A DNA stretch of 64,000 bases from Arthrobacter antibioticus. GTDB taxonomy: Bacteria; Actinomycetota; Actinomycetes; Actinomycetales; Micrococcaceae. Below, one piece after another: positions 1-64,000 of the stretch. Position 1 is the stretch's first letter, and every line of letters starts with the position of its first letter. Location: positions 62,001 to 126,000 of the forward strand of contig NZ_JASISQ010000004.1 in NCBI RefSeq assembly GCF_030063205.1, written 5' to 3'. The notes below the pieces were generated by a model, which made no database searches, was not told where the DNA came from, and saw nothing but the letters and a program-made list of their open reading frames with translations. Position numbers and translations under genes: made by a program.

Positions 1-402
1 CAACTCACGTCCGGTAAATCCTCGGGCTAGACGCACGGCTGTCATGGTTGCTTCGGTACCTGTGGAGACCATCCGCATCCGTTCAACCCCGGAAACCCTG
101 CCCGTGACCAGAGCGGCGAGTTCGCTTTCGGCAGGGGTGGAGGCGCCAAAGCTCAAACCGTGATCAACTGCCGTGTGCACGGCAGCGAGAACCTCTGGGT
201 GGGCGTGACCCAATAGCGCCGGCCCCCAAGAGCAAACAAGGTCAACGTAATCGCGCCCATCTGCGTCAGTGAGGTAGGCGCCCTTGGCGTTGACCATGAA
301 GCGTGGCGTCCCTCCCACGGAGCCAAAGGCGCGTACAGGCGAGTTCACCCCGCCAGGCATGAGGGTCTTGGCGCGGTCAAAAAGTTCCTGCGAGCTTGTC
401 AT
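1..402 (-). CDS. hemL: Glutamate-1-semialdehyde 2,1-aminomutase, N-terminal part (cut by window edge)
   Basis: The first 134 codons are present. The protein begins [18 protein letters not shown] and continues through [16 protein letters not shown] and the [14 protein letters not shown] segment typical of this PLP-dependent class III aminotransferase-like enzyme. HemL isomerises glutamate-1-semialdehyde to 5-aminolevulinate, the second step of the C5 pathway begun by HemA at 8.1 kb. The PLP lysine lies outside the window. It is the last visible gene of the minus-strand heme operon, 43 bases after hemB. The family call is secure from the sequence. Confidence 0.93.
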
Positions 403-445
403 GTAAAATCCTTGCCTCAGTAGGTGAACAACAGAAAAAGAAGTG

Positions 446-1426
446 TTAGTTCTCGCGCAGCCAGCCGGCCAGTTCGGCAGCCCAGTAAGTGAGAATCATG
501 TTTGCCCCGGCACGTTTGATACTCAGCACGGATTCCTCTATGGCTCCGCGACGGTTGATCCAGCCATTGGCTGCGGCGGCCTCAATCATGGCGTATTCCC
601 CCGAGATTTGGTAGGCAGCAACGGGCACCGGGGATATGGCCGCCACATCGGCCAGGATGTCCAAATAGCTCATGGCCGGCTTGACCATGATGATGTCCGC
701 GCCTTCGGCCAGGTCAAGCTCCACCTCGTGAAGGGCCTCCCGGCGGTTACCTGAATCCATTTGGTAGGTGCGTCGATCCCCCTGCAACTGCGAGTCAACA
801 GCTTCGCGGAACGGTCCGTAAAAGGCCGAAGCGTATTTGGCGGCGTAGGCCAAAACGGAAACGTCTTCATACCCTGAGGCGTCCAGCGCCTCGCGAATCA
901 CCGCTACCTGCCCGTCCATCATGCCCGAAGGTGCCACAATATGGGCTCCGGCAGCTGCCTGGGCCACAGCCATCTGAGCGTAAATCTTCAAGGTGGCGTC
1001 ATTGGCAACGTCGCCGTCCTCATCCAAAACCCCGCAGTGCCCATGGTCTGTGAACTCATCCAGGCAAAGATCACTCATAATGACAAGGTCATCTCCCACG
1101 GCCGCCCGTACATCCGCAATGGCCTTGTTCAGCACACCTAAGGGGTCCACCCCGGCTGAGCCATTCGCGTCGCGAACGGCAGGGATGCCAAAAATCATGA
1201 TGCCGCCAAGCCCCAGCGCGACTGCCTGGTGCGCGGCCGCCACCAGCGACGCCGTCGTGTGCTGGAAAACTCCTGGCATGGACGTGATCGCTTTAGGCTC
1301 GATCAGGTCTTCGCGGATGAACACCGGCAGAATCAGGTCCGACGGCGTGAGCGAGTATTCGCTGACAAGACGACGCATGGCTGGGGTTGTGCGCAGGCGG
1401 CGCGGACGGTGCTGGGGAAAGCTCAT
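446..1426 (-). CDS. hemB: Delta-aminolevulinic acid dehydratase (porphobilinogen synthase)
   Basis: A 326-residue protein, the usual length for HemB. It condenses two 5-aminolevulinate molecules to porphobilinogen in the cytoplasm. It starts [20 protein letters not shown], and has the Schiff-base lysine regions [14 protein letters not shown] (about 195-208) and [10 protein letters not shown] (about 246-255). The metal-site region reads [15 protein letters not shown] (about 118-132). The cysteine content of this segment suggests a partial rather than full zinc site, but I did not model it. It follows hemD by 14 bases on the minus strand and precedes hemL, consistent with one operon. Confidence 0.95.
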
Positions 1427-1440
1427 GGTGACTCCGTAAA

Positions 1441-2328
1441 TTACTGGGTGTGAAAATTAGTGTGGGCTTGGGCCAGTGCGGCCACGATGCCTTCGGGGGT
1501 GGGGTGTTTGGCGGTGGCGGCCACGCGCAGCCCTAACCGATGGGCTTCGAGCTGCGTTGGCTGCCCAATGGCAATAACCAGGCAGTTGTCTGTCAGGGGT
1601 GCCATGGTTTCGGCTACCCTGCGGGCGGCACTTCCGGAGGCAAGTACGACGGCGCCAATGGCTCCCGCCGCAATCTCACCTGCCGCTTGAGCTGGGGTGA
1701 GCACCGGGTAGCCCGCATTGGTGTGCCCCTGTGAGTTATTTAGTGTTGCCTGCAGGCGCAGTTCCGCCTTGGCCGGGAAGTGCACCGTTTGGTAGGCCGT
1801 GACTATTTCGCTGTCCCAGCCCTTCGCGTTCATGCCTGTCACAAGCGTGGCTTCAGCGAGATTCGATTGCGGCAACAGTATCTTGTTGTTGCTGCTTAGT
1901 GAGAGTGTGTTTGGCTCAAATTCAGGCCACAAATCTACCAGTCCGGCGGCCGACTGGATATCCACAGGGGCTAGTTCCGCATGGATTCCTTCGGCCGCCA
2001 AAACCGCAGCTGACGTTGGCCCAATCGTGGCCACGGATGTCCCGGCCGGAATCAGCTCACTCAAGGAAGTCCCGGCCCCTTCACACCATTGCTTCAATGC
2101 CCGCACGGTGGTGATGGAGCTGATCACCAACCACCTGTAATCCCCCGCGGAGAGGCGCCTCAGAGCCGCCCCCAAGGCGTCATTATCTGCAACCTCAAAG
2201 TCAATCACGGGAACCAAAACCGGCTCGGCACCGGCCGCGGCCAGGGCATCAGCCAAGGCGCCGGCCCGGTCCGGGCTGCGAGTGATGGCCACGCGCAATC
2301 CGTCCAGTGGCCCGCGGAGGATCGTCAC
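1441..2328 (-). CDS. hemD: Uroporphyrinogen-III synthase
   Basis: A 295-residue HemD-family protein. It cyclises hydroxymethylbilane with inversion of ring D to give uroporphyrinogen III. The family is poorly conserved. Recognisable parts are the N-terminal [20 protein letters not shown], the [13 protein letters not shown] segment (about 64-76), [15 protein letters not shown] (about 98-112) and the C-terminal [20 protein letters not shown] (about 250-270). The start codon overlaps the hemC stop by 4 bases, showing translational coupling with its substrate-producing partner. Position between hemC and hemB strongly supports the call. Confidence 0.9.
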
Positions 2329-3320
2329 TTGGTAGGGCCTGCCAGGTCTGCAAAGTCGCCAGCGCCACCAGCGAGAAGCTCCTCAGCAAGTTCGATCCCC
2401 AAAAGCGTGGCCCCAACGGTGGTGAGACCATCGGTGGCCTTTTTCAAGCGCAACGAACGCACACCGTCAAGGGAGACAACCACAGTTTCGAGATAGAGCA
2501 TAGAACCTTTACGGTGTGCCAACGCACCAACAGGTGCGCTGCAACCAGCTTCCAGACGCGCCAGAAGCGCACGCTCGGCCGTCACAGCTAGGCGGGAGTC
2601 GTTATCATCCACAGCTGCCAGCGACTGTCCCAAAACCTCAGAAAGGTCGGTATCGGCAGAACGACATTCAAGGGCCAGTGCCCCTTGACCGGGCGCCGGA
2701 AGCATCACCTCCGTGTCCAGGAATTCAGTGACGGTATCCAGACGGTCAATCCGGCTCAACCCTGCCGCCGCTAGTACCACCGCGTCTAGGTCGCCAATTT
2801 TGCCGGGGACGGCTGCTACTGCGGGGTTCCCGGGCAGGCCAGGTACTCGGGCCAGGCGAGTGTCAACATTGCCGCGGATATCCACGATCTTTAAGTCTTT
2901 CCGGTACGCCAACAATTGCGCTGCACGGCGCGGGGAACCCGTACCTACAGTTGCTCCCTGCGGCAGTTGTCCCAGGCTCAAGCCGTCGCGGGAGCACAGG
3001 GCATCGCGGAAGTCGGCACGGAGGGGCACCGCGGCCAGAGTTAAACCAGGCACAGCCGCTGTTGGCAGGTCTTTCAAGGAGTGCACTGCAACGTCAACAC
3101 GACCGTCCAAAACGGCGGATCGCAGTTCGGCCGCGAACACGCCGGTGCCACCCATTTGGGACAACGGCCCGGTCAGGATGTCACCGTCGGTTTTGATAGG
3201 CACCAGTTCGGCAGCAAAACCACCAACCGCGCTGAGCTGATCGGTGATTTGTCCGCTTTGGCTCAGGGCCAGACGGCTACCGCGGGTCCCAATTTTTACA
3301 TGAGTCATTACTTCAGCCAT
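2325..3320 (-). CDS. hemC: Hydroxymethylbilane synthase (porphobilinogen deaminase)
   Basis: A 331-residue cytoplasmic enzyme that polymerises four porphobilinogens into hydroxymethylbilane. The N-terminus VKIGTRGSRLALSQSGQ is diagnostic. The HSLKDLPT motif (about 80-87) and TGSPRRAAQLL (about 124-134) bind substrate. The cysteine in LEAGCSAPVGA (about residue 256) carries the dipyrromethane cofactor. A second in-frame ATG lies four codons in (3308) and is an equally possible start. It overlaps hemD by 4 bases and lies 5 bases downstream of cpfC. Confidence 0.95.
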   Translation of the reverse strand: MAEVMTHVKIGTRGSRLALSQSGQITDQLSAVGGFAAELVPIKTDGDILTGPLSQMGGTGVFAAELRSAVLDGRVDVAVHSLKDLPTAAVPGLTLAAVPLRADFRDALCSRDGLSLGQLPQGATVGTGSPRRAAQLLAYRKDLKIVDIRGNVDTRLARVPGLPGNPAVAAVPGKIGDLDAVVLAAAGLSRIDRLDTVTEFLDTEVMLPAPGQGALALECRSADTDLSEVLGQSLAAVDDNDSRLAVTAERALLARLEAGCSAPVGALAHRKGSMLYLETVVVSLDGVRSLRLKKATDGLTTVGATLLGIELAEELLAGGAGDFADLAGPTK

Positions 3321-3325
3321 GGAAG

Positions 3326-4501
3326 TTAGGAATCTCCCTGAGCGCCGGCACCAACAAGGCCTACACCCACAGTGCTACCCACTTCGGAAATAGCGGGTTT
3401 TTCGCCACGGAAGTTGGCACAGCAGCCCGGGTTGCAGATGTCATACCAGGGTCCAAGATCGGTCATGGCGGGCCGGTCGGTGATGTGATTTTCAATGGTT
3501 CGTTCGCAGATCAGGTCTACCAGACCCTCAACGAACTTTTGGTGCGTGCTTGGTGTGGGCGCCCGGTCAAAGGCCAGGCCCAGTTCGGCGCACGTCTCCT
3601 TGGCTTCTGTATCTAGATCCCAGAGGACTTCCATATGGTCGCTAATAAAGCCCAGCGGAACCACCACTACACCGGCAATCCCGGCAGCCGCTTTTTCAGC
3701 CAGGGCGTCATTGATATCTGGTTCCAACCACGGCACATGCGGTGCACCGGAGCGGGACTGGTATACCAGTGACCACTCCTGTTCAGGGTCAACTCTTGCC
3801 ATGATGGCCTCAGCGTTGGCGAGGTGCTGCGCCACATAGGCGGAGTCCTGCTCAAAGCTGCGTGGCTGAAGTTCCGAGCGGCCAGCCGCTTCAGCATCCC
3901 GGGTGGGAATGGAGTGCGTGGCAAACATGACGTGCACGGGTGCCTCAGGTGTGCCGGCGGCGGCCAGTTCCTGGCGAACTTTCGCAAGCGATGCAGCCGT
4001 TCCCTCAATGAATGGCTCCACAAATCCGGGGTGGTCAAAATATTGGCGAATTTTATCCACTGCCAGTTTGCCATCCAGCCCTGTTTCGGTCAGCGCAATG
4101 CCAATATCTTCGCGGTATTGGCGGCAGCTGGAGTAACAGGAGTAAACACTCGTGGTGAGCATCAGAAGTCGGCGGTGACCGGCGTCGTACGCATCCTTCA
4201 GCACTGCGGGGATGTAGGGATCCCAGTTACGGTTGCCCCACAGAACCGGCAAGTCAATATTGCGGGCAGCCAGTTCAGCTTCCAGGGCAGCCTTGAGCGC
4301 GCGGTTTTGCGCATTGATGGGGCTGATCCCGCCATTGGCGCGGTAGTGATGGCTCACCGCTTCAAGGCGCTCATCCGGGATGCCTCGGCCGCGGGTGACA
4401 TTGCGCAGGAAGGGCAGAACGTCATCCTGGCCCTCGGGACCGCCAAAGGAGGCCAGGAGGATCGCGTCGTATTGTTTGGGGGCTACTACTCGGTTACTCA
4501 C
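3326..4501 (-). CDS. cpfC: Coproporphyrin ferrochelatase
   Basis: A 391-residue ferrochelatase-family enzyme (also named hemH). It has the N-terminal YDAILLASFGGPEGQDDVLPFL, the metal-site histidine in MFATHSIPTRD (about 195-205) and the glutamate-containing SGAPHVPWLEPDI segment (about 250-265). The C-terminal CNPGCCANF motif (about 356-364) matches the cysteine cluster that ligates a [2Fe-2S] centre in actinobacterial ferrochelatases. Because chdC and cgoX are adjacent, the substrate is inferred to be coproporphyrin III rather than protoporphyrin IX. It overlaps chdC by 4 bases. Confidence 0.93.
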   Translation of the reverse strand: MSNRVVAPKQYDAILLASFGGPEGQDDVLPFLRNVTRGRGIPDERLEAVSHHYRANGGISPINAQNRALKAALEAELAARNIDLPVLWGNRNWDPYIPAVLKDAYDAGHRRLLMLTTSVYSCYSSCRQYREDIGIALTETGLDGKLAVDKIRQYFDHPGFVEPFIEGTAASLAKVRQELAAAGTPEAPVHVMFATHSIPTRDAEAAGRSELQPRSFEQDSAYVAQHLANAEAIMARVDPEQEWSLVYQSRSGAPHVPWLEPDINDALAEKAAAGIAGVVVVPLGFISDHMEVLWDLDTEAKETCAELGLAFDRAPTPSTHQKFVEGLVDLICERTIENHITDRPAMTDLGPWYDICNPGCCANFRGEKPAISEVGSTVGVGLVGAGAQGDS

Positions 4502-5193
4502 TTCAGGACCTCGGCAATCTCGGAAGCGTCAATGCGACGGCCCGTGTAGAAAGGAATTTCATCACGCACATGCAGGCGGGCATCGGTGCCACGCAGGGTG
4601 CGCATCATGTCAACAAGATCGGTTAGCTCATCGGCTTCCAGGCCGAGCAGCCATTCCCAGTCGCCCAAGGCGAAGGCCGACACTGTGTTTGCCAAAACCT
4701 GCGGGTAATCGCGCCCCAGCATGCCGTGGTCTCGCAACATGCGGCTGCGGTCTTCGGAAGGCAAGATGTACCAGTCGTAAGAGCGCACAAACGGGTAAAC
4801 GCAGACCCAGTTCTTTGGTTCTTTGGCGCTCATGTAGGACGGGGCGTGGCTCTTGGCGAACTCGGCCTCGCGGTGAACGCCCATGGCTGACCAGGCAATT
4901 TCCGTGCTGGCGAACAAACCCAACCGCCGGATGCTGCGCACAGCTCGCTGCAAGCCCTGCGCATCGGCACCGACAAGCCAAACCATCACGTCCGCGTCGT
5001 TGCGCATAGCGGATACATCGTAGCTGCCGCGCAAGGTGATGCTCTCGGCGGCCAGGGATGCTTCAAGTGCCTCAAATTCGGCAACCTCAGCGGCCCCTCC
5101 AGCGAAGGATCCCGTGCGCTTGAAAACGGTCCAGAGGGTGAACGGAGTCTCGGCGGGAGTTTTGGTGACAGATTCTACGTTTGTGTGGCTCAT
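4498..5193 (-). CDS. chdC: Coproheme decarboxylase
   Basis: A 231-residue HemQ/ChdC-family protein, the terminal enzyme of the coproporphyrin-dependent heme pathway. It decarboxylates two propionates of coproheme to vinyl groups. It has PFTLWTVFKRTG near the start, WSAMGVHREAEF in the middle and the conserved YPFVRSYDWYILP segment (about 139-151), which holds the catalytic tyrosine of the Gram-positive family. I chose the ATG at 5193 (MSHTNVESV); an ATG four codons upstream (5205) is possible. Longer frames would run into cgoX and are unlikely. It overlaps cpfC by 4 bases. Confidence 0.92.
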   Translation of the reverse strand: MSHTNVESVTKTPAETPFTLWTVFKRTGSFAGGAAEVAEFEALEASLAAESITLRGSYDVSAMRNDADVMVWLVGADAQGLQRAVRSIRRLGLFASTEIAWSAMGVHREAEFAKSHAPSYMSAKEPKNWVCVYPFVRSYDWYILPSEDRSRMLRDHGMLGRDYPQVLANTVSAFALGDWEWLLGLEADELTDLVDMMRTLRGTDARLHVRDEIPFYTGRRIDASEIAEVLK

Positions 5194-5266
5194 GGTTTCT
5201 AGCATGCCCCTATTCGGTCTCAAAGTTAAAATTACCTTCTCTACATTGCGTAGAAAGTGAGGAACG

Positions 5267-6844
5267 TTACATTCTGCTTGAGCTGTCAATGACAGCCCGA
5301 ATTTGCCGCCGCGTGCCGCTGACCACGGCCGCCAGCCCGTTGCCACTCAACCATCCGCCGGTCAGTGCCAGGCCGGGGACCTCATTGGCCAGCATATGGA
5401 TCTGGGCCATCTTTGCCTGATGCCCGACGGCGGCAAACGGCAAGGCGCCCTGCCACCGGATAATATCCGCACCCAGAACATCCGACTCGGTCACCGGCAC
5501 ACCCAGAAGGGCGGAGGCGTCCGCCAACGCTGTGGGGATCAAGTCTTCCTCCCTGAGAGTCTTGGGTGTCAGACGCACGGCATCCGAGGCCTTGACTCCG
5601 GCCCGGCCGTAAGAAAGCCGAATGACGTGGGTTCCCGGGCCGGTGGAATTGCCCAGCCACTCCCATTTCGCTGTTGCATGAGTCAACGCCTTGGCTTTGA
5701 TCCCTGCAACACCGGGGGCTACAAGCACGCCCGTGCCTCGGGGAGCAGAATCAAGTTCTGGCACATCAACCACCAGCGTGACAAGGCGAATATCGGGCCC
5801 AGCGGCTGGCGCCAGGGGCAGCAGGTGCGGCAACTCCGCACTCAAAAGCTGCACAGCTGTGGGCCCATCCGTAGAGACCACCAGCAACTCCGCCGCCTCA
5901 AAACCTTGCTCGGTGCCATGCTCCCACTCCACGATCCAACGGGAGTCTCCACCGCCGTCGTACACCGGGTCCGAGGCTTTCGCGGCAGCCGTAGCGAGCG
6001 CAGAACTTTCCCCGCCCGTGGCTTCGGAGGGTCCGGTGTCACCACGGTATACCGCCCTGATCCGGTGACCTGCATGCATGGCTACGCCCGCCTCACGCAG
6101 CTGCGCCACCAGCGTGGTAACCAGAGTGTGCATGCCGCCGTCGAGCCCGCCAACAGCGGAACCGGGCTTGCTGCCACCTGCCCGCTGCGCAGCCACGGCT
6201 GCGGCCAAAGAACCGTGTTCCCGGATGCCGGCACGCAGGCCCGGCGCCACCATGTCCACATCCAACAGTTCAGGATCGGCCGAGTGCACCCCTGCCACCA
6301 CGGGGGCCACCAACCGCTCAAGCACCCGCTTGCCCATGCGCGCCCGGACAAGCTCGGCAATGCTTGACACGGCCTCGGTGGTGCCAATGTTCACAGGCAT
6401 TTTGGCGTCCAACGCCGCCCGAAGTACCCCAGAGGCACCCAGCGCCGTGCGGACTTCGGGCGCGCTGAGGTCAGAAGGGATGCCCAGCACTCCGGTTCGA
6501 GGAAGCGGCACGGGACCATCCGGGAGCCACACCCACGCCCCAGCCGGGTTCGGCGTGACTATTTTATCGGCCAACCCAAGCTCTGCAGCCAGCTCAGCCA
6601 CTGCCGTGTTCCGGGTCGCGAATGAGTCCGCACCCGCATCCAACACCACCCCGGCCACCTCATGTTGGGCCACGCACCCACCCCAGGTGGCAGCGGCGTC
6701 GTAAATACTCACTTGGAAACCGGCACCCTGCAGATCCTTCGCGGCAAGCAAACCTGAGATGCCGCCGCCCACAACTACTGCTTGATTCGGCGCCGGGTGG
6801 CTCTGCGGCTTATGGGCTTTGGCAGCAATTTTGCGGTTTTCCAT
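5267..6844 (-). CDS. cgoX: Coproporphyrinogen III oxidase, flavin-dependent
   Basis: A 525-residue flavoprotein of the HemY/HemG protoporphyrinogen oxidase family, longer than the roughly 470 residues usual. The N-terminus has the FAD-binding VVVGGGISGLLAAKDLQ (about 24-40) followed by an acidic strand end, and the C-terminal FAD segment LALTGGWLSGNGLAAVVSG (about 493-511). A low-complexity insertion about residues 270-300 (GPSEATGGESSALATAAAKA) accounts for part of the extra length. With chdC and cpfC next to it, the inferred reaction is oxidation of coproporphyrinogen III to coproporphyrin III. A 73-base gap separates it from chdC. Confidence 0.92.
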   Translation of the reverse strand: MENRKIAAKAHKPQSHPAPNQAVVVGGGISGLLAAKDLQGAGFQVSIYDAAATWGGCVAQHEVAGVVLDAGADSFATRNTAVAELAAELGLADKIVTPNPAGAWVWLPDGPVPLPRTGVLGIPSDLSAPEVRTALGASGVLRAALDAKMPVNIGTTEAVSSIAELVRARMGKRVLERLVAPVVAGVHSADPELLDVDMVAPGLRAGIREHGSLAAAVAAQRAGGSKPGSAVGGLDGGMHTLVTTLVAQLREAGVAMHAGHRIRAVYRGDTGPSEATGGESSALATAAAKASDPVYDGGGDSRWIVEWEHGTEQGFEAAELLVVSTDGPTAVQLLSAELPHLLPLAPAAGPDIRLVTLVVDVPELDSAPRGTGVLVAPGVAGIKAKALTHATAKWEWLGNSTGPGTHVIRLSYGRAGVKASDAVRLTPKTLREEDLIPTALADASALLGVPVTESDVLGADIIRWQGALPFAAVGHQAKMAQIHMLANEVPGLALTGGWLSGNGLAAVVSGTRRQIRAVIDSSSRM

Positions 6845-6889
6845 GGTGTCCCTTACAGCTGGTTCGGGTATGGCGGGTACAGGTTGGTG

Positions 6890-7945
6890 CTAGATGGAGT
6901 GAACAAGCTCCACCAGGCGGGTCAGCACCGTCGGGTCTGTGTCCGGCGGCACTCCATGACCTAAGTTCAGCACATGTGAGGGCGCTGTGGAGCCCGCAGC
7001 AATAACTTCACGAGCGTGCGCCTCAAGCACCTCCCACGGCGCGCTGAGCAGCGCCGGATCGATATTGCCCTGTAGGGGAACGTTGCCACCCAGACGACGG
7101 TTGGCCTCATCAAGGGGCAGGCGGTAGTCCACGCCCATAACGTCCACACCAACATTGTGCATAGCGCCCAAGAGTTCGCCGGTCCCTGTACCGAAGTGGA
7201 TCAGGGGAACACCCAGGTCACGGACATGATCCAAGGCCCTGGCCGACGCCGGGGCAACATGTTCGGTGTAGTCGGCAAGCCCCAGCGACCCGGCCCAGGA
7301 ATCGAAAAGTTGGCCAGCGCTAGCACCGGCTTCGATCTGCGCGCGCAAGAACTTCCCGGACGCGTCAGCTGCCCAGTTCATCAGTTCAGCCCATAGTTCG
7401 GGGCGGGCATGCATCATGGTCCGCGGCCCAAGGTGGTCGCGGGAGGGGCGGCCTTCAACCATGTAGGCGGCCACCGTGAACGGGGCTCCGGCAAAGCCAA
7501 TCAGTGGGGTACTACCCAGCTCCGCCACTGTTAGGGCCACTGCCTCGCGGATGGGATCCAACGAGGAATCGCTCATCTCAGGCAGGTTCGCAATGTCTTC
7601 TGCGGTGCGGATGGGTTTGTCCAAAACCGGGCCCACGCCGGGAACAATGTCCACACCGACGCCAGCAAGCTTAAGCGGAATGACAATGTCGGAAAAGAAA
7701 ATGGCGGCGTCAACATCGTGGCGGCGTACGGGCTGGAGCGTAATTTCGGCTGCCATGGCCGGCTTCAGGCAGGATTCCAGCATGGTGGTGCCCACGCGCA
7801 GTTCACGGTATTCAGGCAGCGATCGTCCGGCTTGGCGCATGAACCAAATAGGGCGGCGGCTAGGTGTGCCACCCCGGTAGGCCGTGATCAGGGGGGAATT
7901 GGCGGTGCGGCCATCCATCATGGGGTGGCTTGGGCTCAGTGTCAT
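6890..7945 (-). CDS. hemE: Uroporphyrinogen decarboxylase
   Basis: A 351-residue HemE with the diagnostic N-terminal PIWFMRQAGRSLPEYR (about 30-45), the FFSDIVIPLKLAGVGVDI active-site aspartate region (about 79-96) and GFAGAPFTVAAYMVEG (about 147-162). It removes four acetate carboxyls from uroporphyrinogen III to give coproporphyrinogen III. I chose the start at 7945 (MTLSPSHPMM) because it fits family length; an upstream frame would add 36 residues with no homology-like features. It is the first gene of the minus-strand heme operon, divergent from hemA. Confidence 0.94.
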   Translation of the reverse strand: MTLSPSHPMMDGRTANSPLITAYRGGTPSRRPIWFMRQAGRSLPEYRELRVGTTMLESCLKPAMAAEITLQPVRRHDVDAAIFFSDIVIPLKLAGVGVDIVPGVGPVLDKPIRTAEDIANLPEMSDSSLDPIREAVALTVAELGSTPLIGFAGAPFTVAAYMVEGRPSRDHLGPRTMMHARPELWAELMNWAADASGKFLRAQIEAGASAGQLFDSWAGSLGLADYTEHVAPASARALDHVRDLGVPLIHFGTGTGELLGAMHNVGVDVMGVDYRLPLDEANRRLGGNVPLQGNIDPALLSAPWEVLEAHAREVIAAGSTAPSHVLNLGHGVPPDTDPTVLTRLVELVHSI

Positions 7946-8107
7946 GGCACCACCATACAGAGCGAATCTGGGGCTATCTTGTGCACAAACTGTCACCGTG
8001 GCGCTCATTCGAAAGTTCACCATGTCAGCGGAATCACAGTTTCTTAGTGACATATTAGGGTTGCCTGTCCATAAACCATCAGGTTAAGGGTCTACCATAT
8101 TGAAATT

Positions 8108-9469
8108 GTGGTTCTCTTTTCTCTTGTTGCCTCGCACACCGCCATTGACTTGGAAACCGTTGCCCGCCTAAGCGTCGGCGCCGCGGCAGTCAGTGCTGAA
8201 ATTGTGGAAAAAAACAACCCAGTCGCCGGCATGGTGACATTAGCCACGTGCAACCGCTACGAGCTCTATGTCCACGCCCGCAGCGCTGAGGAAGTCGAGT
8301 CTGCTCGCAGTTCACTCATTGAATCCGTTAGCCGGCACTCGGGTTTGGCGGAGGCCCAAGTATCCCTGGCCCTTTCCACACTGCACTCCGACGCAGTCCC
8401 CCGGCATCTTTTTGCCGTGAGCACTGGGCTGGAGTCAGCGGTTGTAGGAGAACGCGAGATTGCCGGCCAGGTTAGGCGGGCCCTGAGCATGGCGCAGGAT
8501 CTGGGCGTCACCACGGCCCCGCTGGTCAGACTTTTTCAAGCCGCAGCCAAGACCGCCAAGGATGTAGGTGCCCAAACGGCACTCGGGCGCAGGGGCATGT
8601 CGATTGTCTCCGTTGCCTTGGATCTTGCCGCTGAACTCCAAGACTTAACTCCGAAACTTTCTCCGGCTAGCATCATTGTGGCCGACGTGCTTTCTGAGGC
8701 CGGTTCCCTGACAGGGAAATCAGCTGTGCTGTTCGGCACCGGCGCCTATGCGGGTGCCGCGATGGCGCAGCTGAGGCAGCGCGGATGTTCAGATATTTCC
8801 GTCTACTCAGCTTCTGGCCGCGCTGAGACGTTCGTGGCTTCACGCGGCGGCACTGCTCTGGATAATGACTCCTTAGGCGAGGCCGTTGCACAGGCTTCGC
8901 TCCTGGTTGGCTGCAGCGGATCAGATCACCAGCTCTCGCGAGCTGATCTGGCGGCCATGCGCCGTGACAGCTCCCACCAACTCACAGCCATCGATCTTGC
9001 GCTGACGCACGACTTTGCCCCTGACATTGCAGACCTTTCCGGCGTTGACTTGCTGACACTTGAAACTGTGCGTCAAGCAGCTCCCGCCGAACAAGCGGCA
9101 ACATTGGCGGACGCCTCCGCCATGGTTGCCGATGCCACCTTGAACTTTGAGCAGTCTCAAAACGCCCGTTCACTGGACCACGCCATCGTGGCACTGCGCC
9201 GTCACACCATGTCAGTTCTTGACGATGAACTTGCCAAAGTTCGCAAACAGCACGGTTGTTCGGCCGCAACCCAAGAAGTTGAATTTGCTATGCGCCGGAT
9301 GGTCAAGCAGCTCCTGCATGTGCCAACTGTTCGCGCCAAGGAACTGGCAGCCACCGGAGACTCCGAGAGCTACCTAGCGGCTCTGGATGCCCTGTATGGA
9401 TTGAAGATCTCTCCTGAGGTCATTGGCCTAGCCGTGACCGATCGAATCGGCGACGAAGCCGCAGGCTAA
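8108..9469 (+). CDS. hemA: Glutamyl-tRNA reductase
   Basis: A 453-residue enzyme starting at GTG. It reduces the activated glutamate of Glu-tRNA to glutamate-1-semialdehyde and is the committed step of heme synthesis in the C5 pathway. The catalytic cysteine lies in [11 protein letters not shown] (about 43-53). The [19 protein letters not shown] segment (about 103-121) and the NADPH-domain [14 protein letters not shown] (about 209-222) are clear. The C-terminal dimerisation helices follow. It diverges from hemE across 162 bases, so one intergenic region can control entry and late steps together. No strong Shine-Dalgarno is visible. Confidence 0.94.
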
Positions 9470-9489
9470 CCTCTCCCACCCTGTTGAGG

Positions 9490-9617
9490 TTGGAGATAAC
9501 CACACCCCCACCCCGCCGAGGTTGGAGATCATGACGTCTGCGCCCCGCCGAGATTGGAGATCACCACACCCCCACCCCGCCGAGATTGGAGATCATGACG
9601 TCTGATTTCATACACCC
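9490..9617. repeat. Four-unit tandem repeat, period 32 bases
   Basis: TTGGAGAT recurs at 9490, 9522, 9554 and 9586, exactly 32 bases apart. Units 1 and 3 continue with ACCACACCCCCACC-like sequence and units 2 and 4 with CATGACGTCTG, so the array is a duplicated 64-base dimer. It fills the space between convergent hemA and the MoeZ-like gene. There is no constant-repeat/variable-spacer pattern, so it is not CRISPR. Confidence 0.9.
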
Positions 9618-9642
9618 TCCCACCGCTGACCAGCAGTTCGCG

Positions 9643-9663
9643 CCGAGGTGTCATTATCTCCAA
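9643..9663 (-). repeat. Inverted copy of the dispersed 19-base core
   Basis: On the minus strand this reads TTGGAGATAATGACACCTC, the same 19 bases that occur twice downstream of pepP (47.6 kb). It lies 12 bases before the stop of the MoeZ-like gene and is related to the first bases of the 32-base array next to it but in the opposite orientation. Confidence 0.85.
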
Positions 9664-9675
9664 TGTCAACGTCGG

Positions 9676-10860
9676 TTACTTTGCCCAGGCGTCAATCCCA
9701 CCGTCCAAATGGACGACGTCGGCATAACCTGCCGCTTGCAGGCTCGCTAACGCTTGGGCCGAGCGGGTGCCGGCCTTGCAATGCAGAATGAGCGGTACCC
9801 CGTGCGGAACCTGATCCAGCGCAGAGCCATCCCTAATACCCGCCAGTGGAATCAGCACCGATCCCGGGATGCGAGCTATCTGAAATTCCACCGGTTCGCG
9901 AACGTCAATGAGCACAAAGTCATCCTCACCTTGGTCCCGGCGAGATAACCGCTCGGTAAGATCATCGGCGGAGATCAGTTCGTTGCCGTTCTTCATGGCA
10001 GGAACCAGCCCGCAGAAAATCTCATAGTCAACAAGTTCCGTGATGGGCTCAGCCGCCGGATCCTTGGCGATCCGGATTTCCCGCCACCGTGATGTCAATG
10101 CATCAAAAATGAGCAGGCGGCCAAGCAAAGTCTGGCCGATCCCTGTGATGAGTTTCACCGCCTCTGTAACCATCATGGCGCCGATCGAGGCGCACAACAT
10201 GCCAAAAACACCACCCTCGGCACAGGATGGCACGGTGCCTGGAGCTGGCGGCTCGGGGTACAAATCCCGGTAGTTGGGTCCGAATTTTTCCCAAAAAACA
10301 CTAACTTGACCGTCGAAGCGCAGAATCGATCCCCACACATAAGGTTTGCCCAACAGTGCGGCGGCGTCGTTGACAAGGTATCGGGTGGCGAAGTTATCTG
10401 CACCATCAAGGATCAGATCGTAATCAGCAAAAATCTCCAGCGCGTTAGTGGAATCGAGCCGCACGGGATGCAGAATCACGTTGACGCCAGGGTTCAGGTT
10501 CAGAATAGATTCTCTGGCGGAATCTATTTTGGTGCGGCCAATGTCGCTGACACCATGGATCACTTGGCGTTGCAGGTTGCTCAGTTCAACGCTGTCATCG
10601 TCAATGATGCCTAAAGTGCCTACACCGGCGGCCGCCAAGTAAAGCAGTGCCGGTGATCCCAAGCCACCCGCCCCAATGACCAAGACGCGCGCATTGCGCA
10701 AGCGCTGCTGACCTTCCAAACCAATCTCCGGAATTAAAGCGTGACGTGAGTACCGTTCCAACTCCTCCGGCCCCAAGGGCGGCCCCGGTTCAACCAACGG
10801 CGGAAGTGCCACCTCAGAGTGCGGCTTGGTGGCGGTCAAAGGCTGAATCAAGGAAACCAT
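9676..10860 (-). CDS. moeZ: E1-like adenylyltransferase/sulfurtransferase (ThiF/MoeB domain plus rhodanese), MoeZ-type
   Basis: A 394-residue two-domain protein. Residues about 30-270 are a ThiF/MoeB domain with ERYSRHALIPEIG, the nucleotide-binding VIGAGGLGSPALLYLAAAG, DDDSVELSNLQRQ and the catalytic PSCAEGGVFGML cysteine. Residues about 290-394 are a rhodanese domain with the active cysteine in LILHCKAGTRSAQ. Such proteins adenylate the C-terminal Gly-Gly of MoaD/ThiS/CysO carriers and load sulfur. Given thiS-thiG-thiO 3 kb away, ThiS activation is a plausible role here, as is molybdopterin synthesis. I chose ATG 10860, which has a -10-like TAGATT seven bases upstream. Confidence 0.9.
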   Translation of the reverse strand: MVSLIQPLTATKPHSEVALPPLVEPGPPLGPEELERYSRHALIPEIGLEGQQRLRNARVLVIGAGGLGSPALLYLAAAGVGTLGIIDDDSVELSNLQRQVIHGVSDIGRTKIDSARESILNLNPGVNVILHPVRLDSTNALEIFADYDLILDGADNFATRYLVNDAAALLGKPYVWGSILRFDGQVSVFWEKFGPNYRDLYPEPPAPGTVPSCAEGGVFGMLCASIGAMMVTEAVKLITGIGQTLLGRLLIFDALTSRWREIRIAKDPAAEPITELVDYEIFCGLVPAMKNGNELISADDLTERLSRRDQGEDDFVLIDVREPVEFQIARIPGSVLIPLAGIRDGSALDQVPHGVPLILHCKAGTRSAQALASLQAAGYADVVHLDGGIDAWAK

Positions 10861-10867
10861 ACTCAAT

Positions 10868-10873
10868 AATCTA
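10868..10873 (-). promoter_or_regulatory. -10 hexamer giving a probable leaderless moeZ transcript
   Basis: The minus strand reads TAGATT with seven bases between it and the ATG at 10860. No Shine-Dalgarno is present. This spacing puts the transcription start at or next to the initiation codon, as in leaderless actinobacterial genes. Inference from sequence only. Confidence 0.55.
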
Positions 10874-10969
10874 GTCCCACCTGCACGGCTTGGAGCATTA
10901 CCGATGGGTAGAATGACATAAACCAACCATGTGCCTTCTATTGGGTCAACGGAGAGAAAGGCTGTCGCA

Positions 10970-11608
10970 ATGAGTTTAGATTCCTCAGCCAAGGGACGCC
11001 CCGCCGCACGCACACAACCGACCCGCCTCCCACGCGATGAACGCCGGGCGCAACTGCTCGCCTCCGCACTGGAAGTTTTTGTAAACCACGGATATCACGG
11101 TGCCGCGATGGATGAGATCGCAGAAACCGCGAAGGTTAGCAAACCTGTGCTTTACCAGCACTTCCCCAGCAAGCGTGAACTGTACTTGGCGCTTTTGGAC
11201 AGTCATTTGGAAGCGTTAACCACAATGCTTGTGGCGGCTCTTAATTCCACTAGCGACAACAATTTGCGTGTTCAAGCCACCATGAAGGCTTACTTTCATT
11301 TCATGGCCAATGATGACCAGGCCCACAGACTCGTGTTTGAATCGGATTTGGTAAACGACGCCGAAGTTGCGGCACGCTTGGAAACGTTCAATGCGAACTA
11401 CGCAGACGCCATCGGCAAAGTCATTGCGGAGGACACCAAGCTTCCTCCCGTAGAGGCAACTCTTCTAGGCAGGGCGTTAGCCGGGATGGCACAGGTCAGC
11501 GCCCGCTACTGGCTTGAAGAAAAAGGCGATCTTGACATCGAGGTCGCCAGCGATCTTGTCTATCGTTTAGCTTGGCGCGGAATTAGCCGCTTCCCCAAGG
11601 AATCCTGA
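10970..11608 (+). CDS. TetR/AcrR family transcriptional regulator
   Basis: A 212-residue regulator. After a basic tail, residues about 20-65 form the TetR helix-turn-helix: RRAQLLASALEVFVNHGYHG, AAMDEIAETAKVSKPVLYQHF, then PSKRELYLALL. The C-terminal ligand-binding domain is unassigned. ATG 10970 is chosen because AGAAAGG precedes it by nine bases. The neighbourhood (MoeZ-like gene on the opposite strand, then DUF3107 and a membrane protein downstream) matches the Rv3206c-Rv3209 order of M. tuberculosis, so this is probably the Rv3208-type regulator. The target is unknown. Confidence 0.9.
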   Translation: MSLDSSAKGRPAARTQPTRLPRDERRAQLLASALEVFVNHGYHGAAMDEIAETAKVSKPVLYQHFPSKRELYLALLDSHLEALTTMLVAALNSTSDNNLRVQATMKAYFHFMANDDQAHRLVFESDLVNDAEVAARLETFNANYADAIGKVIAEDTKLPPVEATLLGRALAGMAQVSARYWLEEKGDLDIEVASDLVYRLAWRGISRFPKES

Positions 11609-11670
11609 CCACCTAGCCCTAGAGTGGTTTGTACATACATTTATTGGCAGTCTGCACCGAGGAGACATCT

Positions 11671-11895
11671 GTGGAAATCAAGATCGGCATCCAAAACATT
11701 GGCCGAGAAATCGTCCTTGAATCCGAGCAAACCGCCGACGACGTCGCCGCCTTGGTTTCTGCGGCGCTGGCCGAAGGTTCTGAGCTGCGTCTCAAGGATG
11801 AAAAGGGACGGATCGTCATTGTTCCGGGGAGTGCATTGGGATACGTTGAACTCGGTGGCGAAAAAGCCCGCGGTGTTGGCTTTGGTGCTCTCTAA
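11671..11895 (+). CDS. DUF3107 family protein
   Basis: A 74-residue acidic protein starting at GTG after GAGGAG (spacing about six). It begins VEIKIGIQNIGREIVLESEQ and ends GGEKARGVGFGAL, the typical form of the actinobacterial DUF3107 family (M. tuberculosis TB9.4-like). No catalytic motif is visible and no function is established. It lies 62 bases downstream of the TetR gene on the same strand, as in mycobacteria. Confidence 0.88.
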   Translation: MEIKIGIQNIGREIVLESEQTADDVAALVSAALAEGSELRLKDEKGRIVIVPGSALGYVELGGEKARGVGFGAL

Positions 11896-11940
11896 CACCC
11901 CAAAGTTACTGCTTTAGTAAAAAGATACGGATCAGATTCC

Positions 11941-12246
11941 ATGGTTGCATTGGTCATTATTGCCCTGACTTCCGGCGCACTCGGTGCTATTGCTTGGGCG
12001 GTTGACAAGTACCGGCACACCTTCGGTGCCGTTTTGCCTGCAGGGGCAGCCGTGTCCGCTTCACTGCTGATGTGGGTTATCACCATGGCTGCTGGTCTTG
12101 GCAACGACACGGCCACGGCATGGATCCCATGGATCCTTTCGATGGTGGTTGGCGGCGGCGTTGCTTGGGCTGTAGCGGGCTTTGTGGGCCGTACCCGGCA
12201 TAATCGCCAAGTGGAAAAGACCAACACAATTTTATCGATGCACTGA
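11941..12246 (+). CDS. Small membrane protein of unknown function
   Basis: A 101-residue protein with three hydrophobic segments: VALVIIALTSGALGAIAWAV (about 2-21), a central helix about 34-54 (GAAVSASLLMWVITMAAG), and WIPWILSMVVGGGVAWAVAG (about 61-80). The tail is basic and polar (RTRHNRQVEKTN). It follows DUF3107 by 45 bases and is followed by a strong terminator. No family can be named; position matches the membrane gene next to TB9.4 in mycobacteria, but that is context only. Confidence 0.75.
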   Translation: MVALVIIALTSGALGAIAWAVDKYRHTFGAVLPAGAAVSASLLMWVITMAAGLGNDTATAWIPWILSMVVGGGVAWAVAGFVGRTRHNRQVEKTNTILSMH

Positions 12247-12262
12247 CTCTAGTGTTTAGTAC

Positions 12263-12304
12263 AAATATGCGCAGGACTCACTTTGAGTCTTGCGCATATT
12301 TTTT
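12263..12304 (+). terminator. Rho-independent terminator
   Basis: An 18-base-pair stem (12263-12280 with 12284-12301) with one G-U pair and a three-base loop, ending in a run of six T. It closes the plus-strand TetR-DUF3107-membrane unit and, read from the other side, the minus-strand pterin dehydratase gene. Confidence 0.9.
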
Positions 12305-12317
12305 GCGCCAACGGTGG

Positions 12318-12974
12318 CTACAAATCACGGCCTTCCTCGGTACAAATGCACAGCCGGTTCCCTTGGACATCGGTGGCGATCACAAACGCCGGAGCGTTTG
12401 AGCGGTCCAAGGTGGCACCAACCTTCTCCAGGGCAGTCAGTACTTGCGCCGCCTCACTGGCTGGGACTTGGATATCAAAGTGAAAACGGTTCGCGTTGGG
12501 GCTCTGAGTTTGCTGAAACCACAGCGTGGGCAGCCGCCCCGAAGGATCCCTCAAATCATCGTTCCCGCCGGCATCAAAACCAAGGGCGGCAGACCACAGT
12601 GCAGCAACTGCCGATGGATCCTCTGTGTCCATGGCAATTTCAACACTGCGCAGACGTTCGGGCTGCGCTACGGCTCCGCAAGTTTGTGCGGCTGCGGAAA
12701 TCCTGGCAGCTAGGGCCACATCGCGCGCGGTGACCTTGGAGCCGGCGTCGTGCGAGGTGAGAACCACAAACAATGTATCATAGCGCCAGTCCACGTCCGG
12801 GTGGTGACTCGCGGCTTGGGCCTCCTGGCCAATGATCGCAAAAAGTTCCAAAGCAATGGCCGACGTCGGAGACTTCAGTACCGTTGCCAGCCCACCTAGG
12901 CGATACCGCCACTGCGGAAGCTCCCTCAGTTCAGCATCGATTTGAGCACGGGTCAGTGAATCGTTCGCGGCCAT
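12318..12974 (-). CDS. Pterin-4a-carbinolamine dehydratase fused to a VOC (glyoxalase-like) domain
   Basis: A 218-residue fusion. Residues about 1-95 match pterin-4a-carbinolamine dehydratase (PCD/DCoH), including the active-site pattern HHPDVDWRYDTLFVVLTSHD (about 56-75). Residues about 108-218 form a VOC/glyoxalase-like fold: EIAMDTEDPSAVAALWSAALGF, WFQQTQ, RFHFDIQVP and a C-terminal VIATDVQGNRLCICTEE. The first domain would dehydrate 4a-hydroxytetrahydrobiopterin; the substrate of the second is unknown. No aromatic amino-acid hydroxylase is in the window. It lies 23 bases downstream of thiG with a start 24 bases away, so it stands alone or at the end of the thiOSG unit. Confidence 0.85.
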   Translation of the reverse strand: MAANDSLTRAQIDAELRELPQWRYRLGGLATVLKSPTSAIALELFAIIGQEAQAASHHPDVDWRYDTLFVVLTSHDAGSKVTARDVALAARISAAAQTCGAVAQPERLRSVEIAMDTEDPSAVAALWSAALGFDAGGNDDLRDPSGRLPTLWFQQTQSPNANRFHFDIQVPASEAAQVLTALEKVGATLDRSNAPAFVIATDVQGNRLCICTEEGRDL

Positions 12975-12997
12975 GGGGGCCTCCCTTGCAGAGGTGG

Positions 12998-13804
<807 letters not shown>

Positions 13805-13854
13805 TCACTTTCAAAAATGGGGTTGATTGACATGATATTTATTCCAACCTGTGG

Positions 13855-14094
13855 TTAGCCGCCCTGCACAGCTGCAACAATTTCAAACTCGTCGTTGACT
13901 TCAACTGCTGTGGCAGCCCACTGACTGCGTGGCACAATTCCGGCGTTCCGGGCTACAGCAACACCCAGCCGTCCGCCGTCGGCCGCTTGCCCAGAGGGCA
14001 GCAATACTTTCCCTGTTATAACTGACACAAGATCCGCCACAGTGGTTCCAACCGTGTAAGGCTGCGCAGTGCCGTTGATATTAATGGTGGTCAT
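13855..14094 (-). CDS. thiS: Sulfur carrier protein ThiS
   Basis: A 79-residue ubiquitin-like carrier, somewhat longer than the usual 66 because of an insertion SGQAADGGRL about residues 34-43. It ends in the required Gly-Gly (VAAVQGG). The N-terminus MTTININGTAQPY gives the first beta strands. Adenylation and thiocarboxylation of the C-terminus by a ThiF-like enzyme supplies sulfur to ThiG. Its start overlaps the thiO stop by 4 bases. Confidence 0.93.
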   Translation of the reverse strand: MTTININGTAQPYTVGTTVADLVSVITGKVLLPSGQAADGGRLGVAVARNAGIVPRSQWAATAVEVNDEFEIVAAVQGG

Positions 14095-15341
14095 GGTGAC
14101 TCCTTAGAAGGTGTGCCCGCAGGACGGGAGTGCTGCAGTGCAGGTGAATAACGGTCTGGGCGGAACTGTTCCCACGCCAGATCTGTGATGTTGCCCAGCA
14201 ATTGTCGGGTGATGTGGGCCGCTATGGGCGTCAGCAGGACTCCGTGCCGGAAGAAGCCTGTGGCGATGATGAGCCCGGGAATGTCCCTGCCATTGCCGTC
14301 ACCAACTCGTCCCAACAGCGGCGCATTGTCCGGGGTGCCGGGGCGGGCGCGGGCACTCATTTCAAGTAATTCCAGTTCGGCCACGGCAGGTAAGAGCACT
14401 TGGGCGTCACGGAGGAGCTGGTGAACTCCGCCCGCACTGACACCGGCGGATCCGTCTTCACGGCTACTGGCGCCAATGACAACGCTCCCATCGGCCCGCG
14501 GCACTATATAGACGGGCAGCCCACGAACCAGTCCGCGGATAGTTGCGGTGGTCAGCGGATGAAGATGTTTGGGAACCCGAAGGCGCAGGATGTCTCCGTA
14601 TACGGGACGGACAGGCAGCTTGAGGCCCTCCGGCAGCTCGTGAAGTTCCGGAGCGCCCAACCCATTGGCCACAATGACCTCGTTGGCATGAACAACACGG
14701 CCGTCCGCCAGTTTTACCCCTGTCACGGGCGAGTGCGAGTTACTGGGATCTTTGTGTAGCAAAGCCGTAGCGGACTGGTCAATGAATGTCTGCTCTGCAC
14801 TGTTCCGGCCGGCCGCGACGGCGGCTTTTACCAGTTGCACTCGTAGTGTTGCAGCCAAGGCTCGCGGATCCACCTGATGATCGGCTTCTACTTTGTAGGC
14901 GCAAGAAATATGTGGCCCCACCATTGGTTCAAGAACGCGAGCTTCACGGATGCTCAGCTGAGATACCTCCAAACCATGACGGGTTTGGACCTCGCGGAGG
15001 TCGGCCAGCGCCTTGCGGTCAGCTGGGTCTGCGCCCAGTACCAGTGTTGGAGACGTGTTGAAGCCTGTATGGCCAGATTCGGGAATGGCGGCCATAAATG
15101 CTGGCCAGCGTGCAGCCGAGGCTAGTGTGAGTTCCAGCAGGTCATCTTCTTGATAGTGCAGTTCGCTCACGGGAGCCAACATTCCGGCGGCCGCAAAAGT
15201 GGCTCCGGTGGCGGGTGCCGGGTCAATAATGCTCACAGAATGCCCGGCTTTCTGGGCTTCCCACGCAATGCCCAGTCCAATAATGCCGCCACCAATGACA
15301 GCCACGTCGGTGCTCAGAATCTGGGCTTCAAAAGTTGCCAC
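14091..15341 (-). CDS. thiO: Glycine oxidase
   Basis: A 416-residue FAD-dependent oxidase of the DAO family. It oxidises glycine to iminoglycine for ThiG. The FAD motif is VAVIGGGIIGLGIAWEAQKAG (about 13-33). The middle has YGDILRLRVP and the FAD-domain end SARARPGTPDNAPLLG. The C-terminal GLIIATGFFRHGVLLTPIAA completes the pattern. The GTG at 15341 is chosen because GGAGAG precedes it by a few bases and because the longer upstream frame would translate through the TPP riboswitch. Together with thiS and thiG it forms the thiazole branch. Confidence 0.92.
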   Translation of the reverse strand: MATFEAQILSTDVAVIGGGIIGLGIAWEAQKAGHSVSIIDPAPATGATFAAAGMLAPVSELHYQEDDLLELTLASAARWPAFMAAIPESGHTGFNTSPTLVLGADPADRKALADLREVQTRHGLEVSQLSIREARVLEPMVGPHISCAYKVEADHQVDPRALAATLRVQLVKAAVAAGRNSAEQTFIDQSATALLHKDPSNSHSPVTGVKLADGRVVHANEVIVANGLGAPELHELPEGLKLPVRPVYGDILRLRVPKHLHPLTTATIRGLVRGLPVYIVPRADGSVVIGASSREDGSAGVSAGGVHQLLRDAQVLLPAVAELELLEMSARARPGTPDNAPLLGRVGDGNGRDIPGLIIATGFFRHGVLLTPIAAHITRQLLGNITDLAWEQFRPDRYSPALQHSRPAGTPSKESP

Positions 15342-15351
15342 TACGCTCTCC

Positions 15352-15456
15352 TTCCCTACGCCGGCATGATCCGGATCAGGTTCCACGCCCGCACGGGACG
15401 TATTTCGGTCGGCACATTTCGGCGCCCTCTCAACCAGCTTCACTGGCTCCCGCGGT
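15352..15456 (-). promoter_or_regulatory. TPP riboswitch controlling thiO-thiS-thiG
   Basis: Read on the minus strand, it has the GGGAGCC/GGTTGAGAGGG helix (CTGAGA-like element), then GGAACCTGATCCGGATCATG and the closing CCGGCGTAGGGAA, the conserved thi-box. It ends about ten bases before the thiO start, so translational control by masking GGAGAG is likely. Family identity is from established consensus. Confidence 0.93.
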
Positions 15457-15463
15457 ACTGCAC

Positions 15464-15470
15464 TAGTCTA
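15464..15470. promoter_or_regulatory. Overlapping divergent -10 elements for thiE (+) and thiO (-)
   Basis: The plus strand reads TAGTCT (15464-15469) with seven bases to the thiE ATG. The minus strand reads TAGACT over 15465-15470, seven or so bases before the start of the riboswitch. The two -10 hexamers share the same bases around ACTAGT, so RNA polymerase can open only one direction at a time. Confidence 0.5.
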
Positions 15471-15476
15471 TGAGAC

Positions 15477-16157
15477 ATGAGCAGATTATCGGTCATCCAT
15501 GACAGCACAGCGAAAACCCCCGCCACTTCCTTCAAGGACGCCAGACTCTATTTGTGCACCGATGCACGGGAAAAACAGGGCGACTTTGCCGATTTCCTGA
15601 AGGCTGCCTTCGCCGGCGGAGTGGACATCATTCAGTTGCGCGATAAGTCCATCGAGGCCGCTCAGGAACTGGAGTTGCTAACAGTTTTGCGTTCTGTGGC
15701 GCAGGAGTGCGGCAAACTGTGGGCCGTGAACGATCGTGCCGATATTGCCATGCTCAGCGGTGCCCCCGTTTTCCATGTGGGCCAGCAGGATCTGCCGTTG
15801 CCAGCCGCGCGTTCACTCGTGGGATCAGGTGTTTCCCTGGGGCTTTCCAGCCATGACACCAAGCAAGTGTCCGCAGCTGCTGCCGACCCGAACGCCGATT
15901 ACTTTTGCGTGGGACCGCTATGGGCCACCCCCACCAAACCGGGCCGTGCCGCCGTGGGACTTTCCTTGCTTGAGCACGCCGCATCCCTGCACACCACCAA
16001 GCCTTGGTTTGCCATAGGCGGGGTGGATCTAAGCAACGTTGATCAGGTGGTGGACGCTGGCGCGTCTCGCATTGTTGTGGTCCGGGCCATTACTGACGCC
16101 CAAGATCCGACGGCGGCTGCCGCAGAACTGCTCTCCCGGCTACCCGCACTGGGGTAA
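15477..16157 (+). CDS. thiE: Thiamine-phosphate synthase
   Basis: A 226-residue TIM-barrel enzyme joining HMP pyrophosphate and thiazole phosphate. Features are [10 protein letters not shown] at the N-terminus, [14 protein letters not shown] (about 48-61) with the pyrophosphate-binding [26 protein letters not shown]-like [10 protein letters not shown], and [14 protein letters not shown] (about 142-155). It diverges from thiO with only the riboswitch between them. No Shine-Dalgarno precedes ATG 15477 and a -10-like hexamer sits seven bases upstream, suggesting a leaderless transcript that is not under the riboswitch. Confidence 0.93.
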
Positions 16158-16216
16158 CTTTCACAACGCCGCGCAGCCACGCTCGTTGCTGATGGACCTC
16201 CTGCGAAGAGACCTCA

Positions 16217-16254
16217 TGCCAAGAGTGATCCTGCCAAGAGTGATCCTGCCAAGG
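16217..16254. repeat. 15-base direct repeat between thiE and the DinB-like gene
   Basis: TGCCAAGAGTGATCC occurs at 16217 and 16232 and a third partial copy (TGCCAAGG) follows at 16247. It lies in the 105-base space between convergent genes. No function can be read from it. Confidence 0.8.
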
Positions 16255-16262
16255 GGCCCGGT

Positions 16263-16844
16263 CTAGTTGAGCCGGTGGCGGCTGGCAACAGCCTCCAATT
16301 CCGCTCGATAAGCAGACCATTCTTCCGCCGTACGAGTTGAGGTGTTTCGATCCAGCGGCCCATTACCCGTTGCCCCGTCAATGAGCTCGCGCAGGATATC
16401 CGCGTGGCCGGCGTGCCGGGCGGTTTCAACGCACACGTGGACCATGATCCGGCTCAGTGTCACCTGCCGACTCGCAGGATCCCACCAGGGCACCTCACCC
16501 ACGGTGTCCAGCGTCAGCAATTCGATGGTCCTGTCGCTGTGCAACGCGGAGAATTCATGCAGTTCAAGAATGTCCGCGCGGCTCTCGTCGGGTCCGGCCC
16601 ACAGATCGCTGTCCTGGGGTGCACCGGCTGCTAGCCATGGCATTTCTCTGTTGCTGGGACGGTCAAAAACCACGCCTAAATATCCCAACTGGACACTGGC
16701 CACGTGTTTGAGAAGGCCTAAGAGATTTGTTCCTGTGGGCGTCATCGGCCGGCGGACGTCATAGTCGCTGAGTCCCTCAAGCTTTGCCAGCAGGTTTGCC
16801 CGCTGACTTCGCAGGTACTTCAGGAGATCATCTTTTTCATTCAT
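16263..16844 (-). CDS. DinB-family (DUF664-like) protein
   Basis: A 193-residue four-helix protein starting MNEKDDLLKYLRSQRANLLA. It contains GTNLLGLLKHVASVQLGYLG (about 40-59), with the first metal-site histidine, and IMVHVCVETARHAGHADILR (about 137-156) with the later histidines, the usual DinB/YfiT metal triad. Such proteins are often mycothiol- or bacillithiol-dependent transferases, but the substrate cannot be named here. The ATG at 16844 is chosen over a longer frame lacking similarity. It stands alone between convergent thiE and a TetR gene. Confidence 0.85.
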   Translation of the reverse strand: MNEKDDLLKYLRSQRANLLAKLEGLSDYDVRRPMTPTGTNLLGLLKHVASVQLGYLGVVFDRPSNREMPWLAAGAPQDSDLWAGPDESRADILELHEFSALHSDRTIELLTLDTVGEVPWWDPASRQVTLSRIMVHVCVETARHAGHADILRELIDGATGNGPLDRNTSTRTAEEWSAYRAELEAVASRHRLN

Positions 16845-16942
16845 GGTGCCCACTTTTTGCTCATCATCGCTCCGGAGTATCGCTGCATGGTGGCATGACC
16901 GCAGCGCTGGCCAGCCAGGTGGCACTGTCGGTGGCTAGGACG

Positions 16943-17635
16943 CTACCGCAAGCCAACCAATTCTTCCAGCAACTTCATATGCGACTCGAAAAGAGCTATT
17001 GGATCGCTAAACGTCGATGTTCCATACTGGCCAAACACTTCAAAGTTCACAGCTCCAAAAACGGATACCCACACCAATGCACCCGAAGCAAAAACATGGT
17101 CTGGGACGCTCATTTCCATGTCCGCCCTGATTAGCTCGAAATCAGCAGCCAGCGGTGGACTTCCTTCCTTGACAGGAGCCGTCAGAGCCTTGGATTCGTA
17201 GGCACGTTGCAGAATCTGTATGAGCAAAACCACAACCCGCGTGCCTGGTTGGGTCGTTTGTTCCGCCGGGGCGTCGTAACCTGGCACAGGTGAACCAAAA
17301 AGTAGTCCATAGCGCGCCGGCTCAGCCAAAGCCCATTGCCGAATAGCTCCACCCCACGCTCGGAATTGCTCTGAGAAATCATTTTGGGGTACCGCGCCAA
17401 CTGCTGCATCCACGGCGTCACCCAGTGCGTTGTAGCCATCCACCACCAAGAGAGTCAGCAGCTCATCCCGGCTCTTTACATACCGGTAAACAGCAGAAGA
17501 AACTACACCTAGGTCACGCGCCACGGCCCGGAGTGAGAGCCCAGCGGCGCCGTGCAATTCAAGATGATGGCGCCCAATGGTGAGGATTTCCGCCATGGTT
17601 TGCGTTCGCGCCCGTTCCCGCGGTGTTTGGCTCAT
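16943..17635 (-). CDS. TetR/AcrR family transcriptional regulator
   Basis: A 230-residue regulator. The helix-turn-helix is residues about 12-58 (TMAEILTIGRHHLELHGAAG, LSLRAVARDLGVVSSAVYRYV, KSRDELLTLLV). The C-terminal part (QWALAEPARYGLLFGSPVPGY) matches the TetR_C WHG-type domain. It diverges from the NAD-dependent epimerase-like gene, and the intergenic region carries two related inverted repeats flanking a -35/-10 pair, so control of that gene and itself is the natural inference. Confidence 0.9.
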   Translation of the reverse strand: MSQTPRERARTQTMAEILTIGRHHLELHGAAGLSLRAVARDLGVVSSAVYRYVKSRDELLTLLVVDGYNALGDAVDAAVGAVPQNDFSEQFRAWGGAIRQWALAEPARYGLLFGSPVPGYDAPAEQTTQPGTRVVVLLIQILQRAYESKALTAPVKEGSPPLAADFELIRADMEMSVPDHVFASGALVWVSVFGAVNFEVFGQYGTSTFSDPIALFESHMKLLEELVGLR

Positions 17636-17677
17636 AGCTCTATTCTCAGACTATTCGAGACCACCGTCAACTTAAGT

Positions 17678-17738
17678 GAGCACTGCTCTTGACAATTTCA
17701 ACCCGTAGGCTTGATAGTTAAAGCGAGAGCACCGCTCT
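17678..17738 (+). promoter_or_regulatory. Promoter flanked by two TetR-type inverted repeats
   Basis: GAGCACTGCTC (17678-17688) and AGAGCACCGCTCT (17726-17738) are near-identical dyads. Between them lie TTGACA (17689-17694) and, after 17 bases, TGATAG (17712-17717), reading toward the epimerase-like gene. One dyad touches the -35 and the other covers the expected transcription start. Confidence 0.65.
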
Positions 17739-17776
17739 TTACTGAAAAGATGAAAGATTACCTGAATTGAGACCTC

Positions 17777-18706
17777 ATGGAAAACGTTAAAATTGTCACT
17801 GGGGCAGGACCCGTTGGCGCCACCGTGGCCCTGCAACTTGCCAGTGCCGGCCATAGCGTGCGGTTACTGACCCGTTCAGGCTCGGGCCCGGAACACCCCT
17901 TGATAGAGCGTCGCCGGGTTGACGTTAGCGAACCCGCACAATTGCACACCGCGATGGGGGATGCTGACACCGTCTTCCATTGCATTCATGGCTCAAAGTA
18001 CAGGGCAGATACCTGGCGCAAGGAGTTGCCGGGCGCGGAACGCACGGTCCTTGCCGTGGCGGGAGAGTCGGGTGCGCTCGTGGTTTTCCCGGAAAGCCTC
18101 TACGCCTATGACACCCCGGAAAAAGTTATGACCGAGACCAGCTCGCGCACGGCAAGCGGAGGCAAGCGCGGGGTCCGCACAGAGCTGCTGGCCGCTCGAG
18201 CCGCCTCGAAAACTCCCACAGTGAGCGTGGTGGCCTCCGATTTTTTTGGTCCGCTGGTACGCGGGGCCCATGCTGGCGAGCGTATGGTTCATCGCATCCT
18301 GACAGGCAAGCCCCTACAGCTCCTAGGCAGCAGCACCATCCCGCACTCATTCACGTATGTCCCGGATCTGGCCGCAGCAATGGTTCGCGCGGCTTCACTG
18401 CCGGCAACGTGGAACACAGTGCTGCATGCACCTAGCAACAAGGCCATCTCTCAGCGTGAGCTTGCCTCGGCTTTTGCCGCTGCCGCCGGAGTCGAGCTCC
18501 CTAAAGTGAGATCCCTCCCGGGGTGGGCGGTTTCCATGGCAGGCATTTTCTCCTTGGACACAAGGGAGCTCACTGAGATGATGTATCAGTTTCAGGCCCC
18601 GTTTATAATGGACTCCCTGGCCACTGAGAAGCTCTTGAACCTCTCCCCCACGCCTCTCCATGCGGCTGCCGCGCAGACTGTGCAGTGGTGGCAAAGACGC
18701 CGCTAG
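17777..18706 (+). CDS. NAD(P)-dependent epimerase/dehydratase-like protein
   Basis: A 309-residue Rossmann protein of the extended/atypical SDR type. The N-terminus KIVTGAGPVGATVALQLASAG (about 5-25) is the nucleotide-binding motif, followed by RLLTRSGSG. VVFPESLYAYD (about 95-105) has the tyrosine in the position typical of atypical SDRs, without a classical YxxxK. SFTYVPDLAAAMVRAA (about 194-209) is the usual downstream signature. Substrate unknown. It faces the TetR gene divergently and its stop overlaps the end of the convergent MarR gene. Confidence 0.82.
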   Translation: MENVKIVTGAGPVGATVALQLASAGHSVRLLTRSGSGPEHPLIERRRVDVSEPAQLHTAMGDADTVFHCIHGSKYRADTWRKELPGAERTVLAVAGESGALVVFPESLYAYDTPEKVMTETSSRTASGGKRGVRTELLAARAASKTPTVSVVASDFFGPLVRGAHAGERMVHRILTGKPLQLLGSSTIPHSFTYVPDLAAAMVRAASLPATWNTVLHAPSNKAISQRELASAFAAAAGVELPKVRSLPGWAVSMAGIFSLDTRELTEMMYQFQAPFIMDSLATEKLLNLSPTPLHAAAAQTVQWWQRRR

Positions 18707-19209
18707 GTTATCGCCTCAACGCTCAGGGCAACCTTGCGAAGCAGGACGGCCAGGAGTTCGCGCTCCTTGCCGGTGAGCCCTGCGAGCATTTCTTGATCAC
18801 TGCGCAGCAGGCGTGGCAGCTCGCTATCTACCAGTTCCCGTCCTTGTGGAGTTAAGCGCATGAGTACAACACGGCCGTCGCGTTCCCAAGGGAGCCGCTC
18901 AATGAGTCCCCGCTTAACCAAACGGTCGGTATTTTTGGATGTTGAGGCACCACTAAGCATGGTCGAAGCAGTAATTTCACTTGCCCGCAGGGGTGATTCG
19001 GCGCGGGCTAAGGTACAGAGAACGTCAAATTCGGCCCGCGTCACTTCCGCTGGCAACAATCCATGACCCGCCCTTTGGGAGGACAGTGCGCCAATTCTGC
19101 CGATGCGCCCCATAATTTCAATGCTGCCAACATCCAGATCCGGCCGGGACCGCTCCCAACCTTCCCTGGCACGGTCTACAAAGTCCTTGGGCGCTGCCTG
19201 CTCGTTCAT
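18703..19209 (-). CDS. MarR family transcriptional regulator
   Basis: A 168-residue winged-helix regulator. Residues about 45-130 hold EVTRAEFDVLCTLARAESPL, RASEITASTMLSGASTSKNTDRLVKRGLIER and the wing RDGRVVLMRLTPQGRELV. It diverges from the FUSC-family membrane protein and a perfect 16-base palindrome lies between them. MarR proteins near efflux-type membrane proteins commonly repress them until a phenolic or drug ligand binds; the ligand here is unknown. Confidence 0.9.
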   Translation of the reverse strand: MNEQAAPKDFVDRAREGWERSRPDLDVGSIEIMGRIGRIGALSSQRAGHGLLPAEVTRAEFDVLCTLARAESPLRASEITASTMLSGASTSKNTDRLVKRGLIERLPWERDGRVVLMRLTPQGRELVDSELPRLLRSDQEMLAGLTGKERELLAVLLRKVALSVEAIT

Positions 19210-19249
19210 GATTCCAGTCTAGAGACAACTCTCACAGCTCATACTTTTT

Positions 19250-19276
19250 AATTTACTAGTAAATTACTTGTAGAAT
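19250..19276 (+). promoter_or_regulatory. MarR-type palindrome overlapping the FUSC-gene promoter
   Basis: AATTTACTAGTAAATT (19250-19265) is a perfect palindrome. TAGAAT (19271-19276) follows and is only six bases from the ATG at 19283, so the FUSC transcript is probably leaderless and the palindrome covers the -35/-10 spacer, an ideal repressor position. Confidence 0.7.
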
Positions 19277-19282
19277 AAAAAG

Positions 19283-20791
19283 ATGCCCCTTTCCTCCCGC
19301 TTTCACCACATTGGCAACGCCTTGGCTCATTCAGTGGCGCCCACAACCTGGCGCAAATCCTTCGTGTTGCGGCCCACCGATGCCGTTTTTGTTCCGGCCA
19401 TCAAGGTTGGCATTGCGGGAAGTCTTGTTTTAGTAGCTGGTGGACTGCTAGGCCACGAACAGCTGGCAGGGATCGCCGCCCTGGGCGCACTGACAAGCGC
19501 TTTTGGCCGCTATCAGCCTTATCGGCGACTTTCGCTGATGCTTATCATTGTGGCGTCAGCACTGCTGATCTCGACAGGGATCGGTGCACTACTAGGCGCT
19601 TTGGGCGCGCCTTTTAGTGTGCAGATCCTGGTACTTTCAGCTATCGCGGCGCTGGCTTCCCACACCTTCTCGGCTTTTCACATCACGGGTCCGGGGGCTG
19701 TCATTATGGTCTTCGCGGCTGCCGCAGGTTCGGGTTATGCGGATAGTTTTTCTGCGGTTCCGCGCGCAGTTGCGGCTTTGGGAATTGGCGCTGCGGTTGG
19801 TTGGCTTGTTGCCATGGCCCCGGTTTTGGCCTTTCCCATGGGTCCTGCCCGGCTGGCCGTGGCCCGCGCTATTGCCGCCGTGGTGAGCCTGGGTAATGCA
19901 AGTCATTCTGGGATGAACAGCGGCGGTACCTCCCGAGCCGTGGCCCGCACCGCTGCCCTCGCAGCCTTACATACTGCCCGGGAGTCAGTAGCGGTCAGCT
20001 CCGAACATCTGCACAGCCGCACGGTCCGTTCGATGAGTTTTTCCCACCACGGGGAGCAGCTGAATCTCTTGCTGGATGAGGCCTACGCCGCACTGGACCT
20101 AGTGGAAGCACCTGCCACTACCGCCGCTCTTACCCTTTTATCCCATCATGAAGCTGAACTGCGAAAGATACGTGGCACATTCGGCACTACTGCCCTCCAC
20201 AGCTCATTGCCTTCCCTGAGCCTATTGCCTTCTCTGAGCCCACCAGCCGATGGCAGAACAACAGCACCAAGTTTGCTGGTGGTTGCCCGGGCAGGGCTCG
20301 GTTCCCGGGCAAGCGTCCACCAAGCATTACGCATCGCTGCCGCCTCGGCTCTCTCGGGATGGGCCGCGGCCGGACTGGGTCTTGAACATCCGTTGTGGGC
20401 CTCCATGGGAGCTGTGGCAGCTTTGCAGGGACTGAACTACAGCTTCACACTCCAGCGAGGCATCCAGCGCATGGTAGGCAATGTGGTTGGAGCTGCTTTA
20501 GCCGTTGCCCTCCTTGGACTTTCCTTGGGCTTTTGGCCCTCAGTTGCCATGGTGGTACTTTTTCAGGTCCTCGCCGAACTATTGGTCATGAAAAATTACA
20601 CACTGACCACCATTGCCGTCACACCCATGGCGCTGATCATGACGAGTATGGGATCTCAGCTAGGGCCCGAAGCTGCTTTAAGCCGGGTGGCAGACACCCT
20701 GGTGGGTGTAGTTATTGGCGTCCTCGTGGCGGCGATCAGTATTTCACTGGCCGATCAACACCACATAGCGACTCGGCAGCCGCCACACTGA
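19283..20791 (+). CDS. FUSC-family membrane protein
   Basis: A 502-residue integral membrane protein with two hydrophobic blocks (about residues 35-175 and 355-490) separated by a soluble alpha-helical stretch. The second block contains ALSGWAAAGLGLEHPLWASMGAVAALQG, typical of FUSC (fusaric acid resistance/aromatic acid exporter-like) domains. Role as an exporter of toxic aromatic acids is a family-level inference. It has a MarR gene divergent with a palindrome between. Its last codons fall in a 20-base tandem repeat, so the C-terminal residues RQPPH are set by the repeat. Confidence 0.85.
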   Translation: MPLSSRFHHIGNALAHSVAPTTWRKSFVLRPTDAVFVPAIKVGIAGSLVLVAGGLLGHEQLAGIAALGALTSAFGRYQPYRRLSLMLIIVASALLISTGIGALLGALGAPFSVQILVLSAIAALASHTFSAFHITGPGAVIMVFAAAAGSGYADSFSAVPRAVAALGIGAAVGWLVAMAPVLAFPMGPARLAVARAIAAVVSLGNASHSGMNSGGTSRAVARTAALAALHTARESVAVSSEHLHSRTVRSMSFSHHGEQLNLLLDEAYAALDLVEAPATTAALTLLSHHEAELRKIRGTFGTTALHSSLPSLSLLPSLSPPADGRTTAPSLLVVARAGLGSRASVHQALRIAAASALSGWAAAGLGLEHPLWASMGAVAALQGLNYSFTLQRGIQRMVGNVVGAALAVALLGLSLGFWPSVAMVVLFQVLAELLVMKNYTLTTIAVTPMALIMTSMGSQLGPEAALSRVADTLVGVVIGVLVAAISISLADQHHIATRQPPH

Positions 20792-20825
20792 CTCGGCAGC
20801 CGCCACACTGACTCGGCAGCCTACA
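20771..20825. repeat. 20-base tandem repeat at the end of the FUSC gene
   Basis: The unit beginning ACTCGGCAGCC starts at 20771, 20791 and 20811. The first copy contains the FUSC stop codon and the last, degenerate copy runs into the end of the convergent LLM gene. It looks like a slippage expansion of a 3' gene end. Confidence 0.85.
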
Positions 20826-20827
20826 CA

Positions 20828-21817
20828 CTAGGCCAGCGGCGCCAGGCCCATCGCACCCGCCAGTAGTTCATAGCTCCGGATCCATGCTTCACGCTCAGTG
20901 ACCTGTGTGGCCACAATGAGCTCATCGGCGTCGGCCTTGAGGGCAAATTCATCCAAGTACGCGCGAGCCACCGATGGTGTTCCCACAGCGGCGTAGCGGA
21001 ACATGTTGGCTACCTGCTGGCCTGCTGGGGAATCGAGTAGCAAGTCCATTTCGGCTGCGGTAAATTCTTGTCCACGGCCCACTAGGGAAACCACCCTACG
21101 CCGCCTAGCCTCCAGTGCCAGGCGGTCCGCCTCTTCCTGGGTGTCGGCCACAATGGCGTTGACGCCAGCAATCACATACGGCTTAGCCAGTGCGGCGGAC
21201 GGTTTGAACTCACGGCGGTAGATGCGCACAGCGTCTTCAAGTGCCTGTGGCGCAAAGTGAGAGGCGAAGGAATAAGGCAGGCCCAGCGCTGCGGCCAACC
21301 GTGCACCAAACAGCGAGGATCCCAGAATGTACAGCGGTACGTTCATGTTCTTCCCCGGGTAGGCATTAACGCCTGAAATGCGCGTCTGGCCCTCAAAGTA
21401 TGCCTGCAGTTCCTGCACATCGGAGGGGAAAGTATCAGCAGCGGAAGGATCCCGGCGCAGCGCACGCATGGTGTTTTGATCGCTACCCGGGGCACGGCCT
21501 AGTCCAAGGTCGATCCGGCCCGGGTGCAGTGTCTCCAAGGTTCCGAACTGTTCGGCGATCTGCAGGGGTGAATGGTTGGGCAGCATGATGCCGCCAGCAC
21601 CAAGGCGGATCGACTTCGTTTGGGCGGCCACGTGGGCAATCAAAACACTCGTCGCTGAAGAGGCGATAGAGGGCATATTGTGGTGTTCAGCAAACCAAAT
21701 CCGTGTGTAACCCCACCCTTCCGCCTTTTGCGCCAGTTCCACGGATGAGGTGAAACTCTCAGCAATGCCGCCCTCGCCCACGTGGGCGAGGTCAAGGATG
21801 GAAACAGGAAGTGACAT
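20828..21817 (-). CDS. LLM-class flavin-dependent oxidoreductase
   Basis: A 329-residue luciferase-like TIM-barrel protein. It starts [16 protein letters not shown], then [20 protein letters not shown] (about 34-53), [25 protein letters not shown] (about 71-95) and [14 protein letters not shown] (about 100-113), the alkanal monooxygenase-like (MsnO8) subgroup. It would use FMNH2; the substrate is unknown. An array with a 32-base period lies directly upstream. Confidence 0.9.
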
Positions 21818-21912
21818 GGTTGCTACCTTTCGAATGGGGTTTCCTTAGCGCCAACCTCCGGCCACGTCAGGATATTTCCATTCGTGGCGCCCCTCACTCC
21901 CCCACCCCGACG

Positions 21913-21985
21913 CTCGCTCACTCCGCGTCGTGTTATTGCCCACCCTCGCTCACTCCACGTTCATTTTTGGCCGACCCTCGCTCAC
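21913..21985. repeat. Tandem repeat, period 32 bases, CTCGCTCAC units
   Basis: CTCGCTCAC occurs at 21913, 21945 and 21977, exactly 32 bases apart; units share CTCGCTCACTCC(G/A)CGT and a TTATTGCC/TTTTTGGCC segment. It lies between two minus-strand genes. The sequence differs from the 9.5 kb array but the period is the same. Confidence 0.85.
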
Positions 21986-22005
21986 ATCAGAATCCTTTAG
22001 TTGTA

Positions 22006-23145
22006 TCAGCTGGAATGATCGCTCCTCTCTGGGGCGGCCGCATCGAGACTGAGCCACTCAAGTGCTGCCAGCGCTGCGGCCCTCCCTGCCCGGTTAGCGC
22101 CCAGCGTGGAGGCCGATGCCCCATCGCCCACCAGCAATAGCCGCGGTTCTCTGCTCACTTTTACCCCGTCCATCACTATGCCTCCGCCTGGTTCACGCAG
22201 TTTCAGGGGCGCCAAATGGTCCATAGCGGCACGGAATCCGGTGGCCCACAAAATGGCATCAGGGGCAAACGTGCTCCCGTCAGAAAATATTGCACCCTCA
22301 TCGGAGACCCGCTGCAAGGGACCCCGTGACACCAGAATTCCGGCAACAATTCCGTTATGGTACTGCTGTGTTAAAGGCAGGCCGGTGACGCTCACAACAC
22401 TCGATGGCGGCAGCCCAGCAGAGGTACGTGCGTTAACGCGGGCTTCAACATCACGGCCCCACGCAGGATCGAACGGGCGTGCCGTGAATTCAGGCGTGCG
22501 CCGCGTTGACCACGCCGTTTGAACTCCTGCCTGGGCTAATTGCAACAAAAACTGCACTGCAGAGGTTCCGCCGCCAACCACCAACACCCGCTGCCCGGCA
22601 AAATCTTCAACGGATCTAAAGTCATGGGTATGGCGCTGCGGCCCAGTAAATTCATCCACGCCCGGATAATAAGGCCAATGCGGCTTGTCCCAGGTGCCGG
22701 TGGCATTGACCACCAAGGACGTAATAAAGTCTCCGGAGTCAGTTTCCACCACCAACGGCTCGCTGACAGTGTGGGCAGGTAAGTCGCCGTCGTTCTCGGA
22801 AAGGCCGGTGCCAAGTCCAGGAGCAAGCGAGCGCACGGACGTTACCTTAATGGGCCTGTGCACGGGCAGGCCAAAGGTTCGTTCATAGTTGGCGTAGTAG
22901 CGTGCCACCACCTCTGAGGCAGGCTCGGTGGCCTTGGCTGGCGGAAGTCTCATGCCGGGCAGGTCGTGAACGGCGTGCGCTGCCCCTAACGTGAGGGAAT
23001 CCCAGCGGTGCAGCCATGCCCCACCTGGCGCGGGGTTTGCATCGAGCACAACGAAGTCGGTCTCGGGCCGAAGCCCGTGTCGGGCCAGATAATATGCCGC
23101 CGACAGTCCGGCTTGACCGGCCCCAATAATCACCACGTCCAACAT
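22006..23145 (-). CDS. FAD/NAD(P)-dependent oxidoreductase, flavin monooxygenase-like
   Basis: A 379-residue flavoprotein. The FAD motif is VVIIGAGQAGLSAAYYLARHG (about 4-24), followed by FVVLDANPAPGGAWLHRWDSL. A second dinucleotide motif, VLVVGGGTSAVQFLLQLAQAG (about 171-191), would bind NADPH. ILWATGFRAAMDHLAPL (about 305-321) matches the ATG motif of the group. The layout resembles CzcO/trimethylamine monooxygenase-like proteins but lacks a clear FxGxxxHxxx(Y/F/W) fingerprint; the segment FTGPQRHTHDFR is the nearest equivalent. Substrate unknown. Confidence 0.82.
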   Translation of the reverse strand: MLDVVIIGAGQAGLSAAYYLARHGLRPETDFVVLDANPAPGGAWLHRWDSLTLGAAHAVHDLPGMRLPPAKATEPASEVVARYYANYERTFGLPVHRPIKVTSVRSLAPGLGTGLSENDGDLPAHTVSEPLVVETDSGDFITSLVVNATGTWDKPHWPYYPGVDEFTGPQRHTHDFRSVEDFAGQRVLVVGGGTSAVQFLLQLAQAGVQTAWSTRRTPEFTARPFDPAWGRDVEARVNARTSAGLPPSSVVSVTGLPLTQQYHNGIVAGILVSRGPLQRVSDEGAIFSDGSTFAPDAILWATGFRAAMDHLAPLKLREPGGGIVMDGVKVSREPRLLLVGDGASASTLGANRAGRAAALAALEWLSLDAAAPERSDHSS

Positions 23146-23185
23146 GTTTTCCTCCTACCGTGAGGGAACCTGCCGCGACGGTGCG

Positions 23186-23602
23186 CTATTCCGGCTGTGC
23201 TGCGCGCCACTGGACTGCGCGCTGTGAGAGTAGTTTATCCGCGTAGTAGACAGCCACGGCGCCCACGGCGTACGCGATGAGGTCCAGTACGGAGAATGTG
23301 GTGCCAAAAATTAGGCGCGACGGCGGGAAGCTCACCGCAAGTTGTTCGGGCACACCGCTTAGCTGGGCACACTCGATGAGGGTGCTGATGGCAAAAGCCG
23401 CCAGTGCCAGCCAATGCCGGGCCACCTTGGGCAAGATTAGCGCCAGCACCAAGTACAGAAGCACCGTGTAAAGACCGTCGGTGATCAGGCTTGCCATCTC
23501 GCCTGGGACAAAGAAGTGGATCGCCAATCCCAGAACGGCAATATCCGTCGCCGCGATGAACAGTGCAATGCGCCGGGTCTTTAGGGTTTTGGAAAAAGCC
23601 AT
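23186..23602 (-). CDS. DUF2809 family membrane protein
   Basis: A 138-residue protein with four hydrophobic segments. It starts MAFSKTLKTRRIALFIAATD; the conserved part is FVPGEMASLITDGLYTVLLYLVL, IECAQLSGVPEQLAVSFPPSRLIFGTTFSVLDLIAYAVG, the pattern of DUF2809. Function unknown. It follows umuC by 32 bases on the same strand and may ride on the same transcript. ATG 23602 is chosen; a longer frame would overlap umuC. Confidence 0.82.
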   Translation of the reverse strand: MAFSKTLKTRRIALFIAATDIAVLGLAIHFFVPGEMASLITDGLYTVLLYLVLALILPKVARHWLALAAFAISTLIECAQLSGVPEQLAVSFPPSRLIFGTTFSVLDLIAYAVGAVAVYYADKLLSQRAVQWRAAQPE

Positions 23603-23634
23603 GGGGCTGAGTCTAATAGGATACCGGGGTATTC

Positions 23635-24912
23635 TTACGCCCGGACCACGGGCAGCTCTTTCCATTCCGTGGTGTACCGAGGAGACGAGAGTTCGCGCTT
23701 CATGGACCAACTCGGTGCATCTGAAAGACCCCCCACGCCGATGCCGATGGCGGTGCTGCCAAATTTATTCCGCACCTCACCCAATAAGTCCCCCACGTTG
23801 GGTTGTTCCGGCCCCACCCCAAATACGTCAAGGACTTCGGGGCCCATCACCGGCTCAAGGCCGTGGAACATGACCCCGGCACGCAGGTAGGACGCTCCCG
23901 GAATGGCACTTTCTCGCATGGCAGCTACGGCGGCGCGGATCAGCACAATGGGGTCTTGGGTGGGTGTGGCAAAGCGAATTGTTACGGCCGGAAAGCTTCC
24001 CTCGCCACCGGCGAAGCGACTGGTTCCGGCCGTAACTGTCATGCTTGCAGCCCGCATACCCTCCTCGTTCAGCTTCACCGCTCCTCGTTGTGCGTAAACA
24101 GCCATGACCTCTTCCATCTCCTGAATGGTGGTCACGGGAGTGGAAAAACTGCGAGAAAACATGATCTGCTGTTTGTCTGCCCGTTCCTGCGTATGGGCAA
24201 TGCACTCGGTGCCATTGAGCTCCATGACGGTACGCTGGAGCACCACAGAGAATTTCTTGCGGATGAGTGACGGGTCCGCGGCCTTGAGATCTGCGATGCT
24301 CTCGATGCCCATCAGCTTCAACCGCGCCGAGATTTTCCCGCCAACACCCCACAGCCCGGACGCGGGCACACGTGCCTGGATGGCGGCCACCTGCGCCTGC
24401 GGCATTGTGTCAAGAGCACAGACACCTCCGAACCCAGGATTTTGCTTGGCAATCCGATTGGCAAATTTAGCAAGTGTCTTCGTGGTGGCCACGCCGACAC
24501 AAACGGGCACTCCCACATTGCGCATGACGGCAGCGCGGATGTCATCCCCGGCAGATTGCAGCTGCGCGCCATCCCCAACTAACCCAACGAACGATTCATC
24601 AATCGAGTACACCTCCTGCCAGGTTCCGTAACGGCCCACCACCTCCATCACCCGCGCACTCAAATCCCCGTACAACTCGTAGTTGCTCGAACGCGCCACC
24701 AGCCCCCATGCTCTGGCTTGAGATTGGATCTGAAACCATGGCGTTCCCGTTGCGATCCCAAGGGCCTTGGCTTCGCCAGACCGCGCCACCACACAGCCAT
24801 CATTATTGGAAAGCACGACGACGGGGCGGTCTTCCAGCTTTGGGTCAAAGACCCGCTCGCAAGAGACATAGAAGTTGTTGACATCTACCAGCGCAATCCG
24901 TGCGTTACTCAC
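23635..24912 (-). CDS. umuC: Y-family DNA polymerase, UmuC-type translesion polymerase
   Basis: A 425-residue UmuC. The polymerase core has [19 protein letters not shown] (about 6-24, catalytic Asp), [19 protein letters not shown] (about 34-52), [11 protein letters not shown] (about 100-110, catalytic Asp-Glu) and [20 protein letters not shown] (about 136-155). The helix-hairpin-helix region is [17 protein letters not shown]. The C-terminal little-finger domain follows. It would copy damaged templates with UmuD'. Its start overlaps the NUDIX stop by four bases, so the two are translated together. umuD lies upstream of the NUDIX gene. Confidence 0.93.
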
Positions 24913-25379
24913 GGGTTTCCGTTCGTTCCAAAGCCAAAGCTGATAATCGGCGGAACTCCGGCGGTCAGATGTTCAAGCACGTAGCGTTCGTGCGGGATCA
25001 TCTCTGCTGGCAGATCGGAGAGATGGAACCATTGTAGATCCGCTGCTTTGGCGGGTTCCATGATGCGAGGCTCGCCACTCCACGCCTCACAGCTGAAGAA
25101 GAAATCTACTCGTTGGGCAAGGGTAGGACCATGGGGATGGGAGCGGTGCATGGTTGTCAATGGCAGCAAGTGTTCGGCACTCACGCTCACGCCGAGTTCT
25201 TCATGCGCTTCGCGCACTGCGGCAGCCTCAGCGGATTCGCCGGCCTCAACATGCCCGGCCGCAGCCGTAGCCCAACGCCCGTCCTGGTAGCCGGTTCCTT
25301 GGCGTAGCTGCAGCAGCACCGAAGCAGCATGGCGAAAAATCACATAACTGACCGGAATCAGGGCCAATGGTTCAGCCAT
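24909..25379 (-). CDS. NUDIX hydrolase, between umuD and umuC
   Basis: A 156-residue NUDIX protein with a complete Nudix box [23 protein letters not shown] (about 42-64), all metal glutamates present. The N-terminus [20 protein letters not shown] suits an MutT-like fold. Substrates of this group range from 8-oxo-dGTP to NDP-sugars; none can be fixed from sequence. It overlaps umuC by four bases (ATGA) and lies 156 bases after umuD, so it is embedded in the mutagenesis operon. A nucleotide-pool-cleaning role is inference. Confidence 0.9.
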
Positions 25380-25535
25380 GTGGCTACTCCTTCACAGACT
25401 AGGCGCGCGGACAACATTTTACTGAGGAACTCACCCAGCCTTGGACAAGTTCCCAGTCTTCACTGACGTGGAGCAACCGCTCTCAGTTCTTCCACAACGG
25501 CATAAAGACGGTTGCCCCTATCCCACCGGTACCAC

Positions 25536-25937
25536 CTACACGTGATGTAGACACCGGGTGACAACACCCCAAATATTTATCTCGTCAGTGGAGTCGGCAG
25601 CGATCGGGGGCAGAGGAGGGGCAGGTTCAGTGGCCAAGGAGGTGGCGCCGTCGTGCATGAGAAGACGACGGATCAGGAGCTCACCAGCAACGATCGCAAC
25701 CACCACAGACGCATCACGCGGAGTCAGGGCCCTGTCCACAATAATTTCATCGCCATCTGCGATCCCTGCTCCTGCCATGGAGTCTCCAGCCACGCGCATA
25801 ATGAAGGTGCTGGTGCGGTCTCTGATCAGGTGACGGTTGAGATCGATCCCGCCCTCAAAATAATCTTGTGCAGGGGAAGGAAAACCGGTCGGTTCATGGC
25901 TGCGGGGCTTCCGTGCGGCAGGATCCACACCAAACAC
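25536..25937 (-). CDS. umuD: UmuD-like S24 peptidase-fold protein, catalytic lysine replaced by arginine
   Basis: A 133-residue protein from GTG 25937. GFPSPAQDYFEGGIDLNRHLI (about 17-37) aligns with the UmuD cleavage-site region, with Thr-Gly in place of Cys-Gly. The nucleophile serine is in RVAGDSMAGAGIADGD (about 48-63). The segment that should hold the general-base lysine (GEFTVKKL in E. coli) reads GELLIRRLLM (about 86-95), both lysines being arginine (codons CGT CGT). The C-terminal INIWGVVTRCLHHV is typical. It heads the umuD-NUDIX-umuC unit and has an SOS-box-like site upstream. Self-cleavage may be lost or slow. Confidence 0.87.
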   Translation of the reverse strand: MFGVDPAARKPRSHEPTGFPSPAQDYFEGGIDLNRHLIRDRTSTFIMRVAGDSMAGAGIADGDEIIVDRALTPRDASVVVAIVAGELLIRRLLMHDGATSLATEPAPPLPPIAADSTDEINIWGVVTRCLHHV

Positions 25938-25949
25938 ATCACCACCGCC

Positions 25950-25980
25950 TAGAACAAAGATTCGAAAGAATTCTATCTTA
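25950..25980 (-). promoter_or_regulatory. SOS box and -10 of the umuD operon
   Basis: The minus strand over 25950-25965 reads TCGAATCTTTGTTCTA, two mismatches from the actinobacterial LexA consensus TCGAAC-N4-GTTCGA. A -10-like TAAGAT lies at 25975-25980, so LexA would sit at the transcription start. It is 13 bases upstream of the umuD GTG. Confidence 0.75.
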
Positions 25981-26019
25981 TCACCGTACTCCAGTGGCGT
26001 CTGCCGCCAGTTCACCGGT

Positions 26020-26808
26020 TCAGAGTGGACCCTCAGCGATGCCGGCGAAGTTATTGAAGCTGTACAGGTGGATGCCTGCCAGCGGCGTTTCCACTGCCGC
26101 CAACTGCTCCATGAGTGGCTCGGGGCTGTACTTGCTGCCCCCCAGCAGCCTGCGCCCAAGCGATCCTTGGCCGCTAAGAAAGCGCAGCGAACTGCCCACA
26201 CCGATCTTCGTCGCGAGCCCTACCAGCTTGGTTCGTGGAATCGCGCCGGCAACGCCAGCCCAGACAGGAAGCTCAATTCCCACTTGCCGAAGTCCTGCGA
26301 TGTAGCTTTCTATGGTTCCAGCCGAGAAACACATTTGAGTGACAAGGTAATCAGCCAGCTGATGCTTGGCCATCAGCGAGTCCGCCAACTGTTGGGTGCC
26401 CATGGCGGGATGGCCTTCCGGATATCCGCCCACACCCATCCGCAGGCTGTGTCCACTAATATCTTCTATCTCCTGCATCAGCGCACCACTTGAGGCGTAG
26501 GGACCGTCGGGGCGGCCTTTATCCCCGCCAATGGTGAAAACCTCGGTGATTCCGGCTGCGCTGCACTGCTTAAGAATTCCAACGAGTTGCTGGCGGGAAG
26601 AAATGGAGCGGGCTGCAAGATGCGGGACCGCGTTGTAGCCGCGATCCGCCAGTGCTGACGCTGTTTCCATGGTGCGCTCAACCCCGTGGTGGGGAAGGCA
26701 CGTCACGGTGAGCGTTGTCCCGGACCGAAGCTGACTCGCCACTGCCTCTACAATTCCGTGCGTGGGGATGATTTCCACGCGTAGTGCCGGTGGTGAATTC
26801 CCCGTCAT
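26020..26808 (-). CDS. Methylenetetrahydrofolate reductase-like protein (short form)
   Basis: A 262-residue TIM-barrel protein, shorter than canonical MetF (about 290-300). The equivalents of the catalytic residues are visible: glutamate in RVEIIPTHG, aspartate in FTIGGDKGRPDGPY (about 93-106), GYPEGHPAMGT (about 128-138) and glutamine in YLVTQMCFSAG (about 153-163). It should interconvert methylene-THF and methyl-THF or a related folate. The reduced N-terminal part recalls flavin-independent actinobacterial forms, but I cannot decide that from sequence. It starts two bases after the lipA stop, tying it to the glycine/one-carbon operon. Confidence 0.83.
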   Translation of the reverse strand: MTGNSPPALRVEIIPTHGIVEAVASQLRSGTTLTVTCLPHHGVERTMETASALADRGYNAVPHLAARSISSRQQLVGILKQCSAAGITEVFTIGGDKGRPDGPYASSGALMQEIEDISGHSLRMGVGGYPEGHPAMGTQQLADSLMAKHQLADYLVTQMCFSAGTIESYIAGLRQVGIELPVWAGVAGAIPRTKLVGLATKIGVGSSLRFLSGQGSLGRRLLGGSKYSPEPLMEQLAAVETPLAGIHLYSFNNFAGIAEGPL

Positions 26809-26810
26809 GG

Positions 26811-27827
26811 CTAGTGGGCGGCGATCAGCGAGGCGGCTTCTTGGCGGGTGTGTCCGGAGTCTTCGATGCCATCAGCGATGTGGGCTAAATGCTCGGGGAT
26901 ATCACGGCCCTTTTTACGCATCGCAGTAGCCCAGAGCCGTCCGGCACGGTAGGAAGAACGCACCAATGGCCCACTCATCACACCAAGGAAACCGATTTCT
27001 TCTGCTTCCTGATTTAGATCCATGAACTCCTGTGGCTTGACCCAACGATCCACCGGCAAATGCCGCTCGGAGGGGCGTAGATACTGGGTGATAGTGATCA
27101 AGTCAGTGCCGGCATCGTGCAGATCCTGAAGCGCCTGGCTAATCTCCGCCCGCGTTTCACCCATGCCCAGAATCAGGTTGGATTTAGTGACCATGCCCTG
27201 ATCCCGGCCCTGAGTAATAACATCCAAGGAACGCTCATACCGGAACGCCGGACGGATACGCTTGAATATCCGTGGCACCGTTTCCACATTGTGGGCAAAC
27301 ACCTCAGGGGCAGAGTCACAGATCGCGCTAATGTGCTCAGGCTTGCCGGAGAAATCAGGAATCAATAATTCAACCCCGGTGTTCGGGTTCATTTCATGGA
27401 TCTTACGAACCGTTTCGGCATAAAGCCACACACCCTCATCGGCCAGGTCATCACGAGCCACCCCTGTAACAGTGGCGTAGCGCAGGTTCATTTTCACCAC
27501 TGAACGAGCCACCTTCGTGGGTTCAAACATATCAATCGGGGAAGGCTTACCCGTATCAATCTGGCAGAAATCACACCGCCTTGTGCACTCGGAGCCACCA
27601 ATCAAGAACGTGGCCTCACGGTCTTCCCAGCACTCAAAAATATTTGGGCAGCCAGCCTCTTCACACACCGTGTGCAGACCCTCGCTCTTGACAAGGTTCT
27701 TCATCGCGATGAACTCCGGGCCCATCTCAACCTTGGCCTTCATCCACTCAGGCTTACGCTCAACCGGAACAGCAGCGTTGCGCTGCTCAATACGCAATAA
27801 TTTGCGTCCTTCAGGTGCCAACGTCAC
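26811..27827 (-). CDS. lipA: Lipoyl synthase
   Basis: A 338-residue radical SAM enzyme inserting two sulfurs into octanoyl groups on GcvH and 2-oxoacid dehydrogenases. It has the auxiliary-cluster motif [12 protein letters not shown] (about 53-64), the SAM-cluster [11 protein letters not shown] (about 79-89) and the C-terminal [12 protein letters not shown] with the cluster-ligating serine. GTG 27827 is chosen: AAGGAG lies eight bases upstream. Its place between sdaA and the MTHFR-like gene puts lipoate synthesis in the same unit as the lipoate-requiring glycine cleavage system. Confidence 0.95.
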
Positions 27828-27882
27828 GAAAATGCTCCTTCTGACCGGCCCGCTTCCACGGAGCCGGCGGATGATATTTGAT

Positions 27883-29280
27883 CTAGCATTCCACCACGTT
27901 GACGGCCAGGCCGCCCATGGCTGTTTCCTTGTATTTGGAGGACATGTCGCGTCCGGTTTCACGCATAGTGACGATGACTTCGTCAAGAGAAACCCGGTGC
28001 TGTCCATCACCCCACAACGCCATTTTAGCCGCGTTGATGGCTTTGGCTGCGGCGATCGCGTTGCGTTCAATACAAGGAATCTGGACCAGCCCTCCTATGG
28101 GATCGCAGGTCAATCCAAGGTTGTGTTCCATGGCGATCTCGGCAGCATTTTCCACCTGTTCAGGTGTTCCTCCCATGACTTCAGCCAACCCGGCCGCTGC
28201 CATGGACGACGCCGAGCCCACCTCTCCCTGGCAGCCCACCTCAGCACCGGAGATCGAGGCTTGTTCCTTGTAGAGGACCCCCACCGCGCCGGCAGCCAGC
28301 AGGAATTTGAGAACAACGTCATCGATCTTTTCCTGCGGAGCGTTGTGCATCCCGTCAATGTAATGGGTTGCGTAAAACATGACGGCGGGAATAATACCTG
28401 CGGCTCCGTTGGTAGGTGCAGTGACCACGCGCCCACCAGAAGCGTTTTCCTCGTTGACGGCCAGCGCTACCAGGTTAACCCATTCCTGCCAGAATTTTGG
28501 GTCTCTGTCCGGGTCTTCGGCACGAAGTCGCTGGTGCCAGGCAGGAGCTCTGCGCCGAACTTTCAATCCACCAGGAAGCAATCCCTCGCGGTTGAGGGAA
28601 GCGTTCTTGCATTCCTCCATGACGTCCCGGATGTGCAGTAATCCACTGCGGACTTGATCTTCACTGCGCTCCACCAACTCATTGGCGAGCATGACGTCGC
28701 TAAAGTTTCCACCCTCCGTGGCACAGTGTGCCAGCAGTTCCACTGCCGTGCGGAAAGGATACGGCAGCAGGGCCTTAGAAGATTCCAATTCTGCTTCGGC
28801 TTCATCAACAGCGCCCTCCCGGATGATGAATCCGCCACCCACAGAAAAGTAGGTGGCCTCAAGCAACACATTGCCTGCGGCGTCTTTAACACAGAATTTC
28901 ATCCCGTTGGTGTGCCTGGGCAGGATGGTCAGCGGATGCAAGATGATGTCCTCGGCTCCGTAGACCAACGGAACACTCCCGCCCACAAGGAGCGGCTCAC
29001 CAGCAGCAAAAGCGGCCAGCCTGGATTCCACTTCGGCGGGGAGGATCAAATCCGGTTCCCGGCCTTCTAATCCAAGGAGAACCGCTGTCATGGTTCCGTG
29101 GCCACGGCCAGTGGCGGCCAGTGAACCGTAGAGATCTACCCGGACCGAAGCAACCTGTTCCAAGGCATGCTGCTGGGCCAGTTCCTTGGCAAAGGCCGCG
29201 GCGGCCCGCATGGGACCTACCGTGTGGGAACTGGATGGGCCAATTCCCACTGAAAACAAGTCAAAGACGCCAACAGACAT
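27883..29280 (-). CDS. sdaA: L-serine ammonia-lyase (iron-sulfur type)
   Basis: A 465-residue single-chain L-serine dehydratase with fused beta and alpha domains. [18 protein letters not shown] (about 10-27) is the N-terminal signature. The [4Fe-4S] cysteines are in [17 protein letters not shown] (about 348-364), [15 protein letters not shown] (about 388-402) and the C-terminal Cys (VNVVEC). It deaminates serine to pyruvate and ammonia. It follows glyA, so serine made from glycine can be channelled to pyruvate. A 141-base structured leader separates it from glyA. Confidence 0.95.
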
Positions 29281-29421
29281 GTGAGTACCTCACTCAAGAG
29301 CAAATACTACTCCGGTGCGAATTTCACCGAAGGGCCGGGCGCACCGTGACGGTGCATGCCCGGCCGGACATCCTGCGGGCGCCACCGTCCAAGGCTTCTC
29401 CCACAGGATCTAACGCTACCT
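29281..29421 (-). promoter_or_regulatory. Structured leader between glyA and sdaA, candidate cis-regulatory RNA
   Basis: Read on the minus strand it holds three consecutive helices: ATCCTG...CAGGAT with GGGAGA and GGTGGCGCC inside, a strong GC hairpin at 29333-29367 (GGCCGGGC paired with GCCCGGCC), and CGGTG-AAATTCG-CACCG. GGGAGA followed by GGCGCC and a purine-rich strand recalls the first half of a glycine aptamer, but the closing CTCTCAGG is missing. It may be a degenerate aptamer, a new motif, or the glyA terminator. Confidence 0.45.
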
Positions 29422-30744
29422 TTAGGACAAATTGGCCACTGATGGGTAGAGGGGGTGTGCCACTGCTAGCTCACTCACGCGCGTGCGCAGCCCAGTAAGG
29501 TCAGCCCCGGCGTCGGCGATGAGAGCCTCGGCGATGATGTCCGCCACCTCGGCAAACGCTTTCTCACCGAACCCACGGGTTGCCAAGGCCGGTGTACCAA
29601 TCCGAAGGCCCGAGGTCACCATTGGCGGACGCGGGTCAAACGGAACTGCGTTGCGGTTGACAGTGATGTCAATACTTGCCAGACGATCTTCCGCTTCCTG
29701 ACCGTTGAGCTCACAGCTACGCAAATCCACCAGTACCAGGTGCACATCCGTGCCGCCGGAAATTACTGAGATCCCCTTGGCGCTAACATCGGCTTCCATG
29801 AGGCGCTCGGCCAAGATGCGCGCACCGGTGAGCACCCGCTCTTGCCGCTCCCTGAACTCCGGTGTTGCTGCGATTTTGAAAGCCACGGCTTTGCCGGCAA
29901 TGACGTGCTCCAGCGGACCACCCTGTTGACCGGGGAAGACAGCCGAGTTGATCTTCTTGGCAATCTGAGGTTCGTTGCTCAAAATGATGCCCCCGCGCGG
30001 ACCGGCCAGGGTTTTGTGCGTGGTGGATGTGGTGACATGGGCGTGAGGTACTGGCGAAGGGTGCAATCCGGCGGCGACAAGACCGGCGAAGTGGGCCATA
30101 TCCACCATCAGGAATGCCCCTACCAGGTCTGCGATTCGCCGGAATTCGGCGAAGTCCAGTTGGCGGGCGTAGGCGGACCAGCCGGCAACTATGAGCGCAG
30201 GCTTGTGCTCAAGCGCCAAACGTTCCACCTCTGCCATGTCCACTTGGTGTGTATCTTCGCGAACTTGGTACGGGACCACGTTGTACAGGCGCCCGGAAAA
30301 GTTAATCTTCATCCCATGTGTCAGGTGCCCGCCGTGAGCTAAGTTCAGCCCCATAATGGTGTCTCCGGGCTTGATCAACGCATGCATCACTGAAGCGTTG
30401 GCCTGTGCCCCGGAGTGCGGCTGAACGTTGGCAAAGCCTGCGCCAAAAAGATCCTTGACCCGATCGATTGCCAATTGCTCAATAACATCCACATGCTCGC
30501 AACCACCGTAGTAGCGCCGTCCCGGGTAACCTTCGGCGTACTTGTTTGTCAGTACTGAGCCCTGTGCTGCCATAACGGCAGCAGCTGTGTGGTTTTCGGA
30601 GGCGATCATTTCCAGACCATCACGTTGGCGAGCCAGCTCGGCATCAATCTGAGCGGCAATTTCCGGATCAAGTGAGGCCAGGCTGGCATCCAGGCTTGGT
30701 GAGGTGACCTGGACGTAGTCCGCAGTGGTCTCGGCGCGGCTCAC
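29422..30744 (-). CDS. glyA: Serine hydroxymethyltransferase
   Basis: A 440-residue PLP enzyme interconverting glycine plus methylene-THF with serine plus THF. It has [20 protein letters not shown] (about 44-63), [20 protein letters not shown] (about 68-87) and the PLP lysine in [15 protein letters not shown] (about 237-251). Its start overlaps gcvH by four bases, so the methylene-THF made by glycine cleavage feeds directly into serine formation. Confidence 0.96.
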
Positions 30745-31124
30745 AGCTCGCCACCATTGGCAGCTGCGTACTCGGCTGCTGTCAGCAGCGGTCCTTCTGA
30801 CTCAACATTTACCTTAAACAGCCAGCCCTCTCCGTAGGGATCCGTGTTGATCACGGCCGGATCGTCAACGGCGGCTGTGTTCACTTCGCTGACCACACCG
30901 CTCACCGGGGAGAACAGGTCAGAGACGGACTTGGTCGACTCAATCTCTCCGCATTCTTTACCTGCTGTAACCTGCTCCCCTACTTCGGGAAGGTCTACAT
31001 ACACAATGTCACCGAGCGAGTCGGTGGCCACAGCCGAGACACCTATGGTGGCCGTACCCGCAGCGTCGCGGGCAATCCACTCATGCTCAGCGGAATACAT
31101 TAGTTCAACTTTTATCTTGCTCAC
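30741..31124 (-). CDS. gcvH: Glycine cleavage system H protein
   Basis: A 127-residue lipoyl-carrier protein. The lipoylated lysine is in [18 protein letters not shown] (about 60-77). It shuttles the aminomethyl group from GcvP to GcvT. The N-terminus has [14 protein letters not shown] and the C-terminus GWLFKVNVE. It overlaps glyA by four bases and follows gcvT by 39 bases. LipA in the same operon provides its cofactor. Confidence 0.95.
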
Positions 31125-31163
31125 GGTGATCCTTCTCCTTGGGAGATTATCTAAAGGGGGAGA

Positions 31164-32285
31164 TTATTTTTGACGCTTATAAAACGGCAATGCCACAACT
31201 TCGAACGGCTCGGACTTCCCGCGCAGGTCAACCTCCAACTGGGTTCCCGCTTCGGCGTGGGCAACATCAACATAGGCCAACGCCACGGGATACCCCAACG
31301 TGGGGCTGGGCTGACCGGAAGTCACCTCACCAATGACTGCACCGTCGCTTAGAACCGGGTAGTGTCCGCGAGCCGCACGGCGTCCCAAACCCTTCAGGCC
31401 CACTAATTTGCGTCCGCTTGTGACGCCGTCGCCGGCTTCCTTGATGGCCGCCAAAGCTTGTTTGCCGATGAAGTCACTCTCTTTGGCCAGTGAAACCACA
31501 GGTCCAAGACCAGCGGAGTAGGCGTGGCCGTCGGTGGAGAGTTCATTGCCGTACAGCGGCATCCCAGCTTCCAAGCGCAGTGAGTCGCGAGAGGCCAACC
31601 CGGCCGGGATGAGTCCCTGATCCTTACCGTTTTCCAGCAGCGCTTCCCACAGGCCAGCGGCTTCGGCGTTGGGCACGTAGATCTCAAACCCGTCTTCACC
31701 CGTATAGCCGGTACGTGCAAGCAGCAGTTCCTGGCCGTTGATGGCCACCTCCGCCGCAGCGTAGTACTTCATGCCTGTCACAAGGGCATGCTGTTCTGGC
31801 GGCACTAGTGTGAGCAAAATAGTTTCAGCATGCGGACCCTGCACGGCAATCAGGGAGATTTCATGGGTCACATCCTCAACTGTGACCTCAAAACCTGCTG
31901 CACGTTCAGCCAGCAGCGCTGCCACGGTGGCCGCATTGCCTGCGTTGGGGACCACCAAGTATTTCTCATCCCCCAAGCGGTAGGAAATCAAATCATCGAT
32001 GATTCCGCCGTCTGCGTTGCAGATCAGCGAGTACTTGGCCTTGCCCACAACCACGCTGGAGAGTTTGCCAGCCAGGGCGTAGTCCAAGAATGCGGCAGCC
32101 TCGGGGCCGCTCACCCAAATCTCACCCATGTGGGAGAGATCAAACAAGCCCGCTGCTTTACGGACAGCGTGGTGTTCGGCCAGTTCCGAGGAGTATTTCA
32201 GGGGCATCTGCCAGCCGCCAAAGTCGGTAAAGGATGCGCCGGCTTTCACGTGCTCTTCATAAAGAGATGTGTGGTTCTGTGTCAT
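31164..32285 (-). CDS. gcvT: Glycine cleavage system T protein (aminomethyltransferase)
   Basis: A 373-residue THF-dependent aminomethyltransferase. It begins SLYEEHVKAGASFTDFGGWQMPLKY-like, with GLFDLSHMGEIWVSG (about 46-60), the folate-site aspartate in ARTGYTGEDGFEIYVPN (about 190-206) and RDSLRLEAGMPLYGNEL (about 232-248). It releases ammonia and methylene-THF from the GcvH-bound intermediate. It lies 53 bases downstream of gcvP. Confidence 0.95.
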   Translation of the reverse strand: MTQNHTSLYEEHVKAGASFTDFGGWQMPLKYSSELAEHHAVRKAAGLFDLSHMGEIWVSGPEAAAFLDYALAGKLSSVVVGKAKYSLICNADGGIIDDLISYRLGDEKYLVVPNAGNAATVAALLAERAAGFEVTVEDVTHEISLIAVQGPHAETILLTLVPPEQHALVTGMKYYAAAEVAINGQELLLARTGYTGEDGFEIYVPNAEAAGLWEALLENGKDQGLIPAGLASRDSLRLEAGMPLYGNELSTDGHAYSAGLGPVVSLAKESDFIGKQALAAIKEAGDGVTSGRKLVGLKGLGRRAARGHYPVLSDGAVIGEVTSGQPSPTLGYPVALAYVDVAHAEAGTQLEVDLRGKSEPFEVVALPFYKRQK

Positions 32286-32338
32286 GATAATTCCTTTGCC
32301 GTGGTGGTTTGCTAAAACAACAGTCCGGGTAAGTGAAC

Positions 32339-35248
32339 TTAGTTATCTTCGAAGTCTTCGATGGGAGGACAGGAGCAAACCAGGTTGCGATCTCCTGCCG
32401 CACCGTCAATGCGGCCCACAGGCGGGAAGTACTTGTCTTGGCGAAGGCTCTCCACGGGGAACACGGCTTGTTCGCGCGGGTAGCCGCGGTTCCATCCGGA
32501 GTCCACTACGGCGGCAGCCGTGTGGGGTGCGTTGCGCAGCGGGCTATCAAGCAAAGTGAACGCTCCTTGGGCTACCTGGTCGATTTCAGCACGGATGCTG
32601 ACCATGGCGGAGATGAAGCGGTTGATCTCGCCCAGGTCCTCTGATTCTGTGGGTTCCACCATGAGGGTGCCGGCCACGGGGAAGGACAATGTTGGTGCAT
32701 GGAAGCCGTAGTCAATTAGGCGCTTGGCTACATCTTCAGCAGTGACACCAGTTTCTGCTGTCAGTGCCCGTAGGTCAAGGATGCACTCATGGGCTACCAG
32801 GTCTCCTGCCCCTGTGTAGAGAACAGGGTAGTGCTCGTTGAGTTGGGCGGCAATGTAGTTTGCCGCCAGCAGAGCTGATTTGGTTGCCTGCGTGAGACCC
32901 TTGCCGCCCATGAGCTTTACATAGGCCCAGGAAATAGGCAGGACTCCGGCGGAACCAAAGCGTGATGCGGAGATCGGGACACCGGTTGATCCGGTGGAAT
33001 CTGTGTTGGCATCCCCGGGCATGAAGGGAGCCAGGTGGGCTTTCGCTGCGACAGGGCCAACCCCGGGGCCACCGCCGCCGTGGGGGATGCAGAATGTTTT
33101 ATGCAGGTTCAGGTGGCTGACGTCTCCACCAAACTGCCCCGGTTTTGCCAATCCTACAAGTGCATTCAGGTTTGCCCCGTCAACGTAAACCTGACCGCCG
33201 GCTGCATGGACGGCGTCGCACACCTCGCGAACATCGGCGTCGAAAACTCCATGGGTGGAGGGGTAGGTGATCATGATGGCTGAGAGCTGGTTCTTGTGAG
33301 TTTCGATCTTGGCGTTGAGGTCAGCGTGATCGATTGTGCCATCTGCTGCGGTGGCAACAACCACAACTTTCATCCCGGCCAGCACTGCTGAGGCAGCATT
33401 GGTGCCATGGGCGGACTGCGGAATGATGCAGATGGTGCGTTGGTCATCGCCACGGGAGAGGTGGTAGCCGCGGATAGCCAAGAGCCCCGCAAGCTCACCC
33501 TGAGAGCCGGCATTGGGCTGAATTGAAACCTGGTCGTAGCCGGTGATCTCGCACAGGTCAGCTTCCAGAGACTCGATCAACTCACGCCAACCCTGCGTCT
33601 GCGAATCCGGGGCAAACGGGTGGATCGAGGCGAAACCGGGCCATGACATGGCTTCCATCTCGGCTGTGGCGTTGAGCTTCATGGTGCAGGAGCCCAGCGG
33701 GATCATGGTGCGGTCTAGGGCCAGGTCACGGTCGCTCAGGCGGCGGATGTAACGCAGCATCTGTGTTTCGGAACGGTGGGTGTTAAAGACCGGGTGCGTG
33801 AGGAAGTCTGAGCTACGCAGGGTTTCAGCGGGCAGCGTAAAGTCTGAGCTGCGAGCCTGATCGGTGCCGTCTCCTGCTGGTGCGGCCCCAAACACGGCGG
33901 CAACACGAGCTACTATGTCCGGCGTCGTTGTTTCATCAACGGAGATACCTACGTGATCGGCATCAACGGGGCGTAGGTTGATCCCGGCACGCTCCGCCGC
34001 TTGAACAAGCACCCCAGCGCGTCCTGGTACGTGAACGGTGAGGGTGTCAAAGAAAGCGTTGTGCACCAGCTCAACCCCGGAGCCCTGTAATGCCGCAGCC
34101 AATGTGCGGGCGTGGCCGTGGATTGTTTCAGCAATCGCTTTCAGTCCGGTGGGTCCGTGATAAACGGCGTACATCGAGGCCACAATGGCCAATAGGGCCT
34201 GGGCGGTACAGATGTTGGAGGTGGCCTTCTCGCGGCGAATGTGCTGCTCACGGGTTTGCAGGGCCAGCCGGTAAGCTGGCAGCCCGGTGTTGTCCTTGGA
34301 GACACCCACAATGCGCCCCGGCAGCGAGCGTTCCATGCCTTCGCGAACGGCCATGTAGGCAGCGTGCGGTCCACCGAAGAACAGGGGCACACCAAAACGT
34401 TGGGCCGTTCCCACGGCAATATCCGCACCCTGTTCTCCGGGAGGGGTAATCAGCGTCAGAGCCAGTAGGTCCGCTGCGACTGTGACGAGCGCGCCTCGCT
34501 CCTTGGCCGCGGTGATGATGGGTGCGTGGTTAAAGACACGCCCCGAAACCCCTGGCTGTTGGAGTACGACGCCGTTGATCTCACCTTCTGGCAGGCCCAG
34601 CGAAAGATCCGCCACTTGAACATCAAAGCCCAAAGCTTCGGCCCGGCCTCTGACGATGGCGATGGTTTGTGGCAGCAGATCCGCGTCAAGAACAGTTTTG
34701 GCGTCTGCGGCCGCTTTTGCCTTATTCGCCCGGCGCATGAGCAACACGGCTTCCGCCACCGCGGTTGCTTCATCCAGCAGCGATGCGTTGGCCACAGGAA
34801 GTGCGGTGAGGTCGCTAACCATGGTTTGAAAGTTCAGCAGGGCTTCCAAGCGGCCCTGGGAAATCTCCGGCTGGTAAGGGGTGTAAGCGGTGTACCAAGC
34901 GGGAGCTTCAAGAATGTTGCGCTGAATCACCGGCGGTGTCACTGTGCCGTAATAACCCTGACCGATCATTTGCACGGCCATGGTGTTTTTGGCTGCGAGT
35001 GCGCGCAGTTCACTGAGAACTTCAACTTCGCTGAGTGCAGCCTGGAGCGCCAGGGGCTTTTCTTGGCGAATGGAATCCGGCACTGCCGTGTCTACCAACG
35101 AATCCACGCTGTCATAGCCAATGGCCTTCAGCATGCTCTCAACATGGGAGAGCTGGCGGGCGCCAATGTGGCGGTCTGCGAACACGCTCGGGCTTGATTC
35201 AATCGTCAAGAGGAACTCCAAAGTACGGCCGTCCCGAAGGTACGGCAT
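32339..35248 (-). CDS. gcvP: Glycine dehydrogenase (decarboxylating), P protein
   Basis: A single-chain P protein of up to 969 residues. It decarboxylates glycine with PLP. It has FADRHIGAR near the start, [36 protein letters not shown] in the first half, and the PLP lysine in [18 protein letters not shown] (about 702-719). Two starts are plausible. ATG 35248 has AGGA eight or nine bases upstream, within the loop of a GGGG/CCCC mini-hairpin. TTG 35209 has GGAG six bases upstream and gives the more usual N-terminus. First gene of the riboswitch-controlled operon. Confidence 0.95.
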
Positions 35249-35274
35249 GGGTGGGGTTCCTCCCCGCTCTGTCT

Positions 35275-35446
35275 TGGACCTGAGAGATTCCGCGAAGGAG
35301 ATTCGCTTTGCACCGTCGGTGAGTCCGGTTACCCGGACTGCTTTCCAGAGTTGCCTCGCCGAAGCGGTACGTGGGCCTGAGAGATTCCTGGGGAGGATTT
35401 GCTCCTACGGCGCCGCCACATTGCTGGGAGGACTCTCCCGCTACGG
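35275..35446 (-). promoter_or_regulatory. Tandem glycine riboswitch
   Basis: Two aptamers on the minus strand. The upstream one (about 35374-35446) has CGGGAGAG, GGCGGCGCCGTAGGAGCAAA and AATCTCTCAGGCCC. The downstream one (about 35275-35372) has GACGGTGCAAAGCG and AATCTCTCAGGTCC. This is the standard double glycine-binding arrangement upstream of gcv genes. The small GGGGAGGAACCCC hairpin between aptamer 2 and the ATG may be the expression platform, since it holds the ribosome-binding bases. Confidence 0.92.
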
Positions 35447-35572
35447 TTCAAAAGGCATATTAAAGTATAGGTGATTCACAACACAGGCTACACCAGAGAT
35501 CTGAATGAACAAAACCAATCCTTGATACAACACATTGAGAAATTCGTAAAAAGGAGTCATAAGCTAGTTCAT

Positions 35573-36871
35573 GTGACTGAGTTGAACAGCGATCCGGGGG
35601 TTGAACAGCGATCGGGGCACGAAGTGAAGGCGGAGAACCGGCCAGGTAACTCTCACCTGCCAGCAAACCTGCCAGCTGGAGGGTCCTGGGATGGACATCG
35701 ACAGGGCAGCTGCGGGTATCGGCGAGTTCTAGCGGCCCTGGCGTGTGCCGGCGTGGCAACCTTCGCCCAGTTATATTCCTTGCAGGGCTTGCTTCCGTTG
35801 GTGTCTCGGGAACTCAATGTCACTGCGGCGCAGGCATCCTTAACTGTTTCAGCCGCCACGGTAGGGCTGGCTGTTGCTGTTTTACCGTGGTCATTTGTTG
35901 CTGACCGGTGGGGACGGGTCCCCACCATGGGTCTGGCTGTAATTCTGGCAACCATCTTTGGTTTGCTGGTCCCCTTGTCCCCAAACTTTGGTTTCTTAGT
36001 AGTTCTTCGCGTTTTGGAAGGTGCCGCTCTGGGCGGTATTCCAGCATTGGCCATCGCCTACCTCACCGAAGAAGTCAGCGCACGCAGTGCCGGTGCGGCA
36101 GCAGGTGCTTATGTAGCTGGTACCACCCTGGGTGGATTGTTTGGCAGGTTACTAGCAGGCCCGGTGGCCGACGTGGCGGGATGGCGCATCGGCACCTTGG
36201 CTGTGTCACTGTGCGCGGCTGTGGCCGCCGTTGCGTTCCTGCTGCTGGCGCCGCGACCACAAGGTTTCTTACCGGCGCGTACGGGAGGTTTTGGGGCAGT
36301 GCTGGCCAAGCTACTGCCCCAGCTGCAGCATTCCTCACTGGTGGCCCTATACGCACAAGCTTTTTTGCTGATGGGTGCTTTTGTCAGCGTTTACAACTAC
36401 TTGGGCTTTCGATTAGAAGCTCCGCCCTATCTGTTTCCGGCTTCAGCGGTGGCTCTGCTTTTTCTGGCGTACCTGGCCGGCACGGTATCCTCGCGAGTCG
36501 TGGCCATTTTGGCGAACCGTTGGGGCAGACGCTCGGTACTGCTGGGCTCCACCACCGTAATGGCTATTGGGTTGGGCATCACTGTGGCCAGTGAAGTTCC
36601 CATCATTCTCATAGGGCTGGTGCTGTTCACTGCCGGCTTCTTTGGTGCTCACAGCATTGCTTCGGGCTGGACAGGCGCCCTAGCCAGCACCGGCCGGGCC
36701 CAAGCTTCTTCGCTTTACAACCTCAGCTATTACGCCGGTTCCAGCGTGGTTGGGTGGAGTTCGGGCCTAATTTTTCAACATTTTGGCTGGACAACCATGG
36801 CGGGGGCACTGGCACTTCTGGCCGCGTTGGCCGCCATCCTCGCAGTGCTTCTGCTCCCACGGCATCAATAA
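35573..36871 (+). CDS. MFS transporter (YnfM/arabinose-efflux-like)
   Basis: About 432 residues with twelve hydrophobic segments. It has the MFS A-type loop FVADRWGRVPTMG after the second helix and a second copy ILANRWGRRSVLLG in the C-terminal half, plus PLSPNFGFLVVLRVLEGAALGG (helix 4 region). It probably exports a small drug-like or metabolite substrate by proton antiport. GTG 35573 is a guess: AGGAG lies 16 bases upstream, and longer frames carry a polar non-conserved leader. It diverges from gcvP. Confidence 0.85.
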   Translation: MTELNSDPGVEQRSGHEVKAENRPGNSHLPANLPAGGSWDGHRQGSCGYRRVLAALACAGVATFAQLYSLQGLLPLVSRELNVTAAQASLTVSAATVGLAVAVLPWSFVADRWGRVPTMGLAVILATIFGLLVPLSPNFGFLVVLRVLEGAALGGIPALAIAYLTEEVSARSAGAAAGAYVAGTTLGGLFGRLLAGPVADVAGWRIGTLAVSLCAAVAAVAFLLLAPRPQGFLPARTGGFGAVLAKLLPQLQHSSLVALYAQAFLLMGAFVSVYNYLGFRLEAPPYLFPASAVALLFLAYLAGTVSSRVVAILANRWGRRSVLLGSTTVMAIGLGITVASEVPIILIGLVLFTAGFFGAHSIASGWTGALASTGRAQASSLYNLSYYAGSSVVGWSSGLIFQHFGWTTMAGALALLAALAAILAVLLLPRHQ

Positions 36872-36974
36872 GGCAAGAAGGCCACCCTTTGAACTGTGAC
36901 CTGCCCAAACCTGAACCTTTCTCAGTAACAAATCAGTAGCAAGGCCCTTAAAGAGCACCTACCGTTGCGCACTC

Positions 36975-38165
36975 CTAGCGGGTGCGCAGGCAGTCCCCGG
37001 CCGTATGGTGCATGCGCAGCGCTTCAACTACCGGAAACAGCATGATCACGCCCAGTACGGCAAACGTCCACTGGTAGCCCGCCTCGGGCGACGCGGCGGG
37101 TGTTCACGCCACAAGGGTTTGCGCGGCATGCAGCACCAACGCACAAACGGCCACACCCAGCCCGGTAGCAATCTGGGCGATTGTGGAAGAAAGAGTGTTG
37201 GCACCTGCCATGCCGGCCTTGGGAACGTCAACAAATTGCCGGCAAACACAACCATTGTCATCAGCCCGGCTTCAAAGGCACTCCAACCAAATCCAAGAAT
37301 GAACATCAGTGGCAGCAAAAACGGCACAGCACTGATCACCAACCGGTATAGCGCCCCGCCACTATTGGCCACCTGGAACGTGTGGATTCGAAGCGCTCGC
37401 AGGTCCAGCAGTGGATGCCGGGTGCGTTTGAACCACCACAATGCCGCTGTTATTGCGAGAATTGCCAACCCAAGCAGGGGTGCCACGCCGAACCACGGTG
37501 TGGGTGCCGTCCCCACCAGTTCCATGCCAATGACTAAAACCGCCAAGGCACCCCCGCAGAGTATGAACCCTACCCAGTCAGGCGGGGCACCCTTCTGGTG
37601 CGAATATCCGGAACCACTCTGGCGGTTGTGATGATCGCGACAATGCCCTGCGGGACGTTCAGTATGAAGATCCAGTGCCAGCTGGCGTAGGTGACAAGCA
37701 GTCCACCCAATACCGGGGCCAGCACGGGGGCAATTAGCGCCGGCCAGGTCAGGTAGGCGATTGCTTCCAGGAACTCTTTTTCGTCCGCATCCCGCAGCAC
37801 AACCAACCGACCCACAGGCCCACAGACCCACAGACCCACAGACCAACCAACCCACAGGCCCACAGGCCCACAGGGACCCTCATGGCCCCACCCAGGCCTT
37901 GGAGCATCTTGGCTCCGCGAAGAAAAATGAGATATGGGCTGAGCGCACACAGCAGTGAAGCGATGGTAAAAATGGCAATGGCTTACGCAAATACGCGTCG
38001 GGCGCCAAACCGTTCTGCCAGCCAGCCGCTGATGGGGATCCCCACGGCCAAGGTGATGAGGTAGGTGCCGGCAACCAAAAGCGCCAGAGGACGGCTCAAG
38101 GAACTGCTGCTGGCCGTCGTCGCACTTTTCAATCCCACCGCCCAAGCACAGCCAAAATCAAGCAC
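36975..38165 (-). pseudogene. Decayed MFS drug-transporter gene (DHA2/EmrB-like)
   Basis: Conserved MFS sequence can be read only by changing frame. ISGWLAERFGARRVFA ends at an in-frame TAA (37983-37985), then AIAIFTIASLLCALSPYLIFLRGAKMLQGLGG continues. An octamer array (37811-37874) shifts the frame. LVVLRDADEKEFLEAIAYLTWPALIAPVLAPVLGG follows, with a further frameshift near 37590, another near 37230, and an in-frame TGA near 37110. The end reads YQWTFAVLGVIMLFPVVEAL. The N-terminal helix region is also scrambled. At least five lesions show the gene is dead; it would have encoded a multidrug exporter. Confidence 0.9.
37811..37874. repeat. Octamer tandem array (8 units) inside the MFS pseudogene
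   Basis: Eight consecutive 8-base units, CCCACAGG or CCCACAGA, with unit 5 changed to CCAACCAA; 64 bases exactly. It expands a native CCTGTGGG (Pro-Val-Gly codons on the minus strand) before LVVLRDADEKEF. Seven extra units add 56 bases, not a multiple of three, so the array itself breaks the frame. Confidence 0.92.
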
Positions 38166-38168
38166 AGG

Positions 38169-38873
38169 TTAGGCGGTCAGCCCCAGCTGGCTCATGCGTT
38201 TTGAATGGTTGCGGGTGAGCATGCTCAGAATAGCTGAGACCTCGCCGGCGGCCTGTTCCTGCGTGGCGTCCGGGCGAAGCCCAACCAAGAAGCTGTGCCT
38301 GGCCCCGATCCGTTGCACCTGGGTCAGCGCCTCCCCGACCATCCGCCGGCCCCACAACGCGAGCCTGGACGAAAGCCTGGGATCCTCGGAGAGCATCTTC
38401 TTTAGTAGAGATGTTAGGACGGAAATCTGTTCCTCGCTGGTGCGTACTTGCGCTATTGCCTCGCGAGTGGGCGCGTCCAAACGTTCGGCAATGGCCGCAT
38501 AAAATTCTTCAGTAATGGTCTCAACCACATAAGCCTTCATCAATGACTCATGCCAGTCAGCCGGGCGGGTGCGTTCGTGGAAGGCGTCAACCATGCGCTG
38601 GTAGGGCGCCATGGCCAACTCCGGGTCCATGCCCATGGCATTGAGCCGGGCACACATCATCTCATAATGGCCAAACTCGCTCACAGCCATCTTACCCAGC
38701 ACGGCCCTGTCACTAAGCGATGGCGAGTGCCGCGCATCGGTGGCCAGACGTTCAAAAGCGGAGAGCTCCCCGTACGCGATACTGCCCAGTAGATCCACAA
38801 TAAAGGTGTCATAGCGGGCGCTGAGTTCTCCTGCGGAAACGGAATCATCGGCGTCGGAAGCTGAAATACTCAT
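38169..38873 (-). CDS. Ferritin-like fold protein (MiaE-like, PF13794 type)
   Basis: A 234-residue all-helical protein. Carboxylate/histidine ligands of a ferritin-like diiron site are suggested by GELSAFERLATDAR (about 36-49), SEFGHYEMMCARL (about 65-77) and VVETITEEFYAAIAERL (about 114-130). The family resembles the tRNA hydroxylase MiaE, but its actinobacterial members have no proven reaction. It is divergent from the RNB ribonuclease and near the DEAD-box helicase, a pairing conserved in actinobacteria, so a link with RNA metabolism is possible. Confidence 0.82.
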   Translation of the reverse strand: MSISASDADDSVSAGELSARYDTFIVDLLGSIAYGELSAFERLATDARHSPSLSDRAVLGKMAVSEFGHYEMMCARLNAMGMDPELAMAPYQRMVDAFHERTRPADWHESLMKAYVVETITEEFYAAIAERLDAPTREAIAQVRTSEEQISVLTSLLKKMLSEDPRLSSRLALWGRRMVGEALTQVQRIGARHSFLVGLRPDATQEQAAGEVSAILSMLTRNHSKRMSQLGLTA

Positions 38874-38938
38874 ACCTAACAGCGTAGTGTGTGCCGCGCC
38901 GCTATTGCTCCTCGGCTGGAATCGTTTACGCTGAAACA

Positions 38939-40411
38939 GTGCCGTACTCTCACATTGGCGTCAAAAGTAGCGCCGCGCAAGCGTCCCTTACCCAAGCCTT
39001 GGCTGCCTTAAACGTTGAGTTTAAACTGCCGGAGAATTTTGATCCGGAGGTGCTGGCGGAGGTTGAGGCTGTCATCGCCGCCCATCAGTTGCCCAGCACG
39101 GACCTCACCGCGCTTCCCTTGATCACCATTGATCCTTTCGACTCCCAGGATTTGGATCAGGCCATGTATCTTCAGCGCAGCGGGGAGGGTTACACGGTCC
39201 ATTACGCCATAGCTGATGTGCCATCCTTTGTGCCAGTTGGTGGCCCCCTCGATGCCGAAACACGCCTCCGGGGCCAAACGATTTACACCCCGGGTCAGCG
39301 CATTCCTTTGCATCCTGCGCGGCTCAGTGAGGGTGCCGCCAGTCTCCTTGCCAACGATCCGCGCTCGGCATACGTTTGGGAAATCAGTTTAGCCGCCGAT
39401 GGTTCTCAGACCGCCTGCCAGGTGCGCCGTGCCACGGTGCAAAGTATTGCCAAGCTCGGTTATGAGCAAGCTCAGCAGATGTACGACGACGGGAGCGCCC
39501 CGGACGCTTATGCCGGCACTTTGGCGTTGCTTGCCGAGATTGGGACAAAACGTATTGAGCTGGAGCGTGCTCGGGGAGGCGCGAGTTTGAATGTGCCGGC
39601 CCAGGAAGTGGACTTCGTGGACGGCCGTTATGTTCTGGAGTTCCGGCCAGGTCTGCCCATTGAGGACTGGAATGCCCAAATTTCGTTGCTGACGGGGATG
39701 GCCGCCGCCGGGATCATGATCGAAGGAAAAGTGGGTATTCTGCGCACCATGCCTGCCCCTGAAGAGGATGCTGTGACTGCGTACAGGATGCAAACCATTG
39801 CCCTCGGCAAGCCATGGAGCACGGCCCTGTCTTATGGGGAGTATCTTCGCACCCTTGACACAACTGACCCCAAACAATTGGCGTTGATGCATGCGGCCGC
39901 CACATTGTTCAGGGGCGCCGGTTACACCCCCTTCAATGGCACTGTGCCCGAGCAAGTGATTCAGGCCGCAGTGGCCGCACCCTATGCACACACCACGGCC
40001 CCCTTGCGCAGACTAGTTGACAGGTTTGTACTGGCGATTTGTGCGGCTCTGTGTGCCAAGACGGAAGTACCGGACTGGGTTATTGAGGCGCTGGATCAGC
40101 TCCCTGAGATTATGTCCGCCTCCAATCAGCTGGCTAATAGGGTGGACAGGGCAGCCATTGACACCGTTGAGGCAGCCCTCCTCAGCCACCGGGTGGGCGA
40201 GGAATTTGACGCCATTGTGATTGCTGGGCCTAAAGGAAACGGGCACACCTCCAAACCCTCCGCAGCCCGCAGCTCGATTCAAATAAGCGTCCCGGCAATC
40301 ACCGCTTATTGTGAAGGTGACCTTGAAGTTGGCACTGTGGTGCGGGTGACGCTGACGGCTGCAGACATCCTCAAGCGTAAGGTGACTTTCGTGCCGTCAG
40401 CGAAAAGTTAG
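38939..40411 (+). CDS. RNB-domain ribonuclease (RNase II/R-like)
   Basis: About 490 residues from GTG 38939. The RNB catalytic centre is ITIDPFDSQDLDQAMYL (about 77-93), supplying three of the four acidic residues of RNase II; the fourth position is Gln, which I recall as common in actinobacterial members. PGQRIPLHPARLSEGAASLL and YAHTTAPLRRLVDRFV (about 365-380) are further RNB signatures. Cold-shock domains at the N-terminus of RNase R are absent. The C-terminal part may be an S1-like fold. Predicted 3'-to-5' exoribonuclease. Confidence 0.88.
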   Translation: MPYSHIGVKSSAAQASLTQALAALNVEFKLPENFDPEVLAEVEAVIAAHQLPSTDLTALPLITIDPFDSQDLDQAMYLQRSGEGYTVHYAIADVPSFVPVGGPLDAETRLRGQTIYTPGQRIPLHPARLSEGAASLLANDPRSAYVWEISLAADGSQTACQVRRATVQSIAKLGYEQAQQMYDDGSAPDAYAGTLALLAEIGTKRIELERARGGASLNVPAQEVDFVDGRYVLEFRPGLPIEDWNAQISLLTGMAAAGIMIEGKVGILRTMPAPEEDAVTAYRMQTIALGKPWSTALSYGEYLRTLDTTDPKQLALMHAAATLFRGAGYTPFNGTVPEQVIQAAVAAPYAHTTAPLRRLVDRFVLAICAALCAKTEVPDWVIEALDQLPEIMSASNQLANRVDRAAIDTVEAALLSHRVGEEFDAIVIAGPKGNGHTSKPSAARSSIQISVPAITAYCEGDLEVGTVVRVTLTAADILKRKVTFVPSAKS

Positions 40412-40507
40412 GGTGTACGGCTAGACTAATAGGGTAGACATGGATGCCCGGTCGTTGATTGATAGTTTTGAATTCAACAAACCGCCCCTGCGCGCGTCTT
40501 ATCAGTT

Positions 40508-40549
40508 CCTTCCGCACACGTCATTGCAACGGCGGAAGGGCACGTTTTT
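40508..40549 (+). terminator. Hairpin with T-run in the helicase leader (terminator or attenuator)
   Basis: CCTTCCGC (40508-40515) pairs with GCGGAAGG (40532-40539), with a 16-base loop, and TTTTT follows at 40545-40549. It lies 97 bases after the RNB gene and 110 bases before the helicase. It can end RNB transcription or act as an attenuator in a long helicase 5' UTR. Confidence 0.6.
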
Positions 40550-40658
40550 GTTAGCCCGCGATCGGCTTCCCTAAAATTGTGCCGCCGTCCTGCGGTTCCG
40601 TGAGCCTTCTTAACAGTGCCCACGTTGAGCCCGGCAGACGGCACCTTGTATAGACGAA

Positions 40659-42431
40659 TTGAACGGTAAGCATTTGAGCATTGAAACAGAGAACCTGCTG
40701 CAGGCAGAAGACAGCAACGAAAAAGTTGAAATTGACGGGTCATTGAGCAGCGTTGAGCCGCCCCGTCAAGAAGAGAAGGAAACGTTCGCCAGCTTTGGCG
40801 TGCACCACGAGATTGTTTCCTCCCTGTCAGAAGCCGGCATTTTGCATCCTTTCCCCATCCAAGCCATGACCCTGCCCATCGCGTTGACAGGTCACGACAT
40901 CATTGGCCAGGCTAAGACGGGAACGGGTAAGACCCTCGGCTTCGGCATTCCGGCACTGAACCGCATTGTGGCCCCCAAGGATGAGGGCTTTGACAAGCTT
41001 GCGGCCCCGGGTGCACCACAAGCCATGATCATTGTCCCTACACGCGAACTTGCCGTGCAGGTGGCCGGTGACCTTGTCACGGCCTCCAAACACCGCGGCA
41101 TCCGCATCGCCACTATTTACGGCGGCCGTGCTTACGAGCCTCAGATTGAAGCCCTGCAGAAGGGCGTTGAACTCATTGTCGGTACCCCAGGGCGTCTGAT
41201 CGATCTGCTTAAGCAGCGTCACCTGAACGTCAAGCACGTGCGCATCGTGATCTTGGACGAGGCTGATGAGATGCTGGATCTGGGCTTCCTGCCCGACGTT
41301 GAGACGCTTATTTCCGGCACTCCGGCAGTACGTCAGACCATGTTGTTCTCAGCCACCATGCCCGGCCCTGTTGTTGCAATGGCTCGGCGCTACATGACTC
41401 AGCCTACGCATATCCGCGCCGCTGACCCCGATGACGAGGGTTTGACCAAGCGTGATATCCGCCAGCTCATCTACCGTGCCCACAACTTGGACAAGATTGA
41501 AGTTGTGGCAAGGATTCTCCAAGCCAACGGTCGTGGCCGCTCCATCATTTTCACCAAGACCAAGCGCACGGCAGCCAAGGTTGCTGAGGAGCTGGTGGAC
41601 CGTGGTTTCGCCGCCGCCGCAATCCACGGGGATCTGGGCCAGGGTGCACGCGAACAAGCCTTGCGTGCCTTCCGCAACAATAAAGTTGATGTTCTTGTTG
41701 CCACCGATGTTGCCGCTCGAGGCATTGACGTTGATGACGTCACACACGTTGTGAACTACCAGTGTGTGGAAGATGAAAAAATCTATCTTCACCGTGTTGG
41801 CCGCACCGGTCGCGCAGGTAACAAGGGCACGGCAGTCACGTTCGTTGATTGGGACGATATGCCACGCTGGGGCTTGATCAACAAGGCACTGGGGCTCAGC
41901 GTTCCCGAGCCGGTTGAGACGTACTCTTCCTCCCCGCACCTGTACACAGATCTGGACATTCCTGCAGGTACCAAGGGCCGCCTGCCGCGCAACAAGCGCA
42001 CTCACGAGGGTATTAATGCCGAGACGCTGGAAGACCTGGGCGAGACCGGTAAGCGCAACTCCCCAAAGACCGGTGGGCGCGACTCTTCCCGCGAGGGAGA
42101 GCGTAGCGGAAACCAGGGCGGCAACCGCTCAGGTGCCAGCAGGGGTGGCAACCGCGGCGGCAACCGCTCAGGTGCCCATCACGGCGAAAAACGCCGTGAT
42201 GATACCCAGAGTGCAAGCCGCACTGAGAACCAGACCGGTGAGAACACCACAGGTGAGCAGGCCCAAGGTAAGCCAGCCCAGGGTGGACGGAGCCGTCGTC
42301 GGCCATCTGGCGACAGCACAGCAAGCACAACACAGGTTGATGGCGGGGCGGCTGAGACAAAGGCTCCACGGCGCAGCCGCACACGTCGGCGCAACGGTGA
42401 AGTCATAGCCAAGGCCGCAAACGGCGAGTAG
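40659..42431 (+). CDS. DEAD-box RNA helicase
   Basis: A 590-residue helicase. Motifs in order: Q motif HPFPIQAMTLPIAL (about 63-76), Walker A GQAKTGTGKT (about 85-94), PTRELAVQV, DEAD box VILDEADEMLDLGF (about 198-211), SAT, IIFTKTKRTAAKVAEEL (about 293-309), DVLVATDVAARGIDVDDV and YLHRVGRTGRAG (about 377-388). The tail (about 470-590) is Arg/Gly/Asn-rich with GGNRSG repeats and then basic, an RNA-binding tail typical of cold-adaptation/ribosome-assembly helicases (RhlE/CsdA type). Start uncertain: TTG 40659 or TTG 40674, the latter with GGTAAG upstream. Confidence 0.94.
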   Translation: MNGKHLSIETENLLQAEDSNEKVEIDGSLSSVEPPRQEEKETFASFGVHHEIVSSLSEAGILHPFPIQAMTLPIALTGHDIIGQAKTGTGKTLGFGIPALNRIVAPKDEGFDKLAAPGAPQAMIIVPTRELAVQVAGDLVTASKHRGIRIATIYGGRAYEPQIEALQKGVELIVGTPGRLIDLLKQRHLNVKHVRIVILDEADEMLDLGFLPDVETLISGTPAVRQTMLFSATMPGPVVAMARRYMTQPTHIRAADPDDEGLTKRDIRQLIYRAHNLDKIEVVARILQANGRGRSIIFTKTKRTAAKVAEELVDRGFAAAAIHGDLGQGAREQALRAFRNNKVDVLVATDVAARGIDVDDVTHVVNYQCVEDEKIYLHRVGRTGRAGNKGTAVTFVDWDDMPRWGLINKALGLSVPEPVETYSSSPHLYTDLDIPAGTKGRLPRNKRTHEGINAETLEDLGETGKRNSPKTGGRDSSREGERSGNQGGNRSGASRGGNRGGNRSGAHHGEKRRDDTQSASRTENQTGENTTGEQAQGKPAQGGRSRRRPSGDSTASTTQVDGGAAETKAPRRSRTRRRNGEVIAKAANGE

Positions 42432-42510
42432 CCAACTGGTCCTCCCGCATAGTCGCCCGCCTCCCCGCAGGGCGGCTATGCTCCCGCCTCCCGGGGCGAA
42501 CTGCAATTAG

Positions 42511-42579
42511 GAATGACCCGTAGTTGACGAGGAAGTACACGGAAATTCCGTGTACTTCCTCGTCAACTACGGGTCATTC
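42511..42579. terminator. 69-base perfect palindrome, bidirectional terminator
   Basis: Two perfect 34-base arms (42511-42544 and 42546-42579) with one central base. It lies exactly between the convergent helicase and the 43-residue transporter subunit. No T-run follows on either side. A hairpin of this length would stop both transcripts or protect their 3' ends. Confidence 0.85.
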
Positions 42580-42592
42580 TGGTTGTAACCGG

Positions 42593-42724
42593 CTAGACCA
42601 GCGGTCTGCCTTCACGCCTGGCTGCCAGAAGTTCTTGGATGAAAGCCTTGCCAAGCACATACAGCACTCCGGCTACAACCACAGGCCAAGCCAACACATA
42701 AATAGTCAACATCACTACAGTCAT
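42593..42724 (-). CDS. Small transporter subunit (43 residues)
   Basis: A short gene reading MTVVMLTIYVLAWPVVVAGV, then LYVLGKAFIQELLAARREGR and PLV. One transmembrane helix (about 3-26) is followed by an amphipathic basic tail. It starts nine bases after the stop of the sodium:solute symporter, so it is probably translated by coupling. Small helical partners after SSS-family genes are known in actinobacteria (annotated as putative transporter small subunit). It could stabilise or regulate the symporter; no direct evidence. Confidence 0.75.
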   Translation of the reverse strand: MTVVMLTIYVLAWPVVVAGVLYVLGKAFIQELLAARREGRPLV

Positions 42725-42733
42725 GGGATTTCC

Positions 42734-44425
42734 CTACGCTTTCTTATCTAGGACTGGTTCATAGGTACTGTGGTGCGCTTCCTCGCGGTTGTCAAAGTCA
42801 CCAATACGTTCCTTGATGGTGTTGAAGTCAAAGGTTGCGTTGTTGCGGAAGCACATGAAGTAGCACACAAGCGTGCTGACGGCGTAGGCAACCAGCGAGC
42901 CGGAGAGCACGTCATAGTTGTGCAGGAAACCGATACAGAACGGGGCAGCCGCCACCATGGCAACGCCCGCAACGATCTTTGCTGTCTTCAAACCAAAGAA
43001 ACCAAAAGCCATGAGGCCAAGGACCACGCCTATGCCCACCACGGAGATCACATCTACAACGATTCCTGTGACTCCATCCATCGGTAGCCAACCAAACCGT
43101 ACAGGGATGAAGACGGCCAACGCTGCGAGAACAGACACTGTGAACGCCTTGTTGGTGACTTTTTGCCAATAGAAGCTTGCGATCACCGGGAAAACCAAGG
43201 CACCCCACAACGCGCCAACAAAGACCAGCAGGTCAAGAATGTTCAGCTGCCCACTGGCAAAGTACAAGCCCGCGCCCGTAGCCACGATCATGGTGATGCG
43301 GCCAACGAAGAGCATGGTTTTGGGGTTCGCTTCACCCCTCTTGGCAATGTTCTGGCCATAGATATCCGCCATCATGATCGAGGACATGGCTGACAAATCA
43401 GAATCTGCGGTTGAGGACAAAGCCCCAACAATCATGATTAAGAAAATTCCGAGAAGCACGGGGCTCAAGTAGCTTGCCGCCATCTGGGGAATCAGGTTAT
43501 TAGTGTCCATATCCAGTGGAACAACCCCGGCGTACAGGGCAATGACGCCCAACATGCCAATACCAATGATGGTGGCGCCATAACCCACCGTTGCTGTAAT
43601 AAAGGTTTTCTTGATCAGATCTTCACGCACAGCAAACAGGCGCTGTGCAATGGTCTGGTTACCGATGGCGTAGGCGAGCACGGCTGCAATGTAGGGTGCT
43701 CCCTGATTCAGGAACGCCTCAGAAGAGAAGAAATTGGACTGCTGCGGGGTCAGGTTCGCAGCGCCCGAGACGAACATATCCGAACCACCGGCGGCAAAGA
43801 ATACGACGGGAATGATGATCACCACAGCTCCCAGCATGGCGAACACCTGGACAGCATCAGTGAGAACTGATGCCCGGAACCCGGACCACAGTGAGTACAG
43901 CAGGATTCCGCCGCCAATGAACAAGATCCCCTGCGTGAAGCTGAAGGGGGAAAGGAGGGATATCAATGCACCACCAGCAATAAAGTTGGAGGTAATACTA
44001 ACCATGGAGCCAACAATGTTGGAGCCCGCCAGCATCAGCTGACTGGACTTTCCATGCCGGGCATACATGACTTCTGCCAAGGTATGCGCTTTAGGCGCAA
44101 CAGCGCGGATCCTCTTGCCGAAGGGGTAGATGAACAAAATCATCAAAGCACCCCACAGTCCATAGTGGATGGGTCCGGAAATGCCGTAGGTATAGCCAGA
44201 CGTCGCTGAAGCGTACATTGACGATGCCCAAATCCATGTGGCGGTCATGCTTCCCGCGGAAATGCCAAATCCCACTTTGTTGCCTGCGGTCATGTAGCCG
44301 TCGGCATTTTCCTTCTTACGGCCAATAAAGAACGTCATGAGCAGTGTGCTGCCATAAAACAGCACTAGGAGGCCAATTACTGTCCAACCTCCCAGTTGGT
44401 GAAGTCCTGCGCCATCTGGCACCAT
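42734..44425 (-). CDS. Sodium:solute symporter (SSS family)
   Basis: A 563-residue integral membrane protein with about 13-15 helices. Features: GWTVIGLLVLFYGSTLLMTFF (about 11-31), YMTAGNKVGFGISAGSMTATWIWASS (about 42-67), the sodium-site-like GALSSTADSDLSAMSSIMMADIYG (about 325-348). The pattern is closest to urea/polyamine (Dur3-like) SSS proteins, but the substrate is not fixed. ATG 44425 follows AGAGGA by six bases. A 43-residue partner gene follows. Confidence 0.88.
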   Translation of the reverse strand: MVPDGAGLHQLGGWTVIGLLVLFYGSTLLMTFFIGRKKENADGYMTAGNKVGFGISAGSMTATWIWASSMYASATSGYTYGISGPIHYGLWGALMILFIYPFGKRIRAVAPKAHTLAEVMYARHGKSSQLMLAGSNIVGSMVSITSNFIAGGALISLLSPFSFTQGILFIGGGILLYSLWSGFRASVLTDAVQVFAMLGAVVIIIPVVFFAAGGSDMFVSGAANLTPQQSNFFSSEAFLNQGAPYIAAVLAYAIGNQTIAQRLFAVREDLIKKTFITATVGYGATIIGIGMLGVIALYAGVVPLDMDTNNLIPQMAASYLSPVLLGIFLIMIVGALSSTADSDLSAMSSIMMADIYGQNIAKRGEANPKTMLFVGRITMIVATGAGLYFASGQLNILDLLVFVGALWGALVFPVIASFYWQKVTNKAFTVSVLAALAVFIPVRFGWLPMDGVTGIVVDVISVVGIGVVLGLMAFGFFGLKTAKIVAGVAMVAAAPFCIGFLHNYDVLSGSLVAYAVSTLVCYFMCFRNNATFDFNTIKERIGDFDNREEAHHSTYEPVLDKKA

Positions 44426-44959
44426 GCGTGTCCTCTCACTTGGACGGAATTCACCTACATTCCGCCACATTAGGCGTGCGCCTTCTACGAAGCTGCCTCA
44501 GCGAAGAGGTGCTTGGAACAATCCGGTGAGGGACGTTGCAGGCGCACTTTCCCGCCCGGGGCCGCACCCATATCAAGCAGAACTTTCTGCGCAGGGGGCC
44601 AAAGTGGATCGCAAACAAGGCGATCAGTCACTGCCGGAAATTCAACGGCTGACGTTCAGCCGGCAACGGGAATACTGCGGTTCGGGGGCACTTTTAGTTG
44701 CCGTCTCGAACCAATCATCTACCCCACAGTAACAGCCGTCACGTGCGCTTTAGTGGATGTTACGGGCCAGTAAGGGTAACGATGACGCATCACTGACGTT
44801 CTTAGGGGCACGCCTCACCGCGCTAAAGCCGTGCCCTCGTCACCACTGGACTACCAGTGAAGCACCACTGTGCCATCAGTGAAGCACCACTGTGCCACTC
44901 CCCAACCGGCCTGGAAACCCTGCGCGGAGGAGCCTGCCCAGAGACTCCCAGCCCTGAGG
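44426..44959. other. 534-base gene-free region upstream of the symporter
   Basis: No convincing coding sequence on either strand. It must hold the symporter promoter and the end of the PHP gene. It contains a 21-base direct repeat (see next entry) and otherwise nothing I can name. Confidence 0.7.
44855..44897. repeat. Two 21-base direct repeats
   Basis: A 21-base unit beginning CAGTGAAGCACCACTG occurs at 44855-44875 and 44877-44897, one base apart. Each copy contains the inverted pair CAGTG/CACTG, so it can also fold. It lies 63 bases from the end of the PHP gene. Confidence 0.85.
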
Positions 44960-45808
44960 CTAAGGAAGGTATGCGAGCGCCCCGGTGGCCCGTTCTAAAA
45001 TCATCTCCAGCGCTGAGGGTTCCGTGAGATTTTCACCCAGGAGGTTGGGTTTTCCTGTGCCGTGGTAGTCGGAGGACCCTGTGACGAACAGTCCTTGTTC
45101 CTGCGCCAGCTTCCGCAACCAGCGGCGTCCTTCAGGAGGATTATCGCGGTGCTCCACCTCCAGACCCAGCAGCCCGGCGTCGATCATGTCATGGAAAATT
45201 TCGGGAGCAACTACCCGCCCTCGCGCGGAAGCTAACGGATGTGCAAAAACCGGGACGCCACCGGCTGCGCGCACCAATTCCACCGCACGCACAGGATCCG
45301 GCGCGTAGTGGGATAAAAAATAAGGAGACTGGGAGGTAAGAATTTTAGCGAACGCCTCATTGCGGTCTCTGACAATACCGGCCGCAACCAAAGCATCGGC
45401 TATGTGTGGGCGGCCAACAGTGGCCCCTGGGGCAACATGAGCACTGACGTCTTCCCAGTTCACTGGATAGTCCTGGGATAGGCGTTCAACCATGCGTTCT
45501 GCACGGGTCAGCCGGGAGTCTTTGGCTTTGGTGATCTCCGTCAACAGGCCTTCATGGTTCCGATCGTGGAGGTAGCAAAGAAGGTGGACACTGATGCCTT
45601 GGGAAGTTTTGCAGGAAACTTCCATGCCGGGAACCAAACCGATCCCATAGTCGCTGGCGGCAGTCAACGCCTGCGCCCAACCGTCCGTGGAATCGTGATC
45701 AGTTAGCGCCATCACATCCAGTTGTGCCTGCGCCGCGGCGGCAACAAGCACCGCAGGGCTCTGTGTGCCGTCGGAAACATTGGAATGCGCGTGCATATCG
45801 ATCCTCAC
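44960..45808 (-). CDS. PHP-domain phosphoesterase
   Basis: A 282-residue PHP protein with the four metal-site motifs: RIDMHAHSNVSDGT (about 2-15), ALTDHDSTDGW (about 34-44), FAHPLASARGRVVAP (about 189-203) and TGSSDYHGTGKPNLLGENLT (about 242-261). Members cleave 3',5'-bisphosphonucleotides or trim RNA 5' ends (RNase AM/TrpH-like). Cytoplasmic. It diverges from pepP; the start at 45808 begins at the usual MRIDMHAH. Confidence 0.9.
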   Translation of the reverse strand: MRIDMHAHSNVSDGTQSPAVLVAAAAQAQLDVMALTDHDSTDGWAQALTAASDYGIGLVPGMEVSCKTSQGISVHLLCYLHDRNHEGLLTEITKAKDSRLTRAERMVERLSQDYPVNWEDVSAHVAPGATVGRPHIADALVAAGIVRDRNEAFAKILTSQSPYFLSHYAPDPVRAVELVRAAGGVPVFAHPLASARGRVVAPEIFHDMIDAGLLGLEVEHRDNPPEGRRWLRKLAQEQGLFVTGSSDYHGTGKPNLLGENLTEPSALEMILERATGALAYLP

Positions 45809-45947
45809 ATACCAAGCCTACGTCGGTTCCCGGCCAACAGACGCTGCGCCGCACACAGCTCAACGGCACTGTTCGATCACACTGCTCAATAACCCACAAA
45901 GATTCTTTCCCTTTGTCCCTTTGCGCAAGCGGTGGGAGACTTGAAGG

Positions 45948-47522
45948 GTGAACCAGACTGAGCAAAACACCGTGCACACCGACCCATCAAGCGAGCAGCC
46001 CCTCGAGGAGCGCGTGAACAACCGTTCTCAACGCCCTGATTCTTCTGCTTTCCGGACATTCATGGCCGCCAGTTGGGCGCCGTCATCCGCCGAACTTCCG
46101 GCCCGGGCCGAGGTGGCAGACCATGCCGCCCGCCGCCGTCGCGCAGTTTCCGAACAGTTCAAGACTGAACGCCTTGTCATCCCGGCAGGACCGTTGAAGG
46201 TCCGCTCCAACGACTGCGACTACCGCTTCCGCCCGCATTCCGCTTTCGCGCACCTAACCGGCCTGGGCGTTGACCATGAGCCCGACGCGGTTCTAGTGCT
46301 CGATCCGGTTGCCGAAGGTGAGGGCGACGATGGCGGTCACCACAACGCCACTTTGTACTTCCGCCCCATGGCTGGCCGGGACACCAAAGCTTTCTACGCC
46401 GATTCCCGCAGCGGCGAATTCTGGATTGGCCGACGCCCCACACTGCCGGAGTTCCAAGCCCAGCTTGGTTTGCCCACAGCAGATGTCACAGAGTTGGAAG
46501 TCGCCATCACCAAGAACGCTGGTGAGACAAGCGTGGGCGGGGTTTCCATCCGCCTGGTACGCAAGGTTGACGAGAACATCGACGCCCTTGTAGACACTGC
46601 CCGTTATAACACCTCCAAGAATCCCGACACCATGGATTTTGCCATCCTGGATGAACTTGATGGCAAATTGGCTGAAGCGCTTTCTGAGCTGCGCCTGATC
46701 AAGGACAGCTGGGAAATCGAGCAGATGAAGATTTCCGTTGCTGCAACCATCAACGGTTTTGAAGACATTGTGCGGGCACTGCCACGGGCCGTGACTCACA
46801 AACGCGGAGAACGCGTGGTTGAGGGTGCGTTCTTTGCTCGCGCCCGTGAAGAAGGCAATGAGCTTGGCTATGACACCATTGCCGCCTGTGGTAACAACGC
46901 CACAGTGCTGCACTGGAACCGCAATAGCGGAACCGTCAATGAAGGAGAACTGCTGTTGGTGGATGCCGGCGTTGAAGCAGATACCCTTTACACGGCGGAC
47001 ATCACCCGGACCTTGCCCATCAACGGTAAGTACTCCGATGTTCAGCGCAAGATCTACCAGGCCGTTCTGGATGCAGCTGATGCCGCCTTCGCCGTGTCCG
47101 TACCTGGACGCAAATTCCGCGACGTACACACGGCAGCCATGGAAGTGCTGGTAGATCGCCTGAATAGCTGGGGTCTGCTGCCGGTAACAGCTGAGGTTGC
47201 CCTCTCCCCCGAGGGTCAGCAGCACCGCCGGTGGATGCCACACGGCACAAGCCACCATTTGGGTTTGGACGTCCATGATTGCGCGCAGGCTCGCGCCGAG
47301 TTGTACTTGGACGGGATCATCACCGAAGGCATGGTTTTCACCATTGAGCCCGGCCTGTACTTCAAGGACGAGGACCTGGCCATCCCGGCCGAATACCGAG
47401 GCAATGGCGTCCGCATTGAAGATGACATCCTCATCACGGCTAACGGTCCCGTGAACCTTAGCGCGGCATTGCCTCGCGAAGCTGACGAGGTAGAAAAGTG
47501 GATGGCTAAGCTGAGCAGCTAA
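45948..47522 (+). CDS. pepP: Xaa-Pro aminopeptidase (M24B)
   Basis: A 524-residue aminopeptidase P. The N-terminal domain has VKVRSNDCDYRFRPHSAFAHLTG-like sequence (about 82-105). The dinuclear metal ligands are in LLVDAGVEADTLYTADITRT (two Asp, about 337-356), MPHGTSHHLGLDVHD (His, about 428-442), MVFTIEPGLYF (Glu, about 463-473) and GNGVRIEDDI (Glu). It removes N-terminal residues before proline. GTG 45948 is followed by a polar 40-residue leader, so a later start cannot be excluded. A very long antisense frame opposite it is a shadow. Confidence 0.93.
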   Translation: MNQTEQNTVHTDPSSEQPLEERVNNRSQRPDSSAFRTFMAASWAPSSAELPARAEVADHAARRRRAVSEQFKTERLVIPAGPLKVRSNDCDYRFRPHSAFAHLTGLGVDHEPDAVLVLDPVAEGEGDDGGHHNATLYFRPMAGRDTKAFYADSRSGEFWIGRRPTLPEFQAQLGLPTADVTELEVAITKNAGETSVGGVSIRLVRKVDENIDALVDTARYNTSKNPDTMDFAILDELDGKLAEALSELRLIKDSWEIEQMKISVAATINGFEDIVRALPRAVTHKRGERVVEGAFFARAREEGNELGYDTIAACGNNATVLHWNRNSGTVNEGELLLVDAGVEADTLYTADITRTLPINGKYSDVQRKIYQAVLDAADAAFAVSVPGRKFRDVHTAAMEVLVDRLNSWGLLPVTAEVALSPEGQQHRRWMPHGTSHHLGLDVHDCAQARAELYLDGIITEGMVFTIEPGLYFKDEDLAIPAEYRGNGVRIEDDILITANGPVNLSAALPREADEVEKWMAKLSS

Positions 47523-47533
47523 CTTCGCCCTCC

Positions 47534-47588
47534 CGGACGACGGCGGGTGCCCACCTTTGAGCGAAAGGTGGGCACCCGCCGTCGTCCG
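47534..47588 (+). terminator. 25-bp perfect GC-rich hairpin after pepP
   Basis: Arms 47534-47558 and 47564-47588 pair without a mismatch around the five-base loop GAGCG. It starts 11 bases after the pepP stop. There is no T-run. It is probably the pepP terminator or a 3'-end stabiliser. Confidence 0.85.
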
Positions 47589-47596
47589 CCCTCCCT

Positions 47597-47670
47597 CGTT
47601 GAAGTTGGAGATAATGACACCTCCACCTCCACGCCCCATCGTTGAAGTTGGAGATAATGACACCTCCACT
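47597..47670 (+). repeat. Two tandem 43-base units with the dispersed 19-base core
   Basis: CGTTGAAG followed by TTGGAGATAATGACACCTC occurs at 47597 and again 43 bases later at 47640. The 19-base core is identical to the inverted copy at 9643-9663. It lies directly behind the pepP terminator. Confidence 0.9.
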
Positions 47671-47676
47671 CGATCC

Positions 47677-47711
47677 TTGATGCTCGATGCTTGATGCTTG
47701 ATGCTTGATGC
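47677..47711. repeat. Heptamer microsatellite, TTGATGC x5
   Basis: Five consecutive 7-base units; the second reads TCGATGC. It directly follows the 43-base repeat pair. Confidence 0.92.
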
Positions 47712-48597
47712 CTACTATGTGTCCAAGCAGAATGGGCTCCTAAAAGTGACTCTTCCATGCCCGTCAAGCCGCGTTCCCAGTAGTTTGTGCTTGAATCTGA
47801 ACCAGGCATAGCCCGGAACATCCGGCGGGCCAAATATCGATTGAGGCAGCGGTGGATCTTCGTGGGGATCGCCATTATGCGGAAGGCGCTGTTCGGGGCT
47901 TTGCCGCCGCACCTGTTCAGTCGATGGGGCGCCGTGTTCGTTGCTGCGCACCAGTGCGTTCAGTGCCGGATAGGTCCTTGGCCCCACAAACGGTGACTAG
48001 TGTCCTCAGCCCCAGCCTGATTCCTGCCTAGGAGGCAGGGAAGTAATTAACACGTGGGACCCTAATCTCGCCGTGTGACCGCTGATCGATGTGGAAAACC
48101 GCACCCTTTCCAACCGTATTCTCCCTTGAAAATCAGGCCAGGAGTCCATCATCGTGTTCCCTGTGCCCGGCACTTGACCCAACGTGTCACCCGCCAGCCC
48201 CTGGCTGTATCAGCCTGTTCCAGAAGCGATCCCGAGAGCTAGGTTATGCCAACACTCACACCTGGCCAGGATGGACTAGGGAGAGCATGAAATGGCTCCG
48301 CGGTTACCGCTGCTCCAACGGGGATGGGCTCAACAGGGGCATTGGCGAATGGAAATGGGCCGTTGTTGCATCCGGCGTTGCCTGTGGTTCCGCACGGCTG
48401 AAAGAAACTTATAAAAGGGCATTCTCGAGGCTGGTATCTGACCAACTGAAAACGCGCGCCGGCGCGTATGAATCCGTGGATGGGTCTACGGCCCTTGAAA
48501 ACGAGAAGGTGACGACGTGCCCAGTGCCCTTTTGGTTGACCGCACTGAGCATTCGGCAATACTGGGAGTCAAGCTGAACAGCAGGAAGAGGTGACAG
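47712..48597. other. 886-base stretch without a recognisable gene
   Basis: Several short open frames cross this region on both strands (for example 48089-48577 plus, 47715-47987 minus), but none has a ribosome-binding site, family motif or plausible composition. It is likely decayed or non-coding sequence bordering the GNAT remnants. Confidence 0.6.
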
Positions 48598-49136
48598 ATG
48601 ACAGGCAGCGAATTTGCTGAGTACAAACCCCAACGCCCAAAGGGCACAGTGGTGGCTGGTCCCGTAGACCTCAGAATATGCATGTTTGGTGACATCGATG
48701 CGATACGCGGTATTGATATCAAAGCTGGTCGTACGCCGATGGACAGGCACCCGACGGGCACTACTTGGGCAGTGTTAGCGTAATCCCGGAGTTGAGGCGC
48801 CACGGGATAGCTCGGGCGTTGACTCAAGCGCGACTGGACTGGAGCTGGGAACGTGCAAATTCTGCCTGGTACATCGTCAACCTATCCAACCGAGCATCGA
48901 TCGAACTTCATCGTCAGTGGGGCTTCGCCGAAGTTGCCAGGGCTGAGAAATTTCACACGACCAGCTTCACCGGTGGCGTTGGTTGCTGTTGCAAGCGAAA
49001 CAGCCAACGGAAGATTGATGAACGGGTTCCCACCGGCTTCACAATATTTTTGTACCGGAGAGCGTTAGCAATCGTAGCCTCCGGTACAGCTCAGCAATAT
49101 TTAGTCCTAGTAGACGTTCGGTTTACGGGCCCTTAG
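48598..49136 (+). pseudogene. GNAT acetyltransferase remnant, frameshifted and internally deleted
   Basis: It starts with a good ribosome site (GAGGTGAC) and reads MTGSEFAEY, then LRICMFGDIDAIRGIDIKAGR. The frame is lost near 48750. It continues in another frame as GHYLGSVSVIPELRRHGIARALTQARLDWSWERA, the acetyl-CoA loop and helix of GNAT proteins, then ASIELHRQWGFAEVARAEKFH. About 40-50 residues between the first and second GNAT strands are missing. Confidence 0.85.
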
Positions 49137-49241
49137 ATGCCGACTAGAGGTAGCGTCCTGTCGGAACTCCCCCCGGCAAGAAACGAATTTCATTGGGTGT
49201 CTTGCGATTACTCTGCCCCGCGCTGTTGCGATACTTGCTAC

Positions 49242-49754
49242 ATGATTGTTCGATATCAAGATGAAACCATTACATCGGAGCTTTTGCGCTTGGAGCCGCT
49301 TTCGGTGGAGCATGCATCCGCAATGGTTGAGGTCTTGGCGGACGCTTCACTCTATGTATACACCGGAGGCGAGGCTCCCTCTCTTGAGCAGCTTCAGCGT
49401 CGATATGAGATTCAAGCCGTTGGCCACTCTGGCGACAGTTTGCAGGAGTGGTTCAACTGGATCGTGAAGTTGCAGGATAGCGATGCGCCCATTGGCTTTG
49501 TTCAGGCAACGGTAGAGTCAAGCGGCTCTGAACTCGTGGCCTGCATCGCCTGGGTGATTTCCCCAAACTTCCAAGGCCAAGGAATGGCGTCTGAAGCCAC
49601 GAACGCGATGTGCGATTGGTTGCGATCACGTGGAGTGGACAACTTCGTGGCGTATATCCATCCGGAGCATCTCGCCTCTATGGGTGTTGCCCTCAAACAG
49701 GGTCTGCATCCCACAGCTGTAGAGGAAGATGGAGAAGTTCGCTGGGAATCATAG
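49242..49754 (+). CDS. GNAT N-acetyltransferase (RimJ/RimL-like)
   Basis: A 170-residue protein from ATG 49242 (MIVRYQDETITSELLRLEPL). The N-terminal LRLEPLSVEHASAMVEVL and APIGFVQATVE suit the Acetyltransf_3 subgroup. The acetyl-CoA motif is VISPNFQGQGMASEATNAM (about 102-120). The target (N-terminal amine, antibiotic or small molecule) is unknown. A longer frame to 49137 lacks similarity. It stands alone in a gene-poor region. Confidence 0.85.
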   Translation: MIVRYQDETITSELLRLEPLSVEHASAMVEVLADASLYVYTGGEAPSLEQLQRRYEIQAVGHSGDSLQEWFNWIVKLQDSDAPIGFVQATVESSGSELVACIAWVISPNFQGQGMASEATNAMCDWLRSRGVDNFVAYIHPEHLASMGVALKQGLHPTAVEEDGEVRWES

Positions 49755-50120
49755 ATAACTTATCCACTCGATAGCCCTTCGGCTACGGCCAGTGATCTAC
49801 TCTGACTTCCGGGAATGCTCGCAGTGGAGGATGCCCTGGAAGGTTATCTAGGCGGTACTAAACGCGGCTTCGAGAGGGTGAACTAGTACAGAGTGAACTA
49901 GCGGCAAAATTCTCGGAGATACAGAAGATCCCCGCCTTCGGTCGGAGAGCATCTTTGACGGAGCATCTGATCTTCCCAGGCCATCACCGGCTGCACGTGC
50001 GTGGGCAAGGAATGTCCTCCACGAAGCGGGCATAAATACAGCAGATTCTCAAACGTCGGCAGTGCAGTGCCTTCGTGCGGCCACCTTCTGAAAGTTTCGA
50101 CGGGCCAAGACCGCATGAAT
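49755..50120. other. 366-base gene-free stretch
   Basis: Nothing coding is recognisable here. It separates two convergent GNAT genes. No long hairpin or repeat is evident. Confidence 0.6.
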
Positions 50121-50642
50121 CTAGTGCGTGTTGATCCAGTAGCGGCGTTTACCATTGCGGCTGTCTTCGTAGATGCCGCCATTCTTTTCAATAGTGGCCC
50201 GGGAACCGGTATTGTCCTCATCGCAGGTGAGTAGAACCCGGGAAATACCCAGCTCGCGGGCGATCGGCAAGGCGTCATTCAACGCCTTGGAGGCGTGACC
50301 GCGTTGGCGCGCGGATGGCCGCACACTGTATCCAATGTGCCCGCCAACATTCAGCCCAAAATTATTGAGCTCGTGTCTGATGGCCAAGGAACCAAGGACC
50401 ACATCCCCTTCAACGATCCACAGATAGGTGCACGTCACATAACCGGGCTTCCGTGGGCTTTCCGGTAGGGCGGCAGCAACAAGTTCTTCTACAAATTGGC
50501 CAAATTCCAGCGGACCCCGGAGGTCTGCCAAGGACCAATCCTCACCTCCGCCACCATCCCGGTGGGCTCCACCAAATTCAACAGCAGATTCTAGCCAAGA
50601 GGATTGGAAAATTACATTGGGAGTCATGAGGGTAGCCATCAA
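50121..50642 (-). CDS. GNAT N-acetyltransferase
   Basis: A 173-residue protein. YLWIVEGDVVLGSLAIRHEL (about 74-93) is the first core strand pair, GHIGYSVRPSARQRGHASKAL (about 101-121) holds the acetyl-CoA loop, and VLLTCDEDNTGSRATIEKNGG (about 136-156) is the C-terminal motif. The substrate is unknown. It is complete, unlike its plus-strand neighbour at 48.6 kb. Confidence 0.88.
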   Translation of the reverse strand: MMATLMTPNVIFQSSWLESAVEFGGAHRDGGGGEDWSLADLRGPLEFGQFVEELVAAALPESPRKPGYVTCTYLWIVEGDVVLGSLAIRHELNNFGLNVGGHIGYSVRPSARQRGHASKALNDALPIARELGISRVLLTCDEDNTGSRATIEKNGGIYEDSRNGKRRYWINTH

Positions 50643-50775
50643 AAGATCCTAGCCTGCTGCCTTGCGCTTTTGGACACCGCTCAGAAGCTTCCCATTCGAT
50701 AGATCGAAGGCCTACGCGTTCCAGATGCAGTACCTATCGCTCGCCCAGCGGTGAACCCGCCCGTAAGATCAGCCC

Positions 50776-50856
50776 ATGGATGATTCTTTGGTGCATCACG
50801 TATCGCGCGGAATGCTTATCCGCGCGGGGCGGGTGCTGCTGACCCGCCGGTCCTGA
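50776..50856 (+). pseudogene. NUDIX hydrolase N-terminal remnant (26 codons)
   Basis: It reads MDDSLVHHVSRGMLIRAGRV then LLTRRS and stops. SRGMLIRAGRVLLTRR is the first strand pair of NUDIX proteins (V-L-I-x-x-G-R-V-L-L-x-R-R). The Nudix box is gone; a GNAT gene begins 37 bases later, so a deletion probably joined the two. Confidence 0.65.
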
Positions 50857-50892
50857 TCAATAGCCAGAATGACGTAAAGCTATTGTTTGAGG

Positions 50893-51384
50893 ATGATGAC
50901 ATCAACGCGTGTAAGGGTACCGCAGGTGCAGGAGGCCAACGCTTTGGCCTTCGTCCACAATGAGGCATGGCGCGAAACATACGCAAGCCTGTTTCCCGAA
51001 GGCAGGTTCGGAAGTGTTGCACTGGCGCAGCGAGAACGTATGTGGTCTCAGATTCTCTCTAGCAACCGCCCGAACCGCGTTATTCGAGTGGCCGAGACAG
51101 AGGGTGACATTGTTGGTTTCGCGTTAGCGGGACCCGCTAAAGGCTCTGACGCTCCACGCGAGTTGGAGCTTTACATGATCTACTTACGGATCCACGCTCA
51201 AGGAACTGGCGCGGGACAAATGCTCATTGATGAAGTCCTCGGCGATTCCAAGGCCATTCTATGGGTCGCCGAAAAGAACCCGCGGGATCATGCCTTCTAT
51301 AGACGCAATAACTTCCGCCCGGACGGCTCCACGAAGACTGACCCAGACTCGCCTGAGGTCGTCGAAGTACGGTTTGTCCGATAA
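50893..51384 (+). CDS. GNAT N-acetyltransferase
   Basis: About 163 residues. VQEANALAFVHNEAWRETYASLFPEG (about 12-37) matches the N-terminus of many Acetyltransf_1 proteins. VGFALAGPAKGSDAPRELELYMIYLRIHAQGTGAGQML (about 77-114) gives the core strands and acetyl-CoA loop (GTGAG), and WVAEKNPRDHAFYRRNNFRPDG (about 123-144) the C-terminal motif. Start choice between ATG 50893 and 50896 is uncertain. Substrate unknown. Confidence 0.87.
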   Translation: MMTSTRVRVPQVQEANALAFVHNEAWRETYASLFPEGRFGSVALAQRERMWSQILSSNRPNRVIRVAETEGDIVGFALAGPAKGSDAPRELELYMIYLRIHAQGTGAGQMLIDEVLGDSKAILWVAEKNPRDHAFYRRNNFRPDGSTKTDPDSPEVVEVRFVR

Positions 51385-52095
51385 GGCTGGCAGCGGAACC
51401 GCACCTTAAGAATGAACGGCTCCACGATTCCAGGCACCCCTCAGGAGATTCCCGCTGCGACACCTCCAGGACCACCCGCAAGACCGATGCGGGGGCCTCC
51501 TGCCATTCCCCAGAGACGGTTATTCAAAGCACACTGTTGATTTATCCTGCTGGCAAAGATCAGCATTCATCTTTGCGCCACTCGCTGTGCCGTCAGGCTG
51601 CATCGCTGGATAAAATGAGCTGGACAACAGCACGCCCACCCTTCTTCCCTGTCTTAACCGCGTAGGTAGTGGGGTTTTACTGGATGACCGGGATACTCGC
51701 TGCCTCTCCAGAAGGAGTTACCGCACTTGCCGGAGCCATTCCGGCGACAAGCATGGCACCGGTTGTCAATGCGACATCGCCAACACCGGTCGTGTCCCTA
51801 AGTGAACCACGGTCGCCAAGCCAAATAGGCCACCGAGAATTGTTTCCTTGATCGACATGCTGATGCGCTTTTCTTCCTAGGAATCGACGGCTCGGTGCAC
51901 ACCCAATAGGCATACGGTGACCTTTGACCGCCCTTACCGACAGAGCGGGCGCACGTCACTGACTAGTAGGGCCCGGACTAAGGCAAAAGCAAACGCACGA
52001 GGGCCATTCTGCGCTCTGGAGACGTCGGGTGAGGCTTCTAAGCCTCGCCGCAGTATCTGACCAAGTGCTTCCATGACAGCCAGTGAGTGAACCTC
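51385..52095. other. 711-base stretch without a secure gene
   Basis: Apart from the possible broken small gene at 51677-51858, I see no coding sequence, RNA gene or conspicuous repeat. It marks the end of the gene-poor stretch before the conserved stress block. Confidence 0.6.
51677..51858 (-). pseudogene. Possible broken small membrane-protein gene
   Basis: After AGGA on the minus strand, MSIKETILGGLFGLATVVHL opens and then stops. A second frame continues GVGDVALTTGAMLVAGMAPASA and ends PVIQ. One frameshift would join them into a protein of about 60 residues with one hydrophobic segment. No family recognised. Confidence 0.3.
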
Positions 52096-52989
52096 TTAGT
52101 CTGATTTGTCCTGGTCAGTATGGTGTTGCGTAGACGTCTCTGAATCAGAGGGCCCAGAAGTCACGGGAGGTGTATCTGGGACGGAACGCTCCGGGGCTTG
52201 GACTCGGATGCCGTACTGTGGACGGCCGTCCGGCAAGTCGGGGAACTCGCCACGACGAGGTCCGTTCAGCGGTGCTTGGCCTGGACGGTCATGGTTTTCT
52301 CCACGTTCACCGGATGTCTGTGCATCGTTAACAGGCTCAGCCGGAGCATAGGGATCGTGCCAACCTTCGGGGCGCGAAGGCGTCGGAGCTGCACCACTTG
52401 GCGGCTGGGCCGGCGGATGATATCCCTGACCCTGCCCCTGGTATCCGGAGCCCTGAGCGTGCTGCTGGAGCGGCCGAGGCGCGTTCGCGTTCATTGGCAG
52501 CTGTGCCAGCAGGCGCCGCGCCTCTCCGGCCACATCTGCTGTAACAATAACGTCGTAACTGGTGGCCAGAACCTGGTTGGTTGAGGTGAAGTCGCGCTTA
52601 CCACGCTGCGCTGCGTAGCCAATAATCGCAAACAGCATCCACAACGCAGCGCCCAGAAGCACTGCCGTGAAAACATTTAGATATGGCGCACCGGCGTTGC
52701 TGGCGGAGTCAAAGAAGGAGAGCATTACGCCAATGAACAAGCCGAACCAGGCGCCCGTCATGGCACCCGTTAGGGCTACGCGCGGGTAACTGAGTTTACC
52801 TGTCACACGTTCCACGATCTTTAGATCGTTGCCCACAATAGAAACGTGCCTGACGGGAAATTTTTCATCCGCCAGATAATCTACCGCCTTCTGCGCATCC
52901 AAATAGGAAGTGTATGAACCGATTGTTTCCCCCGTAGGGACAATACGAGCCTCGTCCACGGGTCTGGTGCGTCCAAAGAGGTTTGCCAT
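52096..52989 (-). CDS. General stress protein, YflT/heat-induced domain, membrane-anchored
   Basis: A 297-residue protein from MANLFGRTR. Residues about 18-60 form the YflT-type domain (ETIGSYTSYLDAQKAVDYLADEKFPVRHVSIVGNDLKIVERVTG). Two transmembrane helices follow (about 76-96 and 108-128). YDVIVTADVAGEARRLLAQL (about 145-164) closes the folded part. The last 130 residues are Pro/Gly/Gln-rich and probably disordered. Function unknown; the domain is linked to heat and envelope stress. It diverges from the PRC-CBS gene. Confidence 0.82.
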   Translation of the reverse strand: MANLFGRTRPVDEARIVPTGETIGSYTSYLDAQKAVDYLADEKFPVRHVSIVGNDLKIVERVTGKLSYPRVALTGAMTGAWFGLFIGVMLSFFDSASNAGAPYLNVFTAVLLGAALWMLFAIIGYAAQRGKRDFTSTNQVLATSYDVIVTADVAGEARRLLAQLPMNANAPRPLQQHAQGSGYQGQGQGYHPPAQPPSGAAPTPSRPEGWHDPYAPAEPVNDAQTSGERGENHDRPGQAPLNGPRRGEFPDLPDGRPQYGIRVQAPERSVPDTPPVTSGPSDSETSTQHHTDQDKSD

Positions 52990-53123
52990 AGCTCTATTGT
53001 TCACCATGTTCCTGCACGTTTGCTGGAGTATCGCTGGTGGTGAAACGAAAAGTTCATGAAAGTCCTGCCACCAAGTACCAGAATGTTCCGTTCATTGTCC
53101 GGGCAGGGAAGTAACCTGTATCT

Positions 53124-54407
53124 GTGAGTACACAACCAACCCGTATTTTTGTCGCCCGACTCCTGGGTCTTGACGTTTTTGATCCCATCGGGGACAGACT
53201 CGGAAAATTGCGGGATGTAGTGGTTCTGGGACGCGGCCAGGGTAGCGCACCACACGCCGTTGGCATCGTCGTGGAGGTGCCGGGCAAGAAGCGCGTCTTT
53301 GTTCCCATGACCCGGCTGACCTCCATGGACCAGTCACAGATCATCTGCACAGGCCTAGTGAATTTGCGACGTTTTGAACAGCGTGGCGCGGAGCAGCTGG
53401 TGGTCGGCGGCATTTTTGACCGCAAAGTGACGCTCGTTGATGGCAGCGGATTCGCAGTTATTGAAGACATAGCTATGGATCAGCAACGCAACGGTGACTG
53501 GCTTGTGACTAAGTTCTTTGTACGCAGGGGCTCTTCGACATCGCGCCTGCGGGGCCTACGCCGTGGGCACACAATGCTCATCGATTGGGCAGAAGCCCGC
53601 CCCGATGACGCTGCGGCACCTCAAAGTGCCACCTATTTTGTGGCCACCCATGAGGATCTCAAGCCCGCTGACTTTGCTGACGCCCTTCAAGAGATGAGTG
53701 ACAAACGCCGCGTTGAAGTTGCCGGCGAGTTGCAGGATGAACGGCTGGCAGACATCATGTCCGAGCTGCCAGAAGATGACCAGGTCACGCTACTCTCGGC
53801 CTTGGACAATGAACGCGCCGCCGATGTTCTTGAGGAGATGGACCCCGACGACGCCGCTGACCTTCTGGCGGATCTTCCCAAGGCCAAGGCAGAAGAGCTG
53901 CTGTTGCTCATGGAACCCGATGAAGCCAAGGATGTGCGGCGTCTTCTCCAGTACGAAGAAGGCACAGCAGGTGCCCTGATGACACCCGTGCCAGTGATTT
54001 TGCCCCCTGAAGCCACGGTGGCTGAGGCGCTGGCCCACGTCCGCAGTGAAGACATCTCCCCCGCCCTGGCCTCAGCAATATTTATTTGCCGCCCCCCGCT
54101 GGAGACGCCCACAGGTCGATTCCTTGGCCTGGTCCACATCCAGCAGTTGCTGCGCAGCGCGCCCCCGGAACAGCTGGGCACCCTAGTGGATAAAAACCTG
54201 GAGCCCGTTTCAGACCAAGATGACATCAGCACTGTCAGCCACATCATGGCCTCGTACAACCTCAATTCCCTCCCGGTGGTCAGTAAAGAAGGCCGCTTGG
54301 TGGGTGCTGTCACGGTGGATGACTTGTTGGATCATCTGTTGCCTGAGGACTGGCGCAATCACGAAGACGGCGCACCGTTTAGAAAACTAGGAGGACGCAT
54401 TGGCTGA
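53124..54407 (+). CDS. PRC-barrel / MgtE-N / CBS-domain protein without a membrane channel
   Basis: A 427-residue soluble protein. Two PRC-barrel-like segments (about 7-75 and 90-155: DVFDPIGDRLGKLRDVVV; GGIFDRKVTLVDGSGFAVIEDIAM) precede an MgtE N-terminal superhelix (about 185-285: FADALQEMSDKRRVEVAGEL, MSELPEDDQVTLLSAL, LEEMDPDDAADLLADLP). A CBS pair follows (about 286-410: LMTPVPVILPPEATVAEAL; LPVVSKEGRLVGAVTVDDLLD). The magnesium channel of MgtE is missing, so it is likely a sensor or scaffold. It overlaps the DUF1003 gene by 8 bases, as in mycobacteria. Confidence 0.88.
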   Translation: MSTQPTRIFVARLLGLDVFDPIGDRLGKLRDVVVLGRGQGSAPHAVGIVVEVPGKKRVFVPMTRLTSMDQSQIICTGLVNLRRFEQRGAEQLVVGGIFDRKVTLVDGSGFAVIEDIAMDQQRNGDWLVTKFFVRRGSSTSRLRGLRRGHTMLIDWAEARPDDAAAPQSATYFVATHEDLKPADFADALQEMSDKRRVEVAGELQDERLADIMSELPEDDQVTLLSALDNERAADVLEEMDPDDAADLLADLPKAKAEELLLLMEPDEAKDVRRLLQYEEGTAGALMTPVPVILPPEATVAEALAHVRSEDISPALASAIFICRPPLETPTGRFLGLVHIQQLLRSAPPEQLGTLVDKNLEPVSDQDDISTVSHIMASYNLNSLPVVSKEGRLVGAVTVDDLLDHLLPEDWRNHEDGAPFRKLGGRIG

Positions 54408-55068
54408 GCGGCACCACACAAAGGGCGGCGGTCTTGATACGCCCATGGAGCTTAAGTCCCGGCTGTTGCCTAGCCTGACGAGCGATCCTGACTTTTTTGG
54501 TCGCTTTGCCGAACGGTTCGCCCGGTACATGGGTACGGCTAACTTCCTGCTCTACATGACCGTTTTTGTCATCGTCTGGATCGCTATCAACGTCATTGGT
54601 TTGTTCAGTCTGCGCTGGGATCCTTATCCGTTCATCTTGCTGAACCTCTTCTTTTCCACTCAGGCTTCCTACGCGGCACCCCTGATCCTCTTAGCTCAGA
54701 ACCGCCAGGATGACCGGGACAGGGTACAAATTGAGCAGGACCGTTCCCGCAATGAACGGAACTTGGCCGACACCGAATACCTCACCCGGGAGGTGGCGGC
54801 ACTGCGGATTTCCATCCGTGAGGTGGCAACGCGCGACTTCGTACGCTCTGAGCTGCGTAACCTTCTGGAGGAGCTCACAGCACTCCAAGACGCCGCCGCA
54901 AGAATGGGGCACCCCGGTGCTGAATCCTCCGATGGCGAGCTCCCAGACGCGGGAGATACGCTGAAGGAACGCCGCACCCGCAACCCAGCCACCAACAGCA
55001 TCAAGGTCACTGCCCCAAAAACAAGCTCGTCCAAGTCGGCCAACCCCAACCGCTCACCCAAAACTTAA
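54400..55068 (+). CDS. DUF1003 membrane protein
   Basis: A 222-residue protein from TTG 54400, preceded by a perfect AGGAGG five bases upstream. FFGRFAERFARYMGTANFLLYMTVFVIVWIAINV (about 27-60) and the second helix RWDPYPFILLNLFFSTQASYAAPLILLAQNRQ (about 68-99) are the DUF1003 signature. A coiled-coil-like segment follows (about 100-165), then a basic tail. Function unknown; it may work with the overlapping PRC-CBS protein. Confidence 0.9.
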   Translation: MAERHHTKGGGLDTPMELKSRLLPSLTSDPDFFGRFAERFARYMGTANFLLYMTVFVIVWIAINVIGLFSLRWDPYPFILLNLFFSTQASYAAPLILLAQNRQDDRDRVQIEQDRSRNERNLADTEYLTREVAALRISIREVATRDFVRSELRNLLEELTALQDAAARMGHPGAESSDGELPDAGDTLKERRTRNPATNSIKVTAPKTSSSKSANPNRSPKT

Positions 55069-55080
55069 GGCCTGCACCCC

Positions 55081-56208
55081 ATGAACGCCCCGTCTGAACC
55101 TGTCCTGCTCGCCGCGCTAGCCACTGTTATAGATCCCGAGCTGCGCCGCCCCATCACGGAAATGGGAATGGTTGAATCGGTTGAGGCTTTCGACGACGGG
55201 AGAGTTCATGCAGTCATCAGGCTGACAATCTCCGGTTGCCCTCTACGCGAGACCATCACACGGGACGTCACCAACGCCTTGATGAGGGTTGACGGCGTCA
55301 CAGAGGTGAACGTGGAGCTGACAGTGATGACCCCTGAACAGCGCGCAGAGCTCAAAAGCCAGCTCAAGGGCGACTCCGTTGAGCGCGGAATTGTGTTCAA
55401 CGATGAGGATTCACTCACCCGTGTTTATGCCGTAGCCAGCGGTAAGGGCGGGGTGGGCAAATCAAGCGTCACGGTCAACCTTGCCTGCGCCCTGGCTGCG
55501 AAAGGGTTGCGTGTTGGGATTGTGGACGCTGATATTTACGGTTTTTCAATTCCGGGACTAATGGGGATTACGCAGGCCCCAACCAAAGTTGATGAGATGA
55601 TCCTGCCGCCCGTTGCCCATGACGTTAAGGTCATTTCCATTGGCATGTTTGTGGCCGGGAATCAGCCTGTTGCCTGGCGCGGCCCCATGCTGCATAGGGC
55701 GTTGGAGCAGTTTCTTAGCGATGTGTATTTTGGCGACTTGGATATTTTGCTTCTGGACTTGCCCCCGGGGACAGGAGACGTGGCAATTTCGGTTGCGCAA
55801 TTGCTGCCCAAGGCAGAAATTATTGTCATCACAACCCCTCAGGCAGCCGCTGCGGACGTAGCAGAGCGGGCAGGTGCCATTGCCGTGCAGACAGGGCAGA
55901 AGGTGGCAGGGGTCATTGAAAACATGTCGTTTCTGACCCTGCCGGATGGTAGCACCATGGAGTTGTTTGGATCAGGCGGCGGGGAGATTCTCTCCAAGCG
56001 ACTGAGCCAAACTGTTAACGCTCCTGTGGAGCTGTTGGGCCAGATACCGATCGACGTTGCGTTGCGTGAAGGCGGCGACATCGGGCTGCCTATTGTTCTT
56101 TCACACCCTGACTCCCCAGCTGCGGCGGGCCTCTTGGCCATTGCAGAAAAACTTGCTGTTCGCCCACGCGGGCTGGCCGGGCTAAAACTCGGCGTCACAC
56201 CCCGCTAA
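55081..56208 (+). CDS. mrp: Mrp/NBP35-type P-loop ATPase (Fe-S cluster carrier)
   Basis: A 375-residue protein. Residues about 1-95 are a DUF59/MIP18-like domain (VIDPELRRPITEMGMVESVE). The ATPase has a deviant Walker A ASGKGGVGKSSVTVNLA (about 119-135), Switch GIVDADIYGFSIPGLMG (about 146-162) and LLLDLPPGTGDVAISV (about 223-238). It carries or inserts Fe-S clusters. It lies 12 bases after DUF1003 in the plus-strand unit and converges on tatB. Confidence 0.93.
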   Translation: MNAPSEPVLLAALATVIDPELRRPITEMGMVESVEAFDDGRVHAVIRLTISGCPLRETITRDVTNALMRVDGVTEVNVELTVMTPEQRAELKSQLKGDSVERGIVFNDEDSLTRVYAVASGKGGVGKSSVTVNLACALAAKGLRVGIVDADIYGFSIPGLMGITQAPTKVDEMILPPVAHDVKVISIGMFVAGNQPVAWRGPMLHRALEQFLSDVYFGDLDILLLDLPPGTGDVAISVAQLLPKAEIIVITTPQAAAADVAERAGAIAVQTGQKVAGVIENMSFLTLPDGSTMELFGSGGGEILSKRLSQTVNAPVELLGQIPIDVALREGGDIGLPIVLSHPDSPAAAGLLAIAEKLAVRPRGLAGLKLGVTPR

Positions 56209-56237
56209 GCAACGCTGGGAGTGGGCAGCTGGAAAAC

Positions 56238-56669
56238 TTAGGTGGCTTCGACGTCGTACGGAGCCAGTTGACCTTCGGACAAGCGCTCAATCTGGGTGTC
56301 AGCGGGGCCCCCGCCGGAGACCGGCTTATCCTGCGCATTTTTACTATCCTGACCCATCATGGAGGCGATGGCCGCGCCGGGCGCCAGCTTCAGGGAGTTA
56401 ATTTTGTCCATGTCCTCGTCATCGAGCAAAGCCTCACGAATGATGCGACGAGGATCGTACTGGCGAGGATCAAGTTTCTTCCAGTCAATATCATCGATAT
56501 CAACCCCGGCTTCTTCCTTGATGGTTTCACGCGCGCCGGAGGCCATCTTGCGCACCTCGCGAATGAGGTTCTTCAGCTTTTCCACATATCCGGGAAGCCG
56601 CGAAGGGCCAATCACCAGGACTGCCACTATGACAATCAGGATCAGCTCAGGAGTATTGATACCAAACAC
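56238..56669 (-). CDS. tatB: Twin-arginine translocase subunit TatB
   Basis: A 143-residue protein. The N-terminal NTPELILIVIVAVLVIGPSRLPGYVEKLKNLIREVRKM is the TatB/TatA membrane helix, hinge (GPSRLP) and amphipathic helix, with the glutamate at position 8. The C-terminal half is acidic and flexible. It helps recruit folded twin-arginine proteins at the membrane. It lies downstream of sigE, as in many actinobacteria. Confidence 0.9.
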   Translation of the reverse strand: MFGINTPELILIVIVAVLVIGPSRLPGYVEKLKNLIREVRKMASGARETIKEEAGVDIDDIDWKKLDPRQYDPRRIIREALLDDEDMDKINSLKLAPGAAIASMMGQDSKNAQDKPVSGGGPADTQIERLSEGQLAPYDVEAT

Positions 56670-56777
56670 GTTAGGAAGATTACCCTCTCAATACTCAAAG
56701 CAACGATTCCGGGCGGTAACGCGGCGAATATATTCAGTGTGTCAGATACACCCCGCCCACCATGTCAGGCACAGAGT

Positions 56778-57425
56778 CTAGCGCACCCCGGCAATACGCG
56801 GCAGCGACAGCAGGGATTTGCGCGAAGGGCGCGCATCCCGGCGGCGGTCCGGTGCCCTGTCCACCAACGATTCCCGCAGCATGGCCCGGCCCCTGTGAAT
56901 GCGTGAGCGAACAGTGCCCAGTTTGACGTTCAAGGCATGAGCCACCTCGTCATAGGAGAGGCCTTCCATATCGCAAAGTACGACGGCGGCACGAAAGTCA
57001 GGCGGTAGCGCCGCCAACGCGGCAGCCACGTCAGTGTCCAGGTTGTTGAATTCAAAGGTGCGCTCCGGGCCCGGGTCATTTCCGGGCAAGCGTGCTGCTG
57101 CGTCTTCGGAAAGCACATCAAATCTAATCCGTTGCTTGCGCCGTGCCTGATCCAGAAACAAGTTGGTGGTGATGCGGTGCAGCCAGCCGTCAAGCGTGCC
57201 GGGCTTGAAATTTGCCAAAGATTTGAATACGCGTACAAAGACCTCCTGAGTGAGGTCCTCGGCGTCGAACTTGTTCCCGGTCAGGCGGTACGCCAGCCGA
57301 AAGACTTTCGCTGAATGGTTTGTGACCACTTCTTCCCACGATGGCCTCACCCACTCAGGAGAAACTGTGGCTGGTTCTTGGACTGCTTCGCCACGACGAA
57401 TCACGGGGGTACCGGCTGAGCTCAT
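56778..57425 (-). CDS. sigE: ECF sigma factor, SigE-type
   Basis: A 215-residue sigma-70 ECF factor. Region 2 is [38 protein letters not shown] (about 33-70); region 4 is [44 protein letters not shown] (about 138-181). The start at 57425 follows GAGGTGC. It diverges from the O-methyltransferase gene as in M. tuberculosis Rv1220c/Rv1221. The neighbouring anti-sigma (RseA) and HtrA genes found there between sigE and tatB are absent: only 108 bases separate the two here. Confidence 0.9.
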
Positions 57426-57614
57426 CGCTGCACCTCGCTTCAGTGACTTCTACTTCTGATCCGAACATGGAATTTCCGGAACGGGACGTTTCCCTTTAGT
57501 GAACTTAGTGTGTCAAACGAAGCTGACATTTTGCTGAACGGCAGCGGCCAATGCGTCGGGTGTGCAGGCAGTAGGCTAGAGCTAGTCACCGCAACAGTTT
57601 AGGAAAAACGATCC

Positions 57615-58247
57615 ATGAGCGCCGATAAATCCACCAGCTGGTCCTACACAGAGGGCCTCCCCGTGGAAGACGTTGTCCTGCGACGGGCCCGCGAGCGCTC
57701 ACACGAGCTGGGTTTGTTCGCCGTGAGCCCCGGCGTAGCAGCGGCATTGACCGTATTAGCTGCGACCTCGAAGGCGCAAACCGCAGTAGAAGTCGGCACC
57801 GGTGCGGGTGTCTCTGGTGTGGCATTGCTGCGAGGCTTGGGCCCACGTGCGGTCCTGACAACCATTGACCCGGACGTGGACCATTTGAAGGCAGCGCGCG
57901 AAGCCTTCACCGAGTCCGGCTCCGCGGCAAACCGAACACGCACCATTTCCGGTCGCGGTCAGGACGTTCTGCCGCGCCTGACTGATGCAGCTTACGATCT
58001 GGTGTTCATTGACGCCGATAAACCAAGTTTTCCGGATTACGTTGACCAGGCCATCAGGCTGTTGAAAACTGGTGGGCTCCTGATCATCAACGATGCACTG
58101 GATAAGGACCGGGTCTCAGATCCTGCCATCCGCGAGAGCAGCACCGTGGTGTTGCGCAGAGTTGGCAAGCTCATCCGAGAACACGATTCCCTCATCAGCG
58201 CCATGCTACCTACCGGTGACGGGCTGTTACTGGCTGTCAAGCGCTAA
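57615..58247 (+). CDS. O-methyltransferase (caffeoyl-CoA type)
   Basis: A 210-residue SAM-dependent methyltransferase. The SAM motif is TAVEVGTGAGVSGVALLRG (about 55-73); the metal/SAM aspartates lie in LTTIDPDVDHLKAAREAF (about 81-98) and DLVFIDADKPSFPDYVDQAI (about 131-150), and GGLLIINDALDKDRVSDP (about 156-173) completes the class. Probable catechol/phenol substrate; unknown. It is divergent from sigE and terminated by the hairpin at 58278. Confidence 0.88.
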   Translation: MSADKSTSWSYTEGLPVEDVVLRRARERSHELGLFAVSPGVAAALTVLAATSKAQTAVEVGTGAGVSGVALLRGLGPRAVLTTIDPDVDHLKAAREAFTESGSAANRTRTISGRGQDVLPRLTDAAYDLVFIDADKPSFPDYVDQAIRLLKTGGLLIINDALDKDRVSDPAIRESSTVVLRRVGKLIREHDSLISAMLPTGDGLLLAVKR

Positions 58248-58277
58248 CTAGTAGATACTAAAAAAGAATCGGTATTG

Positions 58278-58335
58278 ATAAAAGAATCGGCGGGCAGCTT
58301 AAGCTGCACCGCCGATTCTTTTATTAAATTTTTTT
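58278..58335 (+). terminator. Terminator after the O-methyltransferase
   Basis: ATAAAAGAATCGGCGG (58278-58293) pairs with CCGCCGATTCTTTTAT (58309-58324) and the inner GCAGCTT/AAGCTGC palindrome extends the stem, with one bulged A; an AT-rich run with seven T follows. Confidence 0.9.
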
Positions 58336-58340
58336 GATAT

Positions 58341-58362
58341 GAAGCCTCTGCTTTGAGGCTTC
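58341..58362 (-). terminator. Small terminator-like hairpin after DUF3117
   Basis: GAAGCCTC (58341-58348) pairs with GAGGCTTC (58355-58362) around a six-base loop, just past the minus-strand DUF3117 stop; the AT-rich run beyond it on that strand acts as its tail. Confidence 0.6.
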
Positions 58363-58389
58363 GATGACGCACGAGCCTGAAGCTTAGAG

Positions 58390-58557
58390 TTATTCGGTTG
58401 CCCCTACCAGGCACTCCTTGAGGCTGAGCGCTTCATCGGCGTTCATCTCAACTACAAGCCGTCCGCCGCCTTCCAAGGGTAACCGCAGAATCAAGCTTCG
58501 ACCTTCTTTAGTCACTTCCATTGGACCGTCACCGGTTCTAGGTTTCATGGCCGCCAT
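58390..58557 (-). CDS. DUF3117 family protein (55 residues)
   Basis: It reads MAAMKPRTGDGPMEVTKEGR, continues SLILRLPLEGGGRLVVEMN and ends LKECLVGATE, the exact form of the highly conserved actinobacterial DUF3117 family (Rv1211-like). ATG 58557 is preceded by AAGGGGA eight bases upstream. A longer frame from 58635 would add 26 residues and is less likely. No function is known. Confidence 0.93.
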   Translation of the reverse strand: MAAMKPRTGDGPMEVTKEGRSLILRLPLEGGGRLVVEMNADEALSLKECLVGATE

Positions 58558-58708
58558 CAGGAGTTCCCCTTTTCGTAGTGCATACCCGCCCCACCCGGGT
58601 TTTACCCAGTAAGGCGTTTCTGTTGTATTGCTCACAAGCCATTATTCCGTACTTCCACTCCCGGGTGCTAATCGTGGCCTTCGCAAGGCAAAACTTGGTG
58701 GTGATGTG

Positions 58709-59980
58709 TCAGGGCGGCCATCCTACTCCGGTGCTGATAGCGGAGAACTGCCACAACCAAATGACCCACACGATCTGCAACACTGTGAACATCACTAAGA
58801 CGCTCCAGCGGTATGCCCTAGAAGTTGAAATGAATCCGGCAGCCAGAGCCAACGGGAACAATGGGAGCAGCAACCTGAAGGTGCTTGACTGCGGATGCAG
58901 CACTCCTAGCAAGTACAGCAGGTACATCACGGACCAGGTCCGCAGTTCAAAGCCGATCCTCCGCACAGCCTTGGAGTTGAGGTAGAGGGCAGCCAGAGCC
59001 ACAAAAAGGATCGGCAAAATAGGTCCCCAAAATCCGCCAACCAGCTCCACACCCGTGTTGAACCACGGCTTGAACAAAACAAGTTTTGTGCCGCGCCACG
59101 CAGTTTCGGTATCGGTATAGGCACTGCGTTCCCCCGTCACCCACCACGCAATCAGCATCCAAGCGAACGCCGACACCAAGCTGACAACCAACAGGACAGC
59201 ACCCGCGGCCATCTCACGCGCAGGAAAGGGTTCCCTTTTTCTGTGCCACCAGCGCCATAGAAGGTGAAAAAGAACGACGGCGGCAAATGGCGCCCCTGCC
59301 GGTCGTGAAAGGCACAGCAGCAGCACCGTGGGCGCGGCCGCCCAATAGTTGTTCTTGATGAGCAAGTGCATCGCTAAAGCCAGGAAGAAGAGCCCCAACG
59401 ATTCCGCATACGGGACTTGAAGGATGGGCGAGACGGGAAAAGAGGCAACAAAGGCCACACCCCACAGCGCCGTCCCGGGAGCCGCGAAGTTCCGGAAAAG
59501 TTTGTAGATCATCAAGGCTGCTCCGAGACCGGCGACGGTGGCCACAGTGGCACCTGCTAGCGGCCAGCTAAGTCCTGAAACGGCATTGAGACCACGAGCC
59601 AGCAGAGGAAACAGCGGATAAAAGGCCCATTGGTTGGGGCTTGCTGTGCCATCGGCACTGCGCGGAATACTGGTTGGGTAACCGCCGTTGAAAATCCTCT
59701 CGTACCAACCCGCATCCCACCTGTTGATAAACGTCAAGTAATCCGGCTGCCGCCCACCCCACGGCGACTGCTCTGCATGCCATGCCGCGCCAACAAGGAT
59801 CGCGTAGCTCACAATCCGGGCAGCAATATAGATCAGCGAGACTTTCACCCACCACGGAGCGCTCCGTAACGGTGAAAATATTATGTACAACCAGCCGTAG
59901 ATAGCATCATTGACAGAAGGCAACGCTGGCTGGTGCTGCGTTGCCGCGGCCTTCTCGTTCTCGCTAGGTGCCGCAGTCAT
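58709..59980 (-). CDS. PIG-V-like mannosyltransferase-family membrane protein
   Basis: A 423-residue protein with about ten hydrophobic helices. After an N-terminal polar segment (MTAAPSENEK), it has RWDAGWYERIFNGGYP (about 88-103), the DxxW-like loop after the first helix typical of PIG-V/GT-C enzymes, then NQWAFYPLFPLLARGL and VPYAESLGLFFLALAMHLL. Such enzymes use polyprenyl-phosphate sugars on the outer membrane face. Donor and acceptor unknown. It follows tag by seven bases on the same strand. Confidence 0.83.
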   Translation of the reverse strand: MTAAPSENEKAAATQHQPALPSVNDAIYGWLYIIFSPLRSAPWWVKVSLIYIAARIVSYAILVGAAWHAEQSPWGGRQPDYLTFINRWDAGWYERIFNGGYPTSIPRSADGTASPNQWAFYPLFPLLARGLNAVSGLSWPLAGATVATVAGLGAALMIYKLFRNFAAPGTALWGVAFVASFPVSPILQVPYAESLGLFFLALAMHLLIKNNYWAAAPTVLLLCLSRPAGAPFAAVVLFHLLWRWWHRKREPFPAREMAAGAVLLVVSLVSAFAWMLIAWWVTGERSAYTDTETAWRGTKLVLFKPWFNTGVELVGGFWGPILPILFVALAALYLNSKAVRRIGFELRTWSVMYLLYLLGVLHPQSSTFRLLLPLFPLALAAGFISTSRAYRWSVLVMFTVLQIVWVIWLWQFSAISTGVGWPP

Positions 59981-59987
59981 AGCTGGC

Positions 59988-60569
59988 TTATCCAAGCCCC
60001 AACGTCTGAGTTTTTCCAGCCAGCCAGCAACCGGCCTGGTGGTCGTTGACCACACCAATCGCCTGCATGGTGGCGTATGCGGTGGTGGGACCCACAAAGG
60101 AAAAACCATATCCTTTCAATGCCTTCGCCAGCTGTTTGGACTCAGCTGTTTGCCCAGGAACAGCTTCCTCGGGCCCACGGGCCACCACCGGTGCATGCTC
60201 GGCAATAATTGTTGCCAACGTGATTCCGGCAGGTAGTCTAAGCAGCGCCCTTGCATTGCCTATGGTGGCGTTGATCTTCAGGCGGTTACGCACAATGGCA
60301 GCGTCTAGCATCAGCCGTTCAACGTCCTCATGACCAAACTGCGCCACAATAATCGGGTCAAAGTTGCAGAACGCTCGTCTGAAAGCCTCACGTTTCCGCA
60401 GAATAGTGATCCAACTCAGCCCGGACTGGAAAGCCTCGAGACTCAGCCGCTCGTACAGCTCGTTTTCTCCTTCAACGGCTCTGCCCCACTCGGCATCATG
60501 ATATCGCTGATATTGCTCATCATTTTCGATCCCCGTCCAGGCGCAGCGCCTTGTCCCGTCACCGCTCAC
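59988..60569 (-). CDS. tag: DNA-3-methyladenine glycosylase I
   Basis: A 193-residue Tag enzyme from GTG 60569. It has RRCAWTG with the first zinc cysteine, YHDAEWGRAVEGENELYERLSLEAFQSGLSWITILRKREAF (about 25-65) and the zinc/base-site NDHQAGCW near the C-terminus. It excises 3-methyladenine from alkylated DNA. The start overlaps the DivIVA-like stop by 11 bases. An upstream in-frame extension reads through that gene's repeat tract and is unlikely. Confidence 0.92.
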   Translation of the reverse strand: MSGDGTRRCAWTGIENDEQYQRYHDAEWGRAVEGENELYERLSLEAFQSGLSWITILRKREAFRRAFCNFDPIIVAQFGHEDVERLMLDAAIVRNRLKINATIGNARALLRLPAGITLATIIAEHAPVVARGPEEAVPGQTAESKQLAKALKGYGFSFVGPTTAYATMQAIGVVNDHQAGCWLAGKTQTLGLG

Positions 60570-60921
60570 GGCTGGCCGCGCCCGTATCAGGAGCCTCCGT
60601 ATCAGGAGCCTCCGCTTCAGGAGCGCCCGCTTCAAGTTCGGCAATGCGCAGGTCCTTGGCCGCCAGCTCGTCGCGCAGGTGATCCAGGACCTCGTCTACT
60701 TGGTCCATACGGTACCCGCGCAACCCCAAGGAGAATCGCAGTCTGTCTACATCAGCCGACACAGGGGCTTTGGGCAGCAGCACGGGTGGCAGATTCGCTA
60801 CAGGTTGTGCCATGGCGTCCTGATAGATGTCCGCCGTGGCGCCAGGTTTGTTTAGCCCCACCACATAAAAGGCGGCTGCAGCTATCACTACTACAGCAAG
60901 AAAGATCAGGAAATAGCTCAC
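60559..60921 (-). CDS. Membrane-anchored DivIVA-domain protein
   Basis: About 120 residues from GTG 60921. An N-terminal helix LIFLAVVVIAAAAFYVVGL (about 5-23) is followed by LRFSLGLRGYRMDQVDEVLDHLRDELAAKDLRIAELE (about 61-97), the DivIVA lipid-binding/coiled-coil start. The tail has AEAPDT repeats coded by a 15-base tandem (60583-60627). It may localise cell-wall factors at poles or septa. Order with tag and DUF3117 matches mycobacteria. Start is uncertain. Confidence 0.82.
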   Translation of the reverse strand: MSYFLIFLAVVVIAAAAFYVVGLNKPGATADIYQDAMAQPVANLPPVLLPKAPVSADVDRLRFSLGLRGYRMDQVDEVLDHLRDELAAKDLRIAELEAGAPEAEAPDTEAPDTGAASRER

Positions 60922-60981
60922 GAGACCATCGTGCCAGATTGGTAGAAGAAAAAAACCGTATTGCATCCAGCCACAGGTGCA

Positions 60982-61758
60982 TTAGCCTTCACGGGCGGCA
61001 ACTCTTGCCCCGGCTTTTCCTGCCATCACCAATTCCACGGCTTCCTCGGCGGTATCCACAAGAGAGATGATGTCCAGATCTTTGGCCGAGACAAGGCCCT
61101 GCTCCACCATGACGTTCTTGATCCAATCCAGCAGCGGCCCCCAGAAGACGCTATCAACTAAAATAATGGGGAACTGGCTGACTTTACTTGTCTGCACAAG
61201 AACCATGGCTTCAAACAGCTCATCCAGTGTGCCAAGACCGCCAGGGAGAACCACAAAGCCTTGGGCGTATTTCACAAACATGGTTTTGCGGGCAAAGAAG
61301 TAGCGGAAATCCACTCCCAGGCCCACCCATTCGTTCATGCCTTCTTCAAAGGGGAGTTCAATGCCTAACCCGATCGAGAGTCCACCAGCTTCGCAGGCAC
61401 CACGGTTGGCAGCTTCCATGGAGCCGGGTCCGCCACCTGTAATGACGGCTACGCCGGCTTCCACCAACAGCCGGCCAACCTCAACCCCCGCCGCGTAATA
61501 GGGGGAATCGCGCTTGGTCCGCGCTGAACCAAACACACTGATCGCGGGACCTATGTCAGCCAGCGCGTCAAAACCCTGCACAAATTCGCTTTGAATGCGC
61601 ATTACCCGCCACGGGTCCGTGTGGGTGAAATCGCTGCTGGGAGGGGTTTCCAGGAGTCGGGCGTCAGCGGTTTCATGGCTGGCGCCGTTTTTGCGCCAGA
61701 AACCGAACCGCCGAAGTTCGGGACGGATGGGCCTGTTGGGTCCTGTAGCTGCGCTCAT
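60982..61758 (-). CDS. LOG-family (TIGR00730) Rossmann-fold protein
   Basis: A 258-residue protein from MSAATGPNRP. It has ISVFGSARTKRDSPYY (about 72-87), the nucleotide-binding VITGGGPGSMEAANRGA (about 107-123) and the catalytic PGGLGTLDELFE (about 171-182), the signature of cytokinin-riboside monophosphate phosphoribohydrolase (LOG) proteins. It hydrolyses nucleoside 5'-monophosphates to base and ribose phosphate. It lies downstream of the glu operon promoter region on the opposite strand. Confidence 0.9.
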   Translation of the reverse strand: MSAATGPNRPIRPELRRFGFWRKNGASHETADARLLETPPSSDFTHTDPWRVMRIQSEFVQGFDALADIGPAISVFGSARTKRDSPYYAAGVEVGRLLVEAGVAVITGGGPGSMEAANRGACEAGGLSIGLGIELPFEEGMNEWVGLGVDFRYFFARKTMFVKYAQGFVVLPGGLGTLDELFEAMVLVQTSKVSQFPIILVDSVFWGPLLDWIKNVMVEQGLVSAKDLDIISLVDTAEEAVELVMAGKAGARVAAREG

Positions 61759-61813
61759 GCCACCAAGGGTACGTGAAAAGCTGCGGTGTCCTGACTCACA
61801 TTGTCTCGTTACC

Positions 61814-61873
61814 GTTACGATCCGTAACAACATGGGCAAATCGTTTACCGGAGCTCAAGAAACTCGGTAGATT
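61814..61873 (+). promoter_or_regulatory. Candidate operator and promoter of the glutamate transporter operon
   Basis: GTTACG-ATC-CGTAAC (61814-61828) is a perfect inverted repeat preceded by GTTACC. TTTACC (61844-61849) and TAGATT (61868-61873), 18 bases apart, form a promoter; TAGATT is six bases from the gluA ATG, so the transcript is probably leaderless. GTTAC spacing recalls nitrogen regulators such as GlnR, but the match is incomplete. Confidence 0.55.
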
Positions 61874-61879
61874 CAGTGC

Positions 61880-62638
61880 ATGACAAATTCCGCACATGCT
61901 CCTGCGCTCGTGGAGCTTAAAGCTGTCAATAAGCATTACAGCGCCCTCCATGTGCTCAAAGATATTAATTTGCACGTTGCCAAGGGTGAAGTCCTGGTTG
62001 TCATTGGTCCATCCGGATCCGGCAAATCAACATTGTGCCGTGCCATCAATCGGCTGGAAACCATTGACTCCGGTTCCATCACCATTGAAGGCAAGGAACT
62101 CCCCAAGGAAGGCAAACAGCTTGCCAACCTGCGTGCCGACGTTGGCATGGTGTTCCAGTCCTTTAATTTATTTGCGCACAAAACAATTTTGGAAAACGTC
62201 ACCCTTGGTCCGATCAAGGTCAAGGGCATGTCCAAGGCCGACGCCGAAAAGCTCGCCTTGTCACTGTTGGAGCGGGTAGGCGTGGGTCACCAGGCCGCAA
62301 AGTTGCCCGCTCAACTTTCAGGTGGGCAGCAACAGCGCGTGGCAATTGCCCGTGCGTTGGCGATGAAGCCAAAGGTCATGCTTTTTGATGAGCCCACCAG
62401 CGCCCTCGACCCCGAAATGATCAATGAGGTCCTGGATGTCATGGTCGAGTTGGCCAAGGAAGGGATGACAATGGTGGTTGTCACCCACGAGATGGGTTTT
62501 GCACGCAAAGCCGCTGACCGTGTCATCTTCATGGCTGATGGACAGATCGTTGAAGAAGCCACACCGAATGAATTCTTCACCAACCCGCAAACGGCAAGGG
62601 CCAAGGACTTCCTGTCCAAAATCCTCACCAACGGATAA
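61880..62638 (+). CDS. gluA: Glutamate-type amino-acid ABC transporter ATPase
   Basis: A 252-residue ABC ATPase. Walker [20 protein letters not shown] (about 37-55), Q-loop [12 protein letters not shown] (about 90-101), signature [16 protein letters not shown] (about 145-160), Walker [20 protein letters not shown] (about 165-183) and the switch His in [17 protein letters not shown]. It powers uptake of polar amino acids (glutamate by gene order). First gene of gluABC(D). Confidence 0.92.
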
Positions 62639-62719
62639 CTTGCAGCTTTTTGAAATTTTCCGGCTGTTTCAGCCGTTCACTACACCGGCCAATGGTGGCC
62701 GATTATGAAAGGAACCCCC

Positions 62720-63634
62720 TTGAAGAACTTTTTTAGTAGCAAAAGCCTCGGTTTCGCGGCTGTGCTGACAGCCGCAGCTCTGGCCATGACTGGCTGTGGC
62801 GGCGCGGACACCGCAGGCGGCGGAGACTCTGCCGGAGGAGGCGCCGGCGACGCGCCCGCCTTCGAAGTAGCCAAAGATGTGGCGCTGACTGGCAGCCCCA
62901 CCTTCGACAAAATCAAGGCAGATGGAACCATTCGTATCGGCGTTAAGCCCGATCAGCCAGGATTGGGCTTCCTCGACGCAGCCACGGGCAAGTACAGCGG
63001 CTTTGACATCGAAATCGCCACATGGATGGCTGCCTCGCTAGGTGTCGCGGCGGATAAAATTGAGTTTAAGTCAATCCCTTCCGCAACCCGTGAAACAGCG
63101 TTGGCCAAAGGTGACGTAGACCTTTATGTTGGCACCTACTCCATCACTGACAAGCGCAAGAAGCTCGTTGACTTTGCGGGACCGTATTTCATCACGGGTC
63201 AGGGCCTGCTGGTCGCCAAGAAGAACGAAGACATCAAGAGTGAGAAGGACTTGGCCGGGAAGAAGGTTTGCTCCGCTACCGGTTCAACCCCCATTCAGAA
63301 CATCCGGGAGAACTTCCCGGAGGCCACCCCGGTGGAATTTGATTTGTACTCCAAGTGTGTTGAGGCGCTGAAGAACGGCGACGTGGACGCAGTCACCACC
63401 GACCAGGCCATCTTGCTCGGCTTTGCATCGCAGGAGCCTGAACTCCTGAAGGTTGTTGGCGAACCGTTCACCACGGAGAACTACGGCGTTGGTTTGCCTT
63501 TGGGTGACACAACTTTGCGCACACACTTAAACACCACCCTCACTGACGGCAACGCGACGTGGACAAAGATCTTTGATTCCACGCTTGGCAAGTCCGGCAC
63601 CAAGGTTCAGCAGCCCAAGGTTGACCAGTACTAA
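62720..63634 (+). CDS. gluB: Glutamate-type ABC transporter substrate-binding lipoprotein
   Basis: About 304 residues from TTG 62720, preceded by AAAGGA four to six bases upstream; an ATG at 62705 has no ribosome site. A signal peptide with lipobox LAMTGCGG (cysteine at about 25) is followed by a Gly/Ala-rich linker and a SBP_bac_3 domain: GTIRIGVKPDQPGLGFLDAATGKYSGFDIEIATWMA, VDLYVGTYSITDKRKKLVDFAGPYF. Extracytoplasmic and membrane-anchored. It delivers substrate to GluC/GluD. Confidence 0.92.
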   Translation: MKNFFSSKSLGFAAVLTAAALAMTGCGGADTAGGGDSAGGGAGDAPAFEVAKDVALTGSPTFDKIKADGTIRIGVKPDQPGLGFLDAATGKYSGFDIEIATWMAASLGVAADKIEFKSIPSATRETALAKGDVDLYVGTYSITDKRKKLVDFAGPYFITGQGLLVAKKNEDIKSEKDLAGKKVCSATGSTPIQNIRENFPEATPVEFDLYSKCVEALKNGDVDAVTTDQAILLGFASQEPELLKVVGEPFTTENYGVGLPLGDTTLRTHLNTTLTDGNATWTKIFDSTLGKSGTKVQQPKVDQY

Positions 63635-63644
63635 ATAGTCCCCT

Positions 63645-63684
63645 AATCGGTGGTGCTGTGGCCATGGCCACGGCACCACCGATT
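63645..63684 (+). terminator. Strong hairpin between gluB and gluC (attenuator)
   Basis: AATCGGTGGTGC (63645-63656) pairs with GCACCACCGATT (63673-63684); the inner GTGGCCATGGCCAC palindrome extends the stem with one U-G pair. It lies 10 bases after gluB and 36 before gluC. It probably keeps the permease less expressed than the binding protein. Confidence 0.8.
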
Positions 63685-63720
63685 TTCCGCTAGCCAATTC
63701 ACTGAAAGCGACGCTGCACT

Positions 63721-64000
63721 GTGAATGTACTCATTGATAACAGTGACTTGTTTCTCACTGGTTTCAAGAACACGGGGATTCTGTTTGTCATCTCTGCGTT
63801 CTTTGCCTTGATTTTGGGCACCATTGTGGCCGGTATGCGAGTCTCCCCGGCACCGGCTATGCGTGCCGCCGGGACGCTTTACGTCAACGCTGTCCGCAAC
63901 ACGCCACTTACACTGATCCTGGCGTTCTTCGCCCTCGGCTACCCTAAATTAGGACTGCCCTCCATCGATTTCATGACGGCCGCCATCGTTGGGCTCTCGC
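63721..64000 (+). CDS. gluC: Glutamate-type ABC transporter permease, N-terminal part (cut by window end)
   Basis: It starts at GTG 63721 and the reading frame stays open to the window end (93 codons). It begins MNVLIDNSDLFLTGFKNTGI, then LFVISAFFALILGTIVAGMRVSPAPAMRAAGTLYVNAVRNTPLTLILAFFA. The VNAVRNTPL motif is the HisM/GlnP-type permease signature. It would form the inner-membrane channel with a second permease beyond the window. Confidence 0.9.
   Translation, partial: MNVLIDNSDLFLTGFKNTGILFVISAFFALILGTIVAGMRVSPAPAMRAAGTLYVNAVRNTPLTLILAFFALGYPKLGLPSIDFMTAAIVGLS

Follow-up and report, generated by a model that had tools for sequence, protein, structure and literature searches.

UmuD self-cleavage is taken to be a step that restrains SOS mutagenesis. 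In E. coli, the N-terminal arm of UmuD must dock to bring the Cys24-Gly25 pair to the Ser60/Lys97 dyad, according to an excerpt of PMC5342242. A stretch of 64,000 nucleotides from Arthrobacter antibioticus, to which we refer as the window, carries a umuD gene whose product has an arginine at the position of the dyad lysine. We call such proteins Arg-type, and those that have the lysine Lys-type. The question that this locus raises is whether, and in what form, a UmuD of this kind can serve its polymerase.

The product of the window gene matches Peptidase_S24 (PF00717, E 3.4e-18) in a domain search and passes NF007621, the NCBIfam model of the UmuD subfamily of Pol V subunits, with 131.1 bits against a cut-off of 110. 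It falls below the cut-offs of the LexA model TIGR00498 (50.5 bits, cut-off 110.95; its core is preceded by 16 residues and by no DNA-binding domain) and of the HumD model NF051876 (68.1, cut-off 120). The nearest in-frame starts are GTG codons that precede the P1 codon by 13 and 16 codons, and the choice between them rests on sequence: the 16-codon start that we adopted has an MFG N-terminus and a box-to-start spacing that recur in relatives when compared by eye. The dyad region aligns without gaps to the solved E. coli UmuD and UmuD′ chains (1umu/8gmt). The sequence-only reading of this locus had described a UmuD homologue in which the serine of a GDSM motif is present, the catalytic lysine is replaced by arginine within a pair of CGT codons, and the cleavage-site pair is Thr-Gly, and the alignment bears out each of these points (Table 1).

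Table 1. Features of the umuD locus in the window, with coordinates counted from the first nucleotide of the window
Feature	Coordinates	Strand	Basis
LexA-type SOS box TCGAATCTTTGTTCTA, 12 bases upstream of the umuD start	25950..25965	(-)	motif comparison
umuD, Arg-type, 133 aa, GTG start at 25937	25536..25937	(-)	ORF list, domain match, alignment
N-terminal tail, 16 residues, polar, proline-containing; replaces the hydrophobic arm of Lys-type UmuD	25890..25937	(-)	sequence comparison
Thr17-Gly18, aligned with the E. coli Cys24-Gly25 cleavage site	25884..25889	(-)	alignment
S53 codon (Ser of GDSM), aligned with the E. coli Ser60 nucleophile	25779..25781	(-)	alignment, sequence
R90 codon CGT (first Arg of LIRRL), aligned with the E. 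coli Lys97 general base	25668..25670	(-)	alignment to 1umu/8gmt
R91 codon CGT, residue after R90	25665..25667	(-)	sequence
NUDIX hydrolase gene between umuD and umuC; 4-base overlap with the umuC start	24909..25379	(-)	PF00293, E 9.2e-20
umuC, 425 aa, IMS + IMS_C + DUF4113, DVNNFY and SIDE motifs	23635..24912	(-)	domain/motif search

Of the two residues that make up the dyad of autoproteolytic Ser-Lys S24 proteins, the window UmuD has the nucleophilic serine (S53) and has an arginine (R90) for the general-base lysine. The Glu-Pro-Thr-Gly at its cut position departs from the consensus of an aliphatic P3 and an Ala or Cys at P1. The single lysine of the protein, K10, lies in the N-terminal tail. 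The folded core is free of lysine and therefore offers no stand-in for the general base, either within the same chain or from the partner chain of a homodimer, and another lysine at the dyad position, for which we looked, is excluded. A sequencing error is unlikely, since the UmuD of a second genome of the same species is identical at 133 of 133 residues (100%). Judged by its sequence, its partner and its control, the window protein is a UmuD that lacks two defining features of the autoproteolytic Ser-Lys class.

The order of genes on the minus strand is umuD, NUDIX, umuC. The SOS box upstream of umuD has two mismatches to TCGAAC-N4-GTTCGA and one to the variant that allows G or T at position 15. 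The window UmuC scores 345.7 bits with the UmuC model NF002955, which is under the model cut-off of 431. The Nudix box of the intervening gene is intact, as judged by eye. The operon had been described from the sequence as intact and SOS-controlled; the control stands, and the intactness has to be qualified, as the NUDIX gene separates umuD from umuC here and a gap of about 3–24 kb separates them in nine of the 17 same-genus genomes with an Arg-type UmuD. Varied genes fill these gaps (same-genus loci within L263–L269 and L272–L275, with ORFs listed for seven), and the umuD-umuC junction in the window's genus looks like an insertion hotspot. In L263 and L264, the NUDIX-umuC pair is still together though umuD is 5–6 kb off.

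Ten stretches around separated umuC genes, one of which (L276) is placed solely as lying on another contig, were scanned for LexA-type boxes. A box with at most two mismatches is found within about 100 bases upstream of umuC in six of the ten (L265, L266, L267, L269, L274, L276), a three-mismatch box lies directly upstream of the NUDIX gene that precedes umuC in L263 and L264, and L268 has just a three-mismatch site farther upstream of umuC. The scan found no LexA-type box near the separated umuC of L272. Because the separated umuC, or its NUDIX gene, mostly has a LexA-type box of its own, both halves mostly look SOS-controlled.

To place the window protein among its relatives, we tallied the UmuD genes of 136 genomes (nearly all from the window's family), of some named genomes and of eight plasmid records, the latter out of at least 5000 matching ones. 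Seven rows of the alignment (LexA, weak or fragmentary) and identical cores were removed, leaving 148 rows including E. coli. As the rows were chosen by similarity to the Arg-type window protein and supplemented with a hand-picked spread of genera, the ratio of Arg-type to Lys-type rows is not a prevalence. Among the 147 distinct cellular and plasmid cores other than that of E. coli, the dyad is Ser-Lys in 56, Ser-Arg in 59, Ala-Arg in 26, Gly-Arg in five and Ala-Gln in one. The Arg-type set thus amounts to 90 rows, with Ser (59), Ala (26) or Gly (5) as the nucleophile residue, and the Lys-type set, with E. coli included, to 57 rows that all have Ser.

Alignment with relatives in the Micrococcaceae, which the sequence-only reading had proposed as a check, places the arginine across the clade: the 90 distinct Arg-type UmuDs belong to 11 genus groups, all of them in the window's family. 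Lys-type rows come from four of these genus groups, from other groups and families, and from all eight plasmids tallied; Arg-type proteins may occur on further plasmids. Among the matches fetched, both types were found together in at least seven of the 98 genomes that have an Arg-type UmuD. One genome that clusters with the window's genus bears the title Sporosarcina beigongshangi REN13, which seems ill-fitting to its content. A class-level search of 394 genomes gave a UmuD over the cut-off in at least four, three of which are of the window's family; the fourth (L284) has, by eye, Ser-Lys with Ala-Gly. In order-level and phylum-level samples of 149 genomes each, few UmuD-like matches lie outside the family among the matches listed. 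The Ala-Gln dyad belongs to a distant UmuD that adjoins UmuC in a Zixiibacteriota metagenome genome (L100); loss of the dyad may occur outside Actinomycetota as well. A viral control, fetched with patterns built from the Arg-type alignment, comprised 60 distinct UmuDs from 80 loci, all of which are Ser-Lys with Ala or Cys at P1.

The arginine is accompanied by the decay of the other elements of cleavage. The catalytic serine is missing in 31 of the 90 Arg-type proteins, compared to none of the 56 cellular and plasmid Lys-type proteins and none of the 60 viral ones. The arginine itself is invariant (90/90), is encoded by five different codons and is present in the Ser-less rows as well, and the core has no lysine in 56 of the 90 proteins, the window's included. 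The cut site was counted in the 89 Arg-type rows whose tail is of sufficient length. P3 is Val, Ile or Leu in all 56 Lys-type rows; in the Arg-type rows it is never Val or Ile and is Leu in eight. P1 is Ala or Cys in 56 of 56 Lys-type rows as opposed to Ala in 12 of 89 Arg-type ones. The mean hydropathy of positions P8 to P1 is 1.29 in Lys-type and −0.30 in Arg-type proteins, and the nearest in-frame starts in the window's genus mostly give an arm of about 12–17 residues. The motif GF(P/A)SPA(R/Q)DY, with which UmuD′ starts, is largely retained in Arg-type proteins, as expected if this segment still meets UmuC.

An arginine may nevertheless act as a poorer general base, with the Ser-bearing members cutting themselves slowly or at higher pH. 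LexA in which Lys156 is changed to Arg reportedly retains some cleavage at raised pH, and a Ser-Arg dyad would agree both with the serine in 59 of the 90 proteins, the window's among them, and with the arginine in every one. This reading is unlikely in our view, as most Ser-bearing members have likewise lost the consensus of an aliphatic P3 and an Ala or Cys at P1, and as the arginine persists where the serine is Ala or Gly and is, thus, not kept for catalysis there. We assign a still smaller chance to processing in trans, in which the tail would be trimmed by a Lys-type UmuD, LexA or another host protease. E. coli UmuD subunits do cleave one another in trans, as an excerpt of PMC5342242 states, and candidate proteases exist in the window's own genome, which encodes a LexA with a normal lysine and a Lys-type UmuD on two other contigs (L002 = C11 and L003 = C21). 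The Lys-type enzyme, however, was found in just the seven or more of 98 Arg-type genomes mentioned above, and the recognised cut site is gone, which bears on specific cutting and less on non-specific trimming. The two Lys-type copies of the own genome do not differ in the core or in the eight residues that precede it, and a genome of the same species (G128) carries a Lys-type UmuD on a contig of 112,311 bases. The sequence alone had left three options open for this UmuD, namely activity in the uncleaved form, slow cleavage or processing in trans, and the first of them is favoured by the comparison: the loss of cut-site residues and of the serine, the latter repeatedly, weighs against both slow Ser-Arg proteolysis as a general explanation and site-specific cleavage in trans.

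A dead protease may also belong to a dying gene, that is, Arg-type umuD may be on its way to a pseudogene. Among the 17 same-genus Arg-type genomes, umuC is interrupted or fragmented in two (G052 and G113), and in G202 no umuC match scores higher than a distant Y-family relative would. In G052 (L270), the umuC matches stop near codon 35 and about 8.5 kb lie between the parts, and in G113 (L271) umuC is in pieces; umuD is open in both. Decay of umuD is nonetheless very improbable. There is no internal stop in Arg-type umuD among the matches listed, and the median core dN/dS (Nei-Gojobori, core dS 0.1–1.2, with pairs that are non-independent) is 0.33 for Arg-type pairs and 0.36 for pairs in which both proteins lack the serine, well below 1 and near the 0.27 of Lys-type pairs. 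The core of Arg-type UmuD stays under purifying selection. The tail diverges 4.4-fold relative to the core in Arg-type pairs, 3.5-fold in Ser-less pairs and 2.5-fold in Lys-type pairs.

The fixation of the arginine with varied codons and the state of the partner also contradict decay. Each of the 87 distinct UmuCs paired with an Arg-type protein retains both catalytic motifs; with the same patterns, the motifs are found in 39 of 45 Lys-type partners. For nine of the 90 Arg-type rows, the UmuC set has no separate entry, the UmuC being broken, outside the fetched stretch, cut by the stretch end or identical to another. LexA-type boxes are likewise retained, in most cases also at loci whose umuD and umuC are separated. 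The 300 bases before the P1 codon contain a box with no more than two mismatches in 12 positions in 64 of the 90 distinct Arg-type sequences and one with no more than three in 80 (Lys-type rows: 35 and 43 of 56, respectively), and shuffled stretches reach these levels in 0.9% and 9.3% of cases. The remaining 10 Arg-type rows have no LexA-type box within three mismatches in that interval.

The distribution of the serine losses bears on the order of events. With L100 left out, parsimony gives eight losses on the UmuD tree and six on the UmuC tree, none of them in Lys-type rows. Pure Lys-type and pure Arg-type clades have branch lengths of 17.6 and 17.9 on the UmuD tree, and if losses fell at random over branch length, the chance that all would land in Arg-type proteins is about 0.004 for eight losses and about 0.02 for six. 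In the rows examined, loss of the serine is confined to Arg-type proteins and L100, which has neither Ser nor Lys and is uninformative on the order. Because no Lys-type protein has lost its serine, we infer that the lysine changed to arginine first and that the serine and the cut site were lost later.

Two or three separate origins of the arginine are possible. On the UmuD tree, built from 113 columns and with many forks unresolved, two changes are needed, and the number of clades is not decided by it. A single Arg-type clade was considered and rejected: the UmuC tree needs three parsimony changes and sets three Arg groups apart, and an AU test rejects the single clade with a p of 3.75e-5, a value to be read in light of a quick UmuC tree, long branches, groups named post hoc and possible recombination between umuD and umuC. 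Sign tests on independent pairs are meaningless for the Arg-type change, for which two pairs are available. We also considered an internal start in two groups (g23 and g24; L136, L164 and their relatives), in which P1 is a Met that precedes GFPSP and would yield an exact UmuD′; the upstream DNA of 15 rows of these groups displays, by eye, no obvious ribosome site before this codon.

With the conserved arm, the cut site and the lysine lost, and the serine lost in a third of the proteins, a full-length UmuD′-like subunit is the simplest reading. We consider it probable that the window protein is a UmuD that is non-cleavable by nature and works in its uncut form as a UmuD′-like subunit, and that Pol V is governed by transcription and presumably RecA. 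It would be the subunit of a Pol V type translesion polymerase in a lineage without self-cleavage. Once the general base had changed from Lys to Arg, the serine, the Ala/Cys-Gly cut site and the hydrophobic docking arm would no longer have been constrained, whereas the core, the part that cooperates with UmuC and RecA, remained conserved. A tail that no longer docks would leave the full-length protein effectively UmuD′-like and able to bind UmuC as made, and LexA-controlled transcription, presumably together with activation by RecA, would limit the polymerase in place of the delayed UmuD-to-UmuD′ step. The order of events, the absence of cleavage and the support of polymerase activity by the uncut protein are what we infer from these comparisons.

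Counting against this reading are the serine kept in 59 of the 90 Arg-type proteins, the Ala kept at P1 in 12 of 89 and the 10 of 90 rows that have no LexA-type box within three mismatches. Its steric weak point is that the 16 extra residues may interfere, since models of Pol V, in the excerpts of PMC11791011 and PMC12926913, locate the N-terminal end of UmuD′ close to the active site of UmuC. Two laboratory variants described in part of PMC5342242 provide a precedent for the UmuD′-like role: UmuD-3A, mutated solely in the arm, cannot be cleaved and is considered a mimic of UmuD′, and UmuD 18, which is without residues 1–17, is uncleaved and supports mutagenesis that is low but detectable. The reduced mutagenesis of the latter indicates that a UmuD with an uncut tail does not match UmuD′ in full.

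Full-length UmuD may instead be locked in an uncut role, that of a 'polymerase manager' that restrains replication or mutagenesis and does not act as UmuD′. Such a role would explain a dead protease equally well, and the same excerpt reports that E. coli UmuD S60A, in an arms-down form, binds the α subunit of polymerase III and that non-cleavable UmuD proteins give little UV mutagenesis in E. coli (PMC5342242). The arm that defines the uncut state, however, is no longer conserved and measures mostly 12–17 residues or so in the window's genus, and a UmuC with its catalytic motifs is retained alongside, which makes this role improbable. Returning to the UmuD′-like subunit, we tentatively extend it to a wider proposal, which may well be wrong in part: the Micrococcaceae may have discarded the post-translational switch of Pol V, more than once on the UmuC tree and each time via a change of Lys to Arg followed by loss of the serine and the cut site, leaving an always-ready UmuD whose activity is set by LexA-controlled synthesis and RecA alone and in which the invariant arginine may have taken on a different function, unrelated to catalysis, in the former active-site cleft.

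A natural lineage that has lost catalytic residues and the cut site, and that retains umuD together with umuC and the SOS box, can serve as a ready comparison for the purpose of cleavage and for the question of whether Pol V can be active with the tail in place. Arg-type proteins are probably misnamed when they are automatically labelled 'autoproteolytic subunit'; the window UmuD passes the NCBIfam model that is so named. Among the matches listed in the open-licence PubMed Central literature, we found no description of an Arg-type or dyad-less UmuD.

The window UmuD and its locus share with E. coli UmuD and Pol V (UmuD′2C) the S24 core, the position of the serine, a UmuC with catalytic motifs and an upstream LexA-type box. 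They differ from them in the arginine at the position of Lys97, the lysine-free core, the Thr-Gly without an aliphatic P3, the short polar tail and the NUDIX gene that separates umuD from umuC. Acinetobacter UmuDAb, as far as excerpts describe it, is likewise a UmuD with a changed role, but it is a transcription repressor that needs its own N-terminal domain, where the window UmuD has about 16 residues before its core. UmuD-3A and UmuD 18 resemble the window protein in that the arm docks poorly and the protein is uncleaved (presumably so in the window's case) and UmuD′-like, fully or in part, as an excerpt of PMC5342242 has it. These E. coli variants were engineered in the arm only, whereas in the window's lineage the dyad itself is altered and the change is natural and inherited. 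The known natural escape from cleavage is HumD of phages P1 and P7, which starts at the UmuD′ end, according to an excerpt of PMC7092418. P7 HumD, taken for comparison from a phage search of 71 records, has an annotated LexA site upstream of its gene, as does the window umuD, and both proteins avoid the need for self-cleavage, the latter by our reading. P7 HumD, however, starts at M-GFPSP and has Ser and Lys in the dyad columns, whereas the window UmuD has a tail and an Arg; loss of the dyad and of the site with the tail kept appears to be a different route to the same end.
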